64,000 nucleotides of DNA from Sphingobacterium sp. SGR-19 (lineage in GTDB: Bacteria; Bacteroidota; Bacteroidia; Sphingobacteriales; Sphingobacteriaceae), in the NCBI RefSeq assembly GCF_011043555.1, contig NZ_JAAKGS010000002.1, positions 744,001 through 808,000 on the forward strand, read 5' to 3'. The notes beneath the pieces were generated by a model. The model worked only from the letters and a program-made list of their open reading frames with translations. It was not told the origin of the DNA and made no database searches. The position numbers and the translations under genes were made by a program. Below are positions 1 through 64,000 of this stretch, piece after piece. Positions within the stretch are counted from its first letter, which is position 1. The number at the start of each line of letters is the position of its first letter.

Positions 1-251
1 TGACACGCCCATTCATTGATGCGAATATGATGCCTATCTTAGGAATAATTGCCGATAAGCGGTATCTTGCTACAGGCTATGGGTTTCTAAATCTCTGCAG
101 CTGTATCGTTGGCGGTGTAGGTATATACGTGGCAGGCGCATTACGGGATGGACAGGTTAACCTCAATATTATCTTTCAAGTAGCAGCGCTAAGTATGATT
201 ATTTGTGCGTTTCTGTTGTTCCGCTTGAAATCGAAGACCGAAGGTGATTAA
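1..251 (+). CDS. MFS-type transporter, C-terminal fragment
   Basis: The reading frame is open from base 3 and ends in TAA at 249-251, so this is the 3' end of a gene starting before the window. The visible 82 or so residues show two hydrophobic stretches separated by short polar loops, with Gly-rich helices typical of the last two transmembrane segments of a major facilitator transporter, and a short basic cytoplasmic tail. It lies 17 bp upstream of an aldolase gene on the same strand, so it probably imports the substrate (a sugar or sugar acid) of the following catabolic operon. The substrate cannot be read from this fragment. Confidence 0.6.
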   Translation, partial: TRPFIDANMMPILGIIADKRYLATGYGFLNLCSCIVGGVGIYVAGALRDGQVNLNIIFQVAALSMIICAFLLFRLKSKTEGD

Positions 252-268
252 TTGAAATAAATAAAATA

Positions 269-1066
269 ATGAGAAGAAGCAAGATTTTGCAAAAATTACG
301 TGCTGGAGAGACAGCAAGTTGTTTTAAGATTAATCTAAAAGATACACAATCTGTAGAAATAGCGGCAATCAGTGGATTTGATTGTATATGGGTGGATTTG
401 GAACATATTGGGCAGGATTGGTCGACTATTGCTTCCCATGTTTGGGCGACAAAAGCGCATGATACAGACTTGATGGTAAGAGTCCCTAGAGGGGCTTACA
501 GCGATTATATTAAACCGTTGGAATTGGATGCTACGGGTATCATGGTTCCCCATGTTATGGGCGTGGAAGACGCGAAAAAAGTAATCCATACGGTACGGTT
601 TCATCCGCAAGGAAAGCGACCTATTGATGGTGGAAACGCAGATGGTGCGTATACGGCGATGGATTTCAATACCTATCTGGAAACGGCGAATCGAGAGCGT
701 TTTGTTGTGTTGCAGATCGAAGATCCCGAGCCTTTGGCTGAATTGGAAGAAATTGCGCAACTCGAAGGTTTTGATATGCTTTTTTTCGGGCCTGGTGATT
801 TCAGTCAAGGCATAGGTGCACCTGGACAATGGGATCATCCGTTGTTGATAGAAACACGCAAGCGTGTGGCGAAGGTAGCACGAAAAAATGGAAAATTTGC
901 AGGAACGGTAGGTTCGCCCGCGAATTTGCAGGAGCTTTTGGATATGGGATATGATTTTGTCAGTGTAGGTGCCGATGTAGTTGGATTAACCAACTATTGC
1001 CGAGATATAATGGGAGCATTTGGTGGATCTAAAGGGGATAAAGGTAAGTCTTATTTAGAGCAATAA
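269..1066 (+). CDS. HpcH/HpaI-family aldolase
   Basis: A 265-residue cytoplasmic protein of the HpcH/HpaI aldolase/citrate lyase family, which cleaves or forms 2-keto-3-deoxy acids with a divalent metal. Family residues are in place: the VDLEH motif with catalytic His at about 46, Arg71, metal ligands Glu151 (QIEDP) and Asp177 (GPGDFS). Length matches the family (250-270). The stop codon overlaps the ATG of the next gene by one base, implying translational coupling. In this context it probably performs the last carbon-carbon cleavage of a sugar-acid pathway, comparable to 2-keto-3-deoxy-L-rhamnonate or 2-dehydro-3-deoxyglucarate aldolase. The exact substrate is an inference that the sequence does not settle. 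Confidence 0.85.
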   Translation: MRRSKILQKLRAGETASCFKINLKDTQSVEIAAISGFDCIWVDLEHIGQDWSTIASHVWATKAHDTDLMVRVPRGAYSDYIKPLELDATGIMVPHVMGVEDAKKVIHTVRFHPQGKRPIDGGNADGAYTAMDFNTYLETANRERFVVLQIEDPEPLAELEEIAQLEGFDMLFFGPGDFSQGIGAPGQWDHPLLIETRKRVAKVARKNGKFAGTVGSPANLQELLDMGYDFVSVGADVVGLTNYCRDIMGAFGGSKGDKGKSYLEQ

Positions 1067-2010
1067 TGAAGAAAAGAATATTAGGACGAACGGGGTTGTC
1101 GGTTTCGGAAATTGCTTTTGGTGGTGTGGAAATAGGCATGCCCTATGGTTTAGGAGCACACGAGATGCCGGAGGAGGCATCTGCTATCCGACTTTTGCAG
1201 AAGGCTGTGGAATTAGGTATCAATTTCTTTGACACAGCAAGACATTATGGTGAAAGTGAACGACTGATGGGGTTGGCATTTGAAGGTATTCGTGATCAAG
1301 TTGTTTTGGCGACTAAATGTGTGCATTTTAAAAATGAAGAAGGGAATATTCCTTCCTATGGGGAACTCAAGACTATTGTTCATGAATCGTTGGAAGTTAG
1401 TTTGAAGAATTTGAAAACGGACTACGTGGATTTGTTCATGGTGCATTATGCGGATATGGATATCCTTCAAAATGACGATGTGATTCGTGTATTTTCAGAA
1501 ATACGGCAAGAAGGTCATGTTAAAAATATCGGAGTTTCGGTTTACAAAGTAGAAGAGACAGCTAAAGCCATACAGTCAGGTATTTGGGATACTATCCAGC
1601 TACCGTTTAACCTCATGGATCAGTCGCACGGCGATTGTTTTCAAGATGCTAGCGAGAAAGGCGTAGGTATTATTGTTCGCTCTGTGTTGATGCGTGGTAT
1701 GCTGACAGAACGTAAGTTTAAGATGCATGAAGCACTGAAAGAGGTAGAGAATTATCTAGAAGCTTATCGTACTATTGCGGAAACACATTTTCGCAATTTT
1801 CCGGAATATGCTACCAAGTTCGCTTTAAAACACCCGCAAGTATCTAGTGTATTAGTCGGGATTGATAAAGAGGAGTATTTGCAAGCTAGTATCCGTAATC
1901 TTGAAGGGGATGAACTTTCAACCGAAATTTTTGTACAATCAAAGCATATGCAATATCCCGATCCTTCATTTTTAAATCTTGCCGAATGGGATAGAAAGGG
2001 TTGGTTATGA
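1066..2010 (+). CDS. Aldo/keto reductase
   Basis: A 314-residue NAD(P)-dependent TIM-barrel oxidoreductase. The N-terminus has the LGRTGLxVSEIAFGG signature, and the catalytic tetrad is visible as Asp56, Tyr61 (FDTARHYG), Lys84 (ATK) and His127 (VHYAD). Resemblance is to the branch containing L-fucose/D-threo-aldose 1-dehydrogenases, which oxidise free sugars to lactones. Its start overlaps the aldolase stop (TAATGA) and its own stop overlaps the next ATG (ATGA), so three genes are coupled. Within a set of dehydrogenases ending in an aldolase, a role in sugar oxidation to a sugar acid is likely, but substrate and cofactor are not determinable here. Confidence 0.88.
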   Translation: MKKRILGRTGLSVSEIAFGGVEIGMPYGLGAHEMPEEASAIRLLQKAVELGINFFDTARHYGESERLMGLAFEGIRDQVVLATKCVHFKNEEGNIPSYGELKTIVHESLEVSLKNLKTDYVDLFMVHYADMDILQNDDVIRVFSEIRQEGHVKNIGVSVYKVEETAKAIQSGIWDTIQLPFNLMDQSHGDCFQDASEKGVGIIVRSVLMRGMLTERKFKMHEALKEVENYLEAYRTIAETHFRNFPEYATKFALKHPQVSSVLVGIDKEEYLQASIRNLEGDELSTEIFVQSKHMQYPDPSFLNLAEWDRKGWL

Positions 2011-2924
2011 TAAAGTTGGGGATAATGGGTATGAGTGAGGGGAATGCCCATCCTTATTCATGGTCCTCCATTATCAATGGACAGTTTGATGGGGATGAAA
2101 TTAGTAGGATAGGGTATCCGGCGGTCGCCTCCTATTTAGAGGCAAATAAAGATACATTAGGTATTTCTGATGTGATGGTCACGCATGTGTGGTGTCAGGA
2201 AAGGAAGATTTCGGAAAGTATAGCGCATTCATCCGGCATTACATATGTTGTCGATAATATAATGGATATGATAGGGGAGGTGGATGCGGTTATTTTAGGA
2301 CGTGACGATCCGGAAAATCATGTAGCCATGGCAACGCCGTTTGTGGAAGCAGGCGTTCCGATTTTTATAGACAAACCATTGGCTTATTCAAAGGATGATT
2401 TGGATTGGTTTGCTGCACAAGTGGAACAAGGGAACTTTATCATGTCTTGTTCATCTATGCGCTATGCAAATGAATGTCGTATTGCAAAACAGGAATTGCG
2501 AGCGTTGGGTAAAATCGAACTCGTAACGGCTGTAGGAAAGAAGGACTGGAAGAAGTATGGCATTCATATGTTGGAAGCTGTTTTTAGTGTGCTGGACGAT
2601 CCGCGTCCCATCAGTGTACAACATATCGGCAAACCAGATAAAGAAATTGTACATGTCCGGTTGGAAGATGAAACGGATGTGATGTTACATCTGTATCAAC
2701 ATATTTCCGGAACTTTTCAAGTGACATTTTTCGGGCAACAGGGATGGAAGTTAGTGGATATTCGCAATTCCTATTCCATGTTTCGGGACAATATAATCGA
2801 GTTTGTGCGTTCGGTTCAGGAGGGAAAACCTCGGTTGGATTTTAAAAAGACACAGCAATTGATGACGGTACTGATTTGCGCGAAGGAGAGCTACGACCAA
2901 GGAGGAAGAGTTGTTTTATTATAA
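2007..2924 (+). CDS. Gfo/Idh/MocA-family oxidoreductase
   Basis: A 305-residue NAD(P)-dependent sugar or polyol dehydrogenase. The start chosen is the ATG at 2007, which overlaps the preceding TGA (ATGA); a TTG two codons upstream is less likely. The N-terminal Rossmann fold begins LGIMGMSEGN and the characteristic [ED]KP motif appears as FIDKPLA near residue 125. The first turn deviates from the classic GxGxxG, having GMSEG. The C-terminal half fits the family's beta-sheet substrate domain but is short. Coupled to the aldo/keto reductase, and 56 bp before the SDR gene. Probably one redox step in the same sugar pathway; direction and substrate unknown. Confidence 0.82.
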   Translation: MIKLGIMGMSEGNAHPYSWSSIINGQFDGDEISRIGYPAVASYLEANKDTLGISDVMVTHVWCQERKISESIAHSSGITYVVDNIMDMIGEVDAVILGRDDPENHVAMATPFVEAGVPIFIDKPLAYSKDDLDWFAAQVEQGNFIMSCSSMRYANECRIAKQELRALGKIELVTAVGKKDWKKYGIHMLEAVFSVLDDPRPISVQHIGKPDKEIVHVRLEDETDVMLHLYQHISGTFQVTFFGQQGWKLVDIRNSYSMFRDNIIEFVRSVQEGKPRLDFKKTQQLMTVLICAKESYDQGGRVVLL

Positions 2925-2980
2925 TGTAAAGTGATTGTGCACCAGCGGAGTGGCGGGATAAACTATTTTATTGTAAAAAG

Positions 2981-3760
2981 ATGAACGTAAAAGAACTATT
3001 TAGCTTAAAGGACAAGGTTATTGTGGTTACCGGTGGATCGGGCAACTATGGGAAGTGCATTGTCGAAGGTCTCGCGGAAGCGGACGCTACCGTTATTACC
3101 ACCTCCCGTAATTTGCAGCGGGCAGAGGCTACGGCGGCAGGGTTCAGAGAGCGTGGCTTGGAGGTTCATGCTGTAGCAGTGGATCAGGACGATTACGAAT
3201 CGATGTTGGCATTAAAGAGCACTATTTTGGTGCGTTACGGCAGATTGGATGGTTTCGTTAACAATGCGGTTTCCCGCCCTGTTAACGGATACTATGCACC
3301 TATCGAACAGTTTGAAGCGTCTATGCGCTCTAATGCAACGGGTATGTTTTTTTTGCTACGTGAATTAAGCGATTTGATTATGCAATCAGGCGGAGGAAGT
3401 GTGGTAAGTATCGCATCCATGATGGGGATGAAGGGACCCGACTTGAGCAATTATGAAGGAACAGTGGGCATGGGGGACCTGCCTGCCGACTACTTCTTTC
3501 ACAATGCTGGATTGATTAACCTATCGCGTTATATGACCAAAATGTTGGCGGGTAAAAATATACGGTTTAATTGTATTAGTCCGGGTGGATTATTCAATGA
3601 CCAGCCGGAACAGTTTGTGACGAACTATTGTAAAAAAGTGCCGTTAGGGAGAATGGCCAATGCCGATGATATTAAAGGATTGGCTGTCTTATTGATGTCA
3701 AAGGCTGGCGAATATATCAACGGTGAAAATATACTGTTGGATGGTGGTTTGAATGCTTAA
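2981..3760 (+). CDS. Short-chain dehydrogenase/reductase with Asn at the catalytic Lys position
   Basis: A 259-residue SDR resembling gluconate 5-dehydrogenase-like proteins. The Rossmann turn is TGGSGNYG (18-24 region), the NNA motif is at 94-96, the catalytic Ser is near 143-146 and the catalytic Tyr is Tyr171. The expected YxxxK reads Y-F-F-H-N, so the Lys is Asn175, encoded by AAT at 3503-3505, one base from AAA/AAG. The Lys lowers the Tyr pKa and binds the ribose, so activity is probably weak or altered, or the protein has another role. The ending (GENILLDGG) is standard. It closes the operon and its stop overlaps the convergent regulator's stop by 3-4 bases. Confidence 0.85.
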   Translation: MNVKELFSLKDKVIVVTGGSGNYGKCIVEGLAEADATVITTSRNLQRAEATAAGFRERGLEVHAVAVDQDDYESMLALKSTILVRYGRLDGFVNNAVSRPVNGYYAPIEQFEASMRSNATGMFFLLRELSDLIMQSGGGSVVSIASMMGMKGPDLSNYEGTVGMGDLPADYFFHNAGLINLSRYMTKMLAGKNIRFNCISPGGLFNDQPEQFVTNYCKKVPLGRMANADDIKGLAVLLMSKAGEYINGENILLDGGLNA

Positions 3761-4638
3761 GCAATCATCGGCTCCGCTTCCAACGCCTTCCTATATTCTT
3801 TTGGCGTCATATCTTTAAGCCTTTTAAACTGCCGGTTGAAATTCGCTAAGTTGTTGAAACCACATTCATAGGCTACCGATATAATCGTTTTATCCCGATC
3901 CGCCAAAAGCTTGCACACATGACCAATACGTATCGCGTTCAGGTATTCTACAAAGGTCATCCTAAAGTGTTCTTTGAAGAAATTGCAGAAGGTTGTAGTC
4001 GCCATATTGGCTTGGTCAGCGACTTCTTTGAGGGTGATATCCCGATGGAAGTTACGTAGGATATATTCCGTTATTTTACTGAACCTATCGGAATACATAT
4101 CTCTGGTGTTTTCCATGTAGGACGGACTGGCAAGAGGTTCATATTCCGAACTATTGGCAAGAATATCAAATATTTCGAAAAGAGAAGAAAGTCGTTTCAA
4201 TCCATTTTGAAGAGGCATGTCATTCATAATTTTTGTAATCCGATAACGCGTGTGTCCTAAGATAACCAGTCCTCTGTTGGAAAGATTAAGTATTTTTTTT
4301 AAAGATTCTGCCTCCGGTAGGTTGAAAAAGTTTTCGCCTAGGAAATCTTCCAGAAAGTGTACGACTACAGCATCAGCAGTTTCCGTATTTTCTTTTTCGA
4401 AATATTTCTGATCGTTTACCCATACATGTGGAAGAGAAGGTCCCATGAGTACTAGATCCCCTTCTAAGAATGTACCGATATGATCGCCAACCATACGACG
4501 GCCACTACTTTTGTTAACCAGGACAAACTCATATTCCGGATGATAATGCCAAGGACAAGGAAAGTACAGACCTTGCTCCTTGAATACGATGAATGATTTG
4601 TCAAACTCTTTTGGTAATCTATATTCTACGGCTTTCAT
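3757..4638 (-). CDS. AraC-family transcriptional regulator with N-terminal cupin
   Basis: A 293-residue regulator. Residues about 20-110 resemble the AraC-type cupin ligand domain (PCPWHYHPEYEFVLV, with clustered His and Glu), and residues about 190-285 hold the two AraC helix-turn-helix motifs, including the conserved FNNLANFNRQFKRLKDMTPKEYR segment. It is convergent with the SDR gene and overlaps its stop codon. It is the likely regulator of the aldolase/dehydrogenase operon, sensing a sugar or sugar acid, but its own promoter region (4639-4820) is separated from that operon, so direct control of that operon is an inference from adjacency only. Confidence 0.88.
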   Translation of the reverse strand: MKAVEYRLPKEFDKSFIVFKEQGLYFPCPWHYHPEYEFVLVNKSSGRRMVGDHIGTFLEGDLVLMGPSLPHVWVNDQKYFEKENTETADAVVVHFLEDFLGENFFNLPEAESLKKILNLSNRGLVILGHTRYRITKIMNDMPLQNGLKRLSSLFEIFDILANSSEYEPLASPSYMENTRDMYSDRFSKITEYILRNFHRDITLKEVADQANMATTTFCNFFKEHFRMTFVEYLNAIRIGHVCKLLADRDKTIISVAYECGFNNLANFNRQFKRLKDMTPKEYRKALEAEPMIA

Positions 4639-4821
4639 AATGTTTGTTTATGTGGTGTGTGATACTAATTTACATCTTTTGCGCCGATAAAACAACAATC
4701 AAAAGTTGCTTTTGAAAAATAAGATCATACATATAAAAAAATCTATCATAATTCATTCGGCGGTGCATCATTTTAAAATGTTCAGATTGTACGAAACCAT
4801 AAAATTTTGGTATTTTTGTAT

Positions 4822-5097
4822 ATGATTTCAAAATGGACACCCTTTTTGGTTATAGTGACTGTGGTCATGTTGGGGGTTTTATGCTGCACCGAGGTATCTG
4901 CCCAATGTGCTATGTGTTCCTTAAACGCGGAAAACAGTGCAGCTAACGGTAACACACAAGGCAAAGGTCTGAATGACGGCATCCTCTTCTTATTGGCTAT
5001 TCCCTATTTGATTGCGATAGGAATCGGTATATTATGGTATAAAAAATATCGTAAAAACAATTCGAAAAAAGTTTCACCGTTCGGAGAACAAATCTAA
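4822..5097 (+). CDS. Small membrane protein with CAMC motif
   Basis: A 91-residue protein. The ATG at 4822 is chosen over an upstream TTG at 4807, because the N-terminus MISKWTPFLVIVTVVMLGVL then forms a signal peptide ending near SAQ. The mature part begins with CAMC, a two-Cys motif, then a polar Asn/Gly-rich stretch, one transmembrane helix (about 60-77) and a basic tail. Similar small proteins with a QCAMC motif are common in Bacteroidota and have no established function as far as I know. The Cys pair could bind metal or form a disulfide. It lies 4 bp before the DUF983 gene and is probably cotranscribed with it. Confidence 0.7.
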   Translation: MISKWTPFLVIVTVVMLGVLCCTEVSAQCAMCSLNAENSAANGNTQGKGLNDGILFLLAIPYLIAIGIGILWYKKYRKNNSKKVSPFGEQI

Positions 5098-5101
5098 TTA
5101 C

Positions 5102-5503
5102 ATGGCGACATCTAGGTTTACAGCGATGGTGCAATCTAAATGCCCGAAGTGTAGGATTGGGAAGGTATTTGAGGGTCCCGTATATGGCTTTAAAAAGCAG
5201 AAGATGCCTGAACATTGCCCCCATTGCGGATTAAAGTTTGAGGTAGAACCAGGTTACTTTTATGCCGCTATGTACGTGAGCTATGCTTTTTCTGTTGGAG
5301 AGGTGGTTACGTTGGGTTTAGCAACTGCTATGTTGACGAAAAGTGAATCGCCTTGGGTATATGTTTCTGTTCTTTTTGCGGCCATATTGATCTTTGCACC
5401 TTTTAACCTTCGATATTCTCGCTTGGTGTTATTGCATTACCTTTCGCCCAAAATCGTATACAACCCATTTTACCAAGAGGCATTAGATAAAGGAATGGAT
5501 TAA
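5102..5503 (+). CDS. DUF983 family membrane protein
   Basis: A 133-residue protein of the DUF983 family. A zinc-ribbon-like N-terminus has two Cys pairs (CPKC at 14-17, CPHC near 39-42), the first followed by the conserved RxGKxF segment, and precedes the motif EPGYFYAAMYVSYA. Two transmembrane segments follow (about 60-80 and 86-105), and the tail has the YSR..LHYL pattern. In alphaproteobacteria some relatives sit near cytochrome oxidase genes, but a molecular function is not established. Here it follows a small CAMC membrane protein by 4 bp. The two Cys-bearing membrane proteins may act together; that is a guess from spacing. Confidence 0.85.
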   Translation: MATSRFTAMVQSKCPKCRIGKVFEGPVYGFKKQKMPEHCPHCGLKFEVEPGYFYAAMYVSYAFSVGEVVTLGLATAMLTKSESPWVYVSVLFAAILIFAPFNLRYSRLVLLHYLSPKIVYNPFYQEALDKGMD

Positions 5504-5517
5504 CTCTTGTTAATCCG

Positions 5518-5808
5518 TTACTCCAACGACAGATATTGCATTTTGCTTTCAAAAATAAAAGCTTTCTCCGCGTGATGAGCAATCAGGTACGCTTGCAATT
5601 CGGCCACTACATCCTCTTGAAACTTGACGATCGCGATGTCATCTGTAGCGAGAAGCTGTATACAATATGTATTGCCTTCATGTGGAGAATCCAACATTTT
5701 CAAAAACTTTATTTCGTAAGAACTTGTGCGCAAGTAAGACTTAAGCCAATCGACCACCTGTTCATGGCTACTGTCCTCAACAATAATGGAAATGTTATAT
5801 AGAATCAT
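5518..5808 (-). CDS. DUF4286 family protein
   Basis: A 96-residue cytoplasmic protein that begins MILYNISIIVEDS, the usual DUF4286 start; the ATG at 5806-5808 is preferred to a TTG two codons upstream. Central residues GNTYCIQLLATD and the rest predict a small alpha/beta (ferredoxin-like) fold. DUF4286 proteins are widespread single-copy genes in Bacteroidota, with no known function. The gene converges with the DUF983 gene and is transcribed away from the S9-like gene, from which it is separated by about 140 bp. Confidence 0.8.
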   Translation of the reverse strand: MILYNISIIVEDSSHEQVVDWLKSYLRTSSYEIKFLKMLDSPHEGNTYCIQLLATDDIAIVKFQEDVVAELQAYLIAHHAEKAFIFESKMQYLSLE

Positions 5809-5948
5809 GCACAAAGATACAAGATTGGAATTGGAAGTTATACGTTAGGAATTGGAAAAGATCACGCATAAGAGATGTAAAAATAAGGTTGCAGATGTCA
5901 TATTTCATAAAAAAATAACAATATTTGAAACCGGAATAGGATTGGAAT

Positions 5949-7838
5949 ATGTTTAGATTTTTGCTTTGGACATTTGTAGTGTGTTTGTTTGTCGTCTCAG
6001 TTTCGTGTGGAAGTAAGCAAAATACGGACAAATTAATCCCTATTGAAGATTTTTTCGTAAAACCAGAAAAGAGTAACTTCAAAATATCCCCAGATGGTCG
6101 TCGGATTGCTTATCTGGGAGTAGATGACCACTGTCGAAATATCTTTGTTTTGGATTTACAGGAGAAGAGCAAATCAAAACAACTTACGTATCAGTCGGAT
6201 ATGAATGTTCAGTATTTCTTCTGGGCTTCCGATTCTTTAATAGTATATTCCAATAGCCATTCACCACAAGACAGTCTGCGCATTTATAGCATTTTTGTCG
6301 ATTCTGAAAGAACTACACCATTATTGCCAGTTAAGAACGCACGATTACGTTGGTTGGCGCCACATACACTTCATGATAATTATTTGCTTGCCACCTTGAA
6401 CAACCGTGATTCAACTGTATTTGATTTGTATAAAATTTTTGTAGATGGCTCTGCTCCACAATTGCTAATACGTAATCCTGGCAATATCTCTAAATGGTTT
6501 GCTTCGCCAGACGGAAAAGTGAGATTGGCGATGACTAATGACAGCGTGCAAGAAAGCATCTTGTATAGAACCGATGAAAATATGCCTTTTCAGCAGATCG
6601 CCCATACAGATTATCAAACATCGATAAGACCTTTAGGATTTGTTAAGGATTCCCATACCCATATTTATGCCTTGTCTAACGAAAATAGGGATAGATTGTC
6701 GCTAGTAGAGTACAATGTTTCTACCGGAGAAGAAGAACGGTTAATATTTGAACACTCCGAGGTAGACCTTCAACCGGTCGGATATTCCGACCATTTGCAG
6801 GAGCTCATTTTTAGCCAGTATACTATTAATAAGGTAAAACAACATTTCTTTCATCAAACCTTTCAGCGACATTTCGACAAACTGTCTGCTAAATTTGGTA
6901 ACCAATCCATTGATATTTTGGACACTGACACAAGCATGCGTCATTGGATTGTTAAAGTTTATACCGATGTACATGCAGGCGGGATCTATCATTATAATGT
7001 ATTAGCCGATACAGCTATATTGCTGGAGGAAATGAATCCCAAATTATCAAGGGCAAACTTGTCTCCAAAAGAACCGGTTAGCTTTCAAAGTCGAGATGGT
7101 TTAACATTGCATGGCTATCTTACCTATCCATTGACCGGGAAACGGGAAACGTTGCCGGTGGTGGTGTTGGTACATGATGGGCCAAACCGTCGCGAAACAA
7201 GTGACTTTGATGCCGAAGTACAATTTTTAGCGAATAGAGGTTATCTGGTTTTCCAATTAAACTATCGAGGGTCGTCCGGTTATGGAAAAAAGTTTTGGGC
7301 CGCGGGTTTCAAAGAATGGGGAGGAAAGATACAAGCTGATATGATTGACGGCGTTACCTGGTTGATACATCAGGGAATCGTTGACAAAAATAGGGTAGCC
7401 ATCATGGGAAGTGGTTTTGGAGGCTATTCGGCTCTACATGCGGCTACCTATAACTCGTCCTTCTACAAGTGTGCTATCTCCATGTCGGGATACACGAATC
7501 TCTTTACATATTTTAGAGAGATACCACCTCACCATCAACAGTATGTTCGTTTATTTTACAATATCATAGGTAATCCGAGTAAGGAATATGAGCTGTTTAA
7601 AGCAATATCTCCTGTTTTTCATGCCGATAAAGTAAAGATTCCGGTGCTTTTTGCACAAGGCGGAAAAGATAGATTTAGTTCGCTGACGGATGCAAACCAA
7701 TTTGTACAAAAATTGAAAAACAATAACGTGCCGATTAAGTATATATATAGAGAAGAGGAGGGGCGACGATTTAGAAACGAAGAGAATATTATAAACTATT
7801 ATCAAGAAGTAGAGGCCTTTTTGAAGCAGTATCTATAA
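5949..7838 (+). CDS. S9-type peptidase-like lipoprotein lacking catalytic Ser and His
   Basis: A 629-residue protein with a lipoprotein signal (VVSVSCGSK, acylated Cys about 20), a beta-propeller-like N-terminal half (about 30-350) and an alpha/beta-hydrolase C-terminal domain (about 370-629) of prolyl-oligopeptidase type. The fold motifs are clear (NYRGSSGYG, W..GGKIQADM). However, the nucleophile motif that is GGSYGGY in active members is GSGFGGY here, so the Ser position is Gly489, with a Ser only at 488. The expected EGHGF His is EGRRF (Arg606). Asp574 (GKD) remains. Two of three catalytic residues are missing, so it is probably a non-hydrolytic periplasmic protein. It stands 5 bp before the histidine kinase gene and may be part of its sensory system. 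Confidence 0.85.
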   Translation: MFRFLLWTFVVCLFVVSVSCGSKQNTDKLIPIEDFFVKPEKSNFKISPDGRRIAYLGVDDHCRNIFVLDLQEKSKSKQLTYQSDMNVQYFFWASDSLIVYSNSHSPQDSLRIYSIFVDSERTTPLLPVKNARLRWLAPHTLHDNYLLATLNNRDSTVFDLYKIFVDGSAPQLLIRNPGNISKWFASPDGKVRLAMTNDSVQESILYRTDENMPFQQIAHTDYQTSIRPLGFVKDSHTHIYALSNENRDRLSLVEYNVSTGEEERLIFEHSEVDLQPVGYSDHLQELIFSQYTINKVKQHFFHQTFQRHFDKLSAKFGNQSIDILDTDTSMRHWIVKVYTDVHAGGIYHYNVLADTAILLEEMNPKLSRANLSPKEPVSFQSRDGLTLHGYLTYPLTGKRETLPVVVLVHDGPNRRETSDFDAEVQFLANRGYLVFQLNYRGSSGYGKKFWAAGFKEWGGKIQADMIDGVTWLIHQGIVDKNRVAIMGSGFGGYSALHAATYNSSFYKCAISMSGYTNLFTYFREIPPHHQQYVRLFYNIIGNPSKEYELFKAISPVFHADKVKIPVLFAQGGKDRFSSLTDANQFVQKLKNNNVPIKYIYREEEGRRFRNEENIINYYQEVEAFLKQYL

Positions 7839-7843
7839 GCAGC

Positions 7844-9520
7844 ATGGCGTATAACCAGCTTAAATACCGGAAAAATTTTGGGTTGCTGATTTCTTTTGTA
7901 ATATTGGTGACGGTGTTATTTGGTGTCGCTATGTTCGCAGCACGATCCATGATAGCTAATTTCATCGAGACCGAATTCAATAACAGGAAGGTAGAGGTTT
8001 TCGATAGATCGGTACAACCTTTTCACGAGTTTTTTAATGACAAGATTCCGGAAATATCATATTATCAAGGGTATCTAGATTCTGTAAAAGCTGCGTCCTA
8101 CGTCAACGACCTCATCCGAAAATATGCTTTTGTTGACCGTGTTCTTTTTTATGATATCACGATCACAAACTCTGACTCGATAGATACCGGAATTAAGTAT
8201 AACCACCTGCTACTTTATCCCAAGAGTATTACTTCTTTCCATTTGGACAAGGATAATCGACTGATCGCTCAACGCCCAGCGGATACGCACACTCGTGCAT
8301 ATATAGACGATTTTAACACCATGGTGCTGAAGTTCGTCGGTTTCTTGGATCGGGTAAACGAATCGACCAGTATGTCAGACGATGAAATATATCGGGTTTT
8401 TTATACGTTAAATCCGGGGAAGGTAACTTACATGAATATCCCGCGTATTTCCGATCTGTTGGTTTATAAACGTATGATGTCTGCTCCGGATACCACCGTT
8501 GTTGCGTATGATCAAGATTTGTTCATGTTTTTAATTGACCCTAGCAAGATTCAAATTAAAAATGTCGCTTTAAATTTATATGAAAAAATAGAGATATTAC
8601 CCATTGTATCCGGTAGCGTGAGCGATCAGCGTTTTTACTTGCAAACGGAACTACCTCTTCCTGGCGCCTTGTCCGATTATAAATTGCAGTATACAAGTTC
8701 CGAGGCATTTATCAATAAAGAAATTAACAGAAGGTTCTTTCCGGTAAGCTTGGGTATATCTGGCGTATATCTCATATTGATTTTGATTGCTTATTTGATT
8801 TATCGGAATGTTACTATCAATAGTAGACTGTTCCAACTTCAATATGACTTTATCAACAATCTGACCCATGAATTTAAGACGCCTGTCAGTGTTATCAAGA
8901 TTGCTGGAAACAATATTCAGAGTAGTGAAAAACTATCGGCAGAGGAACAGCGTATGTATGGACAGATTTTGGATCAAGAAGCAGATAAACTGAACAGTTT
9001 GATGAATAAATTATTGTCATTTGCGCAGATTGAAAACAAATCTATTAAGCCCAATAAAGAAGAGGTAGAAGCCGAAGAGTTTTGCGAGCCGATTTTTGCA
9101 GCTGTTAAATTAAAATATCCTGATTTAAACTTTTCCTATACGATCGATGTCCAAAACAATATGATGGTCGATACAACGCTTTTATTGAGCGTGTTTCAAA
9201 ATCTAATTGACAATGCCTACAAATATTCGGAGCCGCAACGGAAGTTCCTACATATTGATGTGCAACAAAACAAGAAAAATTTTGTTATAAAATTTAAAGA
9301 TAAAGGAATAGGCATAAATAAGAAGGAATTTAATAGTATTTTTAAAAAATTTTATAGAGTAAAGAACCAATTCAACCAACAAGGAAGTATTGGTCTGGGT
9401 TTAGCGTTCTGTAAGGAAATTGTAGATTTCATGGGTGGAGAAATTAAAGTGGATAGCATGCCAGGACAAGGCACCACTTTTACTTTGTTTCTGCCTCTAG
9501 GACCGAAAAGAACTAAATAA
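7844..9520 (+). CDS. Membrane sensor histidine kinase
   Basis: A 558-residue sensor kinase. Transmembrane segments lie at about 13-31 and 301-321 and enclose a 270-residue periplasmic sensor domain without recognised family motifs. The HisKA box is NLTHEFKTPVSV with phospho-acceptor His342. The ATPase domain has the N box (QNLIDNAYKYS), G1 (DKGIGI) and G2 (GSIGLGLAFCKEIV). It is 4 bp from the response regulator gene and 5 bp after the S9-like lipoprotein gene, so a lipoprotein/sensor/regulator operon is likely. The signal is unknown; the inactive S9-like lipoprotein could present it in the periplasm. Confidence 0.92.
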   Translation: MAYNQLKYRKNFGLLISFVILVTVLFGVAMFAARSMIANFIETEFNNRKVEVFDRSVQPFHEFFNDKIPEISYYQGYLDSVKAASYVNDLIRKYAFVDRVLFYDITITNSDSIDTGIKYNHLLLYPKSITSFHLDKDNRLIAQRPADTHTRAYIDDFNTMVLKFVGFLDRVNESTSMSDDEIYRVFYTLNPGKVTYMNIPRISDLLVYKRMMSAPDTTVVAYDQDLFMFLIDPSKIQIKNVALNLYEKIEILPIVSGSVSDQRFYLQTELPLPGALSDYKLQYTSSEAFINKEINRRFFPVSLGISGVYLILILIAYLIYRNVTINSRLFQLQYDFINNLTHEFKTPVSVIKIAGNNIQSSEKLSAEEQRMYGQILDQEADKLNSLMNKLLSFAQIENKSIKPNKEEVEAEEFCEPIFAAVKLKYPDLNFSYTIDVQNNMMVDTTLLLSVFQNLIDNAYKYSEPQRKFLHIDVQQNKKNFVIKFKDKGIGINKKEFNSIFKKFYRVKNQFNQQGSIGLGLAFCKEIVDFMGGEIKVDSMPGQGTTFTLFLPLGPKRTK

Positions 9521-9524
9521 TATT

Positions 9525-10223
9525 ATGAGTAAAGATATCACTATTGCTGTAATAGAAGACGACGAAAACTTACGTTTTTTGGTAACACATCGTTTGCAAA
9601 CAGAAGGATATAAAGTTATTCAAGCTGCCAATGGTTTGGAGGCTGAGCAACAAATACTACAAGAGAAGCCCGATGTCGTTCTTTTAGATTGGATGCTTCC
9701 TGGAAAAGAAGGTATTGATGTATGTGAATCCGTACGCAAATCTGGTTTTGAGAATATCATTATTATGATGACAGCGAAGTCACAGGATGTAGACAAAATT
9801 GATGCTTACAGCTATGGTGTGACAGACTATATTACGAAACCCTTCAACATGGATGTATTGGTTGCCATGATCGAAAACAAAGTACGATTCTTTCTGCCAA
9901 AAAACAGTGATGTGTACACTTTTGGCAAAACGGAACATCATCCGACTATACATTCCTTGGTAAGAGACGGACGAAAAATTGAATTGACGATTTTGGAAAA
10001 TCGGATATTGCTTTACTTTCTTCAAAACGTAGGTAAGGAGATCACACGGGAGGAGCTTATGGAAGTTGTTTGGGGCTATAGTTCCAATGTGAATACACGG
10101 ACGTTAGATATGCACGTGGTACGTCTTCGAAAGAAAATCGAAACTAATCCCGATAAACCGCATTATTTGCAGACTGTCCGCGGTTTAGGGTATAGGTTTG
10201 TTGATACGGACGAAGAAGAATAA
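9525..10223 (+). CDS. OmpR/PhoB-family response regulator
   Basis: A 232-residue regulator with an N-terminal receiver domain (acidic pair Glu11-Asp12, phospho-acceptor Asp55 in LLDWMLPG, Thr83, Lys105 in TKPF) and a C-terminal winged-helix DNA-binding domain (about 130-228) ending in the typical RTLDMHVVRLRKKIE...TVRGLGYRF. It is the cognate partner of the kinase encoded 4 bp upstream. A terminator follows within 60 bp, so it closes the operon. Target genes are not visible in the sequence. Confidence 0.95.
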   Translation: MSKDITIAVIEDDENLRFLVTHRLQTEGYKVIQAANGLEAEQQILQEKPDVVLLDWMLPGKEGIDVCESVRKSGFENIIIMMTAKSQDVDKIDAYSYGVTDYITKPFNMDVLVAMIENKVRFFLPKNSDVYTFGKTEHHPTIHSLVRDGRKIELTILENRILLYFLQNVGKEITREELMEVVWGYSSNVNTRTLDMHVVRLRKKIETNPDKPHYLQTVRGLGYRFVDTDEEE

Positions 10224-10275
10224 CAAAAGAAATTTGCTTTTTTAGAAGTTGCTTGCTATCTTAGCAGACAATGAG

Positions 10276-10322
10276 CAAGACCATGTTGTCCTGACAAAGG
10301 GCGGTATGGTCTTGTCTTTTTT
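10276..10322 (+). terminator. Rho-independent terminator after the response regulator gene
   Basis: A 9-bp perfect stem (CAAGACCAT at 10276-10284, ATGGTCTTG at 10306-10314) with a shorter nested stem in its loop (TTGTC/GACAA) is followed by a run of eight T. It ends the kinase-regulator transcript and insulates greA. Confidence 0.75.
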
Positions 10323-10356
10323 TAATTTTTTTTTGGAAATAAATAAAAGTAAAAAT

Positions 10357-10830
10357 ATGGCAGAAGTAACTTATTACACACAAGAGGGATTAGATAAGCT
10401 GAAGCAGGAGTTACAGTATCTAAAGACAGAAGGCCGGGCGAATATCGCCAAAGCGATAGCAGAGGCAAGGGATAAGGGAGATTTATCCGAAAATGCGGAA
10501 TATGATGCCGCAAAAGAAGCACAAGGTTTGCATGAAGCAAAGATTGCCAAGTTGGAAGGCGTCTTAGCCAGTGCACGTCTAATCGACGAATCTAATTTAG
10601 ATACGTCGAAAGTATTGGCTTTATCTTACGTGAAGATTAAGAACAAAAAAAACAATGCTGTAATGACGTATCAGCTGGTTTCGGAGACGGAAGCCGACAT
10701 GAAGGCGGGGAAGATTTCTGTCAAGTCGCCAATTGCGCAGGGGCTTCTTGGTAAATCTGTAGGAGAGATTGCTCAAGTAGAAGTGCCGGCGGGTGTCATG
10801 GAGTTTGAAATCTTGGAAATATCAAGGTAA
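10357..10830 (+). CDS. greA: Transcription elongation factor GreA
   Basis: A 157-residue GreA. The ATG at 10357 gives the canonical start MAEVTYYTQEGLDKLKQEL; longer in-frame starts run through the upstream terminator and are rejected. The N-terminal coiled coil carries the invariant acidic tip (RDKGDLSENAEYDAAKE, residues about 40-56) that reaches into the RNA polymerase secondary channel and stimulates cleavage of backtracked transcripts. The C-terminal FKBP-like domain contains SPIAQGLLGKSVGE. It acts in the cytoplasm with RNA polymerase. It is followed by two hairpins and stands as its own transcription unit. Confidence 0.97.
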   Translation: MAEVTYYTQEGLDKLKQELQYLKTEGRANIAKAIAEARDKGDLSENAEYDAAKEAQGLHEAKIAKLEGVLASARLIDESNLDTSKVLALSYVKIKNKKNNAVMTYQLVSETEADMKAGKISVKSPIAQGLLGKSVGEIAQVEVPAGVMEFEILEISR

Positions 10831-10844
10831 TAAGATGAACGGTT

Positions 10845-10872
10845 ATGTGCGGTTTCTGCCATAACCGCACAT
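10845..10872 (+). other. Hairpin with two competing pairings downstream of greA
   Basis: ATGTGCGGTT (10845-10854) and AACCGCACAT (10863-10872) form a perfect 10-bp stem. The overlapping GGTTATG (10841-10847) and CATAACC (10859-10865) form an alternative 7-bp stem using some of the same bases. No T-run follows directly, and a second hairpin with a T-run lies 20 bp on. It may be a 3' end stabiliser or part of a tandem terminator. Confidence 0.55.
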
Positions 10873-10891
10873 CGTTTAAGAATATAGTTTG

Positions 10892-10927
10892 AAACGGTTG
10901 CCAAAATACAGCAACCGTTTTTTCTTA
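10892..10927 (+). terminator. Rho-independent terminator after greA
   Basis: A 10-bp perfect stem (AAACGGTTGC at 10892-10901, GCAACCGTTT at 10911-10920) with a 9-nt loop is followed by T-rich sequence. It is correctly placed for greA, and its A-tract on the other side would allow weak bidirectional action. Confidence 0.8.
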
Positions 10928-11007
10928 GAAATATAGCTTTAAATAGGCAAAACAAGCCCTGACTTTTTTTCATCGCTATTGATGTACGTATTTCGTAAGG
11001 GTTTTTT

Positions 11008-11015
11008 TATATTTG
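11008..11015 (+). promoter_or_regulatory. Promoter -7 box for the HIT gene
   Basis: TATATTTG matches the Bacteroidota -7 consensus TAnnTTTG exactly, 28 bp before the HIT gene ATG. A clear -33 TTTG is not seen at the usual spacing, so this is a partial match. Confidence 0.5.
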
Positions 11016-11042
11016 TTTGTTTTTCTTTAAAAGAGATAAAAG

Positions 11043-11453
11043 ATGTCAACAATTTTTTCAAAGATAGTGTCAGGTGAGATTCCAGCTTATAAGGTAGCAG
11101 AAAGTATTGATTATTTAGCTTTTTTGGACATTAGTCCGTTGACGAGAGGCCACGTATTGGTTATTCCTAAAAAGGAGACAGACTATATCTTTGATATTAA
11201 TGACGACGAATATATGGGAATGTGGGTATTTGCGAAGATTGTAGCCCAAGGTATAAAAAAAGTATTTCCTTGTCGTAAGGTAGGAATTGCTGTCGTCGGT
11301 TTAGAGGTGGCACACGCTCATATTCATTTAATCCCTCTAAATGAGGTCGACGACATGAACTTTGCCCGCCCTAAATTGAGTCTGCCAAGTGATGAAATGA
11401 CGAAAATGGCGGAAGATATTAGAGAGGCCATTTCGGAAGTTACGAATTCGTGA
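11043..11453 (+). CDS. HIT-family nucleotide hydrolase
   Basis: A 136-residue HIT (histidine triad) protein of the Hint branch. It starts with the family pattern STIFSKIVSGEIPAYKV, has SPLTRGHVLVIPK, and carries the triad HAHIHLIP (His91, 93, 95), in which one His is the nucleophile for hydrolysis of purine nucleoside phosphoramidates or related dinucleotides. The usual zinc-binding Cys and His residues of the N-terminus are not obvious. It is cytoplasmic and monocistronic or leads into the DedA gene, 67 bp downstream. Placement after greA is common in Bacteroidota. Confidence 0.93.
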   Translation: MSTIFSKIVSGEIPAYKVAESIDYLAFLDISPLTRGHVLVIPKKETDYIFDINDDEYMGMWVFAKIVAQGIKKVFPCRKVGIAVVGLEVAHAHIHLIPLNEVDDMNFARPKLSLPSDEMTKMAEDIREAISEVTNS

Positions 11454-11520
11454 TTAATAATATCTAATTGAGAAACGAAAAATTTTAGAACAGCTTTTGC
11501 TGGTATACTAAATAGAAATT

Positions 11521-12195
11521 ATGCAAGATTTTTGGCTGTCCTTTCAGCAATTGATGGATCCTGAATATTTATTAAGCTATGGTGGGTTCTATATCGTAGT
11601 GCTGATTGTCTTCGCTGAAACAGGCCTTTTCTTTGGCTTCTTTTTGCCAGGAGATTATTTGCTGTTTCTGGCGGGCTTATTTTGCGCGTTGGGAAAAATT
11701 GATGTTGACATAACAACCATGTATTTCGGTATTCTCGGGGCTGGAATTTTAGGAAATTTTACGGGTTATTGGTTTGGTTATCGAACGGGCCCCGTCCTCT
11801 TCAAACGAAAAGATTCTCTTCTTTTCAAACGTAAGTACGTGATCATGGCGGAAGAATTTTACCAAAAGTACGGGGGAACTGCGCTTGTTATAGGTCGCTT
11901 TGTGCCAATCGTTCGTACGTTTGCTCCTATATTCGCGGGTATCGTGAAGCTAAATTTTCGAAAATTTGTTTTCTACAATGTTACAGGCGCTCTTTTATGG
12001 GTGAGCTTACTAACATTGACCGGGTATTTTCTAGGGGTGAAGTTTCCTGCAATTATCAATTATGTCGAGTATATCATCGTTGGATTGATCGCCATCGCAT
12101 TTTTACCTATTGTCATTGCGTTGCTTAAGCGATGGCTGAAGAACAGAAAGAAACAAACAAATAAAACAAACAGTAATAACAGTAACGTTAATTAA
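11521..12195 (+). CDS. DedA-family inner membrane protein
   Basis: A 224-residue protein of the DedA/VTT superfamily, whose members flip undecaprenyl phosphate or phospholipids across the inner membrane. The re-entrant motif ETGLFFGFFLPGD (about 33-45) and the second signature IGRFVPIVRTFAPIFAG (about 124-140) are intact, including the key acidic and two Arg residues. Four to five hydrophobic helices precede a Lys/Asn-rich cytoplasmic tail. It is 3 bp upstream of the pyrophosphatase gene, and such DedA-ppa pairing fits removal of pyrophosphate from envelope precursor synthesis, although this link is my inference. Confidence 0.92.
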   Translation: MQDFWLSFQQLMDPEYLLSYGGFYIVVLIVFAETGLFFGFFLPGDYLLFLAGLFCALGKIDVDITTMYFGILGAGILGNFTGYWFGYRTGPVLFKRKDSLLFKRKYVIMAEEFYQKYGGTALVIGRFVPIVRTFAPIFAGIVKLNFRKFVFYNVTGALLWVSLLTLTGYFLGVKFPAIINYVEYIIVGLIAIAFLPIVIALLKRWLKNRKKQTNKTNSNNSNVN

Positions 12196-12198
12196 TTA

Positions 12199-12741
12199 AT
12201 GAACAAACAACATCCTTGGCATCAGATAGCTCCTGGGAGCGACGTGCCAAATTCGGTTAATGCCATCATTGAAATTACAAATGGCTCAAAAGGAAAGTAT
12301 GAATTGGACAAAGAAACCGGCCTTCTTTTATTGGATCGTGTTTTAAGTTCATCTGTTGTATATCCTGCCAATTACGGTTTTATTCCACAAACCTATTGTG
12401 ACGACAAGGATCCGTTGGATATATTGGTTATCTGTTCGGTAGATATCTTGCCTATGACATTAGTTGAGGCTAAAGTAATCGGGGTAATGAATATGGTCGA
12501 CGGCGGAGAACAGGATGATAAGATTATTGCTGTAGCTAAACACGATCCTAAATATAGCTATCTGAATGACATGGAAGATTTAGCACCGCATATCATGAAG
12601 GAAATTGTTCAGTTTTTTGAAAGCTATAAGGCACTTGAGAAGAAGAAAGTGAGTGTAGATGGTATTCACGGACGTGAACGTGCACAAGAAATTTTATTGG
12701 AAAGTATCGAACTTTATAAAAAAGAATTCGGTAACAAATAA
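12199..12741 (+). CDS. ppa: Inorganic pyrophosphatase (family I)
   Basis: A 180-residue soluble family I pyrophosphatase that hydrolyses pyrophosphate to phosphate with Mg2+. The signature DKDPLDIL (Asp residues about 69-74) supplies metal ligands. The upstream substrate segment VVYPANYGFIPQT and the following VDGGEQDDKIIAV (with the conserved D-D-K) are complete. Length fits bacterial hexameric enzymes. It is cotranscribed with dedA upstream (3 bp) and probably with the CNNM/CorC gene downstream (8 bp). Confidence 0.96.
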   Translation: MNKQHPWHQIAPGSDVPNSVNAIIEITNGSKGKYELDKETGLLLLDRVLSSSVVYPANYGFIPQTYCDDKDPLDILVICSVDILPMTLVEAKVIGVMNMVDGGEQDDKIIAVAKHDPKYSYLNDMEDLAPHIMKEIVQFFESYKALEKKKVSVDGIHGRERAQEILLESIELYKKEFGNK

Positions 12742-12749
12742 TCTATAGC

Positions 12750-14066
12750 ATGGCTCTTGATGTTTTTTGGACGGTATTTTTGGTTGTAGCTAATGGTTTT
12801 TTCGTGGCTGCGGAGTTTGCAATTGTCAAAGTTCGGGCGTCGCAGATTGAACTCCAGGCAAAATCAGGAAGTAAAGTCGCCAAAATAGCCAAGAATATTA
12901 CCGAACACCTCGATGGTTATTTAGCCGCTACACAGCTTGGTATCACACTCGCTTCTCTTGCTCTTGGATGGGTAGGAGAGGCGGTAATGACGCGTATTGT
13001 GCATGAGTTTTTTGGGTTATTCAACGTTGAATTGACCGGAACGGTAGCAAAAAACTTAGGACACGTCCTTGCATTTAGTATTATTACATTTTTGCATATC
13101 GTCTTTGGTGAGCTAGCACCGAAATCCATCGCCATACAGCGACCAGTGGCGACCACCATGCGTATTGCTGCACCACTTCAGTTTTTCTATTATATTTTCA
13201 AGCCGATTATTTGGTTGCTGAATGGATTTGCCAATTTCTTGTTACGCTTGATCGGTATTGAAGTTAATGCACACGAGGCGCATCACTCTTCAGAGGAGTT
13301 ACAGTATCTGTTGGAGAAAGGAAAAGAAAGCGGCGCACTAAATAATGCTGAACACGAACTCATAAAAAACGTTTTTGATTTTAATGAGCGCATAGTGAAG
13401 AATATCATGGTTCCGCGCACCAAGATAGTTGCGGTCGAGATTACGGATACGCCGCAAGAACTCATTAATACCGCTACAGAGGAAGGGTATTCCCGAATTC
13501 CGATCTATGACGATAATATCGACCAGATCGTGGGTATTGTACATACCAAAGATCTATTGCCGATTATTGTACAGGGCAAAGAGGTGATCCTAAAAAATAT
13601 TATACGTAAACCGTATTTCATTCCCGAGACGAAGAAGATCAATGATTTGATGGCTGAATTTCAACAAAAGCGTATTCAGATCGCCATCGTTTTGGATGAA
13701 TTTGGCGGTACGGCTGGAATGGTGACCCTAGAAGATATCGTAGAGGAATTGGTTGGGGAGATTCAAGATGAATACGATGAGGAAACACCAGTTGTGGAGA
13801 AAATTTCGGAAACCGAATATATGGTAGATGCCGGCGCAAGCGTACATGATGTCAATGGATATCTGCCGTTAGAGCTACCCGAAAGTTCCGACTATGATAC
13901 GATGGCAGGTTTGGTCAGCCACTATTTTGAAAAGATTCCCGATGTCGGAGAAGTGCGGGAAGCAGCCGGATATTCATTCACGATTATTAAGAAAACACAA
14001 CAAAACATAGAATTTGTGAAATTGGAATTGATGGAGACGCCGTACGATGATATTGATGAGGAATAG
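12750..14066 (+). CDS. Hemolysin-like CNNM/CorC family transporter
   Basis: A 438-residue membrane protein with the order DUF21 transmembrane domain (about 1-190), paired CBS domains (about 205-330) and CorC/HlyC transporter-associated domain (about 345-430). Landmarks are AATQLGITLASLALGWVGE in the membrane domain, MVPRTKI at the CBS start, EFGGTAGMVTLEDIVEELVGEI in the second CBS and the CorC acidic stretch. Relatives (CNNM, CorB) export Mg2+ or Co2+; many are labelled hemolysins without evidence. GldE of the gliding machinery shares the architecture, but nothing nearby suggests gliding. It is 23 bp before rsmE. Confidence 0.9.
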   Translation: MALDVFWTVFLVVANGFFVAAEFAIVKVRASQIELQAKSGSKVAKIAKNITEHLDGYLAATQLGITLASLALGWVGEAVMTRIVHEFFGLFNVELTGTVAKNLGHVLAFSIITFLHIVFGELAPKSIAIQRPVATTMRIAAPLQFFYYIFKPIIWLLNGFANFLLRLIGIEVNAHEAHHSSEELQYLLEKGKESGALNNAEHELIKNVFDFNERIVKNIMVPRTKIVAVEITDTPQELINTATEEGYSRIPIYDDNIDQIVGIVHTKDLLPIIVQGKEVILKNIIRKPYFIPETKKINDLMAEFQQKRIQIAIVLDEFGGTAGMVTLEDIVEELVGEIQDEYDEETPVVEKISETEYMVDAGASVHDVNGYLPLELPESSDYDTMAGLVSHYFEKIPDVGEVREAAGYSFTIIKKTQQNIEFVKLELMETPYDDIDEE

Positions 14067-14089
14067 GCCTTATCGCCATAACTGACGAT

Positions 14090-14806
14090 ATGCATTTGTT
14101 TTATACGCCAACTATTGAACCCCACTATCGGGAATTTATACTCAGCGAAGATGAAAGCAAGCACGCTATTCGCGTGTTACGTTTAGCAGCTGGGGATACG
14201 ATTTATTTGGTGGACGGTATCGGTGGCTGGTATACGGCTAAAATTCTGGATCCACATCCTAAGCGGACTACGTTGTCTATACTGCAGGTAGAGCAGGATT
14301 ATGAAAAACCTGCTTACTATTTACATGTGGCCGTCGCGCCCACAAAAAATATGGATAGAATGGAGTGGTTTTTAGAGAAAGCCACAGAAATTGGGATACA
14401 GGAGATTACACCTATTGTCTCCACGCATTCTGAACGGAAGGAAGTGAAAACGGAGCGCTTGCATAAAGTGGTGGTCCCTGCTATGAAACAATCTCTCAAA
14501 GCTTATCTCCCGAAAGTAAATGCTGCTATTTCCCTCCAGCAGTTTTTCGATCGGGTACAATCAGAAGAATATACGACTAGGACGATTGCGCACTGTGCTG
14601 ACGGTGAAAAGCAATATTTAGCGGATATTTGTCCTCCAGCAGGTAAGTATCTTATTTTAATAGGTCCAGAAGGTGACTTTTCCGAGAACGAAATTACGCA
14701 GGCGCTATCTTTAGGATATCAACCTGTTTCATTAGGAAGCAGTCGTCTCCGTACCGAAACAGCTGCATTAGCAAGTTGTTTTGAGATTGCGGTTTTAAAC
14801 CGTTGA
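14090..14806 (+). CDS. rsmE: 16S rRNA m3U1498 methyltransferase RsmE
   Basis: A 238-residue SPOUT methyltransferase that uses S-adenosylmethionine to methylate U1498 of 16S rRNA. The N-terminal PUA-like domain has the ESKHAIRVLRLAAGD pattern. The C-terminal knot shows IGPEGDFSENEI (about 191-202) and SLGSSRLRTETAA (about 214-226), the S-adenosylmethionine loop and trefoil knot. The KATEIGIQEITPI segment is also typical. It ends the dedA-ppa-corC-like-rsmE group and is followed by a 444-bp gene-free interval. Confidence 0.95.
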   Translation: MHLFYTPTIEPHYREFILSEDESKHAIRVLRLAAGDTIYLVDGIGGWYTAKILDPHPKRTTLSILQVEQDYEKPAYYLHVAVAPTKNMDRMEWFLEKATEIGIQEITPIVSTHSERKEVKTERLHKVVVPAMKQSLKAYLPKVNAAISLQQFFDRVQSEEYTTRTIAHCADGEKQYLADICPPAGKYLILIGPEGDFSENEITQALSLGYQPVSLGSSRLRTETAALASCFEIAVLNR

Positions 14807-14861
14807 TTCTTCATTTTTTTGTCTTGACACAAAAAAAGAGCTATTTTTTTTAATCAATTTT

Positions 14862-14977
14862 TTCATGTTCTTTTTCCCCGCGAAAAAGAACCAAAAAGCT
14901 CGTCGCTTCGGATGTTTGACAGGGAGGGAAAGTGCAAGAAAAGGGTTTCTACAGTTGTCAAAAATCCGGATGCGACA
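14862..14977 (+). repeat. Conserved two-hairpin intergenic repeat, copy A
   Basis: This 116-bp segment is about 85% identical to 33808-33922. Hairpin 1 pairs GTTCTTTTT with AAAAAGAAC (14867-14891). Hairpin 2 is a long interrupted stem: GTCGC/GCGAC (14902-14906 with 14972-14976), CGGAT/ATCCG (14909-14913 with 14964-14968) and TTTGACA/TGTCAAA (14915-14921 with 14956-14962). The two copies differ at the base of hairpin 1 by a compensatory G-C to C-G swap, which supports selection on structure. Confidence 0.8.
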
Positions 14978-15061
14978 ATTAAGGTTAAGGAAGGGATAGT
15001 GCACCCGCGTTGACATGAACGATCAATAATAAATAGCTACTGTGCGGATTAAAACGACCTT

Positions 15062-15174
15062 ATATCGTTCTACGGCCATTTTTATGAAGGCTATTCCGTT
15101 AAAAACAAAATTTGTTTGACCGAAGCGAGTTTATTTTGTTTAGGAATAGACAAAGAAAAATAGCAGAACGATAT
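15062..15174. repeat. 113-bp interrupted palindrome
   Basis: Three nested arm pairs lie in register: ATATCGTTCT/AGAACGATAT (15062-15071 with 15165-15174), CTATTCC/GGAATAG (15091-15097 with 15143-15149) and AAACAAAAT/ATTTTGTTT (15103-15111 with 15133-15141). A folded RNA or a cruciform/MITE-like element would explain it. No transposase is nearby. Confidence 0.6.
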
Positions 15175-15192
15175 TCAGTCTTGACTTTTTGT

Positions 15193-15218
15193 CTCCTTTT
15201 TTGTCAAGAAAAAAGGAG
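15193..15218 (-). terminator. Terminator-like hairpin downstream of the DUF3299 gene
   Basis: CTCCTTTTTT (15193-15202) and AAAAAAGGAG (15209-15218) form a perfect 10-bp stem with the 6-nt loop GTCAAG. It lies 33 bp past the minus-strand gene's stop and is symmetrical enough to act in either direction. Confidence 0.5.
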
Positions 15219-15250
15219 TAAAAGAAATTTGATTAAAGAAAACCTTCGTT

Positions 15251-15736
15251 TTATTTAACGAGAACAGCATCAACAATCTGAATCTCTGCATTCCCTTTTA
15301 AAGGTTCCGGATTGAATACCATTTTCCCTTTTATTTTAATGGGCTCTTCCGTAAACCTTACAGATTCACTTTTCATGAAGATTTCGACCATGGGTGGGAT
15401 CCCGTTACTTCCACAAAAAGCACATTGCATGACGGGAAGTACAGATAGCATAAATGTCTTATGGTTACGGCCACTGTTTAATGGGACGAGATAGCCCGGA
15501 AGCTCTACAACTCTGTTTTCTAAGGCTTTTAGAACGGGCGGGTAGTGTGGTGTATATACCTTTTTATTGTTTTCTGTGGTCACTTTATACATCATCTTAT
15601 CGACGGCTTCCCAGGTGCTGTTCATCATCGGTGTATGGTCAGGTACGTTCTCCCCAGGGAATTGCCCAATTTGGCCTTTTGCCATACCGAAGGTGAATAA
15701 TGTAATAATAAACGCTAATATCGAGGTCTTCTTCAT
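15251..15736 (-). CDS. Secreted DUF3299-type protein
   Basis: A 161-residue exported protein with a signal peptide (MKKTSILAFIITLFTFGMAKG). The mature part has the DUF3299-like motif VELPGYLVPLN and a Cys pair CAFCG near residue 110, in the position where relatives carry metal-ligand Cys/His residues. It is probably periplasmic. The gene follows the ABC permease by 65 bp on the same strand. Clusters of an ATPase, an FtsX-like permease and a DUF3299 protein occur in proteobacterial zinc-responsive operons (Vibrio zrg, Pseudomonas PA4063-4066, from memory), so a role in zinc or other metal handling is proposed, not shown. Confidence 0.7.
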   Translation of the reverse strand: MKKTSILAFIITLFTFGMAKGQIGQFPGENVPDHTPMMNSTWEAVDKMMYKVTTENNKKVYTPHYPPVLKALENRVVELPGYLVPLNSGRNHKTFMLSVLPVMQCAFCGSNGIPPMVEIFMKSESVRFTEEPIKIKGKMVFNPEPLKGNAEIQIVDAVLVK

Positions 15737-15801
15737 TTTTATCTAACTAATCTAATTTTCTAATTAATCTTCTCTCTCTTCATTTAGAACTCATCACTAT
15801 T

Positions 15802-17217
15802 TTACCTCTCTGCTAAAACCGTTGAAATGGATGTTTTGTAGGCTTTAATAGCTGGAATAATCGCTGCTAAGATGCCCAGTAGACATGCAGCAAGCACTAA
15901 AATCAACTCTTGTCCATGGATGTTAAACGCTTCGATAAAATCGGCACTTTCAGTTGTTTGCTGACCGATAACATACAACGCCCCATGTCCAAACAATAAT
16001 CCCACTATTCCGCCTATCAAAGTAATTACCAACCCTTCGACTAACACCAGACCGAAAAGTTTAGTTTTGGATGCACCCATGGAACGCATGATAGCAAGGT
16101 CGTATTTCCGCTCTTTCAGGGCATTATAAAGACTGATGAATACGCTTAATACCGCGATGAGCATAATAATATAGGCTAAGATCGTGAGTGAGTCTAGTCC
16201 TACACCCAATAACGAAAACAAGCGGGTACTTTCGATTGCGGGAGAAGCGGCTTGCATATCCGTAGATTCATTTACCAGCCGTGGGATTACGCCCATGGCA
16301 GCCGGCGAACTATATTTAACCAACAGCGCGGTCACTTCCTCGCCGCGATCTTCCAGCATATCCGCTCCGATACTTTTTACAAATAGGTCGTTTTGTTTTT
16401 CAGAAACCATTTCTTCATGGTCATGTCCGTCTTCGCTATGCGTATGTTCATGATCACGATGTTCGTGCGCGTGGTGATCGTGGTCATGTTGGTGCCCGTC
16501 GTGGTCGTGATCGTGTTCATGATTTTCATCACGTGTATGTCCGCTATGATCATGTGTATGGTCATGGTCGTGTTCGTGGCTATGATCGTGGTCACCATGG
16601 TGGAGCCCGTGGACATCCCACACGCTTTCCAGATTACATAGGATGAGGTTATCTACGACAGATCCCGATTTTTCCAGAATGCCGACTATTTTAAAAGGAT
16701 GATCATCGTGGACATGGCCATCTTCCGACAGACCGTGAGCAGTGAAAAATTCATCTCCTATTCCCAAACCTCTTTTACGCGCTACCTCACTTCCTATTAC
16801 AGCTTCAAAGGAAGTTTTCCATAGTTCCCCGTTTTGAATAGATAAACCATATAACTCCAGATAAGTGGGTTCCGTACCAATGACGCGGTGTCCTTTGAAG
16901 TTATCTCCCAAAGAGACAGGAACCGCCATTTCAATAAATGGATTGTCGCTAAGTTGGCGTGCTTGTGCCAATGCTATGTTGCCGGTAGGATTGTCTACAT
17001 GGTAAAGCGAGCTCAGAATGAGTTGTAAAGGGCTCCCCTTTGCCCCAACGACAAGATCGATGTTTTTTGTGTTGCTTGTCAGCTGTTTCTCAAAGGTATC
17101 TCCCGTAATATAAATAACGCATAGTATAGCTACCCCAAAAGCGGTAAGCAGTATACTGAGCAAGGTGGAGCCCAGTTGTTGTGTAATATTTTTCCAGACG
17201 AGTTGCAAATTATTCAT
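15802..17217 (-). CDS. FtsX-type ABC permease with a His-rich periplasmic loop
   Basis: A 471-residue permease with the MacB/FtsX layout: one N-terminal transmembrane helix (about 19-38), a large periplasmic domain (40-340) and three C-terminal helices (about 343-363, 388-413, 437-457), including the KERKYDLAIMRSMGAS coupling segment. The periplasmic domain contains an insert at about 203-267 with 28 His in 65 residues, mostly HD/HE/HT repeats, which must bind transition metals such as Zn2+. The domain also has further His at 161-173. It is 2 bp downstream of the ATPase gene. Probably it moves or hands over metal or a metal-bound ligand at the inner membrane. Confidence 0.88.
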   Translation of the reverse strand: MNNLQLVWKNITQQLGSTLLSILLTAFGVAILCVIYITGDTFEKQLTSNTKNIDLVVGAKGSPLQLILSSLYHVDNPTGNIALAQARQLSDNPFIEMAVPVSLGDNFKGHRVIGTEPTYLELYGLSIQNGELWKTSFEAVIGSEVARKRGLGIGDEFFTAHGLSEDGHVHDDHPFKIVGILEKSGSVVDNLILCNLESVWDVHGLHHGDHDHSHEHDHDHTHDHSGHTRDENHEHDHDHDGHQHDHDHHAHEHRDHEHTHSEDGHDHEEMVSEKQNDLFVKSIGADMLEDRGEEVTALLVKYSSPAAMGVIPRLVNESTDMQAASPAIESTRLFSLLGVGLDSLTILAYIIMLIAVLSVFISLYNALKERKYDLAIMRSMGASKTKLFGLVLVEGLVITLIGGIVGLLFGHGALYVIGQQTTESADFIEAFNIHGQELILVLAACLLGILAAIIPAIKAYKTSISTVLAER

Positions 17218-17219
17218 AG

Positions 17220-17858
17220 TTACAGCTGATAGGAGTTTACGAATTGATCTTTAATGCGTTTGTCGTGGGTCGCAATGAGCAGCGTGGAACCATAGGTACT
17301 AGCAATATTGAAAAGTAATTGCAGTACTAAATCGGTATTCTTATCGTCTAAGGACGCAGTGGGCTCATCAGCGAGCAGTAACCCTGGACGGTTAATGACT
17401 GCTCTGGCGATAGCAACACGTTGTTTTTGTCCGCGGCTCAGCTGGCTCGGCAATGCATGGGCTTTATCCTTTAATTGCAGCTGATCCAACATCTCGATAA
17501 TCGCTTGGGCGTCCACCGAATTTTTGGCAAGGCTCTGCGCCAGCTTGATATTTTCGGTTACGGTGAGGTTTCGCAGGAGGTGTGCTTCTTGAAATATAAA
17601 TCCAAGATTCTTTGCACGGAACGCATCTAACGTAGTTCCGCTCATGGCGTATAACGATTGGTTCACCAAATGAACTTCGCCAGTTGTGGGTTTGGATAGA
17701 CCACTCAGTAAATGCAAGAGCGTGGTTTTTCCTGTTCCCGAATCCCCTAAGAGTAAGCTATGTTGGTTTTTTTGTATATGGATATCCGGAAATTCCAGTT
17801 TGACACCCTGTGGATATTGGTAACTTAACCCAACGGATGATAGTACCGTATCTGCCAT
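17220..17858 (-). CDS. ABC transporter ATP-binding protein (LolD/MacB type)
   Basis: A 212-residue ATPase with Walker A GDSGTGKTT (38-46), Q-loop in IFQEAHLL, signature LSRGQKQRVAIARA, Walker B LLLADEPTASLDD and the switch His in ATHDKRI. Sequence and size fit the LolD/MacB/FtsE group that pairs with FtsX-type permeases. It is the first gene of a minus-strand set, with the permease 2 bp downstream and the DUF3299 gene after that. The group's members usually drive mechanical work in the envelope, not simple import. Confidence 0.93.
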   Translation of the reverse strand: MADTVLSSVGLSYQYPQGVKLEFPDIHIQKNQHSLLLGDSGTGKTTLLHLLSGLSKPTTGEVHLVNQSLYAMSGTTLDAFRAKNLGFIFQEAHLLRNLTVTENIKLAQSLAKNSVDAQAIIEMLDQLQLKDKAHALPSQLSRGQKQRVAIARAVINRPGLLLADEPTASLDDKNTDLVLQLLFNIASTYGSTLLIATHDKRIKDQFVNSYQL

Positions 17859-17891
17859 AGTCTGTTGTGTTAAAACGTCTTAAATAATAAA

Positions 17892-18212
17892 TTATAAAGC
17901 ACTTGCTTCTTCCATATGGTTATTTGTAATGTAAGTTACTAAATAACGATTTTCTATATTTTCAAAGAAGATATACCAAGTCGTGCGGTTATTGGCTTTA
18001 TAGAATACATACTTCGTGCCGTACCGGCTGAGGTTATGTGGTGTTTGTTTCGGAGGGAACTTTACAAGTTCATATTCAATGAAATCATAAATTCTTGATA
18101 CGTAAATCTGTGCAGATTCTTCAAAACCAAAATATTCTTTTTCAAAGAGGACCCGGATAAGATTTTCAAGGAAATCAATGGCATCTTCCTGGAGGATAAC
18201 TACTTTTTCCAA
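17892..18212 (-). CDS. RelE/ParE-like toxin
   Basis: A 106-residue protein with the compact alpha/beta pattern of RelE/ParE superfamily toxins: helices DAIDFLENLIRVLFEKEYF and SAQIYVSRIYDFIEYEL, then beta strands with aromatic and basic residues (KYVFYKANNRTTWYIFFE, RYLVTYITNNH). Such toxins cleave mRNA on the ribosome or poison gyrase. The only sensible start is a TTG at 18210-18212 inside the antitoxin's last codons, a 13-base overlap implying coupled translation. Assignment rests on size, gene order and overlap; the superfamily is poorly conserved in sequence. Confidence 0.65.
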   Translation of the reverse strand: MEKVVILQEDAIDFLENLIRVLFEKEYFGFEESAQIYVSRIYDFIEYELVKFPPKQTPHNLSRYGTKYVFYKANNRTTWYIFFENIENRYLVTYITNNHMEEASAL

Positions 18213-18403
18213 GGCAACGATTTTATAAAATCAGCTGTTTTTTCTCTTGCTTCGTTAATAGATACTCCTTTTTTCCATTCTTTTTCAAAATCAACAGAAT
18301 CTGAGTCCTTGTTTTTAATCCTCTTAATCTGTTCAATAACAAAAGGATTTTTTAAAGAATTTATCCACTCGATGATTTCTTTTTTTTCAACTGCTATATC
18401 CAT
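18200..18403 (-). CDS. Antitoxin partner of the RelE/ParE-like toxin
   Basis: A 67-residue, Lys/Glu-rich, mostly helical protein (MDIAVEKKEIIEWINSLKNPF...) placed directly upstream of the toxin with a 13-base overlap. Proteins of this type bind the toxin through an extended C-terminal helix (here SINEAREKTADFIKSLPWKK) and often repress their own operon. No classical DNA-binding motif is evident. The pair is separated by 33 bp from the ABC ATPase gene on the same strand, with no obvious terminator between. Confidence 0.6.
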   Translation of the reverse strand: MDIAVEKKEIIEWINSLKNPFVIEQIKRIKNKDSDSVDFEKEWKKGVSINEAREKTADFIKSLPWKK

Positions 18404-18737
18404 TTTGCTTCATTTTATCGTATTATCAAAGTTAAGGATTTTTGTTTAGAAAGTTTAATGTTTTGCCGATCAACCTCTGGTGCCCTTTGCCAGAACAACG
18501 CATTAGTTATCCATATGTGTTTGTCTTTATGGAATTATACACAACTCCGAATAAACAAATGGGGGGACGCCCGGATTTAACGAAAAAAATACAAAAATGC
18601 AGAGAGCACCGTCTTTATTGGTTCTTTGTGTAACGTTAAAACAATGTTAAGTTGTATTAATGTATAAATAATATATAGGCAACATTCAGTTAATATTAAC
18701 ACGGTTATTTTGCATCAGATAACAAAAACATTTGATC
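18404..18737. promoter_or_regulatory. 334-bp divergent intergenic region with 11-bp-spaced GTTAA repeats
   Basis: This gap separates the toxin-antitoxin genes from the lipoprotein/TonB receptor pair. It contains GTTAA at 18635-18639 and 18646-18650 (11-bp spacing), then ATTAA at 18656-18660, followed by an AT-rich box and a perfect 12-bp palindrome GTTAATATTAAC (18689-18700). An imperfect -7 box TTATTTTG lies at about 18704-18711. Direct repeats one helical turn apart resemble PhoB-type sites, but this is inference. Nothing else is seen from 18404 to 18620. Confidence 0.45.
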
Positions 18738-19961
18738 ATGAAAAAAGTATTTTTACCTTTTTTAAGCGTTGTAGCGTTAAGCTTTGCAACAGTAAGCTGT
18801 AGCGATGACGATCCGATTACCCCAGATCCAACACCAGAAGGCGAAGAGATCGTTAAAGAGGGGGAAATTAGCGAGAACGAGACATGGACTGCAGAAAATA
18901 TATATGTCTTGGACGGCCGCGTCGTTGTAAACGAAGGTGTGACGTTAACTATTGAAGCGGGTACCATTATTAAAGCTGAAGACGGTCAAGGTGCTAATGC
19001 TACTGCGCTTATTGTAGATCAAGGTGGTAAAATAATGGCGGAAGGTACAGCGGAAAATCCAATTATTTTTACATCTGTGAACGATGAGATCGCTGCTGGT
19101 GAAACTGAAAGTTCATTAGAAGTAGGTGATGCTGGACAATGGGGTGGGGTAATTATTTTAGGTAAAGCACCTATATCGGTTGCTAATGCGGATGGCATCG
19201 GTGTTATCGAAGGTATTCCCGCCAACTTGCCTTATGGACAATATGGAGGAAATGACGCAGCAGATAACTCTGGCTCATTAAAATATGTTTCTATCCGTTT
19301 TAGTGGTACTGTCTTGTCGACTAATAGTGAAATCCAAGGATTAACCTTAGGTGGTGTGGGTAGCGGTACAACAGTTGAAAATATTGAAATTTTCTCTAAT
19401 AAAGATGACGGGATCGAGTGGTTCGGAGGTACAGTAAATGCGAAGAACATTCTGATATACGGTCAGGAAGATGATGGTTTGGACATTGACCAAGCATATG
19501 CAGGAACGGTAGAGAATGCGTTGGTTATCATGACTGAAAACTCAGGAAGTGCATTCGAAATTGACGGACCAGAAGGTGATATGAAGGATGCATTTACCTT
19601 TAAAAATATTACTGTAGACATGGGTAACTTTGAAGGTAAGTTGATTGCTGACTTCCGCGAGGGAGCTTTAGGTACATTAGAGAACATATTTGTACATAAT
19701 GTTAATGAAAGTGGTTCAACGGTAAACTTAAATGATGAGCGATCGGTCTTAGAATTCAATGATGATAATCTGACTTTTGCTTCTTGGGAAATTGTTACCC
19801 CTGGTAATAAAACAATAGCTGATTTATTTACTTCCAAAGGAACAACTGCTCCGGTAGCGAATAAATTTACAGAAAACGCGACTGCCGTTGAAGAGGGTAC
19901 TGTAGGTGCTGATGTATCTGTATTCGATTGGACATTTACTAAGTCAAAAGGCGTATTTTAA
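18738..19961 (+). CDS. Beta-helix surface lipoprotein paired with a TonB receptor
   Basis: A 407-residue lipoprotein. The ATG at 18738 is preferred to a TTG at 18732. The signal peptide ends in the lipobox VSCSDDD (Cys about 19), and the acidic residues after Cys resemble surface-export signals of Bacteroidota lipoproteins. The mature protein has repeated right-handed beta-helix turns (INGTT, VENIEIFSNKDDGIEWFGGTVNAKNILIYG, DDGLDIDQAYAGTVENALVI). It is followed by the TonB receptor gene after 168 bp with a strong hairpin between. Similar pairs are widespread in Bacteroidota, often mislabelled multidrug transporters. Probably a substrate-capture partner of the receptor; the ligand is unknown. 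Confidence 0.75.
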   Translation: MKKVFLPFLSVVALSFATVSCSDDDPITPDPTPEGEEIVKEGEISENETWTAENIYVLDGRVVVNEGVTLTIEAGTIIKAEDGQGANATALIVDQGGKIMAEGTAENPIIFTSVNDEIAAGETESSLEVGDAGQWGGVIILGKAPISVANADGIGVIEGIPANLPYGQYGGNDAADNSGSLKYVSIRFSGTVLSTNSEIQGLTLGGVGSGTTVENIEIFSNKDDGIEWFGGTVNAKNILIYGQEDDGLDIDQAYAGTVENALVIMTENSGSAFEIDGPEGDMKDAFTFKNITVDMGNFEGKLIADFREGALGTLENIFVHNVNESGSTVNLNDERSVLEFNDDNLTFASWEIVTPGNKTIADLFTSKGTTAPVANKFTENATAVEEGTVGADVSVFDWTFTKSKGVF

Positions 19962-20017
19962 TAGTTTAAGCGTGGCCTGTCCTCAATGGAAGAGGCCATA
20001 CTATACAATTAAAGCCA

Positions 20018-20089
20018 AGAGGTCCACCTCCCTAGGACGGTAGAAGAAAAAGCTAAATGAGCTTTAGCTTTCTAGGAGGTGGATCTTCT
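20018..20089 (+). repeat. Large hairpin between lipoprotein and TonB receptor genes
   Basis: Arms of 18 bases (20018-20035 and 20072-20089) pair with only a few mismatches around the core TCCACCTCC/GGAGGTGGA, and the enclosed 36 bases contain a second inverted repeat (AAGCTAAA with TTTAGCTT). The hairpin sits in the 168-bp space between two cotranscribed genes. It could attenuate or process the transcript so that lipoprotein and receptor are made in different amounts. Confidence 0.7.
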
Positions 20090-20129
20090 GTAAAAAACAT
20101 AAACACAACAAACTCACAAAAATACTCAA

Positions 20130-22949
20130 ATGAACAAGCAAATTTTTTTGCTACTACTCAGTATCATTCCTCTTGCGTTATTTTCGCAAACCGGGCGAAT
20201 CACTGGAACAATTACGGATGAAAATACGAATGCCACGATTACTGGCGTTAGTGTCATGACTATAGGTGGTACGCAGGCTGCGAGCTCTGACTTTGAAGGC
20301 AAATATACCATCGAAGTAGCGCCTGGTACTTATACAGTATTATTTAGCTATATAGGTTACGCAAGTAAAGAAATTACCGACGTAAAAGTAACCGAAGGCA
20401 AAGCCACGATAGTAGATATCGCGTTAGCACCTTCCTCCGATGAATTGGAGGCGGTTGTCGTATCGGTATCAGCGAGACAAAATACCGAAGCATCAATTTT
20501 AAATATGCAAAAGAATGCCGGCATAGTTATGGATGGTTTGTCTTCACAATCTATGAAACGTGTCGGAGCAAGTGATATCGCTGCTGCTGTCAAGATAGTG
20601 CCTGGGGTGTCGGTACAAGAGGGGAAGTACGTATACGTGCGTGGACTAGGCGACCGCTATACAAAGACCACTTTAAATGGGTTGGATATTCCGGGTTTGG
20701 ATCCAGACAAGAACACCGTGCAGATGGATATCTTCCCCACAGGCGTATTAGAAAATATTATCGTTAAGAAATCGGCGTCTGCTGAATTGCCTGCCGACTT
20801 TACCGGGGGGGTAGTAGATATCGTGACGAAAGATATACCAACGCAGAAACAAATCGGTCTTTCTTTGTCTTTGGGTTATAACCCGAATATGCATTTTAAA
20901 GATAACTTTGTAAGTTACAAAGGAAGTGCAACCGACTTTTTGGGCTTTGATAATGGAGATAGAAAACTTCCAGTTGCTAATACTTATGAAATTCCGAATG
21001 TCGTTGTCCCTGCTAATAAATCAACCGTCGAAAGTGTAACCAAAGCTTTTAATCCGCTTTTGGGGGCGGAAAGAAAGACGAATAGTATGCCAGATTTGTC
21101 GCTAGCATTCGATTTTAGCAATCAGTATGATCTATGGGGAAATAAACTGGGGGTTATAGGGGTGTTGAATTACAAGAAAACGACTAGTTTCTACGAAGGC
21201 TATAAAAATAATATCTACCAAAAGCCGAATCAAACCGACCCGAGTTCAGAATTACGCCCTGACCAGTTGATTACAGGAGATCTAGGAGAGCAAAACGTAT
21301 TGTTGTCCGGAATGTTAGGTTTAAACTATAAAACACAGCGTTCGAAATACAGTCTGAATTTGTTGCATATCCAAAATGGTGAGTCTCGATCAGCTATGTA
21401 CGATCAAGTTAACCGAATTGCGAATTCGAATGAGTTGTATAAAAATGTATTAGATTATAGCGAACGTTCAATTTCTAATATCTTATTGAGCGGTAAGCAC
21501 AGTAATGAGGACGCGGATTTTATTACCGAATGGAAGGTGTCTCCTTCTTTATCCCGAGTAAATGATAAAGACGTGCGTGTATCTACGTTCCTTTTGGATG
21601 GTACGGGTAATTATGTGATGGCGACAGATGCAGATTTACCCGTCCGTATATGGCGTTCGTTGGAAGAAATAAACGTGGTAAGTAAGGTCGACTTTACTAA
21701 GAAATTAGAATTTTTCGAGCGTGACGCTGCTTTAAAATTCGGCGGTTTGTACAGCTATAAACAACGGGACTATCGTATTAATGATTATCAGGTGAATTAT
21801 CGGAATATTGGAAGGGGTACCGCGAATGGTGATTTTAATGCGATTCTGAGCCCAGAAAATATTTACGACGCTGATACAGATAAAGGGTTTTATATGTTAG
21901 GCAGCCCACAGGCAGCGAATATCTTTGATGCATCTCAGCACACGGCAGCTGCTTATGGTTCCTTGGAAGTTAATCCTTGGGAGAAATTTAGAGCCATCGT
22001 TGGTTTACGTGCGGAACAATACACATCCTTCTTCACGGGAGAAAATGTGGAACGTGTAACATACGATAATGTGAAGACAATCAATAATTTTGATTTCTTT
22101 CCATCCTTAAACTTGATTTATAATCCGTATTCAAACCACAACCTGCGTGCATCTTACTCGCGTACAACTGCCCGTCCTTCCTTTAAGGAGTTGTCCGTGA
22201 TACAGATTTATGATCCGATTTCAAATACCTATTTTTTGGGTAACTTAGATCTGGTTCCTACATACATCAATAATATGGATTTACGTTATGAGATTTTTGG
22301 TGAACAAGCACAAATGATTGCAGTGAGTGCTTTCTATAAACGTTTTCAAGACCCGATTGAAATACAGGCGTTTTCGTCAGCTGCTAGGCACCAGTTTATT
22401 GCTCGTAATTCGGGAACGGCAGATGTTTATGGGCTCGAGTTTGAAATGCGTAAAAACTTTGGGTTCGTTTCCGAAGCGCTTCGCGACATGAGCTTTAACT
22501 TGAACGCATCGGTCGTAAAATCTTCGATTGAAATGGGCGATAGTGAGTATCAGTCACGCGTTTTATTCGCGCGAGATGGTGAAAAGGTGGATCGTAAACG
22601 TGAATTGCAAGGCCAATCACCTTACTTAGTCAATGCTGGTTTGAGTTATAATAACGGTGATAACGGTTTTGAGGCGGGTGTTTTCTATAATGTACAAGGG
22701 AAGACTTTAGAGTTTATCGGCTTCAGTCAGAACTCTGATATTTATGTCAAGCCTTTCAATAGTTTGAACGTAAACATAGGTAAAAAGTTAGGGCCGGAGT
22801 TTCGTTGGGGTACTGTCAGCTTGAAAGTAGACAACCTATTGGACAGCAAGCGTATGAGTGTATATGAAGCTTATATGGCTGCGGACCAAATTTATTCATT
22901 ACGAGCACCAAGACGTACCTTCACATTAGGCTATAGCTATAATTTTTAA
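20130..22949 (+). CDS. TonB-dependent receptor with CarboxypepD_reg-like domain
   Basis: A 939-residue outer membrane receptor. After a signal peptide (about 1-20) come a carboxypeptidase-regulatory-like domain (about 22-105, GRITGTITDENTNATITGVSV), the plug domain (about 120-240, with VPGVSVQEGKYVYVRGLGDRYTKTTLNG) and a 22-strand barrel ending in an aromatic residue (LGYSYNF). It imports ligands across the outer membrane with TonB energy. Lipoprotein gene upstream and lack of a SusD partner set it apart from glycan-type SusCD pairs. The ligand is unknown. A terminator follows. Confidence 0.93.
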   Translation: MNKQIFLLLLSIIPLALFSQTGRITGTITDENTNATITGVSVMTIGGTQAASSDFEGKYTIEVAPGTYTVLFSYIGYASKEITDVKVTEGKATIVDIALAPSSDELEAVVVSVSARQNTEASILNMQKNAGIVMDGLSSQSMKRVGASDIAAAVKIVPGVSVQEGKYVYVRGLGDRYTKTTLNGLDIPGLDPDKNTVQMDIFPTGVLENIIVKKSASAELPADFTGGVVDIVTKDIPTQKQIGLSLSLGYNPNMHFKDNFVSYKGSATDFLGFDNGDRKLPVANTYEIPNVVVPANKSTVESVTKAFNPLLGAERKTNSMPDLSLAFDFSNQYDLWGNKLGVIGVLNYKKTTSFYEGYKNNIYQKPNQTDPSSELRPDQLITGDLGEQNVLLSGMLGLNYKTQRSKYSLNLLHIQNGESRSAMYDQVNRIANSNELYKNVLDYSERSISNILLSGKHSNEDADFITEWKVSPSLSRVNDKDVRVSTFLLDGTGNYVMATDADLPVRIWRSLEEINVVSKVDFTKKLEFFERDAALKFGGLYSYKQRDYRINDYQVNYRNIGRGTANGDFNAILSPENIYDADTDKGFYMLGSPQAANIFDASQHTAAAYGSLEVNPWEKFRAIVGLRAEQYTSFFTGENVERVTYDNVKTINNFDFFPSLNLIYNPYSNHNLRASYSRTTARPSFKELSVIQIYDPISNTYFLGNLDLVPTYINNMDLRYEIFGEQAQMIAVSAFYKRFQDPIEIQAFSSAARHQFIARNSGTADVYGLEFEMRKNFGFVSEALRDMSFNLNASVVKSSIEMGDSEYQSRVLFARDGEKVDRKRELQGQSPYLVNAGLSYNNGDNGFEAGVFYNVQGKTLEFIGFSQNSDIYVKPFNSLNVNIGKKLGPEFRWGTVSLKVDNLLDSKRMSVYEAYMAADQIYSLRAPRRTFTLGYSYNF

Positions 22950-22974
22950 GCGGGTAGCAAAATCTATAAATTGA

Positions 22975-23010
22975 AAAGCCTTCTAAATTATTATTTAGGA
23001 GGCTTTTTGT
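22975..23010. terminator. Terminator between the TonB receptor and the transglutaminase-like gene
   Basis: AAAGCCTTCTAAA and TTTAGGAGGCTTT (22975-23008) form a 13-bp stem with one G-T pair and a 7-nt loop, followed by TTTTTG. The gene on the minus strand stops at 23011, so the hairpin probably serves both directions. Confidence 0.8.
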
Positions 23011-24219
23011 TTAGTATGGAATGTAATGATATACGATCTCATATTCTTCTTGTCTGTTTTTGTCGGAAAGCTCGCCTAGCCCAAGGTCCCGACCCTGCGG
23101 AGTCGGTTCGCAGATAGTGTAGTAATAGCCATTGTGTTCGATACTCTGTCCAATCGGTTTGTCTAACCGCACGGCGATGGTCACATGTGTTGGGTAACGT
23201 AGTGTAACCATAGGCAAATTATAGATCTCTTTAACCAAGTAGAAAAATAAAGCCGTACGGTCATCGCAATCACTACTATTATTCAGTAGGGTTTCTTCAG
23301 GCGACATGCGTTTTTCCTGCCCGAAAGTAATGCGGTCGTCTTCAAACTCGAATGCCTGCCGGGTGAAGCGCATGAGGAAATCTATCCCTTTTTCGGTGGG
23401 GAGTCCTATCACCTGTTCCTTTAATACCGGGATCAACGATTGATAAGTTTGTGTACTCAGTGGGATATTGAAATATGTTTCAAAATCCACGATAGGGTAG
23501 TTCTTGAAAATGGAAGCCACCTCCGTATTCACCTTAACAGTAAAATGGTGTGACTTTCCACGATATGTAAACATGAGCTCTTTGTCTACATAACTGTCGG
23601 TCTTAAAATCCGGCAGCCGGGTTACCTTGTAACTAAAGCTGTGGGGCTTCGGAGCGATCAAGTCACCTATATCCGCTAGGGTGTACCGGTTGTCATGATT
23701 GAAAAGTTCGCCATAATCATGGTAATTTAAGCAGATATAGGTATTGCTATCTAACGTGAAGTAAGGAAGGTCGGCAATATCGTCTTTACTCTGTATGTAA
23801 AAAATAAGCTGATCTTCCCGATAAGCTAACCGGGCGTCGAAACCAGATTTTACCATAAAAAACCATTTGTATAAGGTGTACCGTACATAATTTTCGCCTT
23901 TTGGACTGAGTTCCTGGGCTGTTCGGCGTACCAACTGATAATACAGCCAGTCGTTCAAGTGGTATGTTTTTTTATGTTCAAGAAGTGCTTGAATAAGCGG
24001 CCCGTGATGCCCATTTTCCATGATGGCATAAAATTTTCGGATTGTAGCGCTGGAAAGCGTATCATCAAAAGGAACTTCTAAAGTGGAATCGGTGGTAAAA
24101 GCAAAGGACTCGTTAAAAAAATCAAAATGCCGTTGTTGTCCAAGACATGGTGCCGGGAGTAGCCATGTGATAGCGATAGCGAAAAACAATCGTGCGATAT
24201 GTGCGAGCGGCATCGTCAT
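23011..24219 (-). CDS. Secreted transglutaminase-like protein
   Basis: A 402-residue exported protein (signal peptide about 1-28). The C-terminal third carries a transglutaminase/cysteine-protease-like core: Cys318 in SSDCDDRTALFFYLVKEI, His345 in YPTHVTIAVR and an acidic residue in CEPTPQG (about 371), with spacing right for the Cys-His-Asp/Glu fold. The N-terminal part (30-250) matches no domain I recognise. Similar long proteins occur in Bacteroidota without known function; periplasmic cross-linking or peptide cleavage is possible. A second ATG two codons in is an alternative start. Confidence 0.65.
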   Translation of the reverse strand: MTMPLAHIARLFFAIAITWLLPAPCLGQQRHFDFFNESFAFTTDSTLEVPFDDTLSSATIRKFYAIMENGHHGPLIQALLEHKKTYHLNDWLYYQLVRRTAQELSPKGENYVRYTLYKWFFMVKSGFDARLAYREDQLIFYIQSKDDIADLPYFTLDSNTYICLNYHDYGELFNHDNRYTLADIGDLIAPKPHSFSYKVTRLPDFKTDSYVDKELMFTYRGKSHHFTVKVNTEVASIFKNYPIVDFETYFNIPLSTQTYQSLIPVLKEQVIGLPTEKGIDFLMRFTRQAFEFEDDRITFGQEKRMSPEETLLNNSSDCDDRTALFFYLVKEIYNLPMVTLRYPTHVTIAVRLDKPIGQSIEHNGYYYTICEPTPQGRDLGLGELSDKNRQEEYEIVYHYIPY

Positions 24220-24372
24220 TTGTTAATATATTATATACATAATATTAATATAAATTTAATAATAAAAATTTGGTGTTTTAAAAATTTTTGACATAAAAAA
24301 TTGCTGTATCACATTTTTTGAAAGCTCCTGTGGGTAGTGTTTCTTCGTGTTTCGGCAGAAATAGCCATTTTG

Positions 24373-24708
24373 TGCATATACATTGAGCCTTCCGCAATGT
24401 CGTTAACGACTATGTACAGTGACATAATCAACAAAGCAATGTAGTTGTTGGTTTTGAACAGTGTCAAAACGAACTTGTTGCCTGACATAACGACAATGTC
24501 CTTTGAATGGTCAATGACCGCACGGGACTGTTTGGAGATGTTCCGTGCGTGGACGGCTTTGTCCCTGTAGCTGACGACAATGTCACGGGACATCGTCAAT
24601 AACTCATTTGACATATTAACTATGTTCGGGGACAACGTCGATATGTCCCGTGCGTGCATCAACATGTACATGTACAAAGACACCATGAAACATACCATCG
24701 CTGTTTTC
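24373..24708. repeat. Degenerate 21-bp tandem repeat array, block 1 (16 units)
   Basis: Starting at 24373 and stepping 21 bases, units line up to a consensus near TCCCGGGACATCGTCGACATG, for example at 24583, 24604, 24625 and 24646. ATG, or ATG-like, recurs at the last triplet. Each unit is a heptad (plus frame S-R-D-I-V-D-M; minus frame I-V-V-M-S-x-D). Conservation is at two or three positions per triplet pattern, so the array is old or was diversified. The plus frame is broken by a TAG at about 24568. Confidence 0.8.
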
Positions 24709-24709
24709 C

Positions 24710-24738
24710 CCGTACGCCGACGTCTTGTCGGCGTACGG
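24710..24738. repeat. Perfect 12-bp palindrome at the junction of the two repeat blocks
   Basis: CCGTACGCCGAC (24710-24721) and GTCGGCGTACGG (24727-24738) are exact inverted copies around the 5-nt loop GTCTT. Each arm resembles the core of a block-2 unit in one orientation, so the palindrome is a head-to-head meeting point of repeat units. Confidence 0.75.
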
Positions 24739-25171
24739 CTTGAACAAGGTGCGGGGCAAGGATGCCGTTTTTGCGTATGGGATTGCGACGCATTTGCCCA
24801 CCGAGACCATGAAGTTGGCCTTCTTGTTTATCTCCCTGTCCGGGATATTCGTTTTTCCCTATGCCGAAGCTAAGCTGCTGTCCATCATGCTCATTCTTTC
24901 GTCTGCCGAGATGATGCTTCGGACCATCCTGATCGCTTTGACGTATGTTGACGCCGTCTTCCCGTACGTCGATATGTTGTCTGCATACGGGGTTAACGTT
25001 TTTTTGGACAGGGGCAACGTTTCGCCATACGCCGAGAGGACTTCCCAATATGCCGACGTGAAAAAGATGGGCGGAAGGAGCGTAAAGATGGGCAACGAAA
25101 TGACGTCGACGCACGACGACGTAACACTTCCGTCCGCCGGCGTCGCATTTCCGTTCGGGGGGATAAAGATA
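24725..25171. repeat. Degenerate 21-bp tandem repeat array, block 2 (21 units)
   Basis: From 24725 the plus strand reads as 21 successive 21-base units with consensus near GTTTCGCCGTACGCCGACATG (heptad V-S-P-Y-A-D-M; also L-S-A-Y-G-V-N). The complementary strand gives a similar heptad (P-Y-A-D-N-I-S) because the core CCGTACGCCGA is partly self-complementary. G+C content is higher than the flanks. Neither strand looks like an ordinary protein gene. Phase differs from block 1 by a non-multiple of 21. Confidence 0.8.
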
Positions 25172-25180
25172 TATTTTCAT

Positions 25181-25208
25181 AAAAAACTAAAAAAATTAGT
25201 TTTTTTTT
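25181..25208. terminator. A/T hairpin terminator after the repeat array
   Basis: AAAAAACTAA (25181-25190) pairs with TTAGTTTTTT (25196-25205) around five A, with T-runs on the plus side and A-runs opposite, so it can work in both directions. It separates the array from the nuclease promoter. Confidence 0.65.
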
Positions 25209-25220
25209 AGTTTTAGTTTT

Positions 25221-25228
25221 TATCTTTG
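25221..25228 (+). promoter_or_regulatory. Promoter -7 box for the Rpn nuclease gene
   Basis: TATCTTTG matches TAnnTTTG exactly and lies 25 bp before the chosen ATG (25253). It follows the hairpin terminator directly, so the nuclease gene is likely an independent transcription unit. Confidence 0.55.
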
Positions 25229-25252
25229 AAGCTGAATCCAATTGTAAGTGTT

Positions 25253-26164
25253 ATGAAAAAGAACAGAAATTTCTTGGGCAATTATGTAGATATGTGTACC
25301 GACTTCGGCATGAAACTATATTTCGGCCCGGATGGTGGAAAACCAAATCTCATCAATTTTCTTAACGGTCTTTTTGATGGGGAGAAGATCATCAAAGATC
25401 TCGAATATCGTCCCGCCGAGCACAATGGTACGCAGGATAAGGATCGTAAGGTCGTCTTCGACCTCTACTGCACCAGTGCGGACAGTAGTCACTTTATCAT
25501 CGAAATGCAGCAGCTGTCGCAGGAGTTCTTTAAGGATAGAACGGTGTACTATACCTCTCGACTAATCAATAAGCTCGTTCCGCGTGGACACAAAGGTAAT
25601 ACATATGAATTGCCGGAAGTTTACTTCGTCGGTATACTAAACTTTGTTCTAGATCGATCGATACCTAATCAGTATTATTACGATGTGGCTTTGTGTGATC
25701 AGCAAAGCAAAAAAGTTTTTTATGACAAGCTAGGGTACAAGCTATTGGTCTTGGCTAATTTTAATAAGGAACAGTATGAAATTAAGAGCTATATGGATAT
25801 GTGGCTGTACCTGTTTAGGCATATGGAAGAGCTGGATGAAATGCCGAAGTTTTTGGATAATCGGGTATTTGGACTTATATTTGATATCGGAAAGGTAGCA
25901 AATTTAACGGAATCGGATATGAAATTATACGAGTCAAGTTTGAAGAACAAGCGGGATGCGGAAAGTGTCCGCCTTACCGCAATTAAGGAGGGGCGTCGAG
26001 AAGGTATGGAGGAAGGTATGGAGAAAGGTCGTCTGGTAGAACGTGCCAAAGCCGAGGCAGAAAAACTAAAATATGCGTTGAATTTAAAAAAGAGGGGGCT
26101 TCCATTAGAAGATATAGCCGAAGATTTAGGGCTTACTGTTGAGCAAGTCCAGAAACTGAAGTAG
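25253..26164 (+). CDS. Rpn-family recombination-promoting nuclease / putative transposase (PD-(D/E)XK)
   Basis: A 303-residue protein; the ATG at 25253 (MKKNRNFLGNYVD) is chosen over a TTG at 25226, which lies in the promoter box. The N-terminal half has the family's TDFGMKLYFGPDG...LINFLNGLF start, then the PD-(D/E)XK-like core Asp70 (KVVFDLYC) and Glu84 (FIIEMQQ). The C-terminal part is a charged coiled coil (KEGRREGMEEGMEKG) followed by a short helix-turn-helix-like end (EDIAEDLGLTVEQV). E. coli RpnA promotes RecA-independent recombination by DNA cleavage, and Rpn proteins have been linked to phage defence. It sits 80 bp from the 21-bp repeat array. Confidence 0.85.
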   Translation: MKKNRNFLGNYVDMCTDFGMKLYFGPDGGKPNLINFLNGLFDGEKIIKDLEYRPAEHNGTQDKDRKVVFDLYCTSADSSHFIIEMQQLSQEFFKDRTVYYTSRLINKLVPRGHKGNTYELPEVYFVGILNFVLDRSIPNQYYYDVALCDQQSKKVFYDKLGYKLLVLANFNKEQYEIKSYMDMWLYLFRHMEELDEMPKFLDNRVFGLIFDIGKVANLTESDMKLYESSLKNKRDAESVRLTAIKEGRREGMEEGMEKGRLVERAKAEAEKLKYALNLKKRGLPLEDIAEDLGLTVEQVQKLK

Positions 26165-26204
26165 CTCGTTCAAAACTCCAATACCATTAAATCTTACGTT
26201 CTGC

Positions 26205-26702
26205 TTAAGGCTTATAATAATAATTTTTATTCGAAATTCTCTTACTTTTTAGTTGACCTTGGTTGACCAATGGTCGTGCTTGGTCGGTAATATCCTTATT
26301 GGTAAGGTCGCCATAGAGAAAATCCTTGTCTTTCCTCAATTTATCTATGATATCCAGCACAGACTTTTCAGATTTGAAAAAATTAGTATCAATTAAAGAA
26401 TTCAACCTCTCTCTTATTGCATTAGCCTTCTCCCAATATTGTTTAGCATTCTTTTTCGGCAGATCTTGAACAACAGCATTGTGCGGATAAAAGTCGTGAG
26501 GAGAAATACCTAAATCTAGCGCAATAGCATTTATTTGATCGTGGGTATACATTTCCGGTCTAAGAGGATTTTCAATGTGGCCAATATATCCATCCGTCAC
26601 ATCCAATATCATAGCAATATATGACTGTGATTTCTTATGATACGTTCTTATCTGAATACTTCGGTTAATGATTTCAAGCTCAAATAGAGATTTTTTGTGC
26701 AT
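26205..26702 (-). CDS. XRE-like helix-turn-helix regulator
   Basis: A 165-residue protein; the ATG at 26702 (MHKKSLFELEIINRSIQIR) is preferred to a TTG at 26723, which reads through a T-run. Residues about 15-75 resemble a Cro/CI helix-turn-helix (KSQSYIAMILDVTDGYIGHIENPLRPEMYTHDQINAIALDLGISPHDFYP). The remainder (about 80-165) is charged and helical, of unknown function. Two almost identical palindromes 25-64 bp upstream of the start are the obvious autoregulatory operators. It converges with the nuclease gene (40 bp apart). It may control the nuclease or the element downstream of its operators, which is inference. Confidence 0.7.
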   Translation of the reverse strand: MHKKSLFELEIINRSIQIRTYHKKSQSYIAMILDVTDGYIGHIENPLRPEMYTHDQINAIALDLGISPHDFYPHNAVVQDLPKKNAKQYWEKANAIRERLNSLIDTNFFKSEKSVLDIIDKLRKDKDFLYGDLTNKDITDQARPLVNQGQLKSKRISNKNYYYKP

Positions 26703-26726
26703 TTTGTTCGTTTTTTTTTGCAATCT

Positions 26727-26766
26727 CTATAGTTATGACTATATCGGACTATAGTTATAACTATAG
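26727..26766. promoter_or_regulatory. Two tandem 18-bp palindromic operators
   Basis: CTATAGTTATAACTATAG at 26749-26766 is a perfect 18-bp palindrome, and CTATAGTTATGACTATAT at 26727-26744 is a copy with two differences. Their centres are 22 bp apart, two helical turns, the arrangement used by cooperative dimeric repressors. They lie directly upstream of the XRE-like gene. Confidence 0.75.
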
Positions 26767-26830
26767 AAATATAATTAGGTATGAATAAAGAGTAATTAGA
26801 TAACTATTTTTAACACTTCAATTCGAATGT

Positions 26831-26986
26831 GAGGTGTTTACTTAAAGGTCTCGTTCGAGCAATGTGGTAATTGATTAGGACACGAGCGGTAAGTGAACAC
26901 CTCGGTACAATATTTATATTGGGCCGAGGTATTACTGATTGTGTCTGGTAGTTTACTACCCCCGATTACCACCGGGAGCTCGAACG
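26831..26986 (+). ncRNA. Highly structured non-coding element (candidate RNA)
   Basis: Many nested inverted repeats fit one fold: CGTTCGAGC (26852-26860) with GCTCGAACG (26978-26986); GTGGTAAT (26864-26871) with ATTACCAC (26965-26972); GACAC (26879-26883) with GTGTC (26941-26945); a long internal hairpin ACCTCGG..CAATAT/ATATTG..CCGAGGT (about 26898-26930); and GGTAG/CTACC (26947-26960). A competing 14-bp pairing joins GAGGTGTTTACTTA (26831-26844) to TAAGTGAACACCTC (26890-26903), with one G-T. No known RNA family was recognised. It could also be the end of a mobile element. Confidence 0.5.
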
Positions 26987-27172
26987 TCAGTATGCCTCGC
27001 GGATAAACTTATCTCTACAACGGTGTGTTACCGAAAGGACAGGGAAGGTGTATTTACTGCCATCCGGGAAGCCGGTGTATTACTTTACGAAAGCAAGGGT
27101 ATGATCAGCTTTTGCCCAGAGGATGCCGAATTAATTAAGAAAAATGAAGGTCTAATAGCCTGGTGGGAGTGA
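26939..27172 (+). CDS. Doubtful small open frame, unknown function
   Basis: A 77-codon frame opening with TTG at 26939 and overlapping the structured element. The last 45 residues (from REGVFTAIREAGVLLYESKGMISFCPEDAELIKKNEGLIAWWE) have amino-acid composition and codons like a real protein, whereas the first 25 look like read-through of folded sequence. No ATG exists before residue 55. It may be the remnant of a truncated gene or a short peptide of a mobile element. I do not recognise the family. Confidence 0.3.
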   Translation: MCLVVYYPRLPPGARTSVCLADKLISTTVCYRKDREGVFTAIREAGVLLYESKGMISFCPEDAELIKKNEGLIAWWE

Positions 27173-27245
27173 AAGTCGTACATCGAGTCGCGGAAAAGAC
27201 AATTATTTGTTATTTTTAACAGTAAAATATCTAATTGATTGAACT

Positions 27246-27677
27246 ATGGCTTTTATAAAATACGCACTTTCGCTTTGTTTGTTAATCGTCAGCGTCATGG
27301 GCTTTGGTCAAACCAAACTACCGTCCACGACAGTGAAGGATATCGATAAATCAACAGCGTTCGAGGAGCTAATAGAGCTTTTTGGGGACAGCGATTATTT
27401 TATACAGAACATGGAGAAAGATGCTGGATTTATTCAAGTAAAATCTGTGATAAAACAGCGAGGTATATTTGCGAAACGAGCCGGCAATAAAATCACCCAT
27501 AATATTTTGTTAAAACAAATTAGCGAGGGTCTTATCCAGATTAACTTCCAAGCCAATTTGGAAATATCGGACAGGACTGAAGATGGTTATTATTATAGGG
27601 ACGAAGGCGTCTCCTATGATCCTAAAGACTATGAAGAGATACTGGGATTCATAGAATCCCATTTCGAGAATCAGTAA
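27246..27677 (+). CDS. Small secreted protein of unknown function
   Basis: A 143-residue protein with a signal peptide (MAFIKYALSLCLLIVSVMGFGQ). The mature part is a mixed alpha/beta protein with two repeated lines of alternating hydrophobic residues (FIQVKSVIKQRGIFAK, ITHNILLKQISEGLIQINFQANLEI) suggesting a small beta sheet. I do not recognise the family. It converges with the multicopper oxidase gene and overlaps its 3' end by 7 bp. No functional link to that operon is evident. Confidence 0.6.
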   Translation: MAFIKYALSLCLLIVSVMGFGQTKLPSTTVKDIDKSTAFEELIELFGDSDYFIQNMEKDAGFIQVKSVIKQRGIFAKRAGNKITHNILLKQISEGLIQINFQANLEISDRTEDGYYYRDEGVSYDPKDYEEILGFIESHFENQ

Positions 27678-29932
27678 TTCACCGCCAGTCCCACACCAAA
27701 ACCCATATCGCTGTCATAGTGCGTGCGGATACCAAGGTTTCGGGTCATGATATAGCGCAAATCCAGCATATATTCTTTATCGGTATTGACCATAAAACCT
27801 GCGCGTACGCGTCTGGAGACAGGGATGTCTTCACGCATTAAGGCCAAACGAACGATGCCGTCGTGATAAACCTCCGCCTGGAAATTGACGAGCATAGGTA
27901 ACGTATACCTAACCCCGACGCTAAAGGCACTTCGGTTATCTTTCTTATTTACCTGTCCGAACATATTCTTTTCCTGCTCATGGTGTCCCATTTTGCGATA
28001 ACGCCAGTCAAAGCCTACAAAGGGCATGAGCCACTGCATTTTGCCAATGTACCGGCCGAAGTGAGTTTCTACCTCGTAGCCATGTTTATCGTGATAACCC
28101 AGTCTCCATTCTGTACCTAAGCTCCAGCGGGTATTTTGTAGCATTGCCTGTCCATCATTCCCGTTGGTCGCAAAATCATTTTCGGCCATGAAATGAAGCA
28201 TATTGCTTTCTCGTTGTAGCACTTTATACGCTTTTTCCTTATTGGGGAGCAAATCATTTTGGTAATCCCCCACCGCAAATACACGATTCATACCCGCCAT
28301 CATGTGATATAAAATATGGCAATGGAAAAACCAGTCGCCTTCCGTGTTTGCCATAAACTCGATAGTGTCTGTTTCCATAGGCATGATATCCAGCACATTC
28401 TTTAGGGGAGCATATTCGCCTTGCCCATTGAGGACGCGGAAATCAAAACCATGTAGGTGCATGGGGTGGCGCATCATGGAGTTATTGAATAGGATAATCC
28501 GTAAAACTTCCCCTTTATCCACTGGGATTTTGTCTGTTTCGGATAAAACCTTATTGTCCATACTCCATACATACCGATTCATATTCCCCGTCAATTCAAA
28601 TCGAAGTTCCTTGACTGGCGCATCACTAGGCAAGGTAGTCTTGTGAAGCGATTTGAGCATGGCATAATTTAGGGTGATTGGAGTGGAGGGGCGGGGCTGT
28701 TCTTCTTGATGTTGTTGGTCGTGTCCTTGATGTGCAGTATGATCGTCGTCTGAAGTTGTTGTATGATGTTGATGTGCATCTTTTGCAGGTATTTCAGTAT
28801 ACATCACCGCGTTCATATCCATCTTTTGAAGCCCCATATCCATGCCCATATCGTCCATATCACCGTTCATCTTCATCATGTCGTTCATCATCTTCATCCC
28901 CTCAAAGTACCGTAGTCGGGGTAAAGGCGAAACGAGCTGGCGAATACCTTCGCCGATATAAATAGAAGCAGAACCGGAGCGATCTTCTGCTGTTGCCATC
29001 AGCTCATACGCCGTATGTTCTGCCGGAATATCGACGACAATATCATAGGTTTCCGATACACCAATAATAAGCCTATCCACTTCCATAGGAACGACATCAT
29101 TGCCGTCGTTGGCGACAACGGTTATTTTGCCGCCTGCGTAGGTTATCCAAAAATAAGAAGAAGCTCCTCCATTAATAAGACGTAAACGCACGCGATCGCC
29201 CGCTTTAAACTGCGACAGTTGCTGTTCGCTTGTCCCGTTGATCAAAAACTTTTCGTAATACACATCACTAACATCCATCGCCTCCATGCGTTTCCATTCA
29301 TTAGTCACTTTGGTTTTAAAATGTCCTTTTTTGATAGCTTCTGCGTAACTTTGAACCGTATTTTTTTTGATGCCGAACCAATCATTACCACTCGCGAGCA
29401 TGCGTTGTACGTTATGTGGATGGAGATCGGTCCATTCGCTCAATACGATGGGGATAGTAGGGATGTCGTCAATCCCTTTCCGGGACGTTGTATCTCCGTT
29501 TCGTTTGAGAAAAATAAGCGAACCGTACATGCCTATTTGTTCTTGAAAACCCGAATGACTGTGATACCAATAGGTGCCATTTTGTTTTACCGGAAAGCGA
29601 TAGATATATGTTTCGCCGGGAGGGATGGGCATTTGTGTCAAAAAAGGAACACCGTCTTCCCGATTGGGTAACTGCACACCATGCCAGTGCAAAGAGGTGG
29701 TTTCTTTGAGCTGGTTGTGCAATACGATTTCGGCGGTGTCGCCTTCGGTAAATGTTAAAGTAGGCATCGGGATCTGTCCATTGACTGCGATGGCGTGTTT
29801 TGTTTTTCCGCTATAGTTAACCATAGTATCGGTAACATACAGGTCGTATCGAACTATATGTTGGGCAACAGTAACGGAAACAGTTAATAGTAACGTGAAC
29901 AGGAGGGACAGATACCGATTATACATATTCAT
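27671..29932 (-). CDS. Periplasmic multicopper oxidase with C-terminal CopB-like domain
   Basis: A 753-residue exported copper oxidase (signal about 1-23) of CopA/CueO type, which oxidises Cu(I) and lowers copper toxicity. All copper-ligand motifs are present: HWHG (82-85), HSH (124-126), HPMHLHG (489-495) and HCHILYHMMAGM (537-548). Between the domains, residues 346-410 are Met- then His-rich, a copper store. After the oxidase ends at about 560, residues 600-753 form alternating strands (TEWRLGYHDKHGYEVETHF, FVGFDWRYRKMGHHE, GFGVGLAVNY) resembling an outer membrane CopB barrel, so this looks like a CopA-CopB fusion. Last gene of the copper operon. Confidence 0.9.
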   Translation of the reverse strand: MNMYNRYLSLLFTLLLTVSVTVAQHIVRYDLYVTDTMVNYSGKTKHAIAVNGQIPMPTLTFTEGDTAEIVLHNQLKETTSLHWHGVQLPNREDGVPFLTQMPIPPGETYIYRFPVKQNGTYWYHSHSGFQEQIGMYGSLIFLKRNGDTTSRKGIDDIPTIPIVLSEWTDLHPHNVQRMLASGNDWFGIKKNTVQSYAEAIKKGHFKTKVTNEWKRMEAMDVSDVYYEKFLINGTSEQQLSQFKAGDRVRLRLINGGASSYFWITYAGGKITVVANDGNDVVPMEVDRLIIGVSETYDIVVDIPAEHTAYELMATAEDRSGSASIYIGEGIRQLVSPLPRLRYFEGMKMMNDMMKMNGDMDDMGMDMGLQKMDMNAVMYTEIPAKDAHQHHTTTSDDDHTAHQGHDQQHQEEQPRPSTPITLNYAMLKSLHKTTLPSDAPVKELRFELTGNMNRYVWSMDNKVLSETDKIPVDKGEVLRIILFNNSMMRHPMHLHGFDFRVLNGQGEYAPLKNVLDIMPMETDTIEFMANTEGDWFFHCHILYHMMAGMNRVFAVGDYQNDLLPNKEKAYKVLQRESNMLHFMAENDFATNGNDGQAMLQNTRWSLGTEWRLGYHDKHGYEVETHFGRYIGKMQWLMPFVGFDWRYRKMGHHEQEKNMFGQVNKKDNRSAFSVGVRYTLPMLVNFQAEVYHDGIVRLALMREDIPVSRRVRAGFMVNTDKEYMLDLRYIMTRNLGIRTHYDSDMGFGVGLAVNY

Positions 29933-29950
29933 TTTTAGATATTACGTTTT

Positions 29951-30376
29951 TTAATGATGTTTTCCTTGATGCGACGAGCCTGGATTGGATTGATGATGCG
30001 AATGTTCATCTGTCTTTTTATCTGCTTTAGACTGCTTCAACACGCGATCGTACTGACAGCATTCGTGCAAGCCCGTATAGACGTCATCGGGTGCCAGATA
30101 TTTTTCGTTGTCGTAACCTGCCTGTGCAATACGTTTGAGGACAGCATCCATGGTGGTCTTTTCTGCATCGTATGTGATGGAAGCCCGTTGGTTATCCGCA
30201 TCCCAAACCACCTGTGCTTCATTTTTTGCATGACCTGCTTTTTCGATCGTACGCTTACACATTCCGCAATTACCACTAACTTTCGCTGTCTCTGTTTTTG
30301 GATTTTTTATTTGCGCGAAGGATAGTGTAGAAAACAGCATTAAACATGTAGTGATGATATAAGATAATGTTCTCAT
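29951..30376 (-). CDS. Secreted heavy-metal-associated (HMA) protein with His-rich tail
   Basis: A 141-residue exported protein (signal about 1-21). An HMA fold of ferredoxin type spans about 30-95, with the metal motif GNCGMC (Cys37, Cys40) and the late segment IAQAGYDNEKY. A Cys pair (HECC) follows, then a His-rich tail (HSHHQ, SHQGKHH). It is probably a periplasmic copper carrier handing Cu to the multicopper oxidase encoded 18 bp downstream. It is 24 bp from the small copper chaperone gene upstream. Confidence 0.85.
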   Translation of the reverse strand: MRTLSYIITTCLMLFSTLSFAQIKNPKTETAKVSGNCGMCKRTIEKAGHAKNEAQVVWDADNQRASITYDAEKTTMDAVLKRIAQAGYDNEKYLAPDDVYTGLHECCQYDRVLKQSKADKKTDEHSHHQSNPGSSHQGKHH

Positions 30377-30400
30377 TTTTCTGTTTTTTAGTTATTGATT

Positions 30401-30616
30401 TTATACGGATTCTATTTTAAACCCGGCTTTCTGCACCGACTCAATCACGTCTTGTTCGGTTGCGGTGTCGGCTACGACGGTCAGGATTTTATCTTTGTTG
30501 TTCGTGTCAACTTCCCACCCGGTCACACCGTCCAATCCATTTAGAAAGGAGCTTACGCCGGAAACACAGCCGCTGCAATTGATGTTTGTCTTGAATTTAA
30601 ACGTTTTATTTTCCAT
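30401..30616 (-). CDS. CopZ-like cytoplasmic copper chaperone
   Basis: A 71-residue single HMA domain (MENKTFKFKTNINCSGCVSGVSSFL), without a signal peptide, with metal motif NCSGC (Cys14, Cys17) and the usual beta-alpha-beta-beta-alpha-beta pattern ending KAGFKIESV. It would deliver Cu(I) to the P-type ATPase encoded 66 bp upstream. Size, motif and neighbours fit CopZ. It could also bind another soft metal, but the oxidase and ATPase point to copper. Confidence 0.88.
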   Translation of the reverse strand: MENKTFKFKTNINCSGCVSGVSSFLNGLDGVTGWEVDTNNKDKILTVVADTATEQDVIESVQKAGFKIESV

Positions 30617-30682
30617 GTCAATTATTTATATGTTATGCATTATGAGTATTTCTGTATGTGTTTGCTGGTGATTCATCGTTCA

Positions 30683-33097
30683 TTACTTTTTCAGCCGTAA
30701 CCGTAAACTGTTACTTACTACGCTGACACTGCTGAGGGCCATAGCCGCACCTGCAATCATCGGGTTGAGCAGGAATCCATTTATCGGATAAAGTATACCT
30801 GCTGCAATCGGGATGCCAATTAAATTGTATATAAATGCCCAAAACAAATTTTGACGGATGGTAGCCACGGTTTGTTTGGATAATTTGATGGCAGCCGGTA
30901 TTTTTTTCAAATCAGAAGAAATGATGGTCATTTTAGCTACATCCATGGCAATATCGCTTCCTTTGCCCATCGCGATGCTTACATCGGCGATAGCTAACGC
31001 TGTACTATCGTTAATCCCATCGCCCACCATGGCCACCACTTTACCGTGTTTATGCAATTCCTTGACGAAATCCGCTTTTTGCTGCGGTAACACTTCGGCT
31101 TTGTAATGCTGTATACCCGTTTGCTCTGCTATAGCCTTGGCAGTGGCTTCATTATCACCTGTAAGCATATATAGTTCAATTCCCATCTCCTTTAACTCTT
31201 GGATAGCCTCTACGGATGTCTCTTTAATTTTATCGGAGATAGCCAGTACCGCAAGCGCTTCTTTATCGTTGGCAAACCAGATTACCGTTTTGGATGCTGC
31301 ACTCCATGTGTCCGCGTGTTGCTGTAGTTGCGAAGCGATTTGAATACCGCTTTCCGATAATAGTTTTTTATTACCGGCATAATAATCTACACCTTGATAT
31401 GTGGCTTTTGCGCCTTTTCCGGTAATACTCTCGAAAGAAGAGAGAGGAATTGTTTGTACGTTTTTTATATGTCTGACCACAGCATCTGCCAAGGGGTGCT
31501 CGGATTGTTTTTCCAGGCTGAGCAAGATCTGTTGACTGATCGGATCGTTATGTAACCATTGTATATCCGTTACTTCGGGTTTTCCTTCGGTAATCGTGCC
31601 TGTTTTGTCCAAAATAATAGCGTTAACTTTTTTTGCCAGTTCCAGACTTTCAGCATCTTTAATGAGAATACCCTGTTCAGCCCCTTTTCCTACACCCACC
31701 ATAATCGCAGTAGGCGTTGCTAATCCCAATGCACACGGACAAGCGATAACTAAAACGGTGACTGCCGCTAAGAGTCCATGTATAAGCCCTTCACTACCAT
31801 CCAGTACTAACCATAGGATAAATGTGAGGATCGCAATGCCGATCACGATCGGAACGAATACGCCCGCAATTTTATCGACTAACTTTTGTACAGGCGCTTT
31901 ACTGCCCTGCGCATCTTGTACCATTTTAATGATTTGGGCTAGCATTGTTTCTTTCCCGACTTTGGTAGCCTTGAACTGAAAACTGCCTTTTTGATTTATT
32001 GTTCCGGCAAATACTTTTTCATTCTCTTTTTTCTGTACGGGAACAGGCTCGCCACTGAGCATACTTTCGTCCACATAGGAATTACCTGAGGTAACCATCC
32101 CGTCGACCGCAATTTTTTCGCCCGGTTTGACCAATATCACATCGCCGGCTTTTACATCGTCAATGGCAACTTGCTTTTCTGTGCCATCTGGCTGCACGAG
32201 AACGACGGTCTTCGGTTGTAACCCCATCAGCTTTTTAATAGCGGAGGATGTATTGCCTTTCGCTTTTTCTTCCAGTAGCTTACCTAACAAAATAAAAGCA
32301 ATAATAACCGCTGCCGCTTCGAAGTATACGTGTGGTTCTAGATTTCGCGCCAACCAGAATTCCGGAAATAGCATATTGAATACACTAAATATATAGGCTA
32401 TTCCCGTACTGAGTGCCACAAGGGTATCCATATTTGCTGAGCGATGTTTGGCTTGTTTCCACGCGTTGACAAAAAAGTCTTTACCTAACCACAACACGAC
32501 CGGAGTTGAAAAAAGCCACATGATTTCGTTGCCGTAAGGCATATGCATAAAAAACATACCGATAACAACGACGGGCAGTGCTAAGATAATGGCCCAGATG
32601 GTTTTGTTTTTTAGCTTTTTATATTTTTTCTCATGGATCGCTTCGAGCGTTTCCTGTTGCGCGCTTTCGTCTTCCAGGAACAAATCATAACCAACGTCTT
32701 GTAATGCTTTTTGCATGGCAGCAGCATTGGTCATACTAGGAAGGTACTCCACCGTTAAGGTGGCGTTTGCAAAATTTACGGATGCATTTAATACGCCTGG
32801 CAAGGCTTTTACCGTACTTTCTGAACTAACAGCACACCCAGCACAAGTCATATTCAAGACCGGGAATGATTGCTTCACCGTGGTCACGCCATAACCGAGA
32901 TCTTTGATGGTTTTGATGGCATTGTCTACAGCGGATACATCGTTTACCACGATTTTAGCCTGTTCGTTATTTAATTCCACACGATGACTTTCGACACCTT
33001 CTACTTGTGCCAAACCTTTATCGACAATCATAGCACAATGCTCGCTATGTACACCTTCCAATGGAAGAGCTATAGTTTGTTTGTTGTCATTTGCCAT
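30683..33097 (-). CDS. copA: Copper-exporting P1B-type ATPase
   Basis: An 804-residue Cu(I) pump. Two N-terminal HMA domains: the second is complete (MTCAGC, 83-88), while the first (about 9-75) has lost its Cys pair (GVHSEHC, with a single Cys21). Then come eight transmembrane helices, the copper-selective CPC motif (453-455), the phosphorylation site DKTGT (Asp497), the SEHPLA nucleotide-binding motif and the GDGINDS hinge. The second half of the last helices has the YN and MxxSS pattern typical of group P1B-1. It exports copper from the cytosol to the periplasm for oxidation by the operon's oxidase. Confidence 0.96.
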   Translation of the reverse strand: MANDNKQTIALPLEGVHSEHCAMIVDKGLAQVEGVESHRVELNNEQAKIVVNDVSAVDNAIKTIKDLGYGVTTVKQSFPVLNMTCAGCAVSSESTVKALPGVLNASVNFANATLTVEYLPSMTNAAAMQKALQDVGYDLFLEDESAQQETLEAIHEKKYKKLKNKTIWAIILALPVVVIGMFFMHMPYGNEIMWLFSTPVVLWLGKDFFVNAWKQAKHRSANMDTLVALSTGIAYIFSVFNMLFPEFWLARNLEPHVYFEAAAVIIAFILLGKLLEEKAKGNTSSAIKKLMGLQPKTVVLVQPDGTEKQVAIDDVKAGDVILVKPGEKIAVDGMVTSGNSYVDESMLSGEPVPVQKKENEKVFAGTINQKGSFQFKATKVGKETMLAQIIKMVQDAQGSKAPVQKLVDKIAGVFVPIVIGIAILTFILWLVLDGSEGLIHGLLAAVTVLVIACPCALGLATPTAIMVGVGKGAEQGILIKDAESLELAKKVNAIILDKTGTITEGKPEVTDIQWLHNDPISQQILLSLEKQSEHPLADAVVRHIKNVQTIPLSSFESITGKGAKATYQGVDYYAGNKKLLSESGIQIASQLQQHADTWSAASKTVIWFANDKEALAVLAISDKIKETSVEAIQELKEMGIELYMLTGDNEATAKAIAEQTGIQHYKAEVLPQQKADFVKELHKHGKVVAMVGDGINDSTALAIADVSIAMGKGSDIAMDVAKMTIISSDLKKIPAAIKLSKQTVATIRQNLFWAFIYNLIGIPIAAGILYPINGFLLNPMIAGAAMALSSVSVVSNSLRLRLKK

Positions 33098-33191
33098 ATC
33101 TTTATCCTCGTTATTACAAGAACAAAATTCGGCATAAACGGTTGGTTATCTGTTACACTATTTTGGGAAAATGTTGTAAGATTTACGGCCT

Positions 33192-33749
33192 TTATACCTC
33201 ATCCAGTGGCTTCCGCTTATCTTCTTTTATTTGCTTAAAATGGCTCGGTGAGAGCCCTGTAACCTTTTTAAATTGATTGCTTAGATATGCTACACTAGAG
33301 TACCCCAACTGATAAGCAATCTCACTAAGCGACAGTTCGTCATAGACTAACAATTCCTTGACGCGTTCAATTTTTTGAGCGATATGATATTTTTCAATGG
33401 TGATTCCCTCCACTTCGGAGAAGAGATTTGAGAGATAATTGTAATCGTGGTGCAATTGATCGGCTAGAAAGTCTGAAAGATTAGTGTTTCTTTCACCGTT
33501 TTCGCGTACCCATTGTATAACAGTGGCTTTTATCAGCGCAATGAGTTGACTTTTTTTATCATCGATTAACTCAAATCCTAACGGCTCTAATACAGATGCT
33601 AGACGTACACGTTGTGTATCATCTAATGTCTCCTTTACATCGACTTCTCCGAGTTTAATCGCTTTTATATGAAAACCAAGCTTTTCTATTTCTTGTCGCA
33701 CCACCATGATACAGCGGTTGCATACCATATTTTTGATATATATCGTCAT
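33192..33749 (-). CDS. AraC-type regulator with N-terminal metal-binding (HMA-like) domain
   Basis: A 185-residue protein. The first 70 residues look like a degenerate HMA fold with the metal pair MVCNRC (Cys10, Cys13), continuing into a beta-alpha-beta pattern ending FELIDD. Residues about 80-180 hold two AraC helix-turn-helix motifs (LSDFLADQLHHDYNYLSNLF and LSLSEIAYQLGYSSVAYLSNQFKKVTGLSPSHFK). It is upstream of copA by 94 bp on the same strand. The simplest reading is a one-component copper sensor that activates this operon when Cu(I) binds the Cys pair. The metal specificity is inference. Confidence 0.85.
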   Translation of the reverse strand: MTIYIKNMVCNRCIMVVRQEIEKLGFHIKAIKLGEVDVKETLDDTQRVRLASVLEPLGFELIDDKKSQLIALIKATVIQWVRENGERNTNLSDFLADQLHHDYNYLSNLFSEVEGITIEKYHIAQKIERVKELLVYDELSLSEIAYQLGYSSVAYLSNQFKKVTGLSPSHFKQIKEDKRKPLDEV

Positions 33750-33807
33750 ATTTTATGTGTTATATGGACTCATAGCTATTTTACAAAAGAACGAAGAATA
33801 ATATATT

Positions 33808-33922
33808 TTCATCTTCTTTTTCTCCGCGAAAAAGAAGCAAAAAGCTCGTCGCTTCGGATCTTTGACAGAAAAGGAAGTGCTAAGGATGGATTTCTACAGT
33901 TGTCAAAAATCCGGATGCGACA
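33808..33922 (+). repeat. Conserved two-hairpin intergenic repeat, copy B
   Basis: Second copy of the repeat at 14862-14977, in the same orientation. Hairpin 1 (33813-33837) pairs CTTCTTTTT with AAAAAGAAG, the compensated version of copy A's GTTC...GAAC. Hairpin 2 has the same GTCGC/GCGAC, CGGAT/ATCCG and TTTGACA/TGTCAAA arms, with a loop that has drifted but keeps the ATTTCTACAGT end. It is in the 365-bp space between the divergent copper regulator and alpha/beta hydrolase genes. Confidence 0.8.
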
Positions 33923-33978
33923 TTGAATATTAAGGGGAGATTATGCGATTGTATTGTCTCATTCTTAACCTCTTAATG

Positions 33979-34089
33979 CCACATGTAAAATTTTGATGTC
34001 TGTAGAAATACCATTTTTGTACTGCCCTTTGTATCAAAATTTTTAAGTGGCGATTTTTTTTGCTTCTTTTTTTGAGGGAAAAAAAGAAG
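33979..34089. repeat. Interrupted palindrome and A/T hairpin beside repeat copy B
   Basis: CCAC..AAAATTTTGAT (33979-33997) pairs with ATCAAAATTTT..GTGG (34033-34050), an 11-bp stem extended by a 4-bp one. Just after, CTTCTTTTTTT and AAAAAAAGAAG (34063-34089) form a hairpin like hairpin 1 of the repeat. The same order, repeat then palindrome then A/T hairpin, is seen at 14.86-15.22 kb. The rest of the 365-bp gap has nothing recognisable. Confidence 0.6.
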
Positions 34090-34114
34090 AAGATAAACCT
34101 TATCTTTACCCCTT

Positions 34115-34888
34115 ATGGAGATTTTACATTCGCGAATATACGGAGAAGATCAACCGGGCACGCCATTGTTGGTGATGCACGGTTTATTTGGTATGTCAGA
34201 CAATTGGGGAAGTTTCGGCCGGGAGTTCGGAGAAAAAGTGCCGGTCCATTTAATTGATCTACGCAACCACGGTCATAGTTTTCACGATGACGAGATGTCG
34301 TTGTCTGCCATGGTAGAGGATCTGGCAGCTTACATACAACATCACGGCCTTCAAGAGGTCGATATTCTGGGACACTCTCTGGGAGGCAAGGTGGCGATGC
34401 AATATGCAGTTTCCAAGTCGACTAATATCCATAAACTGATCATTGCGGATATTGCGCCCAAAGCGTATCCTCCGCATCATCAGAAAATAATAGAAGCCCT
34501 GAAAGCAGTAAAGATGGAAGAGGCAAATAACCGCGGAGACGTGGAAGACCAATTGCGCCAATATCTGAACGAAACAGGCGTTATCCAGTTTTTGCTTAAG
34601 AATGTTTATATAAAAGAAGACAGAACGTTAGATTGGCGTTTCAACTTAAAAACCTTAACCGAAAAATACGCGGAATTTATCACGGTGGGTGTGGAGCCGG
34701 GCGTGTATGAGGGGGAAACGTTATTCCTGTCTGGCGAGAAATCAAACTATATCCTAGAAGAAGATTATCTGTTAATCAAGGAGATGTTTCCGAATTCTGA
34801 AATTAAAACCGTTCCTAAAGCAGGTCATTGGGTACAAGCTGAGAATCCCAAGGCGTTCAATGAGCTGGTTACGCAATTTTTAGGCTAG
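34115..34888 (+). CDS. Alpha/beta hydrolase
   Basis: A 257-residue cytoplasmic alpha/beta-fold hydrolase resembling the YbfF/esterase group. It has the oxyanion HGLFGMSDNW segment, RNHGHS, the nucleophile elbow GHSLGG (Ser88), an acid in the FLSGEKS region and the catalytic His in AGHWVQAENP near residue 240. It starts 365 bp after the divergent copper regulator and ends 50 bp before the GH28 gene. Substrate is unknown; short-chain esters or thioesters are usual for this group. Confidence 0.88.
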   Translation: MEILHSRIYGEDQPGTPLLVMHGLFGMSDNWGSFGREFGEKVPVHLIDLRNHGHSFHDDEMSLSAMVEDLAAYIQHHGLQEVDILGHSLGGKVAMQYAVSKSTNIHKLIIADIAPKAYPPHHQKIIEALKAVKMEEANNRGDVEDQLRQYLNETGVIQFLLKNVYIKEDRTLDWRFNLKTLTEKYAEFITVGVEPGVYEGETLFLSGEKSNYILEEDYLLIKEMFPNSEIKTVPKAGHWVQAENPKAFNELVTQFLG

Positions 34889-34938
34889 GGGTTCCTATTT
34901 CTAGAAGGACAATGTATTAAATCAAGTAAAAACTATAT

Positions 34939-36390
34939 ATGAAGCAAGTACGTAATTTACTCCTCGTGGCCATTTTACCCCTTGGTATGATGGGCTGCGG
35001 AGAAAGGCAAACAACACAAGAAACACAGGAGACCGATCACGCATGGGAAGTGGCAGACAGTATTCGTACATTAATTGTAGAGCCGACCTTTGCGAAGAAA
35101 GATTTTGTAATCACAGATTATGGTGCTAGTGCCGATAGTACGGAACTTAGCACGACAGCTATCAACAAAGCTATAGAGGCATGTCATCTCGACGGCGGTG
35201 GACGCGTCATCATTCCTCAAGGAACATTTTTGACGGGTGCCGTCCATTTGAAAAGCAATGTTAATTTGCATTTGGAAGATGGGGCGAAATTGTTGTTCAG
35301 TCGGAATACCGAAGACTATAAACCATTGGTCAAAACCCGTTGGGAAGGAATGGAATGCATGAATTACTCGCCTTTGATTTACGCTTACGGTCAAGAAAAT
35401 ATTGCTATCACTGGAAAAGGTGTCCTCGATGGAAATGCGAATAATGAACACTGGTGGCCCTGGAAAGCGAAGAAGGAACACGGCTGGGTTGAAGGGATGG
35501 ATAACCAGCTTGCCGCGGTAAAAAAACTTACTCAGCAGGTGAAAGACGGAACTCCCGTAGAAGATAGGGTATACGGAGACGGACATTTCTTACGTCCGCC
35601 TTTTATTCAGCCCTATAACTCTTCCAATATTTTAATAGCGGATGTAAAGATTATCAATGCACCTTTTTGGAATATTAATCCGGTATTATGCGAGAATGTT
35701 ACGGTACGGAATGTCAGTGTGGTTACCCATGGTCCCAATAACGATGGCTGTAACCCCGAATCCAGTAAAAATGTGTTGATAACCGGCTGTTATTTCGATA
35801 CGGGTGATGACTGTATCGCTATTAAATCAGGTCGAAATGAAGATGGCCGTTCTATCGGACGTCCCGCTGAAAACCATATCATCGAAAACTGTGAGATGAA
35901 AGATGGTCATGGGGGTATCGTCATCGGCAGCGAGATATCCGGAGGAGCTAAAAATATATTTGCTCAAAACCTAAAGATGGACAGTCCTGAGTTGGATCGC
36001 ATATTGCGTATAAAAACAAGTTCATTGCGTGGCGGCGTTATTGAGGATATCTATATGCGTAATGTCGAAGTCGGCACGTACAAGGAAGCCGCCGTTTTGG
36101 TGGATATGTTCTACGAAAACCCAGGTGATTTTATGCCTACTGTGCGCAATATTACGGTGGAGAACCTTAACGTTAAAAAGGGAGGGAAGTTTGGGGTCTT
36201 AATTAATGCTTATGAAGAATCTCCAGCAGAAAATCTTAAGATTATCAACTCCAATATTGAAGGTGTAGACGTACCTATTCAGGCAAACTATACCAAAGGT
36301 ATGAAATTTGATAACGTAACGATCAATGGAAAATTGGTAAGTGAAGAAGATGTACAATCGTCTTCTGAAGCCGAGTTCGAGACCTTCTAA
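34939..36390 (+). CDS. GH28 polygalacturonase-like lipoprotein
   Basis: A 483-residue lipoprotein (lipobox GMMGCGE, Cys20). The N-terminal ITDYGASADST..TTAINKAIEAC motif and a right-handed beta helix follow. GH28 catalytic motifs are intact: NNDGCNPESS (Asp269, one of the NTD-type acids), DTGDDCIAIKSG (Asp290, Asp291), HGGIVIG (His324) and RIKTS. It inverts on alpha-linked galacturonic acid or rhamnogalacturonan chains. No other pectin genes are near, so it acts alone in the window. It ends before a bidirectional terminator. Confidence 0.92.
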   Translation: MKQVRNLLLVAILPLGMMGCGERQTTQETQETDHAWEVADSIRTLIVEPTFAKKDFVITDYGASADSTELSTTAINKAIEACHLDGGGRVIIPQGTFLTGAVHLKSNVNLHLEDGAKLLFSRNTEDYKPLVKTRWEGMECMNYSPLIYAYGQENIAITGKGVLDGNANNEHWWPWKAKKEHGWVEGMDNQLAAVKKLTQQVKDGTPVEDRVYGDGHFLRPPFIQPYNSSNILIADVKIINAPFWNINPVLCENVTVRNVSVVTHGPNNDGCNPESSKNVLITGCYFDTGDDCIAIKSGRNEDGRSIGRPAENHIIENCEMKDGHGGIVIGSEISGGAKNIFAQNLKMDSPELDRILRIKTSSLRGGVIEDIYMRNVEVGTYKEAAVLVDMFYENPGDFMPTVRNITVENLNVKKGGKFGVLINAYEESPAENLKIINSNIEGVDVPIQANYTKGMKFDNVTINGKLVSEEDVQSSSEAEFETF

Positions 36391-36452
36391 CAATAACGAA
36401 TAGTCGTTATAAAACAAATGGCGGACATTTCTTATGTTCCGCCATTTGTTTT
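36391..36452. terminator. Bidirectional terminator between GH28 and phytase genes
   Basis: AAAACAAATGGCGGA (36411-36425) pairs with TCCGCCATTTGTTTT (36438-36452), a 15-bp stem with a 12-nt loop, A-rich before and T-rich after, so it can terminate both convergent genes. It overlaps the phytase stop codon. A small ATAACGA/TCGTTAT hairpin precedes it. Confidence 0.85.
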
Positions 36453-37521
36453 ACTTAATAGGGTGTTGATCTATCCAATTTCGTAAGATATTCCAATCAT
36501 ATATATGGAATACCTTGCCGTTGCTCATGGCAACAAATATGCCATTTGGAAACTGACTGCCAAAATTTACGTTCAAAGCATCTGCACCGTCGCATTCCAC
36601 CGTAGATACAGGTATGTCGGCAATCAACGTGTGTTCGTGGGGATTACCCGTTTCACCTTCTCTCTTATAGACTAAAAAAGTATTGTTTTGCTGATTGGAA
36701 ACCAAGATGTAGCCGGTCTTCTCATCCTTCTTATAGATCGCTATCCCTTCATGATCCCGTTCGGCATCTTCTTGCGCAAAGAAAGCGAGTTCTTCGTTGC
36801 CCTTTTCTGGATCGGCATAGTATTTTCTGACTCCTGCTGTTTCATCGGAACAATACACATATCCTAATTCATTATCTACGGCAATGGCTTCGATTTCTTT
36901 TTTCCCACTGTATGCCCCAAATTTACGGATAACTTCTCCAGATACTGTACCATCGTTGTTAACGAGCAGATTATATTGCCACAGGTAGCTTCCTGAAGGC
37001 CCAGTCTTACGTCCAACAATCGCCTGGATTTCGACATGGGTGGAATCGATTTGTTTCGTATATAATGCGACCCCCATACCATCCCGTTCCTCTTCACCGG
37101 TTTCTCCTTCAAAAATCGGAATGCCTCCGTTGTCGATAGGTGTCAGTTCGGGAAGGGAAAAGACGCGGAGGCGGTGCGCTTTACGTTCTGTCGTCACCGC
37201 AATATCGGTTTTCTTTCCATTGATCAATAATCCATAGGCTACATCGACATTGTTTGGACGTTCCATATCAATGTACTTGTTTACAATTTTCCCTTGCAAA
37301 TCATAGGCATACAATCCGCCACCAACTTCCTTGTCGGTTCCAATGATCAGACTTTGTGTCGGATCTTCAGGGTTCACCCAAATAGCAGGGTCATCCGTGT
37401 CATTTGGTGTAGGTTCGGTAATAATTGTTGGCTTAATGGCGTTGTCTGCTACCGGAGCCATACTGTCTTGACAGGCGCTTGTCAAGAGAAGGAATGCAGA
37501 CCAAATAAATAACTTGTTCAT
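36451..37521 (-). CDS. Beta-propeller phytase lipoprotein
   Basis: A 356-residue lipoprotein (LLLTSACQDS, Cys17) of the beta-propeller phytase family. Phytase motifs are clear: TDDPAIWVNPEDPTQSLIIGTDK at the start of the propeller, YLWQYNLLVNNDG, IEAIAVDNELGYVYCSDETAGVRKY, DHEGIAIY and the SQFPNGIFVAMSNGK end. Such enzymes use Ca2+ to remove phosphate groups from phytate in alternating order. It is 21 bp downstream of the acid phosphatase gene and probably surface or periplasm anchored. The set with the TonB receptor suggests organic-phosphate acquisition. Confidence 0.9.
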   Translation of the reverse strand: MNKLFIWSAFLLLTSACQDSMAPVADNAIKPTIITEPTPNDTDDPAIWVNPEDPTQSLIIGTDKEVGGGLYAYDLQGKIVNKYIDMERPNNVDVAYGLLINGKKTDIAVTTERKAHRLRVFSLPELTPIDNGGIPIFEGETGEEERDGMGVALYTKQIDSTHVEIQAIVGRKTGPSGSYLWQYNLLVNNDGTVSGEVIRKFGAYSGKKEIEAIAVDNELGYVYCSDETAGVRKYYADPEKGNEELAFFAQEDAERDHEGIAIYKKDEKTGYILVSNQQNNTFLVYKREGETGNPHEHTLIADIPVSTVECDGADALNVNFGSQFPNGIFVAMSNGKVFHIYDWNILRNWIDQHPIK

Positions 37522-37542
37522 CGTACTATTTTTATGGTGAGT

Positions 37543-38541
37543 CTATTTAGTTAATTCATACTTATGTAGCACTTTTGCTCCTGTTTCATTTGCGCGGACT
37601 GCCTGTACCAGTATTTTATTATCTTGTATAGAAAACGTCAGGAAGCCAGGTTCTGCAGCAGCGAAAATAGTCCCTTCACGATTTCCAGATTCGCGCACTT
37701 CACTAGCGGCACCAGAAAGAAACTGCGTAGTAAAGCGGCCTTTAGGTTTGATGATCTGTAAATCATGCTCATGGCCACATATATAGGCATCAACCTGATG
37801 TTTATCAAACAGGGATGCGAATTTCTGTTCAAAACCGCGGGTATCTTCGCTGTCCTTACGCTTTCCGCCAGAATATAAAGGATGATGCCCGACTACAATC
37901 TTCCATTTTACCTGCGTGTCTTCCGTATTAAGCTGCTCAATTAACCATCGTGATTGTTTTGCAGTATCTTGTTTTGATAGATCCGCGTACTTCTCCACAT
38001 CATCATGGTAATCATCAATGTAAGGATTAGTATCCATCACAATAAGAAGCAGTTTCTCGTTGTCGTTTACTTCGAATGTTTGGCTGTAGTACCGCGCAGG
38101 CATATTCCATCGTCTGCTGATATGGGAATAATCGATCTGTGCCTGGACATTTCCCCGATAGTCATGGTTGCCCAGCGCGACGTACCAATCCATATACAAA
38201 CTAGGATCTGTATAAATAGTTTCAAAAGAAGATATCCAATGATAGTCTGTTGTGCTTGCGACGCCGTTGGGATAAAAATTGTCGCCTACCGAGACGATAA
38301 ACTCCGCATCAAGCGCCACAGTCGCGTGTCCCAATTCTCGCGCTACGTCTCGTTGGTAATAGTTGCCGACGCGGCCAAAGTCACCGAGTACGATGAAACT
38401 ATAGCTGTCTTCGATATAGGTTAAATCAGGGATGTTTTTCCCCTTATACCCGGTCTGCTTTTCGTATTCGAAAGGGGATACCTGTCCGAATGTCAAAGCG
38501 AGGTTGAAACTAATAATAGTTGTTAAAAGTATTTTTTTCAT
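37543..38541 (-). CDS. Purple-acid-type phosphatase (metallophosphoesterase)
   Basis: A 332-residue exported phosphatase. The ATG at 38541 (MKKILLTTIISFNLALTFGQ signal) is chosen; an upstream ATG at 38598 would put 19 unusual residues before a good signal peptide. Metal ligands for two metals are visible: GDFG (Asp54), GDNFY (Asp87), GNHD (Asn125, His126), VGHHP (His219/220) and GHEHD (His257, His259). A Tyr near VGNYYQ fits the tartrate-resistant acid phosphatase group. It would finish dephosphorylation of inositol phosphates released by the phytase. It is 75 bp after the TonB receptor gene. Confidence 0.9.
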   Translation of the reverse strand: MKKILLTTIISFNLALTFGQVSPFEYEKQTGYKGKNIPDLTYIEDSYSFIVLGDFGRVGNYYQRDVARELGHATVALDAEFIVSVGDNFYPNGVASTTDYHWISSFETIYTDPSLYMDWYVALGNHDYRGNVQAQIDYSHISRRWNMPARYYSQTFEVNDNEKLLLIVMDTNPYIDDYHDDVEKYADLSKQDTAKQSRWLIEQLNTEDTQVKWKIVVGHHPLYSGGKRKDSEDTRGFEQKFASLFDKHQVDAYICGHEHDLQIIKPKGRFTTQFLSGAASEVRESGNREGTIFAAAEPGFLTFSIQDNKILVQAVRANETGAKVLHKYELTK

Positions 38542-38616
38542 CTTATTCCGTATTAACACCAAAAACCAACAGAGGTATTTCTTTGCTGGCTTTGGCATCG
38601 TATAATAATCGAGTTG

Positions 38617-41415
38617 TTATAAGTCAAATTTTAGTCCTAAGTTAAAGCGTGGACGGTAATATTCCATTTGCATGGTGCGTTCTTTGTTTCCCTGATAATA
38701 GCGCAAGGGCTGGTTAGTCAGGTTATTTGCCTCGGCAAAAATGCGAAATTGACGTGCTATCTTATAGGATGCATTTGCATCAAGGAAAAATTGCTTATCG
38801 TAGTAGGCGTCATAGAAGTCGGCTTCTCCGATTTCATCTAAATAAGCGGCGGTATAGTTTGCCGATACGCGGGCGGAAAACTTATCATTTTCCCAGGAAA
38901 GTGATCCATTTAACATGTGTGGTGCGGTACGAGGAAGACCAAGGCCAGTTCTTTCGTCGCCATCCTCACTGGTAATTCCCTTAGCTACGGAGTGCGTGTA
39001 GGTATAGTTCGCATAGATGCCGAAGCCTTTTAAGAATTTTCCGGGAAGGAAGTCCAACTGTCGTTGAAAGGCTACTTCTGCGCCGTATACATCTACATTA
39101 TCGCCATTCCGTGACTGTACAAATGTCCATTGATCCGTTGCGTCGGCTGGGATAGGGTTGGCTATATCTGGGAAATCCGCAGCAAATTTCTCTCTGCTGT
39201 AGTTGGCATCGCGGTAGCTATAAATAAAGTTTTTTAGATTTTTATAGAAAATTCCGGCCGATACGATCCCAATATTTTGAAAGTAGTTTTCCGCCATCAA
39301 ATCAAAGTTCGTGGCATAAGTAGCTTTCAGATCGGGATTGCCAGCCATGATCTCGTGATCGCCGGGAAGAGAACTAACAAAAGGTGCCAAAGCGTAATAA
39401 TTCGGGCGAGCTAAGCTTGTAGTAATTGCTGCACGCAATATGAAATCCTTTGTCACGTCGTGTCTGAATGTTATACTGGGTAATATATTAATATAATCGT
39501 TTTTGTTGTTTACCTCACCCAAAAGTTCTTCCTCGTCTTGTACATAGTTTCCCGTGTAGTCAATTTTGGTATATTCCATACGTGCGCCGACAATCATGGA
39601 CGTCCGTTCGGTAAAGTTTTGATCCCAGCGAACATATCCCGCAGAAATCAATTCTTTCGCATGATAGTTTTCTGCTAAGTATTCCGAAGGAGCCGCATCT
39701 TGCTCGAATAGCGAGGTATTGTGTAAGTCCAGACCACCTAAATATCGCTTGTCGACAAAACCGCCTGGCGTGTACTGACTGCCTGGTGCGAAATTGCTGC
39801 CCGACCAGTTTTCCAAAGATACGGTGTTCATTGCTCCGAAGTCGTCTACCGGTGTATACTCGTAAAAGATATTGTCTCTTTTCTTGTTCTTTATGCGCAG
39901 CCTGGCACCGAAACGGAACCGACCTTTCTGACCGTCAATGACACTCAATGGAAAACGGAAATTGAGTTTCGCACCAAATTCGTCTTCCGAGGTATAATCT
40001 TGGTTGTCGGTTAGCTCGTTTAGGCTAAATTGCGAATAGTCGTGGTAATTGTCTCCTACGAAAGGCTTACGTGGGTTTGAAAAGTCGTTATTTAATAACA
40101 AACCTTCTTGCTCAAATTCAATATACCGTTCGTTGGGGCGATCTTCGGAAGCTTTCGAGTAAGAAGCTGCCCAATCGAAGTCTAATTTAGACGTCAGTAA
40201 ATGTTCACCTCTTAACGAAAAGTTCATTACTTTTTGTCTTTCCAGACGGGCATTTTTGTTGGTATGGTCATCTATACCGCCTTTTGTTTGTCTACGGATA
40301 TCGCCGACATACGAATTTTGGTCTGCATCCCATTCCATATCCTTATAGGTTACCGCATAACGATTTTCACGGTCGTCGCGCCAGTTATAGATGGCATTCA
40401 GTTCGATGCGGTTTCTGGAGTTTATTTCATAGTCGGTTGCCAGGGAGAAACTGCGGCGAATACGCTGCACATCATATTTGCGGATTTCCATTTCTTCTAC
40501 CAAGGGATTGCCATCATCGTCTTTCCATGCAGCTTCGATATTATCTGATCCAAAGGTTTGGCTTTGAATCGTACCGCTCAGTACAATACCCAATTTGTTG
40601 TCGGCAAAACGGTTACCATATACCAGAGAACCATTGTAGATGCCGTTTTCGCGGATGGGCATGTATCCACCACCTATGGTAGCGGATATACGTTGTTTAT
40701 TCGGTACCGCACGCGTAATCAAGTTGACCGAGCCACCAATCGCGTCGGCGTCCATATCGGGTGTTAGGGTTTTGTTGACTTCGATCGTCGATATCATATC
40801 CGCTGGGATCAAGTCCATCTGTACGTTCCGGTTGTCGCCTTCGGCAGAGGGGATACGGTCGCCATTCAATGTGACGGAGTTCAGCTCCGGAGATAGACCA
40901 CGGACGATGATGTTACGCGCTTCGCCTTGGTCGTTCTGCATCGTGATACCGGGTACACGCTTCAACGCATCTCCTATATTCTGATCCGGAAAACGTCCGA
41001 CTTGATCGCTTGAGATGATATTGGTAATATTACTATTGTTTTTCTGCTGGTTCAGAGCTCTAGCCTGCCCTTTGGCGATATCCCCCATTACGCTGACTTC
41101 ACCAATCGTTTGAGCAAGCGGAGAAAGAAGCACTTTCATTTGCTCGTTTTTGCCATTCACCGTAACTTGTTGGGTATAGACTTGGTAGCCCATATAGTTG
41201 ACGCTAAGGGTATAGGTTCCTGCGGGAACACTTAGAAACTCAAAATCGCCGGTGACATCCGATATCGTATAACGGTTACCGGGTTCTAGCCTTAATGTTG
41301 CACCCGGCAACGAAAAGGTGTCATTGCTGTCCAATACCTTTCCTTTTAGAATGCTGGTTTGCGCAAAGCTTGTGGAGCAGCATAGCAAGAATAAAATCGT
41401 GTAAAATAATTTCAT
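38617..41415 (-). CDS. TonB-dependent receptor (TonB-Xanth-Caul type)
   Basis: A 932-residue outer membrane receptor: signal (about 1-18), carboxypeptidase-like domain (TSILKGKVLDSNDTFSLPGATLRL), plug domain (about 115-235, with VGRFPDQNIGDALKRVPGITMQND and GEARNIIVRGLSPELNSVTLNGDRIPS) and a barrel ending in an aliphatic residue after PRFNLGLKFDL. The plug sequence resembles the TonB-Xanth-Caul subfamily. The downstream acid phosphatase and phytase genes suggest uptake of phosphorylated organic compounds or inositol phosphates. A candidate Pho-like direct repeat lies 85-100 bp upstream. No SusD partner. Confidence 0.93.
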   Translation of the reverse strand: MKLFYTILFLLCCSTSFAQTSILKGKVLDSNDTFSLPGATLRLEPGNRYTISDVTGDFEFLSVPAGTYTLSVNYMGYQVYTQQVTVNGKNEQMKVLLSPLAQTIGEVSVMGDIAKGQARALNQQKNNSNITNIISSDQVGRFPDQNIGDALKRVPGITMQNDQGEARNIIVRGLSPELNSVTLNGDRIPSAEGDNRNVQMDLIPADMISTIEVNKTLTPDMDADAIGGSVNLITRAVPNKQRISATIGGGYMPIRENGIYNGSLVYGNRFADNKLGIVLSGTIQSQTFGSDNIEAAWKDDDGNPLVEEMEIRKYDVQRIRRSFSLATDYEINSRNRIELNAIYNWRDDRENRYAVTYKDMEWDADQNSYVGDIRRQTKGGIDDHTNKNARLERQKVMNFSLRGEHLLTSKLDFDWAASYSKASEDRPNERYIEFEQEGLLLNNDFSNPRKPFVGDNYHDYSQFSLNELTDNQDYTSEDEFGAKLNFRFPLSVIDGQKGRFRFGARLRIKNKKRDNIFYEYTPVDDFGAMNTVSLENWSGSNFAPGSQYTPGGFVDKRYLGGLDLHNTSLFEQDAAPSEYLAENYHAKELISAGYVRWDQNFTERTSMIVGARMEYTKIDYTGNYVQDEEELLGEVNNKNDYINILPSITFRHDVTKDFILRAAITTSLARPNYYALAPFVSSLPGDHEIMAGNPDLKATYATNFDLMAENYFQNIGIVSAGIFYKNLKNFIYSYRDANYSREKFAADFPDIANPIPADATDQWTFVQSRNGDNVDVYGAEVAFQRQLDFLPGKFLKGFGIYANYTYTHSVAKGITSEDGDERTGLGLPRTAPHMLNGSLSWENDKFSARVSANYTAAYLDEIGEADFYDAYYDKQFFLDANASYKIARQFRIFAEANNLTNQPLRYYQGNKERTMQMEYYRPRFNLGLKFDL

Positions 41416-41501
41416 AAGGATTTTTTGTTATGTGTATATAACGTTCAATTAATACTTCGGCAAAGGTTAGAGACTTGGCCAGCAATTACAATTTTCTACC
41501 G

Positions 41502-41517
41502 TAAACAAAACATTAAC
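41502..41517 (-). promoter_or_regulatory. Candidate 11-bp-spaced direct repeat upstream of the phosphate-locus TonB receptor
   Basis: On the minus strand, GTTAA (41513-41517) and GTTTA (41502-41506) are 11 bp apart, about 90 bp upstream of the receptor ATG. The same GTTAA spacing is seen at 18635-18650 upstream of the other lipoprotein/receptor pair. A PhoB-like regulator is one explanation. Confidence 0.35.
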
Positions 41518-41657
41518 ACCTTTCTTTTTACCGTATACAACGCGGCAACATAGTGTTTTTTTTATTTTTAAATAATTGTATGTCAGTTGGTTGTTGTGTA
41601 TTCTTAAAGCCATTAAGTTTTTGTTAGGTATATGTTGGCTTATTTTTAACAAGGTTG

Positions 41658-43289
41658 TTAAAGCTTCTGGATAAATGTGCTTAAGCTTTTTCCCTCCGGT
41701 AGGGCGAGCTTTTTTCTTAGCCGGTACCGGGCAATTCGGAGACTACCTTGTGATATGCCCAACATCGTTGATATGTCGGCCGAACTCAAATTCATTTTTA
41801 ATAATGCCGCCAATCGGAGGTCGGCTGAACTTAGCTTGTTGCAGTGCTCCATTAAACCTTCAAAGAAATGTTCGTGAACACGTTCGAATACAATACGAAA
41901 ATCTTCCCAGTTTTTGTCTTGATTGTGGTTAAGCTGGAGCAGATTCAAGAGCTGTTTCAATTCTTTACGCTGATCTCGCTTATCGCTTTTGACGATTTCG
42001 CCAAGCTTCTCCTTCAGCTCCTCGAGTAGTTGGTTTTTCTGGATCAGGTGGAGGGTGTGGCTTGTCAATTCTTTGCTTTTAAGCTCTAGCTCGTTTCGAA
42101 GGTTTTCGGCTTTCAGCTGTTTGTTATAGAGATCGGTCTCCATGGCGATCTTCTGTGTCTCGTAGAGTTTTTGGTTTTGCTCGTTAAGCTTGCGTTCATT
42201 TGCAATCTTTGATCGTTGCCGGCTGATGATACTGAGCCCTAAAAATAGTAACAGGAGAATAATGGCTATACCGAATAGTAACATGGTAAAGTGGGCTTTC
42301 CGCTCCCGTTCGTATTGGGTAATTGCATCCTCTTTCTGTTCAAGTTCAAATAGAGTCTGCAGTATGGTTAGCTGTTTGGCATTATCTTCCGAGAATATCT
42401 CGTTATGTATATTTCTTCCGGATTCACTGTAATGGTAGGCGCTGTCGTATTGTCCCAACAAGGAAAATATTTTTGCGAGATCACGGTAGGCGCTGGCCAG
42501 CTGATAATGTTCGTTCATCCCTTTTGCCAGGGAGGCAGCCTGATGTGTATAACGCAGTGCAGTGTTGTATTCACCAGTTTTCCGATAGATGTCGCCCATA
42601 TTGTTGGTAATTCTGATATGGAGTGTCTCATCATCTGTTTTTTTGGCTATTTCCAATGCTTTTTTAAAATAGAAGCGGGCCGAGTCGAGCTGAAATTTGT
42701 CTTCATAAATGCTACCGATATTTTCATGAATTTTGGCCGCGAGTGCTCGATCGCTTTTCTCGCCGAGCTGAGCGAGTGCCAAATGCTGATAATGTTTAGC
42801 TTCTTCCGGATTTCCGTTTTTCTCGTGCACCTGTCCGATGTGTGCCAGGGCATCAGCGATACCTTCGTGTGCGTCTGCCGACTTATATAACGCGAGTCCC
42901 TGTTCAAAGGCCTCTAAGGATGAAGGGTATTGTTTGTTATGGAATCTCGTTTCGCCGATTTTAATCCATATCGCTGCCAGTTCCGGTAGCTGTTTTTGTT
43001 TTCTAAATAGGGATTCGGCCCGGTAGAAATTGTCCAGTGCTTGTAGATAGGCTGCTTGAAAATAGTATAACTCGCCTATCTGTCCGTAGCAGACCGCCGT
43101 TTGGTAGTCGTCGCCATCGGCTAAAGCGGCCTGTAGCGTTCTTCTTATCTGTTTAAATGCCCCATCGGGATTTTCACGCATCGATTCCCGTAGGAGCGGG
43201 GCGTAGGGGGTATCTTTTTGGGCAAACAGCATGTTGCCCAGACATAACAAGAATATCGGAAAAAATAAATGCCTGAATAAATTTGTCAT
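41658..43289 (-). CDS. TPR membrane protein with C-terminal LuxR-like HTH
   Basis: A 543-residue protein: signal-like N-terminus (about 1-24), several tetratricopeptide repeats (about 60-320, e.g. AKIHENIGSIYEDKFQLDSARFYFKKALEIAKK), one transmembrane helix (about 333-355), a long coiled coil (about 360-450) and a LuxR-type HTH end (ADISTMLGISQGSLRIARYRLRKKL). Such TPR-TM-HTH proteins are frequent in Bacteroidota and may regulate neighbouring TonB genes. The gene is 242 bp upstream of the TonB receptor gene on the same strand. Effector and targets are unknown. Confidence 0.85.
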   Translation of the reverse strand: MTNLFRHLFFPIFLLCLGNMLFAQKDTPYAPLLRESMRENPDGAFKQIRRTLQAALADGDDYQTAVCYGQIGELYYFQAAYLQALDNFYRAESLFRKQKQLPELAAIWIKIGETRFHNKQYPSSLEAFEQGLALYKSADAHEGIADALAHIGQVHEKNGNPEEAKHYQHLALAQLGEKSDRALAAKIHENIGSIYEDKFQLDSARFYFKKALEIAKKTDDETLHIRITNNMGDIYRKTGEYNTALRYTHQAASLAKGMNEHYQLASAYRDLAKIFSLLGQYDSAYHYSESGRNIHNEIFSEDNAKQLTILQTLFELEQKEDAITQYERERKAHFTMLLFGIAIILLLLFLGLSIISRQRSKIANERKLNEQNQKLYETQKIAMETDLYNKQLKAENLRNELELKSKELTSHTLHLIQKNQLLEELKEKLGEIVKSDKRDQRKELKQLLNLLQLNHNQDKNWEDFRIVFERVHEHFFEGLMEHCNKLSSADLRLAALLKMNLSSADISTMLGISQGSLRIARYRLRKKLALPEGKSLSTFIQKL

Positions 43290-43405
43290 CTTAAGTTATT
43301 GTCCTATATGAAATGGAGGTAATGCTTTTAAAAGTAAAATGCTTATATGATTTTAGGGTTACGTTTATATTAATTAAATGTTTCTTAACCAACACCTATG
43401 AATAA

Positions 43406-43444
43406 AATACAGGCGGTCGATAATTTTTATCGACCGCCTGTATT
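43406..43444 (-). terminator. Terminator downstream of the hybrid two-component gene
   Basis: AATACAGGCGGTCGAT (43406-43421) pairs with ATCGACCGCCTGTATT (43429-43444), a perfect 16-bp stem with a 7-nt loop. On the minus strand it is followed by a T-rich run. It ends the HTCS transcript 16 bp past its stop. Confidence 0.85.
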
Positions 43445-43459
43445 AAAGATTGCTACGTA

Positions 43460-46400
43460 TCAACTAGGTTGCTTCGCGTGCCGGTTAATGTACTCCGACG
43501 GACTTAGACCATACATCTTTTTAAACAATGTGGAGAAATGCGTTTGATTGGTAAAGCCTAGCGCATACGCGACTTGGGAAATATTCATTTGTTTATCCAA
43601 AAGTAGTTTTTCAGCCTGTTTGAGGCGTATATTCCGAATAAATTCGCTCGTTGAGATACCTGTCAATGCCTTTACTTTACGATGTAATTGTACTCGGCTT
43701 AATCCAACTTCGTCGGCTAACAATTGTACATTTAGGCTCGGATCTTCCAAATATCTATTAATGATACCAACGATACGTTCCATCAGAATTTCATCACTTG
43801 ACTTGAAGGAGATCGTCTTTACTTTACCTTCCTGCTCTTGCGCACCCGAATATTTTCCCTTCACCGTCATGCGGTTTTTAATCAAGTTTTCGGCTATAAC
43901 CAGTAACTCCTCGATTAGAAAAGGTTTCGTGAGGTAAGCGTCGGCACCTAAGCCAATTCCCTGCATGCGATCCTCATGATTTATTTTAGCGGTAAGCAGA
44001 ATAACAGGTACATGGTTTGTCGTGCTGTTGCTTTTTATTTTCTTAATCAGTTCAAAACCGTCCATATCCGGCATAGAAACGTCGGATATAATAAGGTCGG
44101 GAAGTTGCGATAACGCTAGCTGAAAGGCTTCATGTCCGTTTTCGGCGGATATGATTTTATAAATACTTTGTAGTTCTTGGCTTACGTAACGCAAAATATC
44201 TTTTTCATCGTCCACGACGAGTACCTTGAAATTTGTTTTATGAGGAATGATAGGAGCGGTGACCGTTTCCTTTGCCAATGGAACGGGTACTTTTTCGACC
44301 AACATATTTTTAGCGTCGTTATCCTTTAGCAACTGAGCTTTTGGTAAATGACTAGTACCCATGGGGATATGGACGAAAAAGCGGCTTCCAGATTTGTCTG
44401 TCCGGTTTTCGGCATATACTTTTCCACCATGTTTTTCCACCAAGACTTGGGTAAGGTGCAACCCGATACCTGATCCTTGTTGTCCTCCGGAAACCTGATT
44501 GTTGCCTTGATAAAATCGTTTGAAAATTTTGACGGTATCATCTTCAAGGATACCTGGACCGGTGTCGGAGATCGTTATTTCCGCATAACTAGGCTGTTTG
44601 GTGTTCTGTTTGTTAAAAGAGGACGTGACATGGATGTCTATAGTACCGCCATTTGGTGTATATTTAAAAGCGTTCGATAATATATTATGGAGTATTTTAT
44701 CCAGACTATTCGTATCAATCCAAACCGGTATATAGGTAGAATCCGAAGTGACTTGAAAGACGATATTTCTTTCATCGGCTTGTTGTTCAAATGCGTCGGC
44801 ACATTGTGTAATAAATTCCGCGAGATTTGTTTCTTGAAATTTTAACTGAAGCTGACCGCTTTCCAATTTACGGATATCCAGCAACTGGTTGACAAGGTTT
44901 AGAATACGATGTGCATTCCTACGCATGTTTTGCAGCGTTTCCTTCGCATACGAGTCGGGTGCATTTTTTATCAGTTTATCGATAGGACTCAGAACCAAAG
45001 TGAGTGGTGAGCGAATCTCATGCGAAATATCGGTGAAAAGCTGCAGTTTATAGGCATGTAATTTCTCCAGTCGGCGCTCACGAAGATAATTGGCAACCAA
45101 GGTAATGACGCCTATTAATAAAATCAAGTAAACCAAATAAGCAAGCGTACCGCGGTACCATGGCGGCATGACGTGCAAGGTGACGAACTTGCTCTCTGAA
45201 TAGGCGCCGAATTTGCAGGCTCTGATTTCCAGTTCATGGGTTCCGGGCGACAGGTTGTTATAGGTAACAAGGTTGACACCTGGTAGGGTGGTATTCCAGG
45301 TTTTGTTGAAACCTTTCAGCCGATATTCGTAATGAATATTTTCCGGACTGTTAAAATCCATCGTGGAGAGTTCCAATGTAAAGCTGTCGTCTTGGCTTGC
45401 AAAGTAAAATTCACTCGCTGCCGCCAAGCTTTGGGCATAAATGGGCTTCCCACCAGACAAATCTCCGGGCTTGATCGTTTGGTTGCGGACGTAGAGATTC
45501 GTGATATAGATGGGGTGTGTATATTCGGTTACATGTACCTGTTGTGGAAAGAAAGAGGTGATACCTTGTTTTCCTCCATAGTATATTTTTCCATCCGCAT
45601 CCTGATGATAAACAGAACTGTTGTAAGATCGGTCTACCAACCCGTCTCCGGTATAGTAGTTTACAATTCTATCGTCGGTCGGGTTTACATAGTTGATACC
45701 ATTATAGGTGCTACACCAAATATTTCCTTGCTTGTCTTCTCCCAATCCGGAAATAACGTTACTGGAAAGGCCGTTGTTGGTGGTGTAACTCGATAGCTCC
45801 CGTGTATCTTTAGCAATTTTATGCAGCCCATTATATGTGCCGACCCAAAGGTTTTGATGCCGATCTTGCAGTAGCGACAGTACGATTTGTTCGGAGAGTT
45901 CTTGATTTGCCCGTTGATGGACGAAGGCATCTTTTCGCGGGTCATAGCAACTGACGCCCTTGTGATGGCCTAGCCAGATCAAACCTTCCTGATCACATAA
46001 GAGGGTGTTGATCCAATCATTTCCTAATGTCCCACTAACAGCGGTGGTATTGTTCATGCTAAATTGCCTGGAGGTATTCGTGCGCGGGTCATATTCAATA
46101 AAACCACGGCCGAAAGAAGAGATATACAGTTTGTTATTCTTTCCGAAGACCATCGCTTTGGTGTCCTCCCCGGCGAATAGATTTAGATAGTGTACATCTT
46201 GACCATCAATAATTTTGCCCAATCCCTGCTGGTATGATAAAAACCAAAGAACCCCTTGATCATCCATCTGTAACTGCGTTATATTGCGTAGGTTAGGGAA
46301 AGTTTGGATAACGTGCCCCCCGCTGTCGGCCTGAAAAACGCCTAAGCTCTCTACGCTATACCATATATTCCCATTAGCGTCGGTTGTCACTGCGTTGATT

Positions 46401-47461
46401 TTGTGTTTATCGGCTTCCTCTAATTCCAATACCCGCCAGAATTCAAACTGTTTATTGCTGGAAGGAATGAAAACTAAGCCTCGCTGAAACCAGCCGAGCC
46501 ATAAGTTTTTCTCCCTATCCAGCAGGAAGCTCGATATCCGGGCAATGTTGTAATTTTTATCGAGATTGGAAAGCTCCATCTGTCGGAATTGCAGCGGACG
46601 TTCCGATAGTGGTAATTGCCAAATCCCTTCGCGGTCGGTACTGGCAATGACCGTGGTCCCGTCTACATTGAGCTGGATGTCGTTAATAAACGGTTTTCGA
46701 TTACCGTTAAAAGTAATCGGTTGAAAACGACGAGCAGACCGATCGCTAACGACGATATGCGCATGGTAGCTTAAGATTACCTCACCATTTTTCGTCACCA
46801 GCATATTATATTTGTCTCCACCAGGGAAAGGTACTTCCTCCCGGGAAAATTTCCGGACATGTTTGAAGTCCGGTGATAAACGTACGACGCCTAGGCGGTC
46901 CATCGCTACCCAAACGTGCTTATCCTTATCCTCCACAAGCTTGCGTCCATACATCCCCCCGATACGCTGATTTGCGCCTTCTAGCGGAATAGCCACCCGG
47001 TTCGCGATATCAATGGAAAAAAGCCCCCATCCCGAAGTGGTCACCAAGCGTGATTCATCGTGTCGTGTTAATATATCCGTGATATGCGGCGCTATTTGAT
47101 CGGGAAACTGGATGCGTATAAATTCGTCTGTATTTTCGTCGTAGTACTGTAAGCCATTTGAACACCCGATCCATAGATGATCACGGCAATCTCGATGAAG
47201 AATGGTCACGTGGTTACTGGAAATGGAGGTGCTATCCTGTATATCGTGTAAGTATTGTATAAATCGTATCCCATCAAATTTATTAAGCCCATATTCTGTA
47301 GCGATCCATATATAGCCATGCTTATCCTGTGAGATGCTCTTGATTAGATTGGACGATAGTTCGCCAAACCCATAATCTCTGTGATCATAGATACGGGTAG
47401 CTTGTCCGCTGACCAAGAGCGAACAGAACAAAACTATCGAAAGCAGAAATACTCTTAACAT
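43460..47461 (-). CDS. Hybrid two-component system regulator (HTCS), xylan-locus sensor
   Basis: A 1333-residue one-protein two-component regulator. Order: signal peptide (about 1-20), two seven-bladed beta propellers (about 25-680, with repeated LWIG/IWCST blades), a Y_Y_Y domain (about 690-765), a transmembrane helix (about 772-793), HisKA with phospho-His814 (DISHEIRSPL), ATPase domain, receiver domain with Asp1127 (ISDVSMPDMDG) and an AraC-type HTH (about 1230-1325). Such HTCS proteins bind oligosaccharides in the periplasm and activate adjacent glycan loci. It is divergent from GH115 by 296 bp, so xylan oligosaccharides are the likely signal. Confidence 0.96.
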   Translation of the reverse strand: MLRVFLLSIVLFCSLLVSGQATRIYDHRDYGFGELSSNLIKSISQDKHGYIWIATEYGLNKFDGIRFIQYLHDIQDSTSISSNHVTILHRDCRDHLWIGCSNGLQYYDENTDEFIRIQFPDQIAPHITDILTRHDESRLVTTSGWGLFSIDIANRVAIPLEGANQRIGGMYGRKLVEDKDKHVWVAMDRLGVVRLSPDFKHVRKFSREEVPFPGGDKYNMLVTKNGEVILSYHAHIVVSDRSARRFQPITFNGNRKPFINDIQLNVDGTTVIASTDREGIWQLPLSERPLQFRQMELSNLDKNYNIARISSFLLDREKNLWLGWFQRGLVFIPSSNKQFEFWRVLELEEADKHKINAVTTDANGNIWYSVESLGVFQADSGGHVIQTFPNLRNITQLQMDDQGVLWFLSYQQGLGKIIDGQDVHYLNLFAGEDTKAMVFGKNNKLYISSFGRGFIEYDPRTNTSRQFSMNNTTAVSGTLGNDWINTLLCDQEGLIWLGHHKGVSCYDPRKDAFVHQRANQELSEQIVLSLLQDRHQNLWVGTYNGLHKIAKDTRELSSYTTNNGLSSNVISGLGEDKQGNIWCSTYNGINYVNPTDDRIVNYYTGDGLVDRSYNSSVYHQDADGKIYYGGKQGITSFFPQQVHVTEYTHPIYITNLYVRNQTIKPGDLSGGKPIYAQSLAAASEFYFASQDDSFTLELSTMDFNSPENIHYEYRLKGFNKTWNTTLPGVNLVTYNNLSPGTHELEIRACKFGAYSESKFVTLHVMPPWYRGTLAYLVYLILLIGVITLVANYLRERRLEKLHAYKLQLFTDISHEIRSPLTLVLSPIDKLIKNAPDSYAKETLQNMRRNAHRILNLVNQLLDIRKLESGQLQLKFQETNLAEFITQCADAFEQQADERNIVFQVTSDSTYIPVWIDTNSLDKILHNILSNAFKYTPNGGTIDIHVTSSFNKQNTKQPSYAEITISDTGPGILEDDTVKIFKRFYQGNNQVSGGQQGSGIGLHLTQVLVEKHGGKVYAENRTDKSGSRFFVHIPMGTSHLPKAQLLKDNDAKNMLVEKVPVPLAKETVTAPIIPHKTNFKVLVVDDEKDILRYVSQELQSIYKIISAENGHEAFQLALSQLPDLIISDVSMPDMDGFELIKKIKSNSTTNHVPVILLTAKINHEDRMQGIGLGADAYLTKPFLIEELLVIAENLIKNRMTVKGKYSGAQEQEGKVKTISFKSSDEILMERIVGIINRYLEDPSLNVQLLADEVGLSRVQLHRKVKALTGISTSEFIRNIRLKQAEKLLLDKQMNISQVAYALGFTNQTHFSTLFKKMYGLSPSEYINRHAKQPS

Positions 47462-47542
47462 CGGTTTTTACGGTTATGATAAGGAAAGATACAAAATCTA
47501 TTTTTCTATTCGATGCCAGAACGTTTTTTTTCGACGTAAAAG

Positions 47543-47629
47543 ATGTAACGAATCTGGGTGCGAAACAGAAAGAAACGAATATGTAACATATAAAAAGGTC
47601 TTTGCAACAAAACAAAGATGGAATGTAAC
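47543..47629. promoter_or_regulatory. Three ATGTAAC repeats in the divergent HTCS-GH115 region
   Basis: ATGTAAC occurs at 47543, 47581 and 47623, spaced 38 and 42 bp. The region between the regulator and the glycosidase operon is the natural place for its binding site. A GTCTTTGC(A/T)AAC pair also occurs near 47598 and 47640. Confidence 0.45.
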
Positions 47630-47757
47630 ATGTTGGATTGTCTTTGCTAACCGATTGATTTACCTTTACTTCACGTTTTTGATCGGCTTGTTGCGTCTTT
47701 TGACGTGCTAAGCTGATGCGAAAAATAGAAATATCCTAAACACGCTAATAAATCATT

Positions 47758-50265
47758 ATGATGACGAGACAATGGTTAATTGTTTTTTGCCTTATTTTTT
47801 CCAATGCAATACTGTATGCACAATCGGACGATGTATTTGTGTCCGAGGATCCGGCGAAGGGATACCTGACCCTGATAAAAGAAGGACAGCCACTTTCGCT
47901 GCAGGTGGATCCCCAGGATGATAAAGGTGTTTTGCGTGCCGTCGAAAGTTTACAACAAGATTTTGAAAAAGTAGCCGGAAAACAGGCCGAGGTGGCGTCT
48001 GGAGCGAAGTCGGCTATTTGGATCGGGACGGTCGGGCAATCTACGTTAATTGATGGTTTGATTACTAAAGGACGACTCTCCAAGGAAGAGATGGCCGGGA
48101 AGCGAGAGAAATTTATCATTACGGTGGTGGAACAACCCGCGCCGGGTGTTGAATCGGCCTTGGTTATAGCTGGTAGCGATAAAAGAGGGACGATTTATGG
48201 CATCTACGAATTATCTGAACAAATGGGCGTATCGCCTTGGTATTATTGGGCGGACGTTCCCGTGACGCGTAAAGCAAATTTATACGTAAAGCCGGGTATC
48301 TATACGGATGGAGAGCCTGTCGTACAATATCGTGGTATCTTTCTCAACGATGAATACCCCGCGTTAACGCGCTGGGTCAACCATACCTTCGGAGGCTATA
48401 ACAGCCAATTTTACGAAACTGTTTTTGAACTGATCCTCCGTTTGAAAGGGAACTTTTTGTGGCCGGCGATGTGGGGGAATGCTTTTTACGACGATGACCC
48501 GAAAAATGGCGTATTGGCCAACGAGATGGGTATCGTGATGAGTACTTCGCATCACGAACCCATGGCGCGTGCACAACAGGAATGGAAACGTCATGGCAAT
48601 GGCGGCGTTTGGGACTACAGCAAAAATAAAAAGGGGCTTCAGGATTTTTGGCGGGGCGGTATGGAACGTACCAAAAATTGGGAAACGTTTATCACAATCG
48701 CGATGCGCGGCGATGGCGATGAGCCGATGAGCGATGAGCAGAATACCAGTTTATTGGAAGAGATCGTAAGCGACCAACGTAAAATTATTCAACAAGTCAC
48801 GGGAAAGAAACCAGAACGTACTCCGCAAGTTTGGGCGCTATATAAGGAAGTTCAGGATTATTACGACGATGGGATGCGTGTACCAGATGATGTCACTTTG
48901 CTCTTCTGTGATGATAATTGGGGAAATGTGCGTAAGCTCCCTGCATTGGATGCCAAACCCCGAAAGGGCGGGTACGGCATGTATTATCATTTTGATTATG
49001 TTGGCGGGCCACGGAATACTAAATGGCTTAATGTGAGTCAGATATCCCGTGTATGGGAACAGATGAACTTAACTTATGCCCATGGCGTCGACAAGATTTG
49101 GGTAGTCAATGTGGGAGACCTGAAGCCGATGGAGTACCCCATCTCCTTTTTCCTCGATATGGCTTGGGATCCAACGCGTTTTAATCCCGCTAACCTGTTG
49201 GCACATACCGAGGAATGGTGTGCGCAGCAATTTGGCGAGCAATATGCAAAGGAAGCTGCTCGGTTAATTGATATGTATACAAAGTTCAACCATCGCGTGA
49301 CGCCCGAATTATTGAACCATCGAACTTATAGTTTAGAAAACTATAACGAATTTGAGACGGTCGTACAAGAATATCGCCAGTTGCTGGTTGACGCCTTGCG
49401 CTTGTATAACCAACTGCCGAATGCATATAAGGATACTTTTGACCAATTGGTACTTTTCCCTATTAATGGGATGTCAAACCTATACGATATGTATTATGCG
49501 CAGGCACAAAATGCCGTCTATGCAAGTAAGAACGATATACGGGCCAACTACTGGGCGGATCAAGTTAAAAAGGGCTTTGAGCGCGATTCCTTATTAACCT
49601 TACATTTCAATACCCTTTCCGATGGGAAATGGAAGCATATGATGGATCAGGTGCGTATCGGTTACAGCAGCTGGAACAATCCGCCGCATAGCGTTCTGCC
49701 GAAGGTAACGTATATCGATTCAAGCGCTGTACAAACTGATAGCAAGATTTTTGTGGAAGCGGACGGCTATGTATCGATCGAAGCCATGAACTTCCACCAT
49801 GCAAACCATGCTGAGCAGGTCAGGTGGACGGAGATACCGAACCTTGGTAAAACCGCTTCCGCGATCACGACACTACCCGTCACCGCGCCATTGGACGAAC
49901 AAGTATACTTAGAGTACAAGGTCGACGTGCAATCGACCGGACGGGCAAAGCTCATTGTATTAACCTCACCAACTTTAAATTATAATGCCAATCAGGGCCT
50001 GCGTTATGCCGTTTCCATCAATGGTGGTCAAGAGCAAATACTCAATATAAATGGCCATTACAAAGGCGAGTTGGGACGTTGGCAAGCCAATCGCATTATC
50101 GAAAATGTCACTGAGCATGATTTTCCCGAAGCGGGCGAATATAGTATTCGTATCCGACCTTTAGAACAGGGTATCGTCATTCAAAAAATCATGCTGGATT
50201 TTGACGGATTGAAACCTTCTTATCTTGGTGCACCCGAGAGTACACAACGTATAGTCAAATTATAA
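47758..50265 (+). CDS. GH115 xylan alpha-1,2-glucuronidase
   Basis: An 835-residue exported enzyme (signal about 1-22; a second ATG one codon on is equally possible). GH115 enzymes remove (4-O-methyl-)glucuronic acid from internal or terminal xylose of glucuronoxylan. Family stretches include RGIFLNDEYPALTRWVNHTFGGYNSQFYETVFELILRLKGNFLWPAMWGNAFYDDDP, VMSTSHHEPMARAQ, FCDDNWGN and YYHFDYVGGPRNTKWLN. The C-terminal ~170 residues form a beta-sandwich (EADGYVSIEAMNF) that helps bind substrate. First gene of the long operon, 296 bp from the HTCS gene. Confidence 0.92.
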   Translation: MMTRQWLIVFCLIFSNAILYAQSDDVFVSEDPAKGYLTLIKEGQPLSLQVDPQDDKGVLRAVESLQQDFEKVAGKQAEVASGAKSAIWIGTVGQSTLIDGLITKGRLSKEEMAGKREKFIITVVEQPAPGVESALVIAGSDKRGTIYGIYELSEQMGVSPWYYWADVPVTRKANLYVKPGIYTDGEPVVQYRGIFLNDEYPALTRWVNHTFGGYNSQFYETVFELILRLKGNFLWPAMWGNAFYDDDPKNGVLANEMGIVMSTSHHEPMARAQQEWKRHGNGGVWDYSKNKKGLQDFWRGGMERTKNWETFITIAMRGDGDEPMSDEQNTSLLEEIVSDQRKIIQQVTGKKPERTPQVWALYKEVQDYYDDGMRVPDDVTLLFCDDNWGNVRKLPALDAKPRKGGYGMYYHFDYVGGPRNTKWLNVSQISRVWEQMNLTYAHGVDKIWVVNVGDLKPMEYPISFFLDMAWDPTRFNPANLLAHTEEWCAQQFGEQYAKEAARLIDMYTKFNHRVTPELLNHRTYSLENYNEFETVVQEYRQLLVDALRLYNQLPNAYKDTFDQLVLFPINGMSNLYDMYYAQAQNAVYASKNDIRANYWADQVKKGFERDSLLTLHFNTLSDGKWKHMMDQVRIGYSSWNNPPHSVLPKVTYIDSSAVQTDSKIFVEADGYVSIEAMNFHHANHAEQVRWTEIPNLGKTASAITTLPVTAPLDEQVYLEYKVDVQSTGRAKLIVLTSPTLNYNANQGLRYAVSINGGQEQILNINGHYKGELGRWQANRIIENVTEHDFPEAGEYSIRIRPLEQGIVIQKIMLDFDGLKPSYLGAPESTQRIVKL

Positions 50266-50292
50266 AACATAAACAATTGATAACCTTATATA

Positions 50293-51702
50293 ATGAACGC
50301 AGAAACACGTTTGGTTAACGAATCAAAAGGCTTTTATAAGCTCTCTCATGTACAACGTATCGGTTTCGGATCAGGCGATCTGGCCCAAAACCTTATCTAC
50401 CAAACGGTTTCGATGTACTTGCTTATTTTTTACACAAATGTTTTCGGCATTTCTGCAGGCGCAGCCGGAGTCATGTTTTTGGTTGTACGCATTGTCGATG
50501 TAATATGGGATCCCATTGTAGGTGCTTTCGTCGATAAGCATAATCCGAAAATGGGGAAATACCGATCCTACCTTGTTTTAGGAGGTATACCACTCACCGG
50601 ATTTGCTATCCTTTGTTTCTGGAACGGATTTTCCGGCTCGCTCGTATATGCTTATGTGACCTATGTAGGACTGTCGATGCTCTACACCTTGATCAATGTC
50701 CCTTATGGCGCACTCAATGCTTCCCTGACACGCGATACGGACGAGATCACAAAACTGACATCGGCACGTATGTTTATGGCGAACTTGGGTGGACTTGCCG
50801 TAGGATACGGTGTGCCGATCATGGTGCAATATTTTTCACCGGATGGGAAGATCAACTCTCGGGAATCAGGCGAGGCTTGGTTTATCACGATGACGATCTA
50901 CGCGCTGGTAGGCTTTGCTTTGCTACTGTTTTGTTACACGCAAACCAAGGAACGGGTCGTTATGGATGAGAAAGACACCGAAAAAGTGCAAGTGTCCGAT
51001 CTTTGGGTCGAGTTCAAACATAATGGTCCGCTAAGGGTGCTGGCTTTCTTTTTCATTACTGCATTTGCCATGATGGCTATTGGGAATTCTGCCGGATCCT
51101 ATTATATGATCTATAATGTACAAGCTCCAGAAATGCTACCCTACTTCATGGCATTAGGTTCCATTCCGGCATTTATCTTTATGCCCTTAGTACCAGCTAT
51201 CAAGCGGGCCATCGGCAAGAAACAGATGTTTTACGTTTTCCTCACCATTGCTATCGTGGGGATGGTTATGCTATATGTCATATCAATCGTTCCGTCATTA
51301 AAAGGCCAGATTTGGTTAGTTCTCGTCGCACAATTCATAAAGTCGACCGGCATCATTGTCGCCACCGGCTATATGTGGGCTTTGGTTCCGGAGGTAATAT
51401 CGTATGGAGAACATGCAACAGGTAAACGGATTTCCGGTATCGTTAATGCGCTGACCGGGATTTTTTACAAAGCGGGAATGGCTTTAGGTGGCGTGGTGCC
51501 CGGCTTGGTATTGGCGTATGTTGGTTTTGACAAGGATAACATATTGAAGCAATCTGCATTCGCGGAGCAAGGAATCTTATGGCTCGTCGCTATTATTCCT
51601 GCAATCTTATTGATCGTCGCCATGTTTATCATCTCGAAATATAAATTAGAGGATGATCTCATCGATAAAATTAATTATGAAATAGAAAATAGACACAAAT
51701 AG
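50293..51702 (+). CDS. GPH-family (MFS superfamily) sugar:cation symporter
   Basis: A 469-residue inner membrane protein with 12 predicted helices and the GPH features GDLAQNLIYQTVSMYLLIFYTNVFG, WDPIVGAFVDKHNPKMGKYRSYLVLG and a cytoplasmic C-terminal end. GPH symporters import pentosides and hexuronides with Na+ or H+; relatives include XylP and XynB. Between the GH115 and GH10 genes (27 bp before, 22 bp after), it probably carries xylo-oligosaccharides or aldouronic acids into the cytosol, where the unexported GH43 can act. Confidence 0.94.
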   Translation: MNAETRLVNESKGFYKLSHVQRIGFGSGDLAQNLIYQTVSMYLLIFYTNVFGISAGAAGVMFLVVRIVDVIWDPIVGAFVDKHNPKMGKYRSYLVLGGIPLTGFAILCFWNGFSGSLVYAYVTYVGLSMLYTLINVPYGALNASLTRDTDEITKLTSARMFMANLGGLAVGYGVPIMVQYFSPDGKINSRESGEAWFITMTIYALVGFALLLFCYTQTKERVVMDEKDTEKVQVSDLWVEFKHNGPLRVLAFFFITAFAMMAIGNSAGSYYMIYNVQAPEMLPYFMALGSIPAFIFMPLVPAIKRAIGKKQMFYVFLTIAIVGMVMLYVISIVPSLKGQIWLVLVAQFIKSTGIIVATGYMWALVPEVISYGEHATGKRISGIVNALTGIFYKAGMALGGVVPGLVLAYVGFDKDNILKQSAFAEQGILWLVAIIPAILLIVAMFIISKYKLEDDLIDKINYEIENRHK

Positions 51703-51724
51703 TAAGAAAGAAAGATCAATCATC

Positions 51725-52864
51725 ATGAATATAGTAAAAACGATAATTTTAGCTGGAATCGCTACGTGGAGTATCGGTTGCACATCAACAAACTCGCAGG
51801 TCACGCAGAAGAAGGAAGCGGCGACATTTAAAGAGGCGTATGCTGATCGGTTCTATATCGGGACAGCCCTGAACTTAGAACAGATTTGGGAACGTAATCC
51901 CGTTGCTGAAAAAGTAGTCCAGGAGCAATTTAATTCGATCGTGGCCGAAAACTGCATGAAGAGCATGTTTATGCAACCGCGGGAAGGAGAATTTTATTTT
52001 AAGGATGCCGACCAATTTGTTGCATACGGTGAAAAGCGCAATATGCATATGGTGGGGCATACCTTAATATGGCATTCCCAGGCGCCGAGATGGTTTTTCA
52101 CAGATAAAGAGGGAAAAGACGTATCGCGTGAGGTGATGATCGAAAGAATGCGGAACCATATCCACACGGTAGTTTCCCGATATAAAGGACGTGTCCATGG
52201 ATGGGATGTGGTGAATGAGGCGATTCTGGATAACGGCGAATATCGTAAAAGCAAGTTTTACGAGATAATCGGGGAAGAATTTATTCCGTTAGCCTTTCAG
52301 TTTGCCAAAGAGGCGGATCCAGAAGCTGAATTATATTATAACGATTATTCCACGGCCATCCCCGCTAAACGTAAGGGCATTGTGGAAATGGCAAAGAAAC
52401 TACAGGCTGCCGGAATTAAAATCGATGGCCTGGGCATGCAGGAACATCACGGATTGACCCACGCTTCCATAGAGGAAACCGAACAGACCATTTTAGATTT
52501 TGCGGCTTTAGGGGTGAAAGTTATGGTGACGGAAATGGATATATCGGTACTTCCGCATGCCCGACGTCATGTCGGAGCAGAATTGACGGATACGGCCGCT
52601 TATAAGCAGACTTTAGATCCGTATCAAGAAGAATTACCGGAAGGCAAGATGCATGAATTGGGGCAGCGTTATGTCGATTTCTTTAAATTATACCTCAAGC
52701 ATCAGGATAAAATTAGTCGGGTAACCTTATGGGGCGTGGGTGACGCAGACTCATGGAAAAACAATTGGCCAATCGAAGGACGTACGGACTACCCTTTGTT
52801 GTTCGATCGTAACTACGAACCCAAGCCATTTGTTACCGATATTCTTGATTTAGCAAAAAAATAA
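51725..52864 (+). CDS. GH10 endo-1,4-beta-xylanase lipoprotein
   Basis: A 379-residue lipoprotein (SIGCTS, Cys19) with a full GH10 TIM barrel. The acid/base Glu165 is in WDVVNEAILDN and the nucleophile Glu270 in VMVTEMDIS. Other GH10 landmarks are FNSIVAENCMK, HTLIWHSQAP and YYNDYST. It is retaining and cleaves the xylan backbone, accepting decorated xylose. As a lipoprotein it should be held in the outer membrane, facing the periplasm or surface. It precedes the GH43 gene by 20 bp. Confidence 0.96.
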   Translation: MNIVKTIILAGIATWSIGCTSTNSQVTQKKEAATFKEAYADRFYIGTALNLEQIWERNPVAEKVVQEQFNSIVAENCMKSMFMQPREGEFYFKDADQFVAYGEKRNMHMVGHTLIWHSQAPRWFFTDKEGKDVSREVMIERMRNHIHTVVSRYKGRVHGWDVVNEAILDNGEYRKSKFYEIIGEEFIPLAFQFAKEADPEAELYYNDYSTAIPAKRKGIVEMAKKLQAAGIKIDGLGMQEHHGLTHASIEETEQTILDFAALGVKVMVTEMDISVLPHARRHVGAELTDTAAYKQTLDPYQEELPEGKMHELGQRYVDFFKLYLKHQDKISRVTLWGVGDADSWKNNWPIEGRTDYPLLFDRNYEPKPFVTDILDLAKK

Positions 52865-52884
52865 CCCGCATTACCTTTTTTAAT

Positions 52885-53847
52885 ATGAAAGCTTCCAGAT
52901 ATTTATTTCCGAGCGACTATATGGCGGATCCATCTGCCCACGTATTTGAAGATAAGATTTATATATACCCTTCGCACGATTGGGAAAGTGGTATTCCAGA
53001 AAACGATAATGGTGACCATTTCAATATGCGGGACTATCACGTGTTTTCGATGAATGATCCCGAAGCCGAGGTGGTCGATCACGGTGTAGCACTTTCCACG
53101 GACGATATCCCTTGGGCAGGAAGGCAACTTTGGGATTCCGACGTGGCCTATAAAGACGGTAAGTATTATATGTACTTCCCGTTGAAAGACCAAAACGATA
53201 TCTTCCGTATGGGCGTTGCGGTCAGCGACCGACCGGAAGGACCTTTTGTTCCCCAGGCAAACCCGATGAAGGGCAGCTACAGCATCGATCCTTGCGTTTT
53301 TGAAGACAATGGCGCGTATTATATGTATTTCGGCGGCATATGGGGAGGACAACTGCAATTTTATCGGGATAATAAATTGACCCCTCCTTGCGAGCTTCCG
53401 CATTTCCATGAACCGGCTCTTTGTCCGAAAATAGTAAAGTTACAGGATAATATGTTGGAGTTTGCAGAAGCACCTCGTGACGTGCTTTTACTCGATGAAG
53501 AGGGAAATCCCCTGAAACAAGGTGATACCGAACGTCGGTTTTTTGAAGCATCTTGGGTACATAAATACGGAGGAAAATATTACTTTTCATACTCTACCGG
53601 TGACACCCACTTGTTGTGTTATGCTATTGGCGATAATCCCTATGGGCCGTTTACCTACCAAGGGGTGATCATGACGCCCGTCGTAGGCTGGACGACACAC
53701 CATAGCATTCTGGAATTTAAGAATAAGTGGTACCTATTTTATCATGACGCGGTACCATCGGGCGGGAAGACTTGGTTGCGAAGCATGAAGATGGTCGAAT
53801 TGGAATATGATGAACAGGGATTAATAAAAACCATAGCAGGACAATAA
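52885..53847 (+). CDS. GH43 beta-xylosidase-like enzyme (cytoplasmic)
   Basis: A 320-residue single-domain GH43 without a signal peptide. The base is Asp15 (MADPSAH), the pKa modulator is Asp135 (SIDPCVF) and the acid is Glu221 (FFEASWV). It is a five-bladed beta propeller that inverts on beta-xylosides or alpha-L-arabinofuranosides. Being cytoplasmic, it should act on oligosaccharides brought in by the GPH symporter encoded two genes upstream. Its sequence starts MKASRYLFPSDYMADP, as in GH43 subfamily 1. It is 22 bp before the GH67 gene. Confidence 0.92.
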   Translation: MKASRYLFPSDYMADPSAHVFEDKIYIYPSHDWESGIPENDNGDHFNMRDYHVFSMNDPEAEVVDHGVALSTDDIPWAGRQLWDSDVAYKDGKYYMYFPLKDQNDIFRMGVAVSDRPEGPFVPQANPMKGSYSIDPCVFEDNGAYYMYFGGIWGGQLQFYRDNKLTPPCELPHFHEPALCPKIVKLQDNMLEFAEAPRDVLLLDEEGNPLKQGDTERRFFEASWVHKYGGKYYFSYSTGDTHLLCYAIGDNPYGPFTYQGVIMTPVVGWTTHHSILEFKNKWYLFYHDAVPSGGKTWLRSMKMVELEYDEQGLIKTIAGQ

Positions 53848-53869
53848 CTGAGAACGATAACCCGTGGTA

Positions 53870-55903
53870 ATGAGACGACTATTTTTTTTACTGATTTTAC
53901 TGTCCCCTTGTTCGCTGTTTGCAGAGGACGGGAGCCAACTTTGGTTACGATACACTCCGGTAGACAAGCATATGGTGCAACAACGCACGATCAGTCTCCA
54001 AGCTAAAGATCAAACGGCGCAGTTAGCAAAACAGGAGTTGGAAAAGTACTGGCGGGGTTCATCGATCTCGCTACGGTTGGATAAGAAAATAAAAAAATTA
54101 AGGGACGGCTATCAGATCAAAGGAGACGGAACAGGGGTGGAGGTGGTCGCCGCGAAGCCCGCGGGGCTATTGTATGCCGCTTACCATTTATTAAGGCTGC
54201 AAGAAACGGAAACAGATATCGAACATTTGGATATCGAAGAGATACCGGATTATGACATCCGCATCCTGAACCATTGGGATAATTTAGACAGGACGGTGGA
54301 GCGGGGCTATGCCGGTTATTCGTTATGGAAGTGGGACGAACTGCCGAAACAGCTATCACCGAGATACGAGCAATATGCCCGGGCTAATGCATCTATAGGC
54401 ATAAACGCTACGGTTTTAAACAATGTCAATGCTTCACCGCAAATTTTAACAGCGGACTATCTGGAAAAGGTGAAGGCGTTAGCGGATGTTTTCCGAAAGT
54501 ATGGTATAAAGGTTTATCTGTCTGCAAACTTCTCTTCGCCGAAAGTGCTGGACGGTTTGTCCGACTCCGATCCATTGCGCAAAGAGGTGCAGGATTGGTG
54601 GAAAGCAAAGGTGAAAGAAATCTATCAGCATATTCCAGATTTTGGAGGCTTTCTCGTCAAAGCAAATTCGGAAGGACAACCGGGGCCACAGGATTATGGA
54701 CGTACCCATGCGGATGGGGCGAATATGCTGGCGGATGCGTTGAAGCCGTATGGCGGACTGGTGATGTGGCGGGCTTTTGTCTATAATCCAACGGAAGAGG
54801 ACCGGGCTAAACAAGCATATCAGGAATTTGTGCCACTGGATGGCGAATTTCGGGATAACGTCATTATTCAGATCAAAAATGGCCCGGTGGATTTCCAACC
54901 GAGAGAACCATTTACACCGCTTTTTGGTGCCATGAAGAATACCGCACAAATGATCGAATTTCAGATCACGCAGGAATATTTGGGCTTTTCGAATCACTTA
55001 GCTTATCTGGCGCCGCTGTTTAAGGAAGCGTTGGACGCGGATACGTATAGCGAAGGTAAAGGAAGTACAGTAGCACGTGTTACCGACGGGAGCATTTTTA
55101 AGGGGAAAAGAACGGCGATTTCGGCCGTGGCCAACATCGGCGAAGATATGAATTGGACAGGACACCATTTTGCACAAGCGAATTGGTACGCGTTCGGGCG
55201 GCTGGCCTGGAACCACCAATTATCATCCGAAGATATCGCCAACGAATGGATTCGGCAGACCTTCACAAATGCGGCTAATTTCGTGACACCTGTACGCCAG
55301 CTCATGATGGATTCACGTGAAGCAGTTGTGGATTATATGATGCCCTTGGGTTTACATCATATTTTCGCCTTCGACCATCATTATGGTCCGGAACCTTGGG
55401 GCGACCGAAAAGGTGGTAGACCCGACTGGATGCCTTGGTATTATCATAATGCGGATACGATTGGTCTCGGTTTTGATCGCACAGCTACGGGGAGCAATGC
55501 TGTGTCTCAGTATTATCCGCCTTTGGATAGCATATATGGAAATATGGCCAGCTGTCCGGAAAACCTGTTGCTATGGTTTCACCATGTTCCGTGGACACAT
55601 ACCATGAAAAGCGGACGCACGCTATGGGCTGAACTTTGTGTTCATTATGACCGAGGTGTGCAGTGCGTACGTACATTTCAGAAAACTTGGGATAAGCTGG
55701 AACCGTATGTGGATACACAGCGATTTAAAGAGGTGCAATCCAAGCTGAAAATCCAAGCCAAGGATGCGGTCTGGTGGAAAGATGCTTGCCTGCTGTATTT
55801 TCAGACGTTTTCCAAAATGCCTATTCCGTACGAGCTCGAGCGTCCTACCCACGAATTGGAAGAATTAAAAAAAATAAAACTAAATATGAAGCAGCATAAT
55901 TAG
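53870..55903 (+). CDS. GH67 alpha-glucuronidase
   Basis: A 677-residue exported enzyme (signal about 1-19); the ATG at 53870 is preferred to a GTG at 53864. Catalytic residues match the GlcA67A scheme: acid Glu268 (KANSEGQPGP), Asp341 (GPVDFQ) and Glu369 (ITQEYLG), with the same spacing (73 and 28). GH67 removes 4-O-methyl-glucuronic acid from the non-reducing end of short xylo-oligosaccharides and complements GH115, which acts on internal positions. A signal peptide means it works in the periplasm, so the order is GH115/GH67 before import. It is 8 bp before the GH97 gene. Confidence 0.95.
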   Translation: MRRLFFLLILLSPCSLFAEDGSQLWLRYTPVDKHMVQQRTISLQAKDQTAQLAKQELEKYWRGSSISLRLDKKIKKLRDGYQIKGDGTGVEVVAAKPAGLLYAAYHLLRLQETETDIEHLDIEEIPDYDIRILNHWDNLDRTVERGYAGYSLWKWDELPKQLSPRYEQYARANASIGINATVLNNVNASPQILTADYLEKVKALADVFRKYGIKVYLSANFSSPKVLDGLSDSDPLRKEVQDWWKAKVKEIYQHIPDFGGFLVKANSEGQPGPQDYGRTHADGANMLADALKPYGGLVMWRAFVYNPTEEDRAKQAYQEFVPLDGEFRDNVIIQIKNGPVDFQPREPFTPLFGAMKNTAQMIEFQITQEYLGFSNHLAYLAPLFKEALDADTYSEGKGSTVARVTDGSIFKGKRTAISAVANIGEDMNWTGHHFAQANWYAFGRLAWNHQLSSEDIANEWIRQTFTNAANFVTPVRQLMMDSREAVVDYMMPLGLHHIFAFDHHYGPEPWGDRKGGRPDWMPWYYHNADTIGLGFDRTATGSNAVSQYYPPLDSIYGNMASCPENLLLWFHHVPWTHTMKSGRTLWAELCVHYDRGVQCVRTFQKTWDKLEPYVDTQRFKEVQSKLKIQAKDAVWWKDACLLYFQTFSKMPIPYELERPTHELEELKKIKLNMKQHN

Positions 55904-55911
55904 TCACGCTT

Positions 55912-57861
55912 ATGAATACAAATATGTTTTACCTACGTTTTTTTTTCTTATTTACTGTTCTTTTCGTGGGGAGATTGTTCGCACAGGAAGTGCCGATGGA
56001 TAGTCCGGATAAAAACCTATCGGTTTTCTGTTCCATCGACGAGGGACGACTTGTTTACACCGTTGGCTATAAAGGGAAAGTAATCTTAGAGAAGTCTCCT
56101 TTAGGTCTAGAAACGAATGAAGGTGATTTTACGGCTAATTTGCAGATTGTTGCCGTAAATACAGGTAAAATTGAAAAAGAATATGAACAAGATCGAATCA
56201 AGACTTCACATATAAGGTACCAAGCAAATGTCTTGACGTTAACCGTGGAGAATGCCGACAAAAAAAGGATGTCGGTGGTGTTTCAGGTAAGCGACAATGA
56301 CATCGCCTTTCGGTATGAACTCCCGATTTGGGGAGAACGACGGAGCGTTGTGGTAGAAAAGGAGATTACGGGCTACAGGTTTCCGAGCCATACGACATCA
56401 TTTTTGTCGAACATGATGACACCGATGACCTCATTTGCACGGACAGCACCCAGTTATGAAAGTGGTTACAGCGCAGATGCTCCTATCGCGAAAGCTAAAA
56501 ATGAATATGGGTTTGTTTTTCCGGCATTATTTAAGGTAGGCGAAGACGGTTGGGCGCTAGTTTCCGAAACGGGTGTTAGCAGCTTGTACTGTGCTTCTCA
56601 TCTCAGTGAAATATCAGAAGATGGCGTTTTTCATGTTGCTTACCCCCAGATGGCGCAAAATAACGGTTTCGGGAGTACGGGAGCCGCACTAGGTTTGCCT
56701 GGGGTTACGCCGTGGCGAACAATTACGATTGGCAGCGATTTACAACCGGTTGTCGAAACGACGATACCGTTTGATGTGGTAGAGCCTTTGTATGAGGCGT
56801 CGAAGAAATACCAGTTTGGGAAATCCACATGGAGCTGGATCGTATGGCAAGATCAAAGTATGAACTGGGATGATCAGGTGAGGTATATTGATTTAGCATC
56901 TGCTATGGGGTATCCCTATATTTTAGTGGATGCGTTTTGGGACGAAAATATTGGATACGATCGTATGAAGGATTTAGTGGACTATGCTCGTTCAAAAGAT
57001 GTAAACGTATTGCTGTGGTACAATTCCAATGGCACATTTAACGATGCACCGCAAGGCCCCCGGAATAAAATGAATACATCGATAGCGCGTAAGAAAGAGA
57101 TGAAATGGTTGCGGTCGATTGGAGTAAAGGGAATGAAAGTTGACTTTTTCGGAGGCGACAAACAGGAGACGATGCGCCTGTACGAAGATATTCTTTCCGA
57201 TGCTAACGATTTTGGTTTGATGGTTTTCTTCCATGGCGCAACATTGCCGAGAGGCTGGGAGCGAATGTATCCCAATTACGTTGGAAGTGAAGCGGTATTG
57301 GCGTCAGAAATGCTGATTTTCTCGCAACACGCCCGGGATAATGAAGCGTTTTACGCTACATTACATCCTTTTATGCGTAATAGCGTGGGAAGCATGGAAT
57401 TTGGTGGCGTTTTACTAAATAAATACCTCACGAAAGAAAACAAGGATAGAAATGAGCGTTTAACCACAGATGCTTTTCAGTTGGCTACAGCCGTGCTGTT
57501 CCAAAACCCTGTTCAACCGTTCGCTTTAACGCCGAATAACTTAACCGATGTGCCGGCTTTCGAGATCGACTTTATGAAAAACGTACCAACCACTTGGGAC
57601 GAAATTCGTTTTATAAAAGGATATCCAGGCAAGTACGTCGTCATTGCCCGCAGACATGGCGAGGCATGGTACGTTGCCGGTGTAAATGCAGAGGATAAAG
57701 CCTTAAAATTGACGTTGGATGTATCGATGCTGGGGAATAAACAAGTGACGTTGATTTCCGATGAAGCGGATGGAACGACCCTGCAGTCGGATGCTCAGAT
57801 CGATAAAACAGGCAAAGTAGCAGTCACGATTCAGCCAAAAGGTGGGGTTATTATCTTTTAA
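55912..57861 (+). CDS. GH97 glycosidase (retaining type)
   Basis: A 649-residue exported enzyme (signal about 1-25). GH97 features: N-terminal beta-supersandwich, then a TIM barrel with WSWIVWQDQSMNWDDQVRYIDLASAMGYPYILVDAFWD. The nucleophile candidate is Asp411 (GMKVDFFGG), as in the retaining alpha-galactosidase branch and unlike the inverting SusB branch with Glu at that site. Glu460 (VGSE) fits the acid/base. An alpha-galactosidase acting on xylan side chains is likely. It is 40 bp before the GH43 lipoprotein gene. Confidence 0.92.
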   Translation: MNTNMFYLRFFFLFTVLFVGRLFAQEVPMDSPDKNLSVFCSIDEGRLVYTVGYKGKVILEKSPLGLETNEGDFTANLQIVAVNTGKIEKEYEQDRIKTSHIRYQANVLTLTVENADKKRMSVVFQVSDNDIAFRYELPIWGERRSVVVEKEITGYRFPSHTTSFLSNMMTPMTSFARTAPSYESGYSADAPIAKAKNEYGFVFPALFKVGEDGWALVSETGVSSLYCASHLSEISEDGVFHVAYPQMAQNNGFGSTGAALGLPGVTPWRTITIGSDLQPVVETTIPFDVVEPLYEASKKYQFGKSTWSWIVWQDQSMNWDDQVRYIDLASAMGYPYILVDAFWDENIGYDRMKDLVDYARSKDVNVLLWYNSNGTFNDAPQGPRNKMNTSIARKKEMKWLRSIGVKGMKVDFFGGDKQETMRLYEDILSDANDFGLMVFFHGATLPRGWERMYPNYVGSEAVLASEMLIFSQHARDNEAFYATLHPFMRNSVGSMEFGGVLLNKYLTKENKDRNERLTTDAFQLATAVLFQNPVQPFALTPNNLTDVPAFEIDFMKNVPTTWDEIRFIKGYPGKYVVIARRHGEAWYVAGVNAEDKALKLTLDVSMLGNKQVTLISDEADGTTLQSDAQIDKTGKVAVTIQPKGGVIIF

Positions 57862-57900
57862 TGAACGAAGTGTTTGAAGAAATAAAAAAGAAAAAATAGG

Positions 57901-59667
57901 ATGCAAAAAAAAGTGAGAAAGAGCAGGTATAAGCGGGCAGGCATGTGGTCATGCCTACTTACGTTGACGACGTTATCTGCGTGCCAACATGTCCAAGATA
58001 ACGGCGATGGAAAAGCGAATATTGCTGCAGGTAACGAACCAATTTTCCAAAACTTTGAATATGTTGGAAATGACAAGATATATACGGAAAACCCTTTACC
58101 CGAAGGGCATTTTTACAGCCCGATCTTACAGGGATGTTATCCCGATCCCAGCATTACCCGTAAGGGAGATGATTATTATCTGGTAGCATCCTCCTTCGTT
58201 ATGTTTCCGGGCGTGCCTATCTTTCATTCTAAGGACCTGGTGAACTGGAAGCAGATCGGCCATGTGCTGGATCGAGAATCGCAATTGAAGGTGGGTGATG
58301 CGGGCATTAGCATGGGTGTTTATGCACCGGATATTCTGTACAACCCACACAATGATACATTTTACATGATTACGACGCAATTTGCCGGTGGATTTGGGAA
58401 TATCGTTGTGAAATCCAAGGACCCGCTTCAGGGCAATTGGTCGGATCCCATGAAGTTAAATTTTGATGGAATTGATCCTGCATTATTCTTTGATGATGAC
58501 GGAAAAGCCTACGTGATACATAATGATGCACCAGATGAGGGAAAAGAACGATACAAAGGACACCGTGTGATTAAAGTGTGGGATTATGATGTGGAGAATG
58601 ATCAGGTCATCGCGGGTACAGATAAAATTATTGTTGATGGTGGTGTAGATATTACGCAAAAGCCGATCTGGATTGAGGCTCCCCATATCTATAAGCGGTA
58701 CGGTAAATACTATTTGATGTGTGCCGAAGGCGGAACCGGCGCGAACCACAGCGAGGTCATTTTCGTCAGTGACAACCCTCGGGGTCCTTACAAACCTGCC
58801 GAAAAAAATCCTATTCTTTCGCAACGGCATCTGGATAAGAGCCGGCCTAATCCAGTGGAATGGGCCGGTCATGCGGATCTGGTGGAAACGCCGACCGGCG
58901 ATTGGTATGGTGTGTTTCTTGCTATTCGCCCGAATGAGAAGAATCGGGTGAATACCGGGCGCGAGACGTTTATTTTACCCGTTGATTGGTCTGGCGAATG
59001 GCCGGTATTCGAGGGCGGAATGGAACCGCTCCAGCCGTCTATCAAAATGCCTCAAGGTGCGGAAAATAGAATGAATACGGATGACTTTTTTCCTAACGGT
59101 AATTTTACGTTTGTAGATAAATTTGAAGGAAATGGTTTGGATGACCGCTGGATCGCCTTGCGCGGTCCACGTGAGAAATTTGTTGAAGAGGGTACACATG
59201 GATTGATCATCAAACCGTTTGATGTGAATATCAAAGCCCAGAAACCCATTTCTACTTTATTTCACCGTCAGCAGCACGCTACTTTTTCGGCATCCGTTGA
59301 TATGAACTACAAGCCGGAAACAGAAAGTGATCTGGCAGGTTTAGCTTGCGTACAAAGCGAAACGTTTCATTACGTATTCGGCGTAACCAAGTCAGGTGCT
59401 GATTATTATCTCGTTTTAGAAAGAACAGAGAAAGGCGAATCATCTGTTATTGCGCAGACAAAGCTAGCGGAGGCGGGAAAAATTTCGCTGAAAGTAGAAG
59501 CCAGGGGAGATGATTATCAATTTACCTACGCAGTAGATGGCGGTGATTTTGAAAACTTAGGTGGCACGGTATCAGGTGATATCTTATCGACCAATGTAGC
59601 CGGTGGATTTACGGGCGCTATGATCGGATTGTATGCGACCTCAGCAAATGATATTAAAGTAGAATAG
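57901..59667 (+). CDS. GH43 arabinofuranosidase/xylosidase lipoprotein with C-terminal beta-sandwich
   Basis: A 588-residue lipoprotein (TLSACQH, Cys28). The GH43 propeller spans about 70-375, with base Asp82 (YPDPSIT), Asp192 (GIDPALF) and acid Glu259 (WIEAPHIY). Residues about 395-588 form a beta-sandwich (DRWIALRGPREKF...AGLACVQSE...GLYATSAND), typical of subfamilies 10-12 that attack arabinose or xylose decorations. It differs from the GH43 four genes up, which is short and not exported. Followed by a hairpin and the GH127 gene. Confidence 0.93.
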   Translation: MQKKVRKSRYKRAGMWSCLLTLTTLSACQHVQDNGDGKANIAAGNEPIFQNFEYVGNDKIYTENPLPEGHFYSPILQGCYPDPSITRKGDDYYLVASSFVMFPGVPIFHSKDLVNWKQIGHVLDRESQLKVGDAGISMGVYAPDILYNPHNDTFYMITTQFAGGFGNIVVKSKDPLQGNWSDPMKLNFDGIDPALFFDDDGKAYVIHNDAPDEGKERYKGHRVIKVWDYDVENDQVIAGTDKIIVDGGVDITQKPIWIEAPHIYKRYGKYYLMCAEGGTGANHSEVIFVSDNPRGPYKPAEKNPILSQRHLDKSRPNPVEWAGHADLVETPTGDWYGVFLAIRPNEKNRVNTGRETFILPVDWSGEWPVFEGGMEPLQPSIKMPQGAENRMNTDDFFPNGNFTFVDKFEGNGLDDRWIALRGPREKFVEEGTHGLIIKPFDVNIKAQKPISTLFHRQQHATFSASVDMNYKPETESDLAGLACVQSETFHYVFGVTKSGADYYLVLERTEKGESSVIAQTKLAEAGKISLKVEARGDDYQFTYAVDGGDFENLGGTVSGDILSTNVAGGFTGAMIGLYATSANDIKVE

Positions 59668-59685
59668 TTTTAGTTTAGTTGCTTG

Positions 59686-59716
59686 AACGGTTGCCCCACG
59701 TCCGCGGGGCGCCGTT
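59686..59716 (+). promoter_or_regulatory. GC-rich hairpin between GH43 and GH127
   Basis: AACGG and CCGTT (59686-59690 with 59712-59716) close an internal GCCCC/GGGGC stem (59693-59697 with 59706-59710). No T-run longer than three follows, so processing or attenuation within the operon is more likely than full termination. It lies 17 bp before the GH127 start. Confidence 0.55.
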
Positions 59717-59732
59717 TATTAAAACCTCAAAT

Positions 59733-62108
59733 ATGATCAATCGAAATAAAACCGCGATCCTCTTGCTGACTGTTGGTCTAAGCAGTACAGCTATTGCTCA
59801 AGATAAACTATACCCCCATACGTTCGCACTAGGCGACGTAAAATTATTGGAAAGCTCTTTTCTACATGCGCAAAATTTGAATGTAGAAACGTTGTTGGCA
59901 TACGATGTTGACCGTCTTTTGGCCCCCTTTCTAAAAGAAGCAGGGCTAAAGCCGAAAGCGCCTAGTTTTTCGAATTGGATAGATTTAGACGGTCATGTCG
60001 GTGGACATTATCTTTCCGCATTGGCGATACATTATGCGTCGACTGGGGATGTGCGCTGTAAAGAGCGTATGGAATATATGTTGGCAGAAATGAAGCGTTG
60101 TCAGGATAAGAACGGTGACGGCTATCTGGGTGGTGTACCTAACGGCGAAAACCTTTGGAAAGAAGTAAAAAAAGGAAACGTAGGCGAGGTTTGGAAATAT
60201 TGGGTGCCGTGGTATAACCTGCATAAAACGTATGCTGGCTTACGCGATGCATGGCTTTACGGGAACAATGAAGAAGCCAAAGCGATGTTTATCAAGTTGA
60301 GTGATTGGGGAGCCAATCTCATAGCTGCATTAAGCGATGAACAAATGGAGTCGATGTTGGCCAATGAGTTTGGGGGAATGAATGAAGTGTACGCAGATGC
60401 TTATCAAATAACAAGTGATGAGCGCTACCTGACGACAGCGAAGCGCTTTTCACATAAACAGGTTTTCGATTCGGTATCAAAACGCGTGGATAACTTGGAC
60501 AATATGCATGCAAATACGCAGGTACCTAAAGCGGTCGGTTATCAGCGGGTGGCAGAGTTGACGCATGAACGGGACTATACGACAGCTGCAGATTTCTTTT
60601 GGGAGACCGTATCCGAGAACCGCTCTCTTTCCTTAGGTGGGAATAGCCGCCGGGAGCATTTCCCTTCGGAGCAAGATTTTCTAAGTTATATGGAAGAACG
60701 GGAAGGTCCGGAATCCTGCAATACCAACAACATGCTCAAGCTGGCGGGAGGCTTGTTCCGTATGAAACCCGATGTGAAATATATGGACTTTTATGAAAAA
60801 GCACTGTACAACCATATTCTTTCCACTCAACATCCGGAGCACGGTGGCTATGTTTATTTTACCTCGGCACGCCCGGCGCACTATCGTGTTTATTCACAAG
60901 TAAACAGTGCGATGTGGTGCTGTGTGGGTACAGGTATGGAAAATCATGGCAAATACGGGGAGATGATCTATACGCATGATGGCGACACGCTGTATGTCAA
61001 TCTTTTTGTTGCCTCCGAGCTGGATTGGAGAGAAAAAGGAATAAAGTTAACACAGCACACCGATTTTCCGGTGTCTGGTAAGAGTACGTTAACCATTGAT
61101 AAAATTAACTCGTCGGATGCTAAACTCCTTATCCGGTATCCGAATTGGGTGCCGTCGGGAAAGATGAAGGTCATCGTGGATGGACAAGACTATGCGACAT
61201 CGTCTCAACCGGGTTCTTACATTGTGATCGACAAGAAGTGGCAGCAAGGCGATAAGATAGAAATTGATATGCCCATGGAATTCCATGTGGAGGAACTGAA
61301 GCAGCATCCGGAGTATATTTCGCTATTTAGAGGGCCGATTTTGATGGGCAGTAAAGTAGGGGGCGGTGACGTGTCCGGATTCGTCGCCGATGATCACCGT
61401 TGGGGGCATATCGCGCACGGTTCCTTGGTGTCTCTTTTTGATACACCTGCTCTTATTGGTGAACGTGCAGCATTGATCAACACGCTAAATCAAGCTATTC
61501 CCGTGGCGAACGAACCGTTACATTTTGAGATGCCCGCATCATTTATCGACAAACGTTTTGGCAAACTTACCTTACAGCCTTTTTATGAAATCCATGATAG
61601 CCGTTATATGATGTATTGGTTGGCGATGACTGGCGAGGAGTTTAGTGAGCTGCAGGCGGAGAAAAAAGAGGAAGAGCGGTTAAAACTGGAGTTGGATAAA
61701 CGCACGGTTGATGCCGTAAAACTGGGAGAGCAGCAACCAGAGGTCGATCATCGCCTTAAAGAAGAAAAGTCTGCTCGTGGAGTACATCATGGTCAGTCCT
61801 GGCGGGAAGCTGAAAATGGAGGATATTTTTCCTTTGAATTGCAAACTGCCAAAAAGGAAGACCTATCGCTATTGATTACCTATTGGGGGTACGAATCTGG
61901 AAATCGTGATTTCGATATTCTTGTAGATGGGCAACTGCTGGCAACAGAGAAACTGGGAGGGAAATGGAATCAAAGTAAGTTCTTCGATGTTAGTTATGAG
62001 ATACCGAAAGCGTACTTGAAAGATGCAGCGTTTGTTACAGTGAAGTTTGTTCCGCATGAGGGGCATCGAGCAGGACGCGTGTTTCGGGTGCGGTTGGTGA
62101 AGGATTGA
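59733..62108 (+). CDS. GH127 beta-L-arabinofuranosidase-like enzyme (DUF1680)
   Basis: A 791-residue exported protein (signal about 1-22); the ATG at 59733 is chosen because the upstream start runs through a GC-rich hairpin. An (alpha/alpha)6 barrel contains GH127 metal-nucleophile residues: Glu327 and Cys329 (GPESCN) and Cys396-Cys397 (AMWCCVGTG), the HypBA1-like zinc-Cys set, with Cys as nucleophile. The C-terminal ~130 residues form a beta-sandwich (ENGGYFSFELQTAKKEDLS). It would release arabinofuranose from xylan side chains. A strong terminator follows. Confidence 0.93.
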   Translation: MINRNKTAILLLTVGLSSTAIAQDKLYPHTFALGDVKLLESSFLHAQNLNVETLLAYDVDRLLAPFLKEAGLKPKAPSFSNWIDLDGHVGGHYLSALAIHYASTGDVRCKERMEYMLAEMKRCQDKNGDGYLGGVPNGENLWKEVKKGNVGEVWKYWVPWYNLHKTYAGLRDAWLYGNNEEAKAMFIKLSDWGANLIAALSDEQMESMLANEFGGMNEVYADAYQITSDERYLTTAKRFSHKQVFDSVSKRVDNLDNMHANTQVPKAVGYQRVAELTHERDYTTAADFFWETVSENRSLSLGGNSRREHFPSEQDFLSYMEEREGPESCNTNNMLKLAGGLFRMKPDVKYMDFYEKALYNHILSTQHPEHGGYVYFTSARPAHYRVYSQVNSAMWCCVGTGMENHGKYGEMIYTHDGDTLYVNLFVASELDWREKGIKLTQHTDFPVSGKSTLTIDKINSSDAKLLIRYPNWVPSGKMKVIVDGQDYATSSQPGSYIVIDKKWQQGDKIEIDMPMEFHVEELKQHPEYISLFRGPILMGSKVGGGDVSGFVADDHRWGHIAHGSLVSLFDTPALIGERAALINTLNQAIPVANEPLHFEMPASFIDKRFGKLTLQPFYEIHDSRYMMYWLAMTGEEFSELQAEKKEEERLKLELDKRTVDAVKLGEQQPEVDHRLKEEKSARGVHHGQSWREAENGGYFSFELQTAKKEDLSLLITYWGYESGNRDFDILVDGQLLATEKLGGKWNQSKFFDVSYEIPKAYLKDAAFVTVKFVPHEGHRAGRVFRVRLVKD

Positions 62109-62129
62109 TCCGTTCGCAACGAGTTGTTA

Positions 62130-62174
62130 AAACAAAGAGGCTGTCTTAATATATTTGAGACAGCCTCTTTGTTT
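62130..62174. terminator. Strong bidirectional terminator ending the xylan operon
   Basis: AAACAAAGAGGCTGTCT (62130-62146) pairs with AGACAGCCTCTTTGTTT (62158-62174), a 17-bp perfect stem with an 11-nt loop. A and T tracts on both sides fit termination of GH127 (plus) and the esterase gene (minus), whose stop is at 62215. Confidence 0.9.
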
Positions 62175-62214
62175 CTAGATATACTGCTTATCAGCAATAT
62201 TTCCCGAAACAGTA

Positions 62215-63063
62215 TCATTTTCGATTGTAATAGTAATCCAGCCACACATCGGCGTAGTGGTTTCCTAATTTGCGATATCCGGCCGAACTGAAGTGTATGT
62301 CGTCGGGAGCACCTTCGCAATATTTGGAAGAGACGATATGCGCGTTTGGAATGGTTTGCGGCAAGGTATTAATAATCTCATTCATACTGGCACATTTTCC
62401 ATCTTGTTGTGCAGATAGCATTTCTCCAGCAAGGAGTGGCGTTTCGGAAGCCTCTAAATGCAAGTCGTTTAACAGATTGGTGTAAACCTTGTTAACTTTA
62501 TTTGGCCAATCTTGGTCGCCGGTATTGCTTTCTCCTTGATGTAAGAGAATTCCCTTGATGACACCTTTCTGCTGTCCTATTTTCGCCATTTCAACCAATC
62601 TTTTGTAAGGATTGTTGTCGTACAGAGCGAGTTTGCTCTTCATCCAGCCCGGTGCTCTTTCCACGTAGGCGGCGGTGCTATCTTGATCGAATAGCTGAAT
62701 GTGGCAACCGCCGATGGCCACATGGATTAACGCTACGGTAATACTATCTGGTAAATTTTGGACAAGGGCTTTGCCGAATTGCTCAGCAGGACTGACACCC
62801 GTATTGCAATGACAGAGTGGGGATTTTGCTTTGTACCAGTGGCCTTTCTGTCGGCCAAGGTCGGGACAATCGACAGCCTGTAAATGTAGTAGCCGGATAT
62901 CCGCTATGGTATCCTGAACCTCGATTTTTCCGGTACCTTCCATGTTAGATTGGCCGAAACATAAGAAGATATAGACATTGCGGTCTTGGGCGTAACCGTG
63001 ATGTATAGAAAAAACGAGCATGAAAAATGCCGTAAATAGGATGGAGACTTTATTTTTTATCAT
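62215..63063 (-). CDS. SASA-domain (CE6-like) acetyl esterase
   Basis: A 282-residue exported esterase. The ATG at 63063 gives MIKNKVSILFTAFFMLVFSIHHGYAQ as a normal signal; an earlier ATG at 63096 adds a hydrophilic stretch. The SGNH-type blocks are FGQSNMEG (Ser39), HVAIGGC, HQGESN and DDIHFSSAGYRKLG (Asp254, His257). The SASA domain is shared by sialate O-acetylesterases and CE6 acetylxylan esterases; next to a xylan operon, acetylxylan deacetylation is the better guess. It is convergent with GH127. Confidence 0.82.
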   Translation of the reverse strand: MIKNKVSILFTAFFMLVFSIHHGYAQDRNVYIFLCFGQSNMEGTGKIEVQDTIADIRLLHLQAVDCPDLGRQKGHWYKAKSPLCHCNTGVSPAEQFGKALVQNLPDSITVALIHVAIGGCHIQLFDQDSTAAYVERAPGWMKSKLALYDNNPYKRLVEMAKIGQQKGVIKGILLHQGESNTGDQDWPNKVNKVYTNLLNDLHLEASETPLLAGEMLSAQQDGKCASMNEIINTLPQTIPNAHIVSSKYCEGAPDDIHFSSAGYRKLGNHYADVWLDYYYNRK

Positions 63064-63270
63064 GATATTGTATTTTATGCTAAATATACGATCCATTGAA
63101 TCAAATGAATAAGAGGGAGCGAAACCTCCCTCTTATCTGATAGCCCAATATAAATTATTTTACAGTTTTAAGCGGTTTTACCATTTGAATTCGAACCAAA
63201 CAAATATCTTAAATAATAAATAATTTAAATTAAAGTGTTTTTTGATGATTTTACTTCCTTGTTAAGTTGA

Positions 63271-63633
63271 TTACCACCAGGTTAAGGTGGCAGTTCCTGA
63301 AGCTCCGGTCGATCCATCAGCACCGATAAATACCCTAATGTAGCCCCAATATCTATATGAACCGTTTGCGCTGTGGTATCGGTCTCCACCGCCAGGTCCC
63401 CAATTATATTCAGCTAGAAGGATGTCATCGTACGCTTGTACGGACCCGCTAGTTGCCAGCATAGTCCAAGTACAATTAAGGAGTAACTGAGTACAGTAAC
63501 TATTAATGTTTACCCCCATGTAAGCATAATTTGTTGGAATGCCGGCGTACGCAGTTACACTTTGTTGATTGTAGGCATACGAGCTGAACATGCTGCTAAA
63601 GACGATAGCTAAAATTAAAATGATTTTTTTCAT
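63271..63633 (-). CDS. Small secreted protein of unknown function
   Basis: A 120-residue protein with signal peptide (MKKIILILAIVFSSMFSSYA). The mature part is rich in Tyr, Gly, Ser and Asn, with short alternating hydrophobic strands (YMGVNINSYCTQLLLNCTWTM, YRYWGYIRVFIGADGSTGASG), suggesting a small secreted beta protein. Two Cys may form a disulfide. It is separated by 208 bp of AT-rich DNA from the esterase gene. I do not recognise a family. Confidence 0.6.
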   Translation of the reverse strand: MKKIILILAIVFSSMFSSYAYNQQSVTAYAGIPTNYAYMGVNINSYCTQLLLNCTWTMLATSGSVQAYDDILLAEYNWGPGGGDRYHSANGSYRYWGYIRVFIGADGSTGASGTATLTWW

Positions 63634-63710
63634 GATTTCTAATTTTAAAAGTTTATAAAATGATTGATATAAGTAATTTATAATGGGATCTAGTGAAAAG
63701 GTAGCGGCGT

Positions 63711-64000
63711 TTATATTATTTTATTAATCGTGATCTTATAGAGGGATTTTAAAATGTCCAATTGTTTATTGTATTCTTCTTTTTCTTTTTCCAAATAGAG
63801 TTTGTGTCTGAGGTTTTCCTTTATTTTATAGTATGTAATATACATACTACCTACGGTGTTTCTTATTTCCAAAAGACAATATTGGTCATTGATCTTCATT
63901 GGATGTGACAGTACACCTGTTTCAAGTCCATCGATGTTTTGTTCGAGAATAGTGTCGTAGGTATGCTTTCCATCTCGGTGAAAAGTCAAGTGCTCTTTAC
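63711..64000 (-). CDS. C-terminal part of an unknown protein, possibly a parvulin-like prolyl isomerase
   Basis: The frame is open to the window edge, so the 5' part lies beyond base 64000. The 96 visible residues have the pattern of the end of a parvulin domain (GLETGVLSHPMKINDQYCLLEIRNTVGS, then a Lys/Glu-rich helix KENLRHKLYLEKEKEEYNKQLDILKSLYKITI). SurA/PpiD-type isomerases end like this, but the fragment is short and not diagnostic. It is 77 bp upstream of the small secreted protein gene on the same strand. Confidence 0.45.
   Translation of the reverse strand, partial: KEHLTFHRDGKHTYDTILEQNIDGLETGVLSHPMKINDQYCLLEIRNTVGSMYITYYKIKENLRHKLYLEKEKEEYNKQLDILKSLYKITINKII

Follow-up and report, generated by a model that had tools for sequence, protein, structure and literature searches.

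A non-coding, hairpin-forming interspersed repeat of Sphingobacteriaceae, probably a mosaic of the BIME/NIME-like kind

Introduction

The 64,000-nucleotide stretch of the Sphingobacterium sp. SGR-19 genome analysed here (the window) contains two similar intergenic sequences, A and B, each with two hairpins, which a first-pass annotation had proposed to be either an uncharacterised REP/MITE or a trans-acting RNA. To what kind of element do these copies belong, how does it change from site to site, and is it as DNA or as RNA that its hairpins are maintained? We propose that A and B probably belong to an interspersed mosaic repeat of the Sphingobacteriaceae, non-coding and hairpin-forming, which is similar to BIMEs and NIMEs and is rapidly turned over between species by deletion, conversion and recombination.

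Results

Layout of copies A and B

Both copies were found where the first-pass annotation had located them, copy A at 14862-14977 and copy B at about 33808-33925, in the same orientation and between genes. Their identity, given as about 85% over 115 bp, was 88% over 113 positions in a blastn search of the genome. The two hairpins attributed to both are borne out by the coordinates of an outer hairpin and a long stem in each copy, and the closing pair of hairpin 1 is indeed G-C in A and C-G in B. By contrast, the description of both copies as followed by a long palindrome and an A/T hairpin has to be corrected, since the sequel differs: copy A is continued by a second type of arm (15006-15225) and copy B by its own arm in inverted orientation (33978-34089). 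A and B fold better than dinucleotide shuffles on both strands, with z values from -3.5 to -4.9. The features of the two elements are as follows.

14814-14837, + strand: T/A hairpin TTTTTTTGTCTTGACACAAAAAAA, left edge of composite element A, also present at the orthologous site of S. micropteri
14867-14891, + strand: outer hairpin of copy A, GTTCTTTTTCCCCGCGAAAAAGAAC, with closing pair G-C
14902-14976, + strand: long stem-loop of copy A, in which 14902-14921 pairs with 14956-14976 around a TT/GAT internal loop; conserved loop at 14922-14955
14984-15003, + strand: conserved tail of copy A, GTTAAGGAAGGGATAGTGCA, which repeats the loop motif
15006-15225, + strand: arm of a second kind ("type 2"), attached to copy A and containing a palindrome (15091-15149) and an A/T hairpin (15193-15218)
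15231-15248, + strand: outer end segment GATTAAAGAAAACCTTCG, which in S. arenae stands inverted at the left edge
33813-33837, + strand: outer hairpin of copy B, CTTCTTTTTCTCCGCGAAAAAGAAG, with closing pair C-G
33848-33921, + strand: long stem-loop of copy B, in which 33848-33867 pairs with 33901-33921
33929-33970, no strand assigned: centre of mirror-image element B, where two tails meet as an imperfect palindrome
33978-34051, - strand: copy B', an arm in inverted orientation whose stem differs (GCCACATGTAAAATTTTGAT / ATCAAAATTTTTAAGTGGC), matched by the covariance model
34063-34089, - strand: outer hairpin of inverted arm B'
34101-34108, + strand: TATCTTTA, close in sequence to the Bacteroidota -7 box TAnnTTTG; it separates element B from an alpha/beta hydrolase gene and is kept in orthologues

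A family of 87 arms assembled from hairpin modules

Copy B gave 45 blastn matches in the SGR-19 genome, and 28 of these matched copies were used to build a covariance model (R1), which, run on the fetched loci, detected 87 arms at E<=1e-5. The genome thus holds far more than the two copies of the window, and a chance origin of the likeness between A and B is excluded. One arm comprises 148 positions with 27 pairs and consists, in order, of the outer hairpin (with a T-run and an A-run as its arms), an A-rich linker, the long stem, the loop and the tail. The long stem is formed by 17 pairs, five of them separated from the other 12 by the TT/GAT internal loop; the conserved loop of about 35 nt contains GGGATAGTACT...TTTCTACA, and the conserved tail reads GTTAAGGAGGGGATAGTGCAAT. 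The loop and the tail both contain the motif GGGATAGTGCA, and in mirror pairs the two tails make up a dyad.

Solo arms account for 39 of the 87, whereas 30 are joined to a type 2 arm and 18 make up 9 mirror-image pairs, in each of which the two arms have about 10 bp in common at the centre; copy A is of the joined kind and copy B is a mirror pair. The type 2 arm was matched 29 times by blastn in the genome; a profile detected 31 copies of it, of which 30 adjoin the tail of a type-1 arm. Small hairpin modules are nested in some arms. For one of them, M1, independent movement was rejected, as all of its 14 matches lie within arms, two of them degenerate. At site A of S. haloxyli (L150, ~6886-7127) and in other copies, we observed a hairpin module, CTATTCTCGATGCGGGAGAAGTGCGGGG...GGGACGCATCAAA, with AAA/TTT flanks and twice nested in one stem, which is possibly an insertion unit of its own. 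Modules are therefore found in variable order and orientation between genes, the trait of intergenic mosaics of the NIME/BIME-like kind. A candidate autonomous copy between opposed arms (C11:697765-701674) was also rejected, because gene distances place these arms in two separate elements.

Position relative to genes, and the case for terminators

According to simple ORF calls, an overlap of 60 nt with an ORF of >=150 aa was seen in four of the 87 arms, which extend into the end of a gene, and in none of the other 83; no arm is wholly contained in a long ORF, and no ORF above 141 aa holds a whole arm. The outer hairpin starts about 2-12 nt past the stop codon in 28 of the 38 arms that face a gene end. 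TAnnTTTG is the consensus of the Bacteroidota -7 promoter box; it lies between hairpin and start codon in 20 of the 35 arms facing a gene start, compared to 1.2 in shuffles. In the SGR-19 genome, elements whose arms face gene starts (e.g. L104 and L113) end just upstream of the -7 box, so that they would supply the -33 region of many genes. When scanned for sigma-70 promoters and terminators, copy A scored little above shuffles and copy B showed a few promoter-like matches. Since the elements reach up to a stop codon or a -7 box, they probably shape the expression of many genes.

Such positions could be explained if the elements were bidirectional intrinsic terminators and stabilisers of mRNA 3' ends under selection, a two-arm element then stopping transcription arriving from either side. 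In the outward direction, each arm presents a GC-based stem and then a U run, which counts at least 5 in 70 of the 87 arms but sits 2-4 nt after the stem and not directly adjoining it. The short distance from stop codon to outer hairpin agrees with this explanation, as does the strand symmetry of the pairing described below, which fits two-way use, but convergent gaps are not enriched (15 arms, versus 29 in divergent gaps) and at two orthologous sites (T4 and s155) the element is accompanied by a conventional terminator hairpin. Moreover, the pattern scan returned weak terminator matches only, and termination does not require the conserved loop. Selection as terminators is thus an unlikely explanation of the family; effects on termination or on promoters would plausibly be by-products.

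Turnover at orthologous sites

Ten intergenic sites occupied in the SGR-19 genome were compared across relatives. These orthologous sites vary by presence or absence (gain or loss), by inversion, by the swap of a whole stem-loop and by deletion scars. At site A, the element has one orientation in SGR-19 and S. haloxyli and the opposite one in S. micropteri, S. arenae and FBM7-1; the site is empty in S. chuzhouense, whose proteins are 92-93% identical to those of SGR-19 at two loci, and in S. phlebotomi, 2 bp separating the two stop codons. At sites B, T4 and D2, an element is present in every syntenic relative and the stems are different. At the T4 site of FBM7-1 (L268-L269, block ~25810-26060), tandem partial arms with a spacing of 104 bp adjoin a full arm. 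In S. corticibacterium (C4, L327-L346) and FBM7-1 (L256), the site B orthologue carries a small gene pair between the element and an AraC-type gene; read in S. corticibacterium, it looks by eye like a putative PIN-domain toxin with its antitoxin.

A FastTree tree places S. micropteri and S. corticibacterium as sister species. The site A element is present in the former and absent in the latter; the upstream 4.0 kb are 100% identical, and divergence begins at the element edge, 30 nt ahead of the stop codon. Judging from the alignment of this one case, the start of divergence is the edge of a homologous-recombination tract, with which gain or loss coincides. Over 360 kb of largely collinear sequence, comparison with S. 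micropteri revealed two deletion scars within elements of S. corticibacterium, one in which the outer hairpin alone remains, with breakpoints in A-runs, and another in which a scrap of the stem base is left. At site B, the two sister species have the stem base and the outer hairpin in common and differ in their upper stem-loops, which amounts to the swap of a whole stem-loop. Loss, inversion or swap accounts for the clean polymorphisms.

Search for a transposase

Y1 transposases (PF01797, a family that includes the RAYTs) were absent from the SGR-19 genome and from the eight other genomes with full-strength copies, although positive controls were detected. No RAYT/Y1 transposase of these genomes makes the new copies. 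We noticed no copy enclosing a transposase, the plasmids and phages searched yielded no element copy, and no target-site duplication was seen at pairs of occupied and empty sites, where the edges are eroded and some of the empty sites are deletion derivatives.

These results bear on the possibility that the elements are MITEs and that a transposase with its gene elsewhere moves them in trans, in which case it would recognise the stem base and the AGTGC loop. Their high copy number, inverted ends and patchy presence, together with a motif conserved across genera, are what such an origin would produce, but the empty sites without duplication, the lack of transposase-enclosing copies and of the Y1/RAYT family (PF01797 being the family searched), and the lack of matches in plasmids or phages make it improbable. 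As to terminal inverted repeats, a trait of MITEs, two-arm copies are inverted repeats whereas 39 of the 87 arms are single. The REP/MITE half of the initial proposal is upheld in part: the copies are many, intergenic, palindromic, dispersed and variable between species. They are not REPs in the strict sense, as they come without a Y1 transposase and without an unpaired GTAG or CGTC tag and have a far larger stem and loop, and they are not demonstrated MITEs, as neither target-site duplication nor autonomous partner was found in a transposase search that covered PF01797.

Membership of the GTAG REP/REPIN class was ruled out by the size of the arm (148 positions, 27 pairs) and the lack of both a GTAG tag and a RAYT, and that of the CGTC-tagged REPs by the pairing of GTC within the stem (columns 46-48 with 119-121), the 17 pairs and the loop of about 35 nt. 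Integron sites of the attC-like kind were considered on account of the bulged stem and set aside because the copies are single, dispersed and in both orientations. It is also distinctly unlikely that the family is a mobile DNA hairpin, spread through the Sphingobacteriaceae and outside the REP/RAYT, MITE and integron systems, whose stem base and AGTGC...TTTCTACA loop would be recognised by a non-HUH enzyme that copies or exchanges whole stem-loops between sites, as a system of transposition or conversion acting on folded DNA.

Spread among genomes

Matches at E<=1e-6 were obtained in 38 of 94 Sphingobacterium genomes, nine of which hold full-strength copies (the copy number of each genome is to be read as "at least"). 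Among 300 genomes sampled from the order, all matches beyond Sphingobacterium fall in three further genera of the same family, Sphingobacteriaceae. Distant copies, viewed in Sphingobacterium genomes with weaker matches and in two of the three further genera, retain the outer hairpin and the AAAAACTCGYCGC linker, as well as the motif AGTGC in the loop and GGCGACATTT on the closing side; their stem sequences are unrelated. One locus from another genus of the family (L302, 401-940) contains three near-identical arms in direct tandem with a spacing of 206 bp.

The loop motif AGTGC...TTTCTACA is more conserved across genera than a passive repeat would need, which counts against the mosaic-repeat reading and suggests recognition by some protein. 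A chromosomal architecture or partition-like protein might use the elements as binding sites, recognising their palindromic centre and loop motif. The recurrence of GGGATAGTGCA in loop and tail, the dyad of the tails in mirror pairs and the strand symmetry would suit such a role, but copies are freely lost between sister species and more than half of the genus Sphingobacterium has no detectable copy, so that we consider it very unlikely.

Covariation and strand symmetry of the pairing

In alignments (A3 and A4) which, like the model, were made from these same copies and fitted to the structure, the 87 arms contained 434 cells changed on both sides of a pair, compared to 125 +/- 10.5 in shuffles, counts that are inflated by non-independent cells because whole stem-loop modules are exchanged between copies. 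The covariation score was 0.498 compared to 0.164 in shuffles, and the signal was lost when partners were slid by one column. The arms thus change with compensation.

An RNA made from one strand should favour G.U over A.C. In about 1370 cells of the SGR-19 copies (stem base and upper stem without the last pair), 14 G.U and 17 A.C were counted, and the distant copies gave 10 G.U and 9 A.C. As G.U is no commoner than A.C in the long stem, pairing is kept equally on both strands, which points to a DNA structure or to the use of both strands and not to one trans-acting RNA. Selection for an RNA function exerted from both strands could also keep the stem paired. This comparison of G.U with A.C offers a simple way to separate pairing at the DNA level from pairing at the RNA level in repeats. 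The other initial proposal, a trans-acting structured RNA of a small-RNA family, is scarcely credible: strong folding of each strand and strong covariation speak for it, but G.U is no more frequent than A.C, no Rfam covariance model matched the window at its gathering score, many copies are inverted (mirror-image) pairs and every gene context is occupied.

Discussion

We return to the reading of A and B as copies of an interspersed mosaic repeat. The conserved property would then be the ability of the DNA to fold, as a hairpin or a cruciform. Folding combined with many similar copies would make the sites especially liable to slippage deletion between short repeats, to conversion from copy to copy and to inversion, and exchange between copies would keep the stems paired while their letters change. 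The element would be tolerated only in the gap that separates a stop codon from the core promoter after it, where it may secondarily terminate transcription or alter promoters.

With dozens of copies per genome, sites that differ between sister species and deletion scars, the family is a good natural system for studying the gain, loss and exchange of hairpin DNA. Its elements can also mislead the annotation of small RNAs and terminators in Sphingobacteriaceae. Searches of the open-access literature found no interspersed mosaic repeat family described for the Sphingobacteriaceae, so that the present one appears to be the first.

ERIC is an imperfect palindrome. Also called RU-1, it is an intergenic repeat of about 127 bp, MITE-like and present at many genomic places (PMC2759123). 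The element described here is likewise a long intergenic repeat in many places; unlike the single unit of about 127 bp of ERIC, with which it was compared by description, its arms combine, nest hairpin modules and swap stems. REPs measure 20-40 bp and have an unpaired GTAG and a RAYT (PMC3733652). The present elements resemble REPs and BIMEs in being palindromic, extragenic, often in opposed pairs and high in copy number, and differ from them by an arm of about 148 nt, by the lack of a GTAG tag and by the absence of Y1 transposases. CGTC-tagged REPs occur in several phyla including Bacteroidetes, without a dedicated transposase, and have an unpaired CGTC, stems of 8-9 bp, loops of 4-5 nt and a CCA tail (PMC3733652). 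Here too CGTC stands at the stem base, but it is almost wholly paired, within a stem of 17 pairs that bears a loop of about 35 nt.

NIMEs, which are composed of dRS3 and RS repeats, possibly promote the exchange of adjacent genes (PMC3898611). As in NIMEs, small inverted-repeat units form a mosaic in intergenic arrays, and the link of NIMEs to adjacent-gene exchange has a counterpart here, in a single case, in an element edge that falls at the edge of a recombination tract. The two differ in that the elements of Sphingobacteriaceae have another sequence and much larger stems, with no 20-bp dRS3 unit and no link to a phage integrase shown.

Follow-up and report, generated by a model that had tools for sequence, protein, structure and literature searches.

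The three adjoining genes at positions 15251 to 17858 of the window (the whole stretch of 64,000 nucleotides from Sphingobacterium sp. SGR-19 that was analysed) are best read as an ABC machine of the ZrgBCE type in Bacteroidota, which does without ZrgA and would act in zinc, possibly zinc/cobalt, homeostasis; the confidence placed in this reading as a whole is somewhat better than even. Its homology part, a Zrg-type system that lacks ZrgA and carries a histidine-rich part in the permease, is well supported by sequence comparison. A zinc role of the machine is likely, although it is reached indirectly, and a role under zinc scarcity is more likely than one in detoxification. The finding extends the Zrg system from proteobacteria to Bacteroidota, and a search of the open-licence PMC literature turned up no report of such a system in Bacteroidota.

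Genes of the locus

The first-pass annotation had placed three genes on the minus strand here, and the open reading frames and Pfam matches agree with it:

15251..15736, minus strand: DUF3299-like exported protein, relative of ZrgE/PA4066, 161 aa, with a CxxC motif (C105, C108); Pfam match of 20.4 bits
15802..17217, minus strand: MacB/FtsX-type permease, relative of ZrgB, 471 aa; MacB_PCD at 55 bits and FtsX at 63 bits
17220..17858, minus strand: ABC ATPase of the ZrgC/LolD type, 212 aa; open reading frame with ABC_tran at 112.3 bits (Pfam)

The ATPase has a gene of its own, adjoining that of the permease, and the ORF list of the window holds no fourth operon gene of at least 90 aa as a counterpart of zrgD (DUF2607). 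The content matches the zrg operon, as the first-pass annotation had claimed; in PMC9817125, zrgE encodes a DUF3299 protein, zrgB the permease, zrgC the ATPase and zrgA a DUF2796 protein, and zinc limitation raises the Zur-controlled operon 76-206 fold. The best NCBIfam model for the ATPase was LolD (181.7 bits; cut-off 307.75), and the permease scored 59.3 bits against LolCE (cut-off 362.45) and 15 bits against MacB (cut-off 966).

Permease phylogeny and fold

A maximum-likelihood tree was built from 72 rows, 62 of them ZrgB-type permeases and 10 other FtsX/MacB permeases, with 14 near-identical Sphingobacterium rows left out and 2 of the 12 intended outgroup loci giving no usable row. The outgroup split from the 62 ZrgB-type rows with 96/96 support, the branch drawn for these 62 rows had 89/76, and the permeases of the 12 ZrgA-cluster rows formed one set (96/96). 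The order of the deep branches is unsure because the outgroup branches are long. On this tree the window permease is a true relative of ZrgB, standing apart from the 10 other FtsX/MacB permeases. It matched, at 26% identity over its full length, the permease of a Pseudomonadaceae MAG (L031) that has a complete zrg cluster with ZrgA (183 bits), ATPase, permease and DUF3299 (150 bits). Three histidines mark the family:

16735..16737, minus strand: codon of conserved His161 of the permease, in 62/62 family permeases and 0/10 outgroups
16708..16710, minus strand: codon of conserved His170 of the permease, in 61/62 family permeases and 0/10 outgroups
16609..16611, minus strand: codon of conserved His203 of the permease, in 61/62 family permeases and 0/10 outgroups; the histidine-rich insertion comes next

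The MAG copy and a P. aeruginosa plasmid copy (L148) belong to the same permease group and have the same three residues. D189 is also kept in all 62 ZrgB-type permeases, yet it is common in the outgroups too. From their conservation, H161, H170 and H203 are a candidate metal site.

The permease model, built from a 29-row alignment (pLDDT 72.8), shows a single long helix and a large mixed domain, together with three further helices; four transmembrane helices are predicted at residues 15-50, 326-369, 384-420 and 435-461. It matches the folds of MacB, LolE and HrtB (Z 19-25), including MacB at Z 19.4 (E 3.7e-14) and LolE at Z 23, as well as a pneumococcal MacB-like transporter; a MacB-type fold is predicted for the P. 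aeruginosa permease as well (PMC11481552). The LolE match and the LolCE and LolD families, the nearest named ones, could be taken to mean a LolCDE-like complex for lipoproteins or envelope stress, with the histidine loop as a side feature. However, both family scores lie far below their cut-offs of 362 and 308, the outgroup permeases lack the histidine motif and the gene set, DUF3299 included, is that of zrg, all of which make such a complex very improbable.

Histidine-rich insertion of the permease

16417..16611, minus strand: histidine-rich disordered insertion, permease residues 203-267, with 28 His in 65 residues; at the same alignment site in relatives

These residues are the densest 65-residue span of the permease, with the histidine count that the first-pass annotation had given and 20 Asp/Glu besides. 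The stretch does not come from chance composition or a frameshift: the reading frame is complete in 75 homologous permeases, and 11-28 His per 65 residues are retained in every one of the 42 permeases sampled from Sphingobacterium and Parapedobacter. It is inserted at a single alignment site, directly after the motif residue H203. Proteobacterial permeases have the equivalent of H203 and then at once a short loop, and the site carries only a short loop in some relatives; in the permeases of L119-L121, H203 is followed by a stretch with 28-32 His per 65 residues. In the model, where pLDDT falls below 50 over residues 205-290, the histidine-rich part is a disordered insertion within a MacB-type periplasmic domain of about residues 51-325, not a folded domain. 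The term "fused" in the first-pass annotation was therefore too strong, as the permease has no ZrgA fold but only this disordered stretch.

Search for ZrgA

The proteobacterial system does use a separate histidine-rich periplasmic protein, PA4063 or ZrgA, as the first-pass annotation had said, and a structure of PA4063 is reported in PMC8561739. ZrgA was sought with the PF10986 profile, which gave 183.5 bits in the positive control genome. None of the 296 Bacteroidota genomes had a match over the cut-off (four sub-threshold matches reached 20-25 bits) and the window's own genome had no match at all, so that the separate protein was not found in Bacteroidota; of 114 genomes from the class to which the Pseudomonadaceae MAG (G448) belongs, 11 exceeded the cut-off.

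For the comparison of histidine content, 84 loci were taken, nine of which have no full permease and were not counted (L030, L111, L115, L149, L158, L160-L162 and L164); the set took in only 9 of the 30 loci L034-L063, and L163 was classed as a ZrgA-cluster row by its PF10986 match (48.6 bits), not by BLAST. The top count per 65 residues was 3-5 in the 12 permeases from ZrgA clusters versus 3-32 in the 63 others, 42 of which come from Sphingobacterium and Parapedobacter; the ZrgA side compared with 13 family medians gave a Mann-Whitney p of 1.7e-4. At least 10 His per 65 residues were found in 54 of the 63. Outside the two genera, 12 of 21 ZrgA-less permeases had at least 10 and nine had only 3-9, among them the permease of L106, the operon with the best zinc context. 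In this sample, permeases with the histidine-rich stretch are confined to loci without ZrgA, and ZrgA can be missing without the stretch; because of these nine permeases, the exchange of ZrgA for the loop is not strict. The grouping with ZrgB, the shared histidine motif and the lack of a ZrgA match over the cut-off together support the description of the locus as Zrg-like with its histidine-rich part in the permease.

DUF3299-like protein

The Pfam score of the window's protein is just under the cut-off of 22, and bridging homologues score over it, at 37-70 bits. A profile that included a proteobacterial row matched 4hsp at E 8.7e-19 and gave E 0.2 without that row, which is thus the source of the strong match. 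C105 and C108 are invariant (16/16). Assignment to DUF3299 by fold was rejected, as the model is weak (pLDDT 66.6); Foldseek returned no match to it at E < 0.001, 4hsp was absent among the matches shown, and many of these matches are OB-fold proteins.

Distribution and neighbours

A permease orthologue was found in 35 of the 36 genomes of the genus that were searched, including the window's own, the sole exception being G032, which is 85% complete. The three-gene set proposed by the first-pass annotation recurs in Bacteroidota; throughout the genus, the ATPase, permease and DUF3299-like genes stand in the same order, in 28/28 loci L001-L028 (the ATPase gene of L017 is cut by a contig end) and in 30/30 loci L034-L063. 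The DUF3299-like profile had matches in 57 of 395 Bacteroidota genomes. Twenty regions were taken from DUF3299-like matches, and 17 of them have a full permease beside the DUF3299-like gene; L111 is truncated, and L115 and L125 have a DUF3299-like gene without a permease. Most loci outside the genus came from DUF3299-like matches, so the sample is biased towards operons with such a gene. No ATPase was recognised beside the permease in four relatives (L114 and L116-L118), and no relative was found in viral contigs.

Upstream of the operon, the window has the following features:

17874..18533, minus strand: insertion of about 660 bases with two small overlapping open reading frames, from comparison with L005, L028 and L001
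18534..18595, minus strand: conserved upstream block, 81-90% identical to L005, L028 and L001
18732..19961, plus strand: beta-helix-like lipoprotein C9, retained operon neighbour and possible functional partner only
20130..22949, plus strand: TonB-dependent receptor, retained operon neighbour and possible functional partner only

In L005, L028 and L001, only 18 bases lie between the upstream block and the conserved region at the start of the ATPase gene, and in the window the insertion separates the two; from this alignment, the block is probably the old promoter region of the operon. The two small reading frames of the insertion (17892-18212 and 18200-18403) resemble a toxin-antitoxin pair by their arrangement only, and this identity was rejected, as they have no Pfam family and one weak PHROG match only.

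The receptor and the lipoprotein adjoin the operon in 25 of the 28 loci L001-L028, the pair being absent at L006, with too little upstream sequence in L017 and L018. Their order and orientation vary among loci, and the receptors of 24 loci form four groups at 42% identity; the receptors of the window and L028 share only 25% identity, although the ABC genes are 92-95% identical. The variation of the receptors looks like a like-for-like swap, which hints at a working link with the operon and is no proof of one. As proof of function the pair was rejected, because C9 homologues occur elsewhere, including two further places in the window's genome, and the other families examined did not show the pair next to the operon.

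Metal context and regulation

A zigA-type GTPase gene lies immediately upstream of the set at L124 (570 bits; cut-off 600), two genes on from it in L123 (598 bits; cut-off 600) and divergently beside the lone DUF3299-like gene of L125; the single zigA-type gene of the window's genome is on a different contig and stands downstream of a gene for a TonB receptor. In L106, from another genus of the same family, genes for MerC, the ATPase, the permease, three DUF3299-like proteins, a Fur-family protein and a fourth DUF3299-like protein follow on one strand. The window's genome has two Fur proteins, with genes at G000:C1:450108 and G000:C2:133406, one of which shares 50% identity with the Fur protein of this operon. 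The latter cannot be called Zur, since its NCBIfam scores (34.8 bits for Zur and 36.2 bits for Fur) are both far below the cut-offs. MerC is found in L106, L110 and L115, and the proteobacterial sets L150 and L151 adjoin genes for Fur-type, zinc-binding and GTP-binding proteins. A search for ZnuA-family proteins, positive in 11 of 14 controls, gave no match in the window's genome. From the relatives' context (zigA-type GTPase, in-operon Fur and MerC) and the absence of a ZnuA type here, the zinc link is likely.

Copper, like zinc, is bound by histidine-rich loops, and some neighbourhoods would fit the handling of copper, or copper/mercury, in place of zinc: SCO1 and cytochrome c are near L107, a CopZ-like HMA lipoprotein near L121, DUF192 near L119-L121, HMA near L124, and MerC is at the three loci above. 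The zigA-type GTPase beside L124 and L123 speaks against copper, as does the zinc/Zur regulation of the proteobacterial relatives (reported in PMC9817125 and PMC11481552), and copper is considered decidedly unlikely.

The search for palindromes covered the regions before the ATPase gene in L001-L031, L069 and the window, together with the upstream regions of genes in relatives. Sites resembling TGCAACANTGTTGCA were found upstream of zigA/DUF3299 in L125 (1 mismatch) and of MerC-ATPase in L106 (2 mismatches), and also in L120 (2) and L119 (3). In the window's genome, the TGCAACA-type palindrome had 14 sites with at most two mismatches versus 12 for the reversed control, which is chance level, and all ten sites listed fall within open reading frames. 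As a Zur box the TGCAACANTGTTGCA-like palindrome was rejected on this count and on its absence upstream of the operon. The first-pass annotation had suggested a look for Zur sites upstream of 17858, and none was found with this palindrome, which comes from the surroundings of relatives' zinc genes and may not be the host's Zur box.

Proposed function

Here it is proposed that the disordered His/Asp-rich loop would gather Zn2+ with low affinity and high capacity and pass it to the histidine motif H161/H170/H203, doing the work that ZrgA has in proteobacteria. ATP hydrolysis, acting via the four helices as in MacB/LolCDE, would alter the metal site and release the metal to a next carrier, for which the CxxC-bearing DUF3299 protein is a candidate.

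The two groups that work on Zrg disagree on the direction of transport. In PMC9820375, V. cholerae Zrg is taken as an importer with ZrgA as its binding protein; ZrgA is needed but can do without its histidine loop, and ZrgB has a MacB-like look. PMC11481552 takes PA4064-PA4065 of P. aeruginosa as a MacB-type exporter of pyochelin-cobalt, as deletion of PA4065 in a znuA zrmB background leads to accumulation of pyochelin and cobalt. A similar MacB-type export of a metal-loaded small molecule (a metallophore or metal complex), with the histidine loop sensing or stripping the metal, would agree here with the fold match to MacB and with the TonB receptor beside the operon, which could take up the same molecule. 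However, neither a MacA-like adaptor or outer-membrane channel gene nor a metallophore gene was noticed in the operon neighbourhoods listed, and the conserved motif and the loop sit in the periplasmic domain; such an exporter is rated as unlikely.

More tentatively, and with less than even probability, Zrg-type complexes could be neither importers nor exporters but ATP-driven movers of metal within the periplasm, the MacB-fold permease transmitting force as in LolCDE or FtsEX. Zinc would then go from the permease's own loop to H161/H170/H203 and on to a periplasmic acceptor, which could be the DUF3299 protein with its CxxC or some other carrier and might receive its supply through the TonB receptor next door, and proteobacteria would split the job between ZrgA and ZrgB. 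If true, this could reconcile the importer reading from V. cholerae with the exporter reading from P. aeruginosa. The ZrgA-less version, with its histidine stretch tethered to the permease and the group-wide three-histidine motif, allows a direct test in one polypeptide and could help settle what the little-understood Zrg machine does with metal.

Comparison with known systems

ZnuABC is also an ABC system with a histidine-rich loop in the metal path, which is carried by ZnuA; unlike it, the present system has a permease of the MacB/FtsX type, in a genome without a ZnuA-family protein. LolCDE differs in that the window proteins score under the LolCE and LolD cut-offs. MacAB-TolC has the same permease fold, with four helices and a large domain between TM1 and TM2, whereas here the ATPase and permease are two open reading frames and not one chain, the permease has the histidine motif and loop, and the neighbourhoods listed showed neither a MacA nor a TolC gene next to the operon. 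PA4063-PA4066 of P. aeruginosa shares the core genes, and the permeases of the P. aeruginosa plasmid copy (L148) and the MAG copy (L031) belong to the same group and have the three histidines; it differs by the separate histidine-rich periplasmic protein PA4063 and by its reported function of pyochelin-cobalt export. Compared with ZrgABCDE of V. cholerae and V. parahaemolyticus, ZrgA and a fourth operon gene were not found here, the histidine-rich stretch lies within the permease, and the DUF3299-like protein, with its CxxC, has diverged; going by the published descriptions of the Vibrio operon, both have the ATPase, a MacB-like permease with four transmembrane helices and a DUF3299 or, here, DUF3299-like protein in one operon.

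Upstream region and neighbours of the operon

The operon for the ABC ATPase, the His-rich ZrgB-type permease and the DUF3299-like protein is preceded by two features in the window:
17874-18533, ~660-base insertion separating the ATPase start from the conserved block upstream of it
18732-22949, TonB receptor and beta-helix-like lipoprotein pair, neighbouring the operon

In relatives, only 18 bases separate the conserved block from the ATPase start, whereas the window has the ~660-base insertion, so the former promoter of the operon may be lost. Within the insertion lie two overlapping small ORFs of 106 and 67 aa, neither of which matched a Pfam family.

Most of the Sphingobacterium loci covered (L001-L028, L069-L071, L074, L075) have such a receptor/lipoprotein pair beside the operon. 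The flanking receptors fall into four groups, and the order and orientation of the pair vary between loci, as if one pair had been exchanged for another. In seven species (L001-L005, L027, L028), the divergent receptor-ATPase region contains AATATTATGAGCATAATATT, a perfect 20-base palindrome that lies some 185 bases upstream of the ATPase gene.

TGCAAC-type palindromes were found upstream of zigA/DUF3299 in L125 (about 8630-8730), of the MerC-ATPase operon in L106 (upstream of 12713) and of the His-rich permease operons of L119 and L120; they may be a regulator site in these lineages, although they are not enriched in the window's genome.

Related loci

Further loci of note:
L132, 6459-11695 (a different contig of the window's genome), TonB receptor gene and two lipoprotein-like genes, followed downstream by a zigA-type zinc GTPase gene
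L106, 7999-12713, operon in which a Fur-family gene lies among four DUF3299-like genes
L029, 1254-5771 (Planctomycetia MAG), ATPase, ZrgB-type permease (18 His per 65 residues) and, two genes further along, a DUF3299-like protein

The L132 group is a candidate second zinc operon of the window's genome. Tandem DUF3299-like genes occur in L066 (two) and L068 (three), and L029 has an extra DUF4190-like stretch. In other Bacteroidota lineages (L119-L121), the corresponding site of the permease holds 28-32 His per 65 residues, and the permeases are adjoined by DUF192 and, in L121, also by an HMA-domain lipoprotein.
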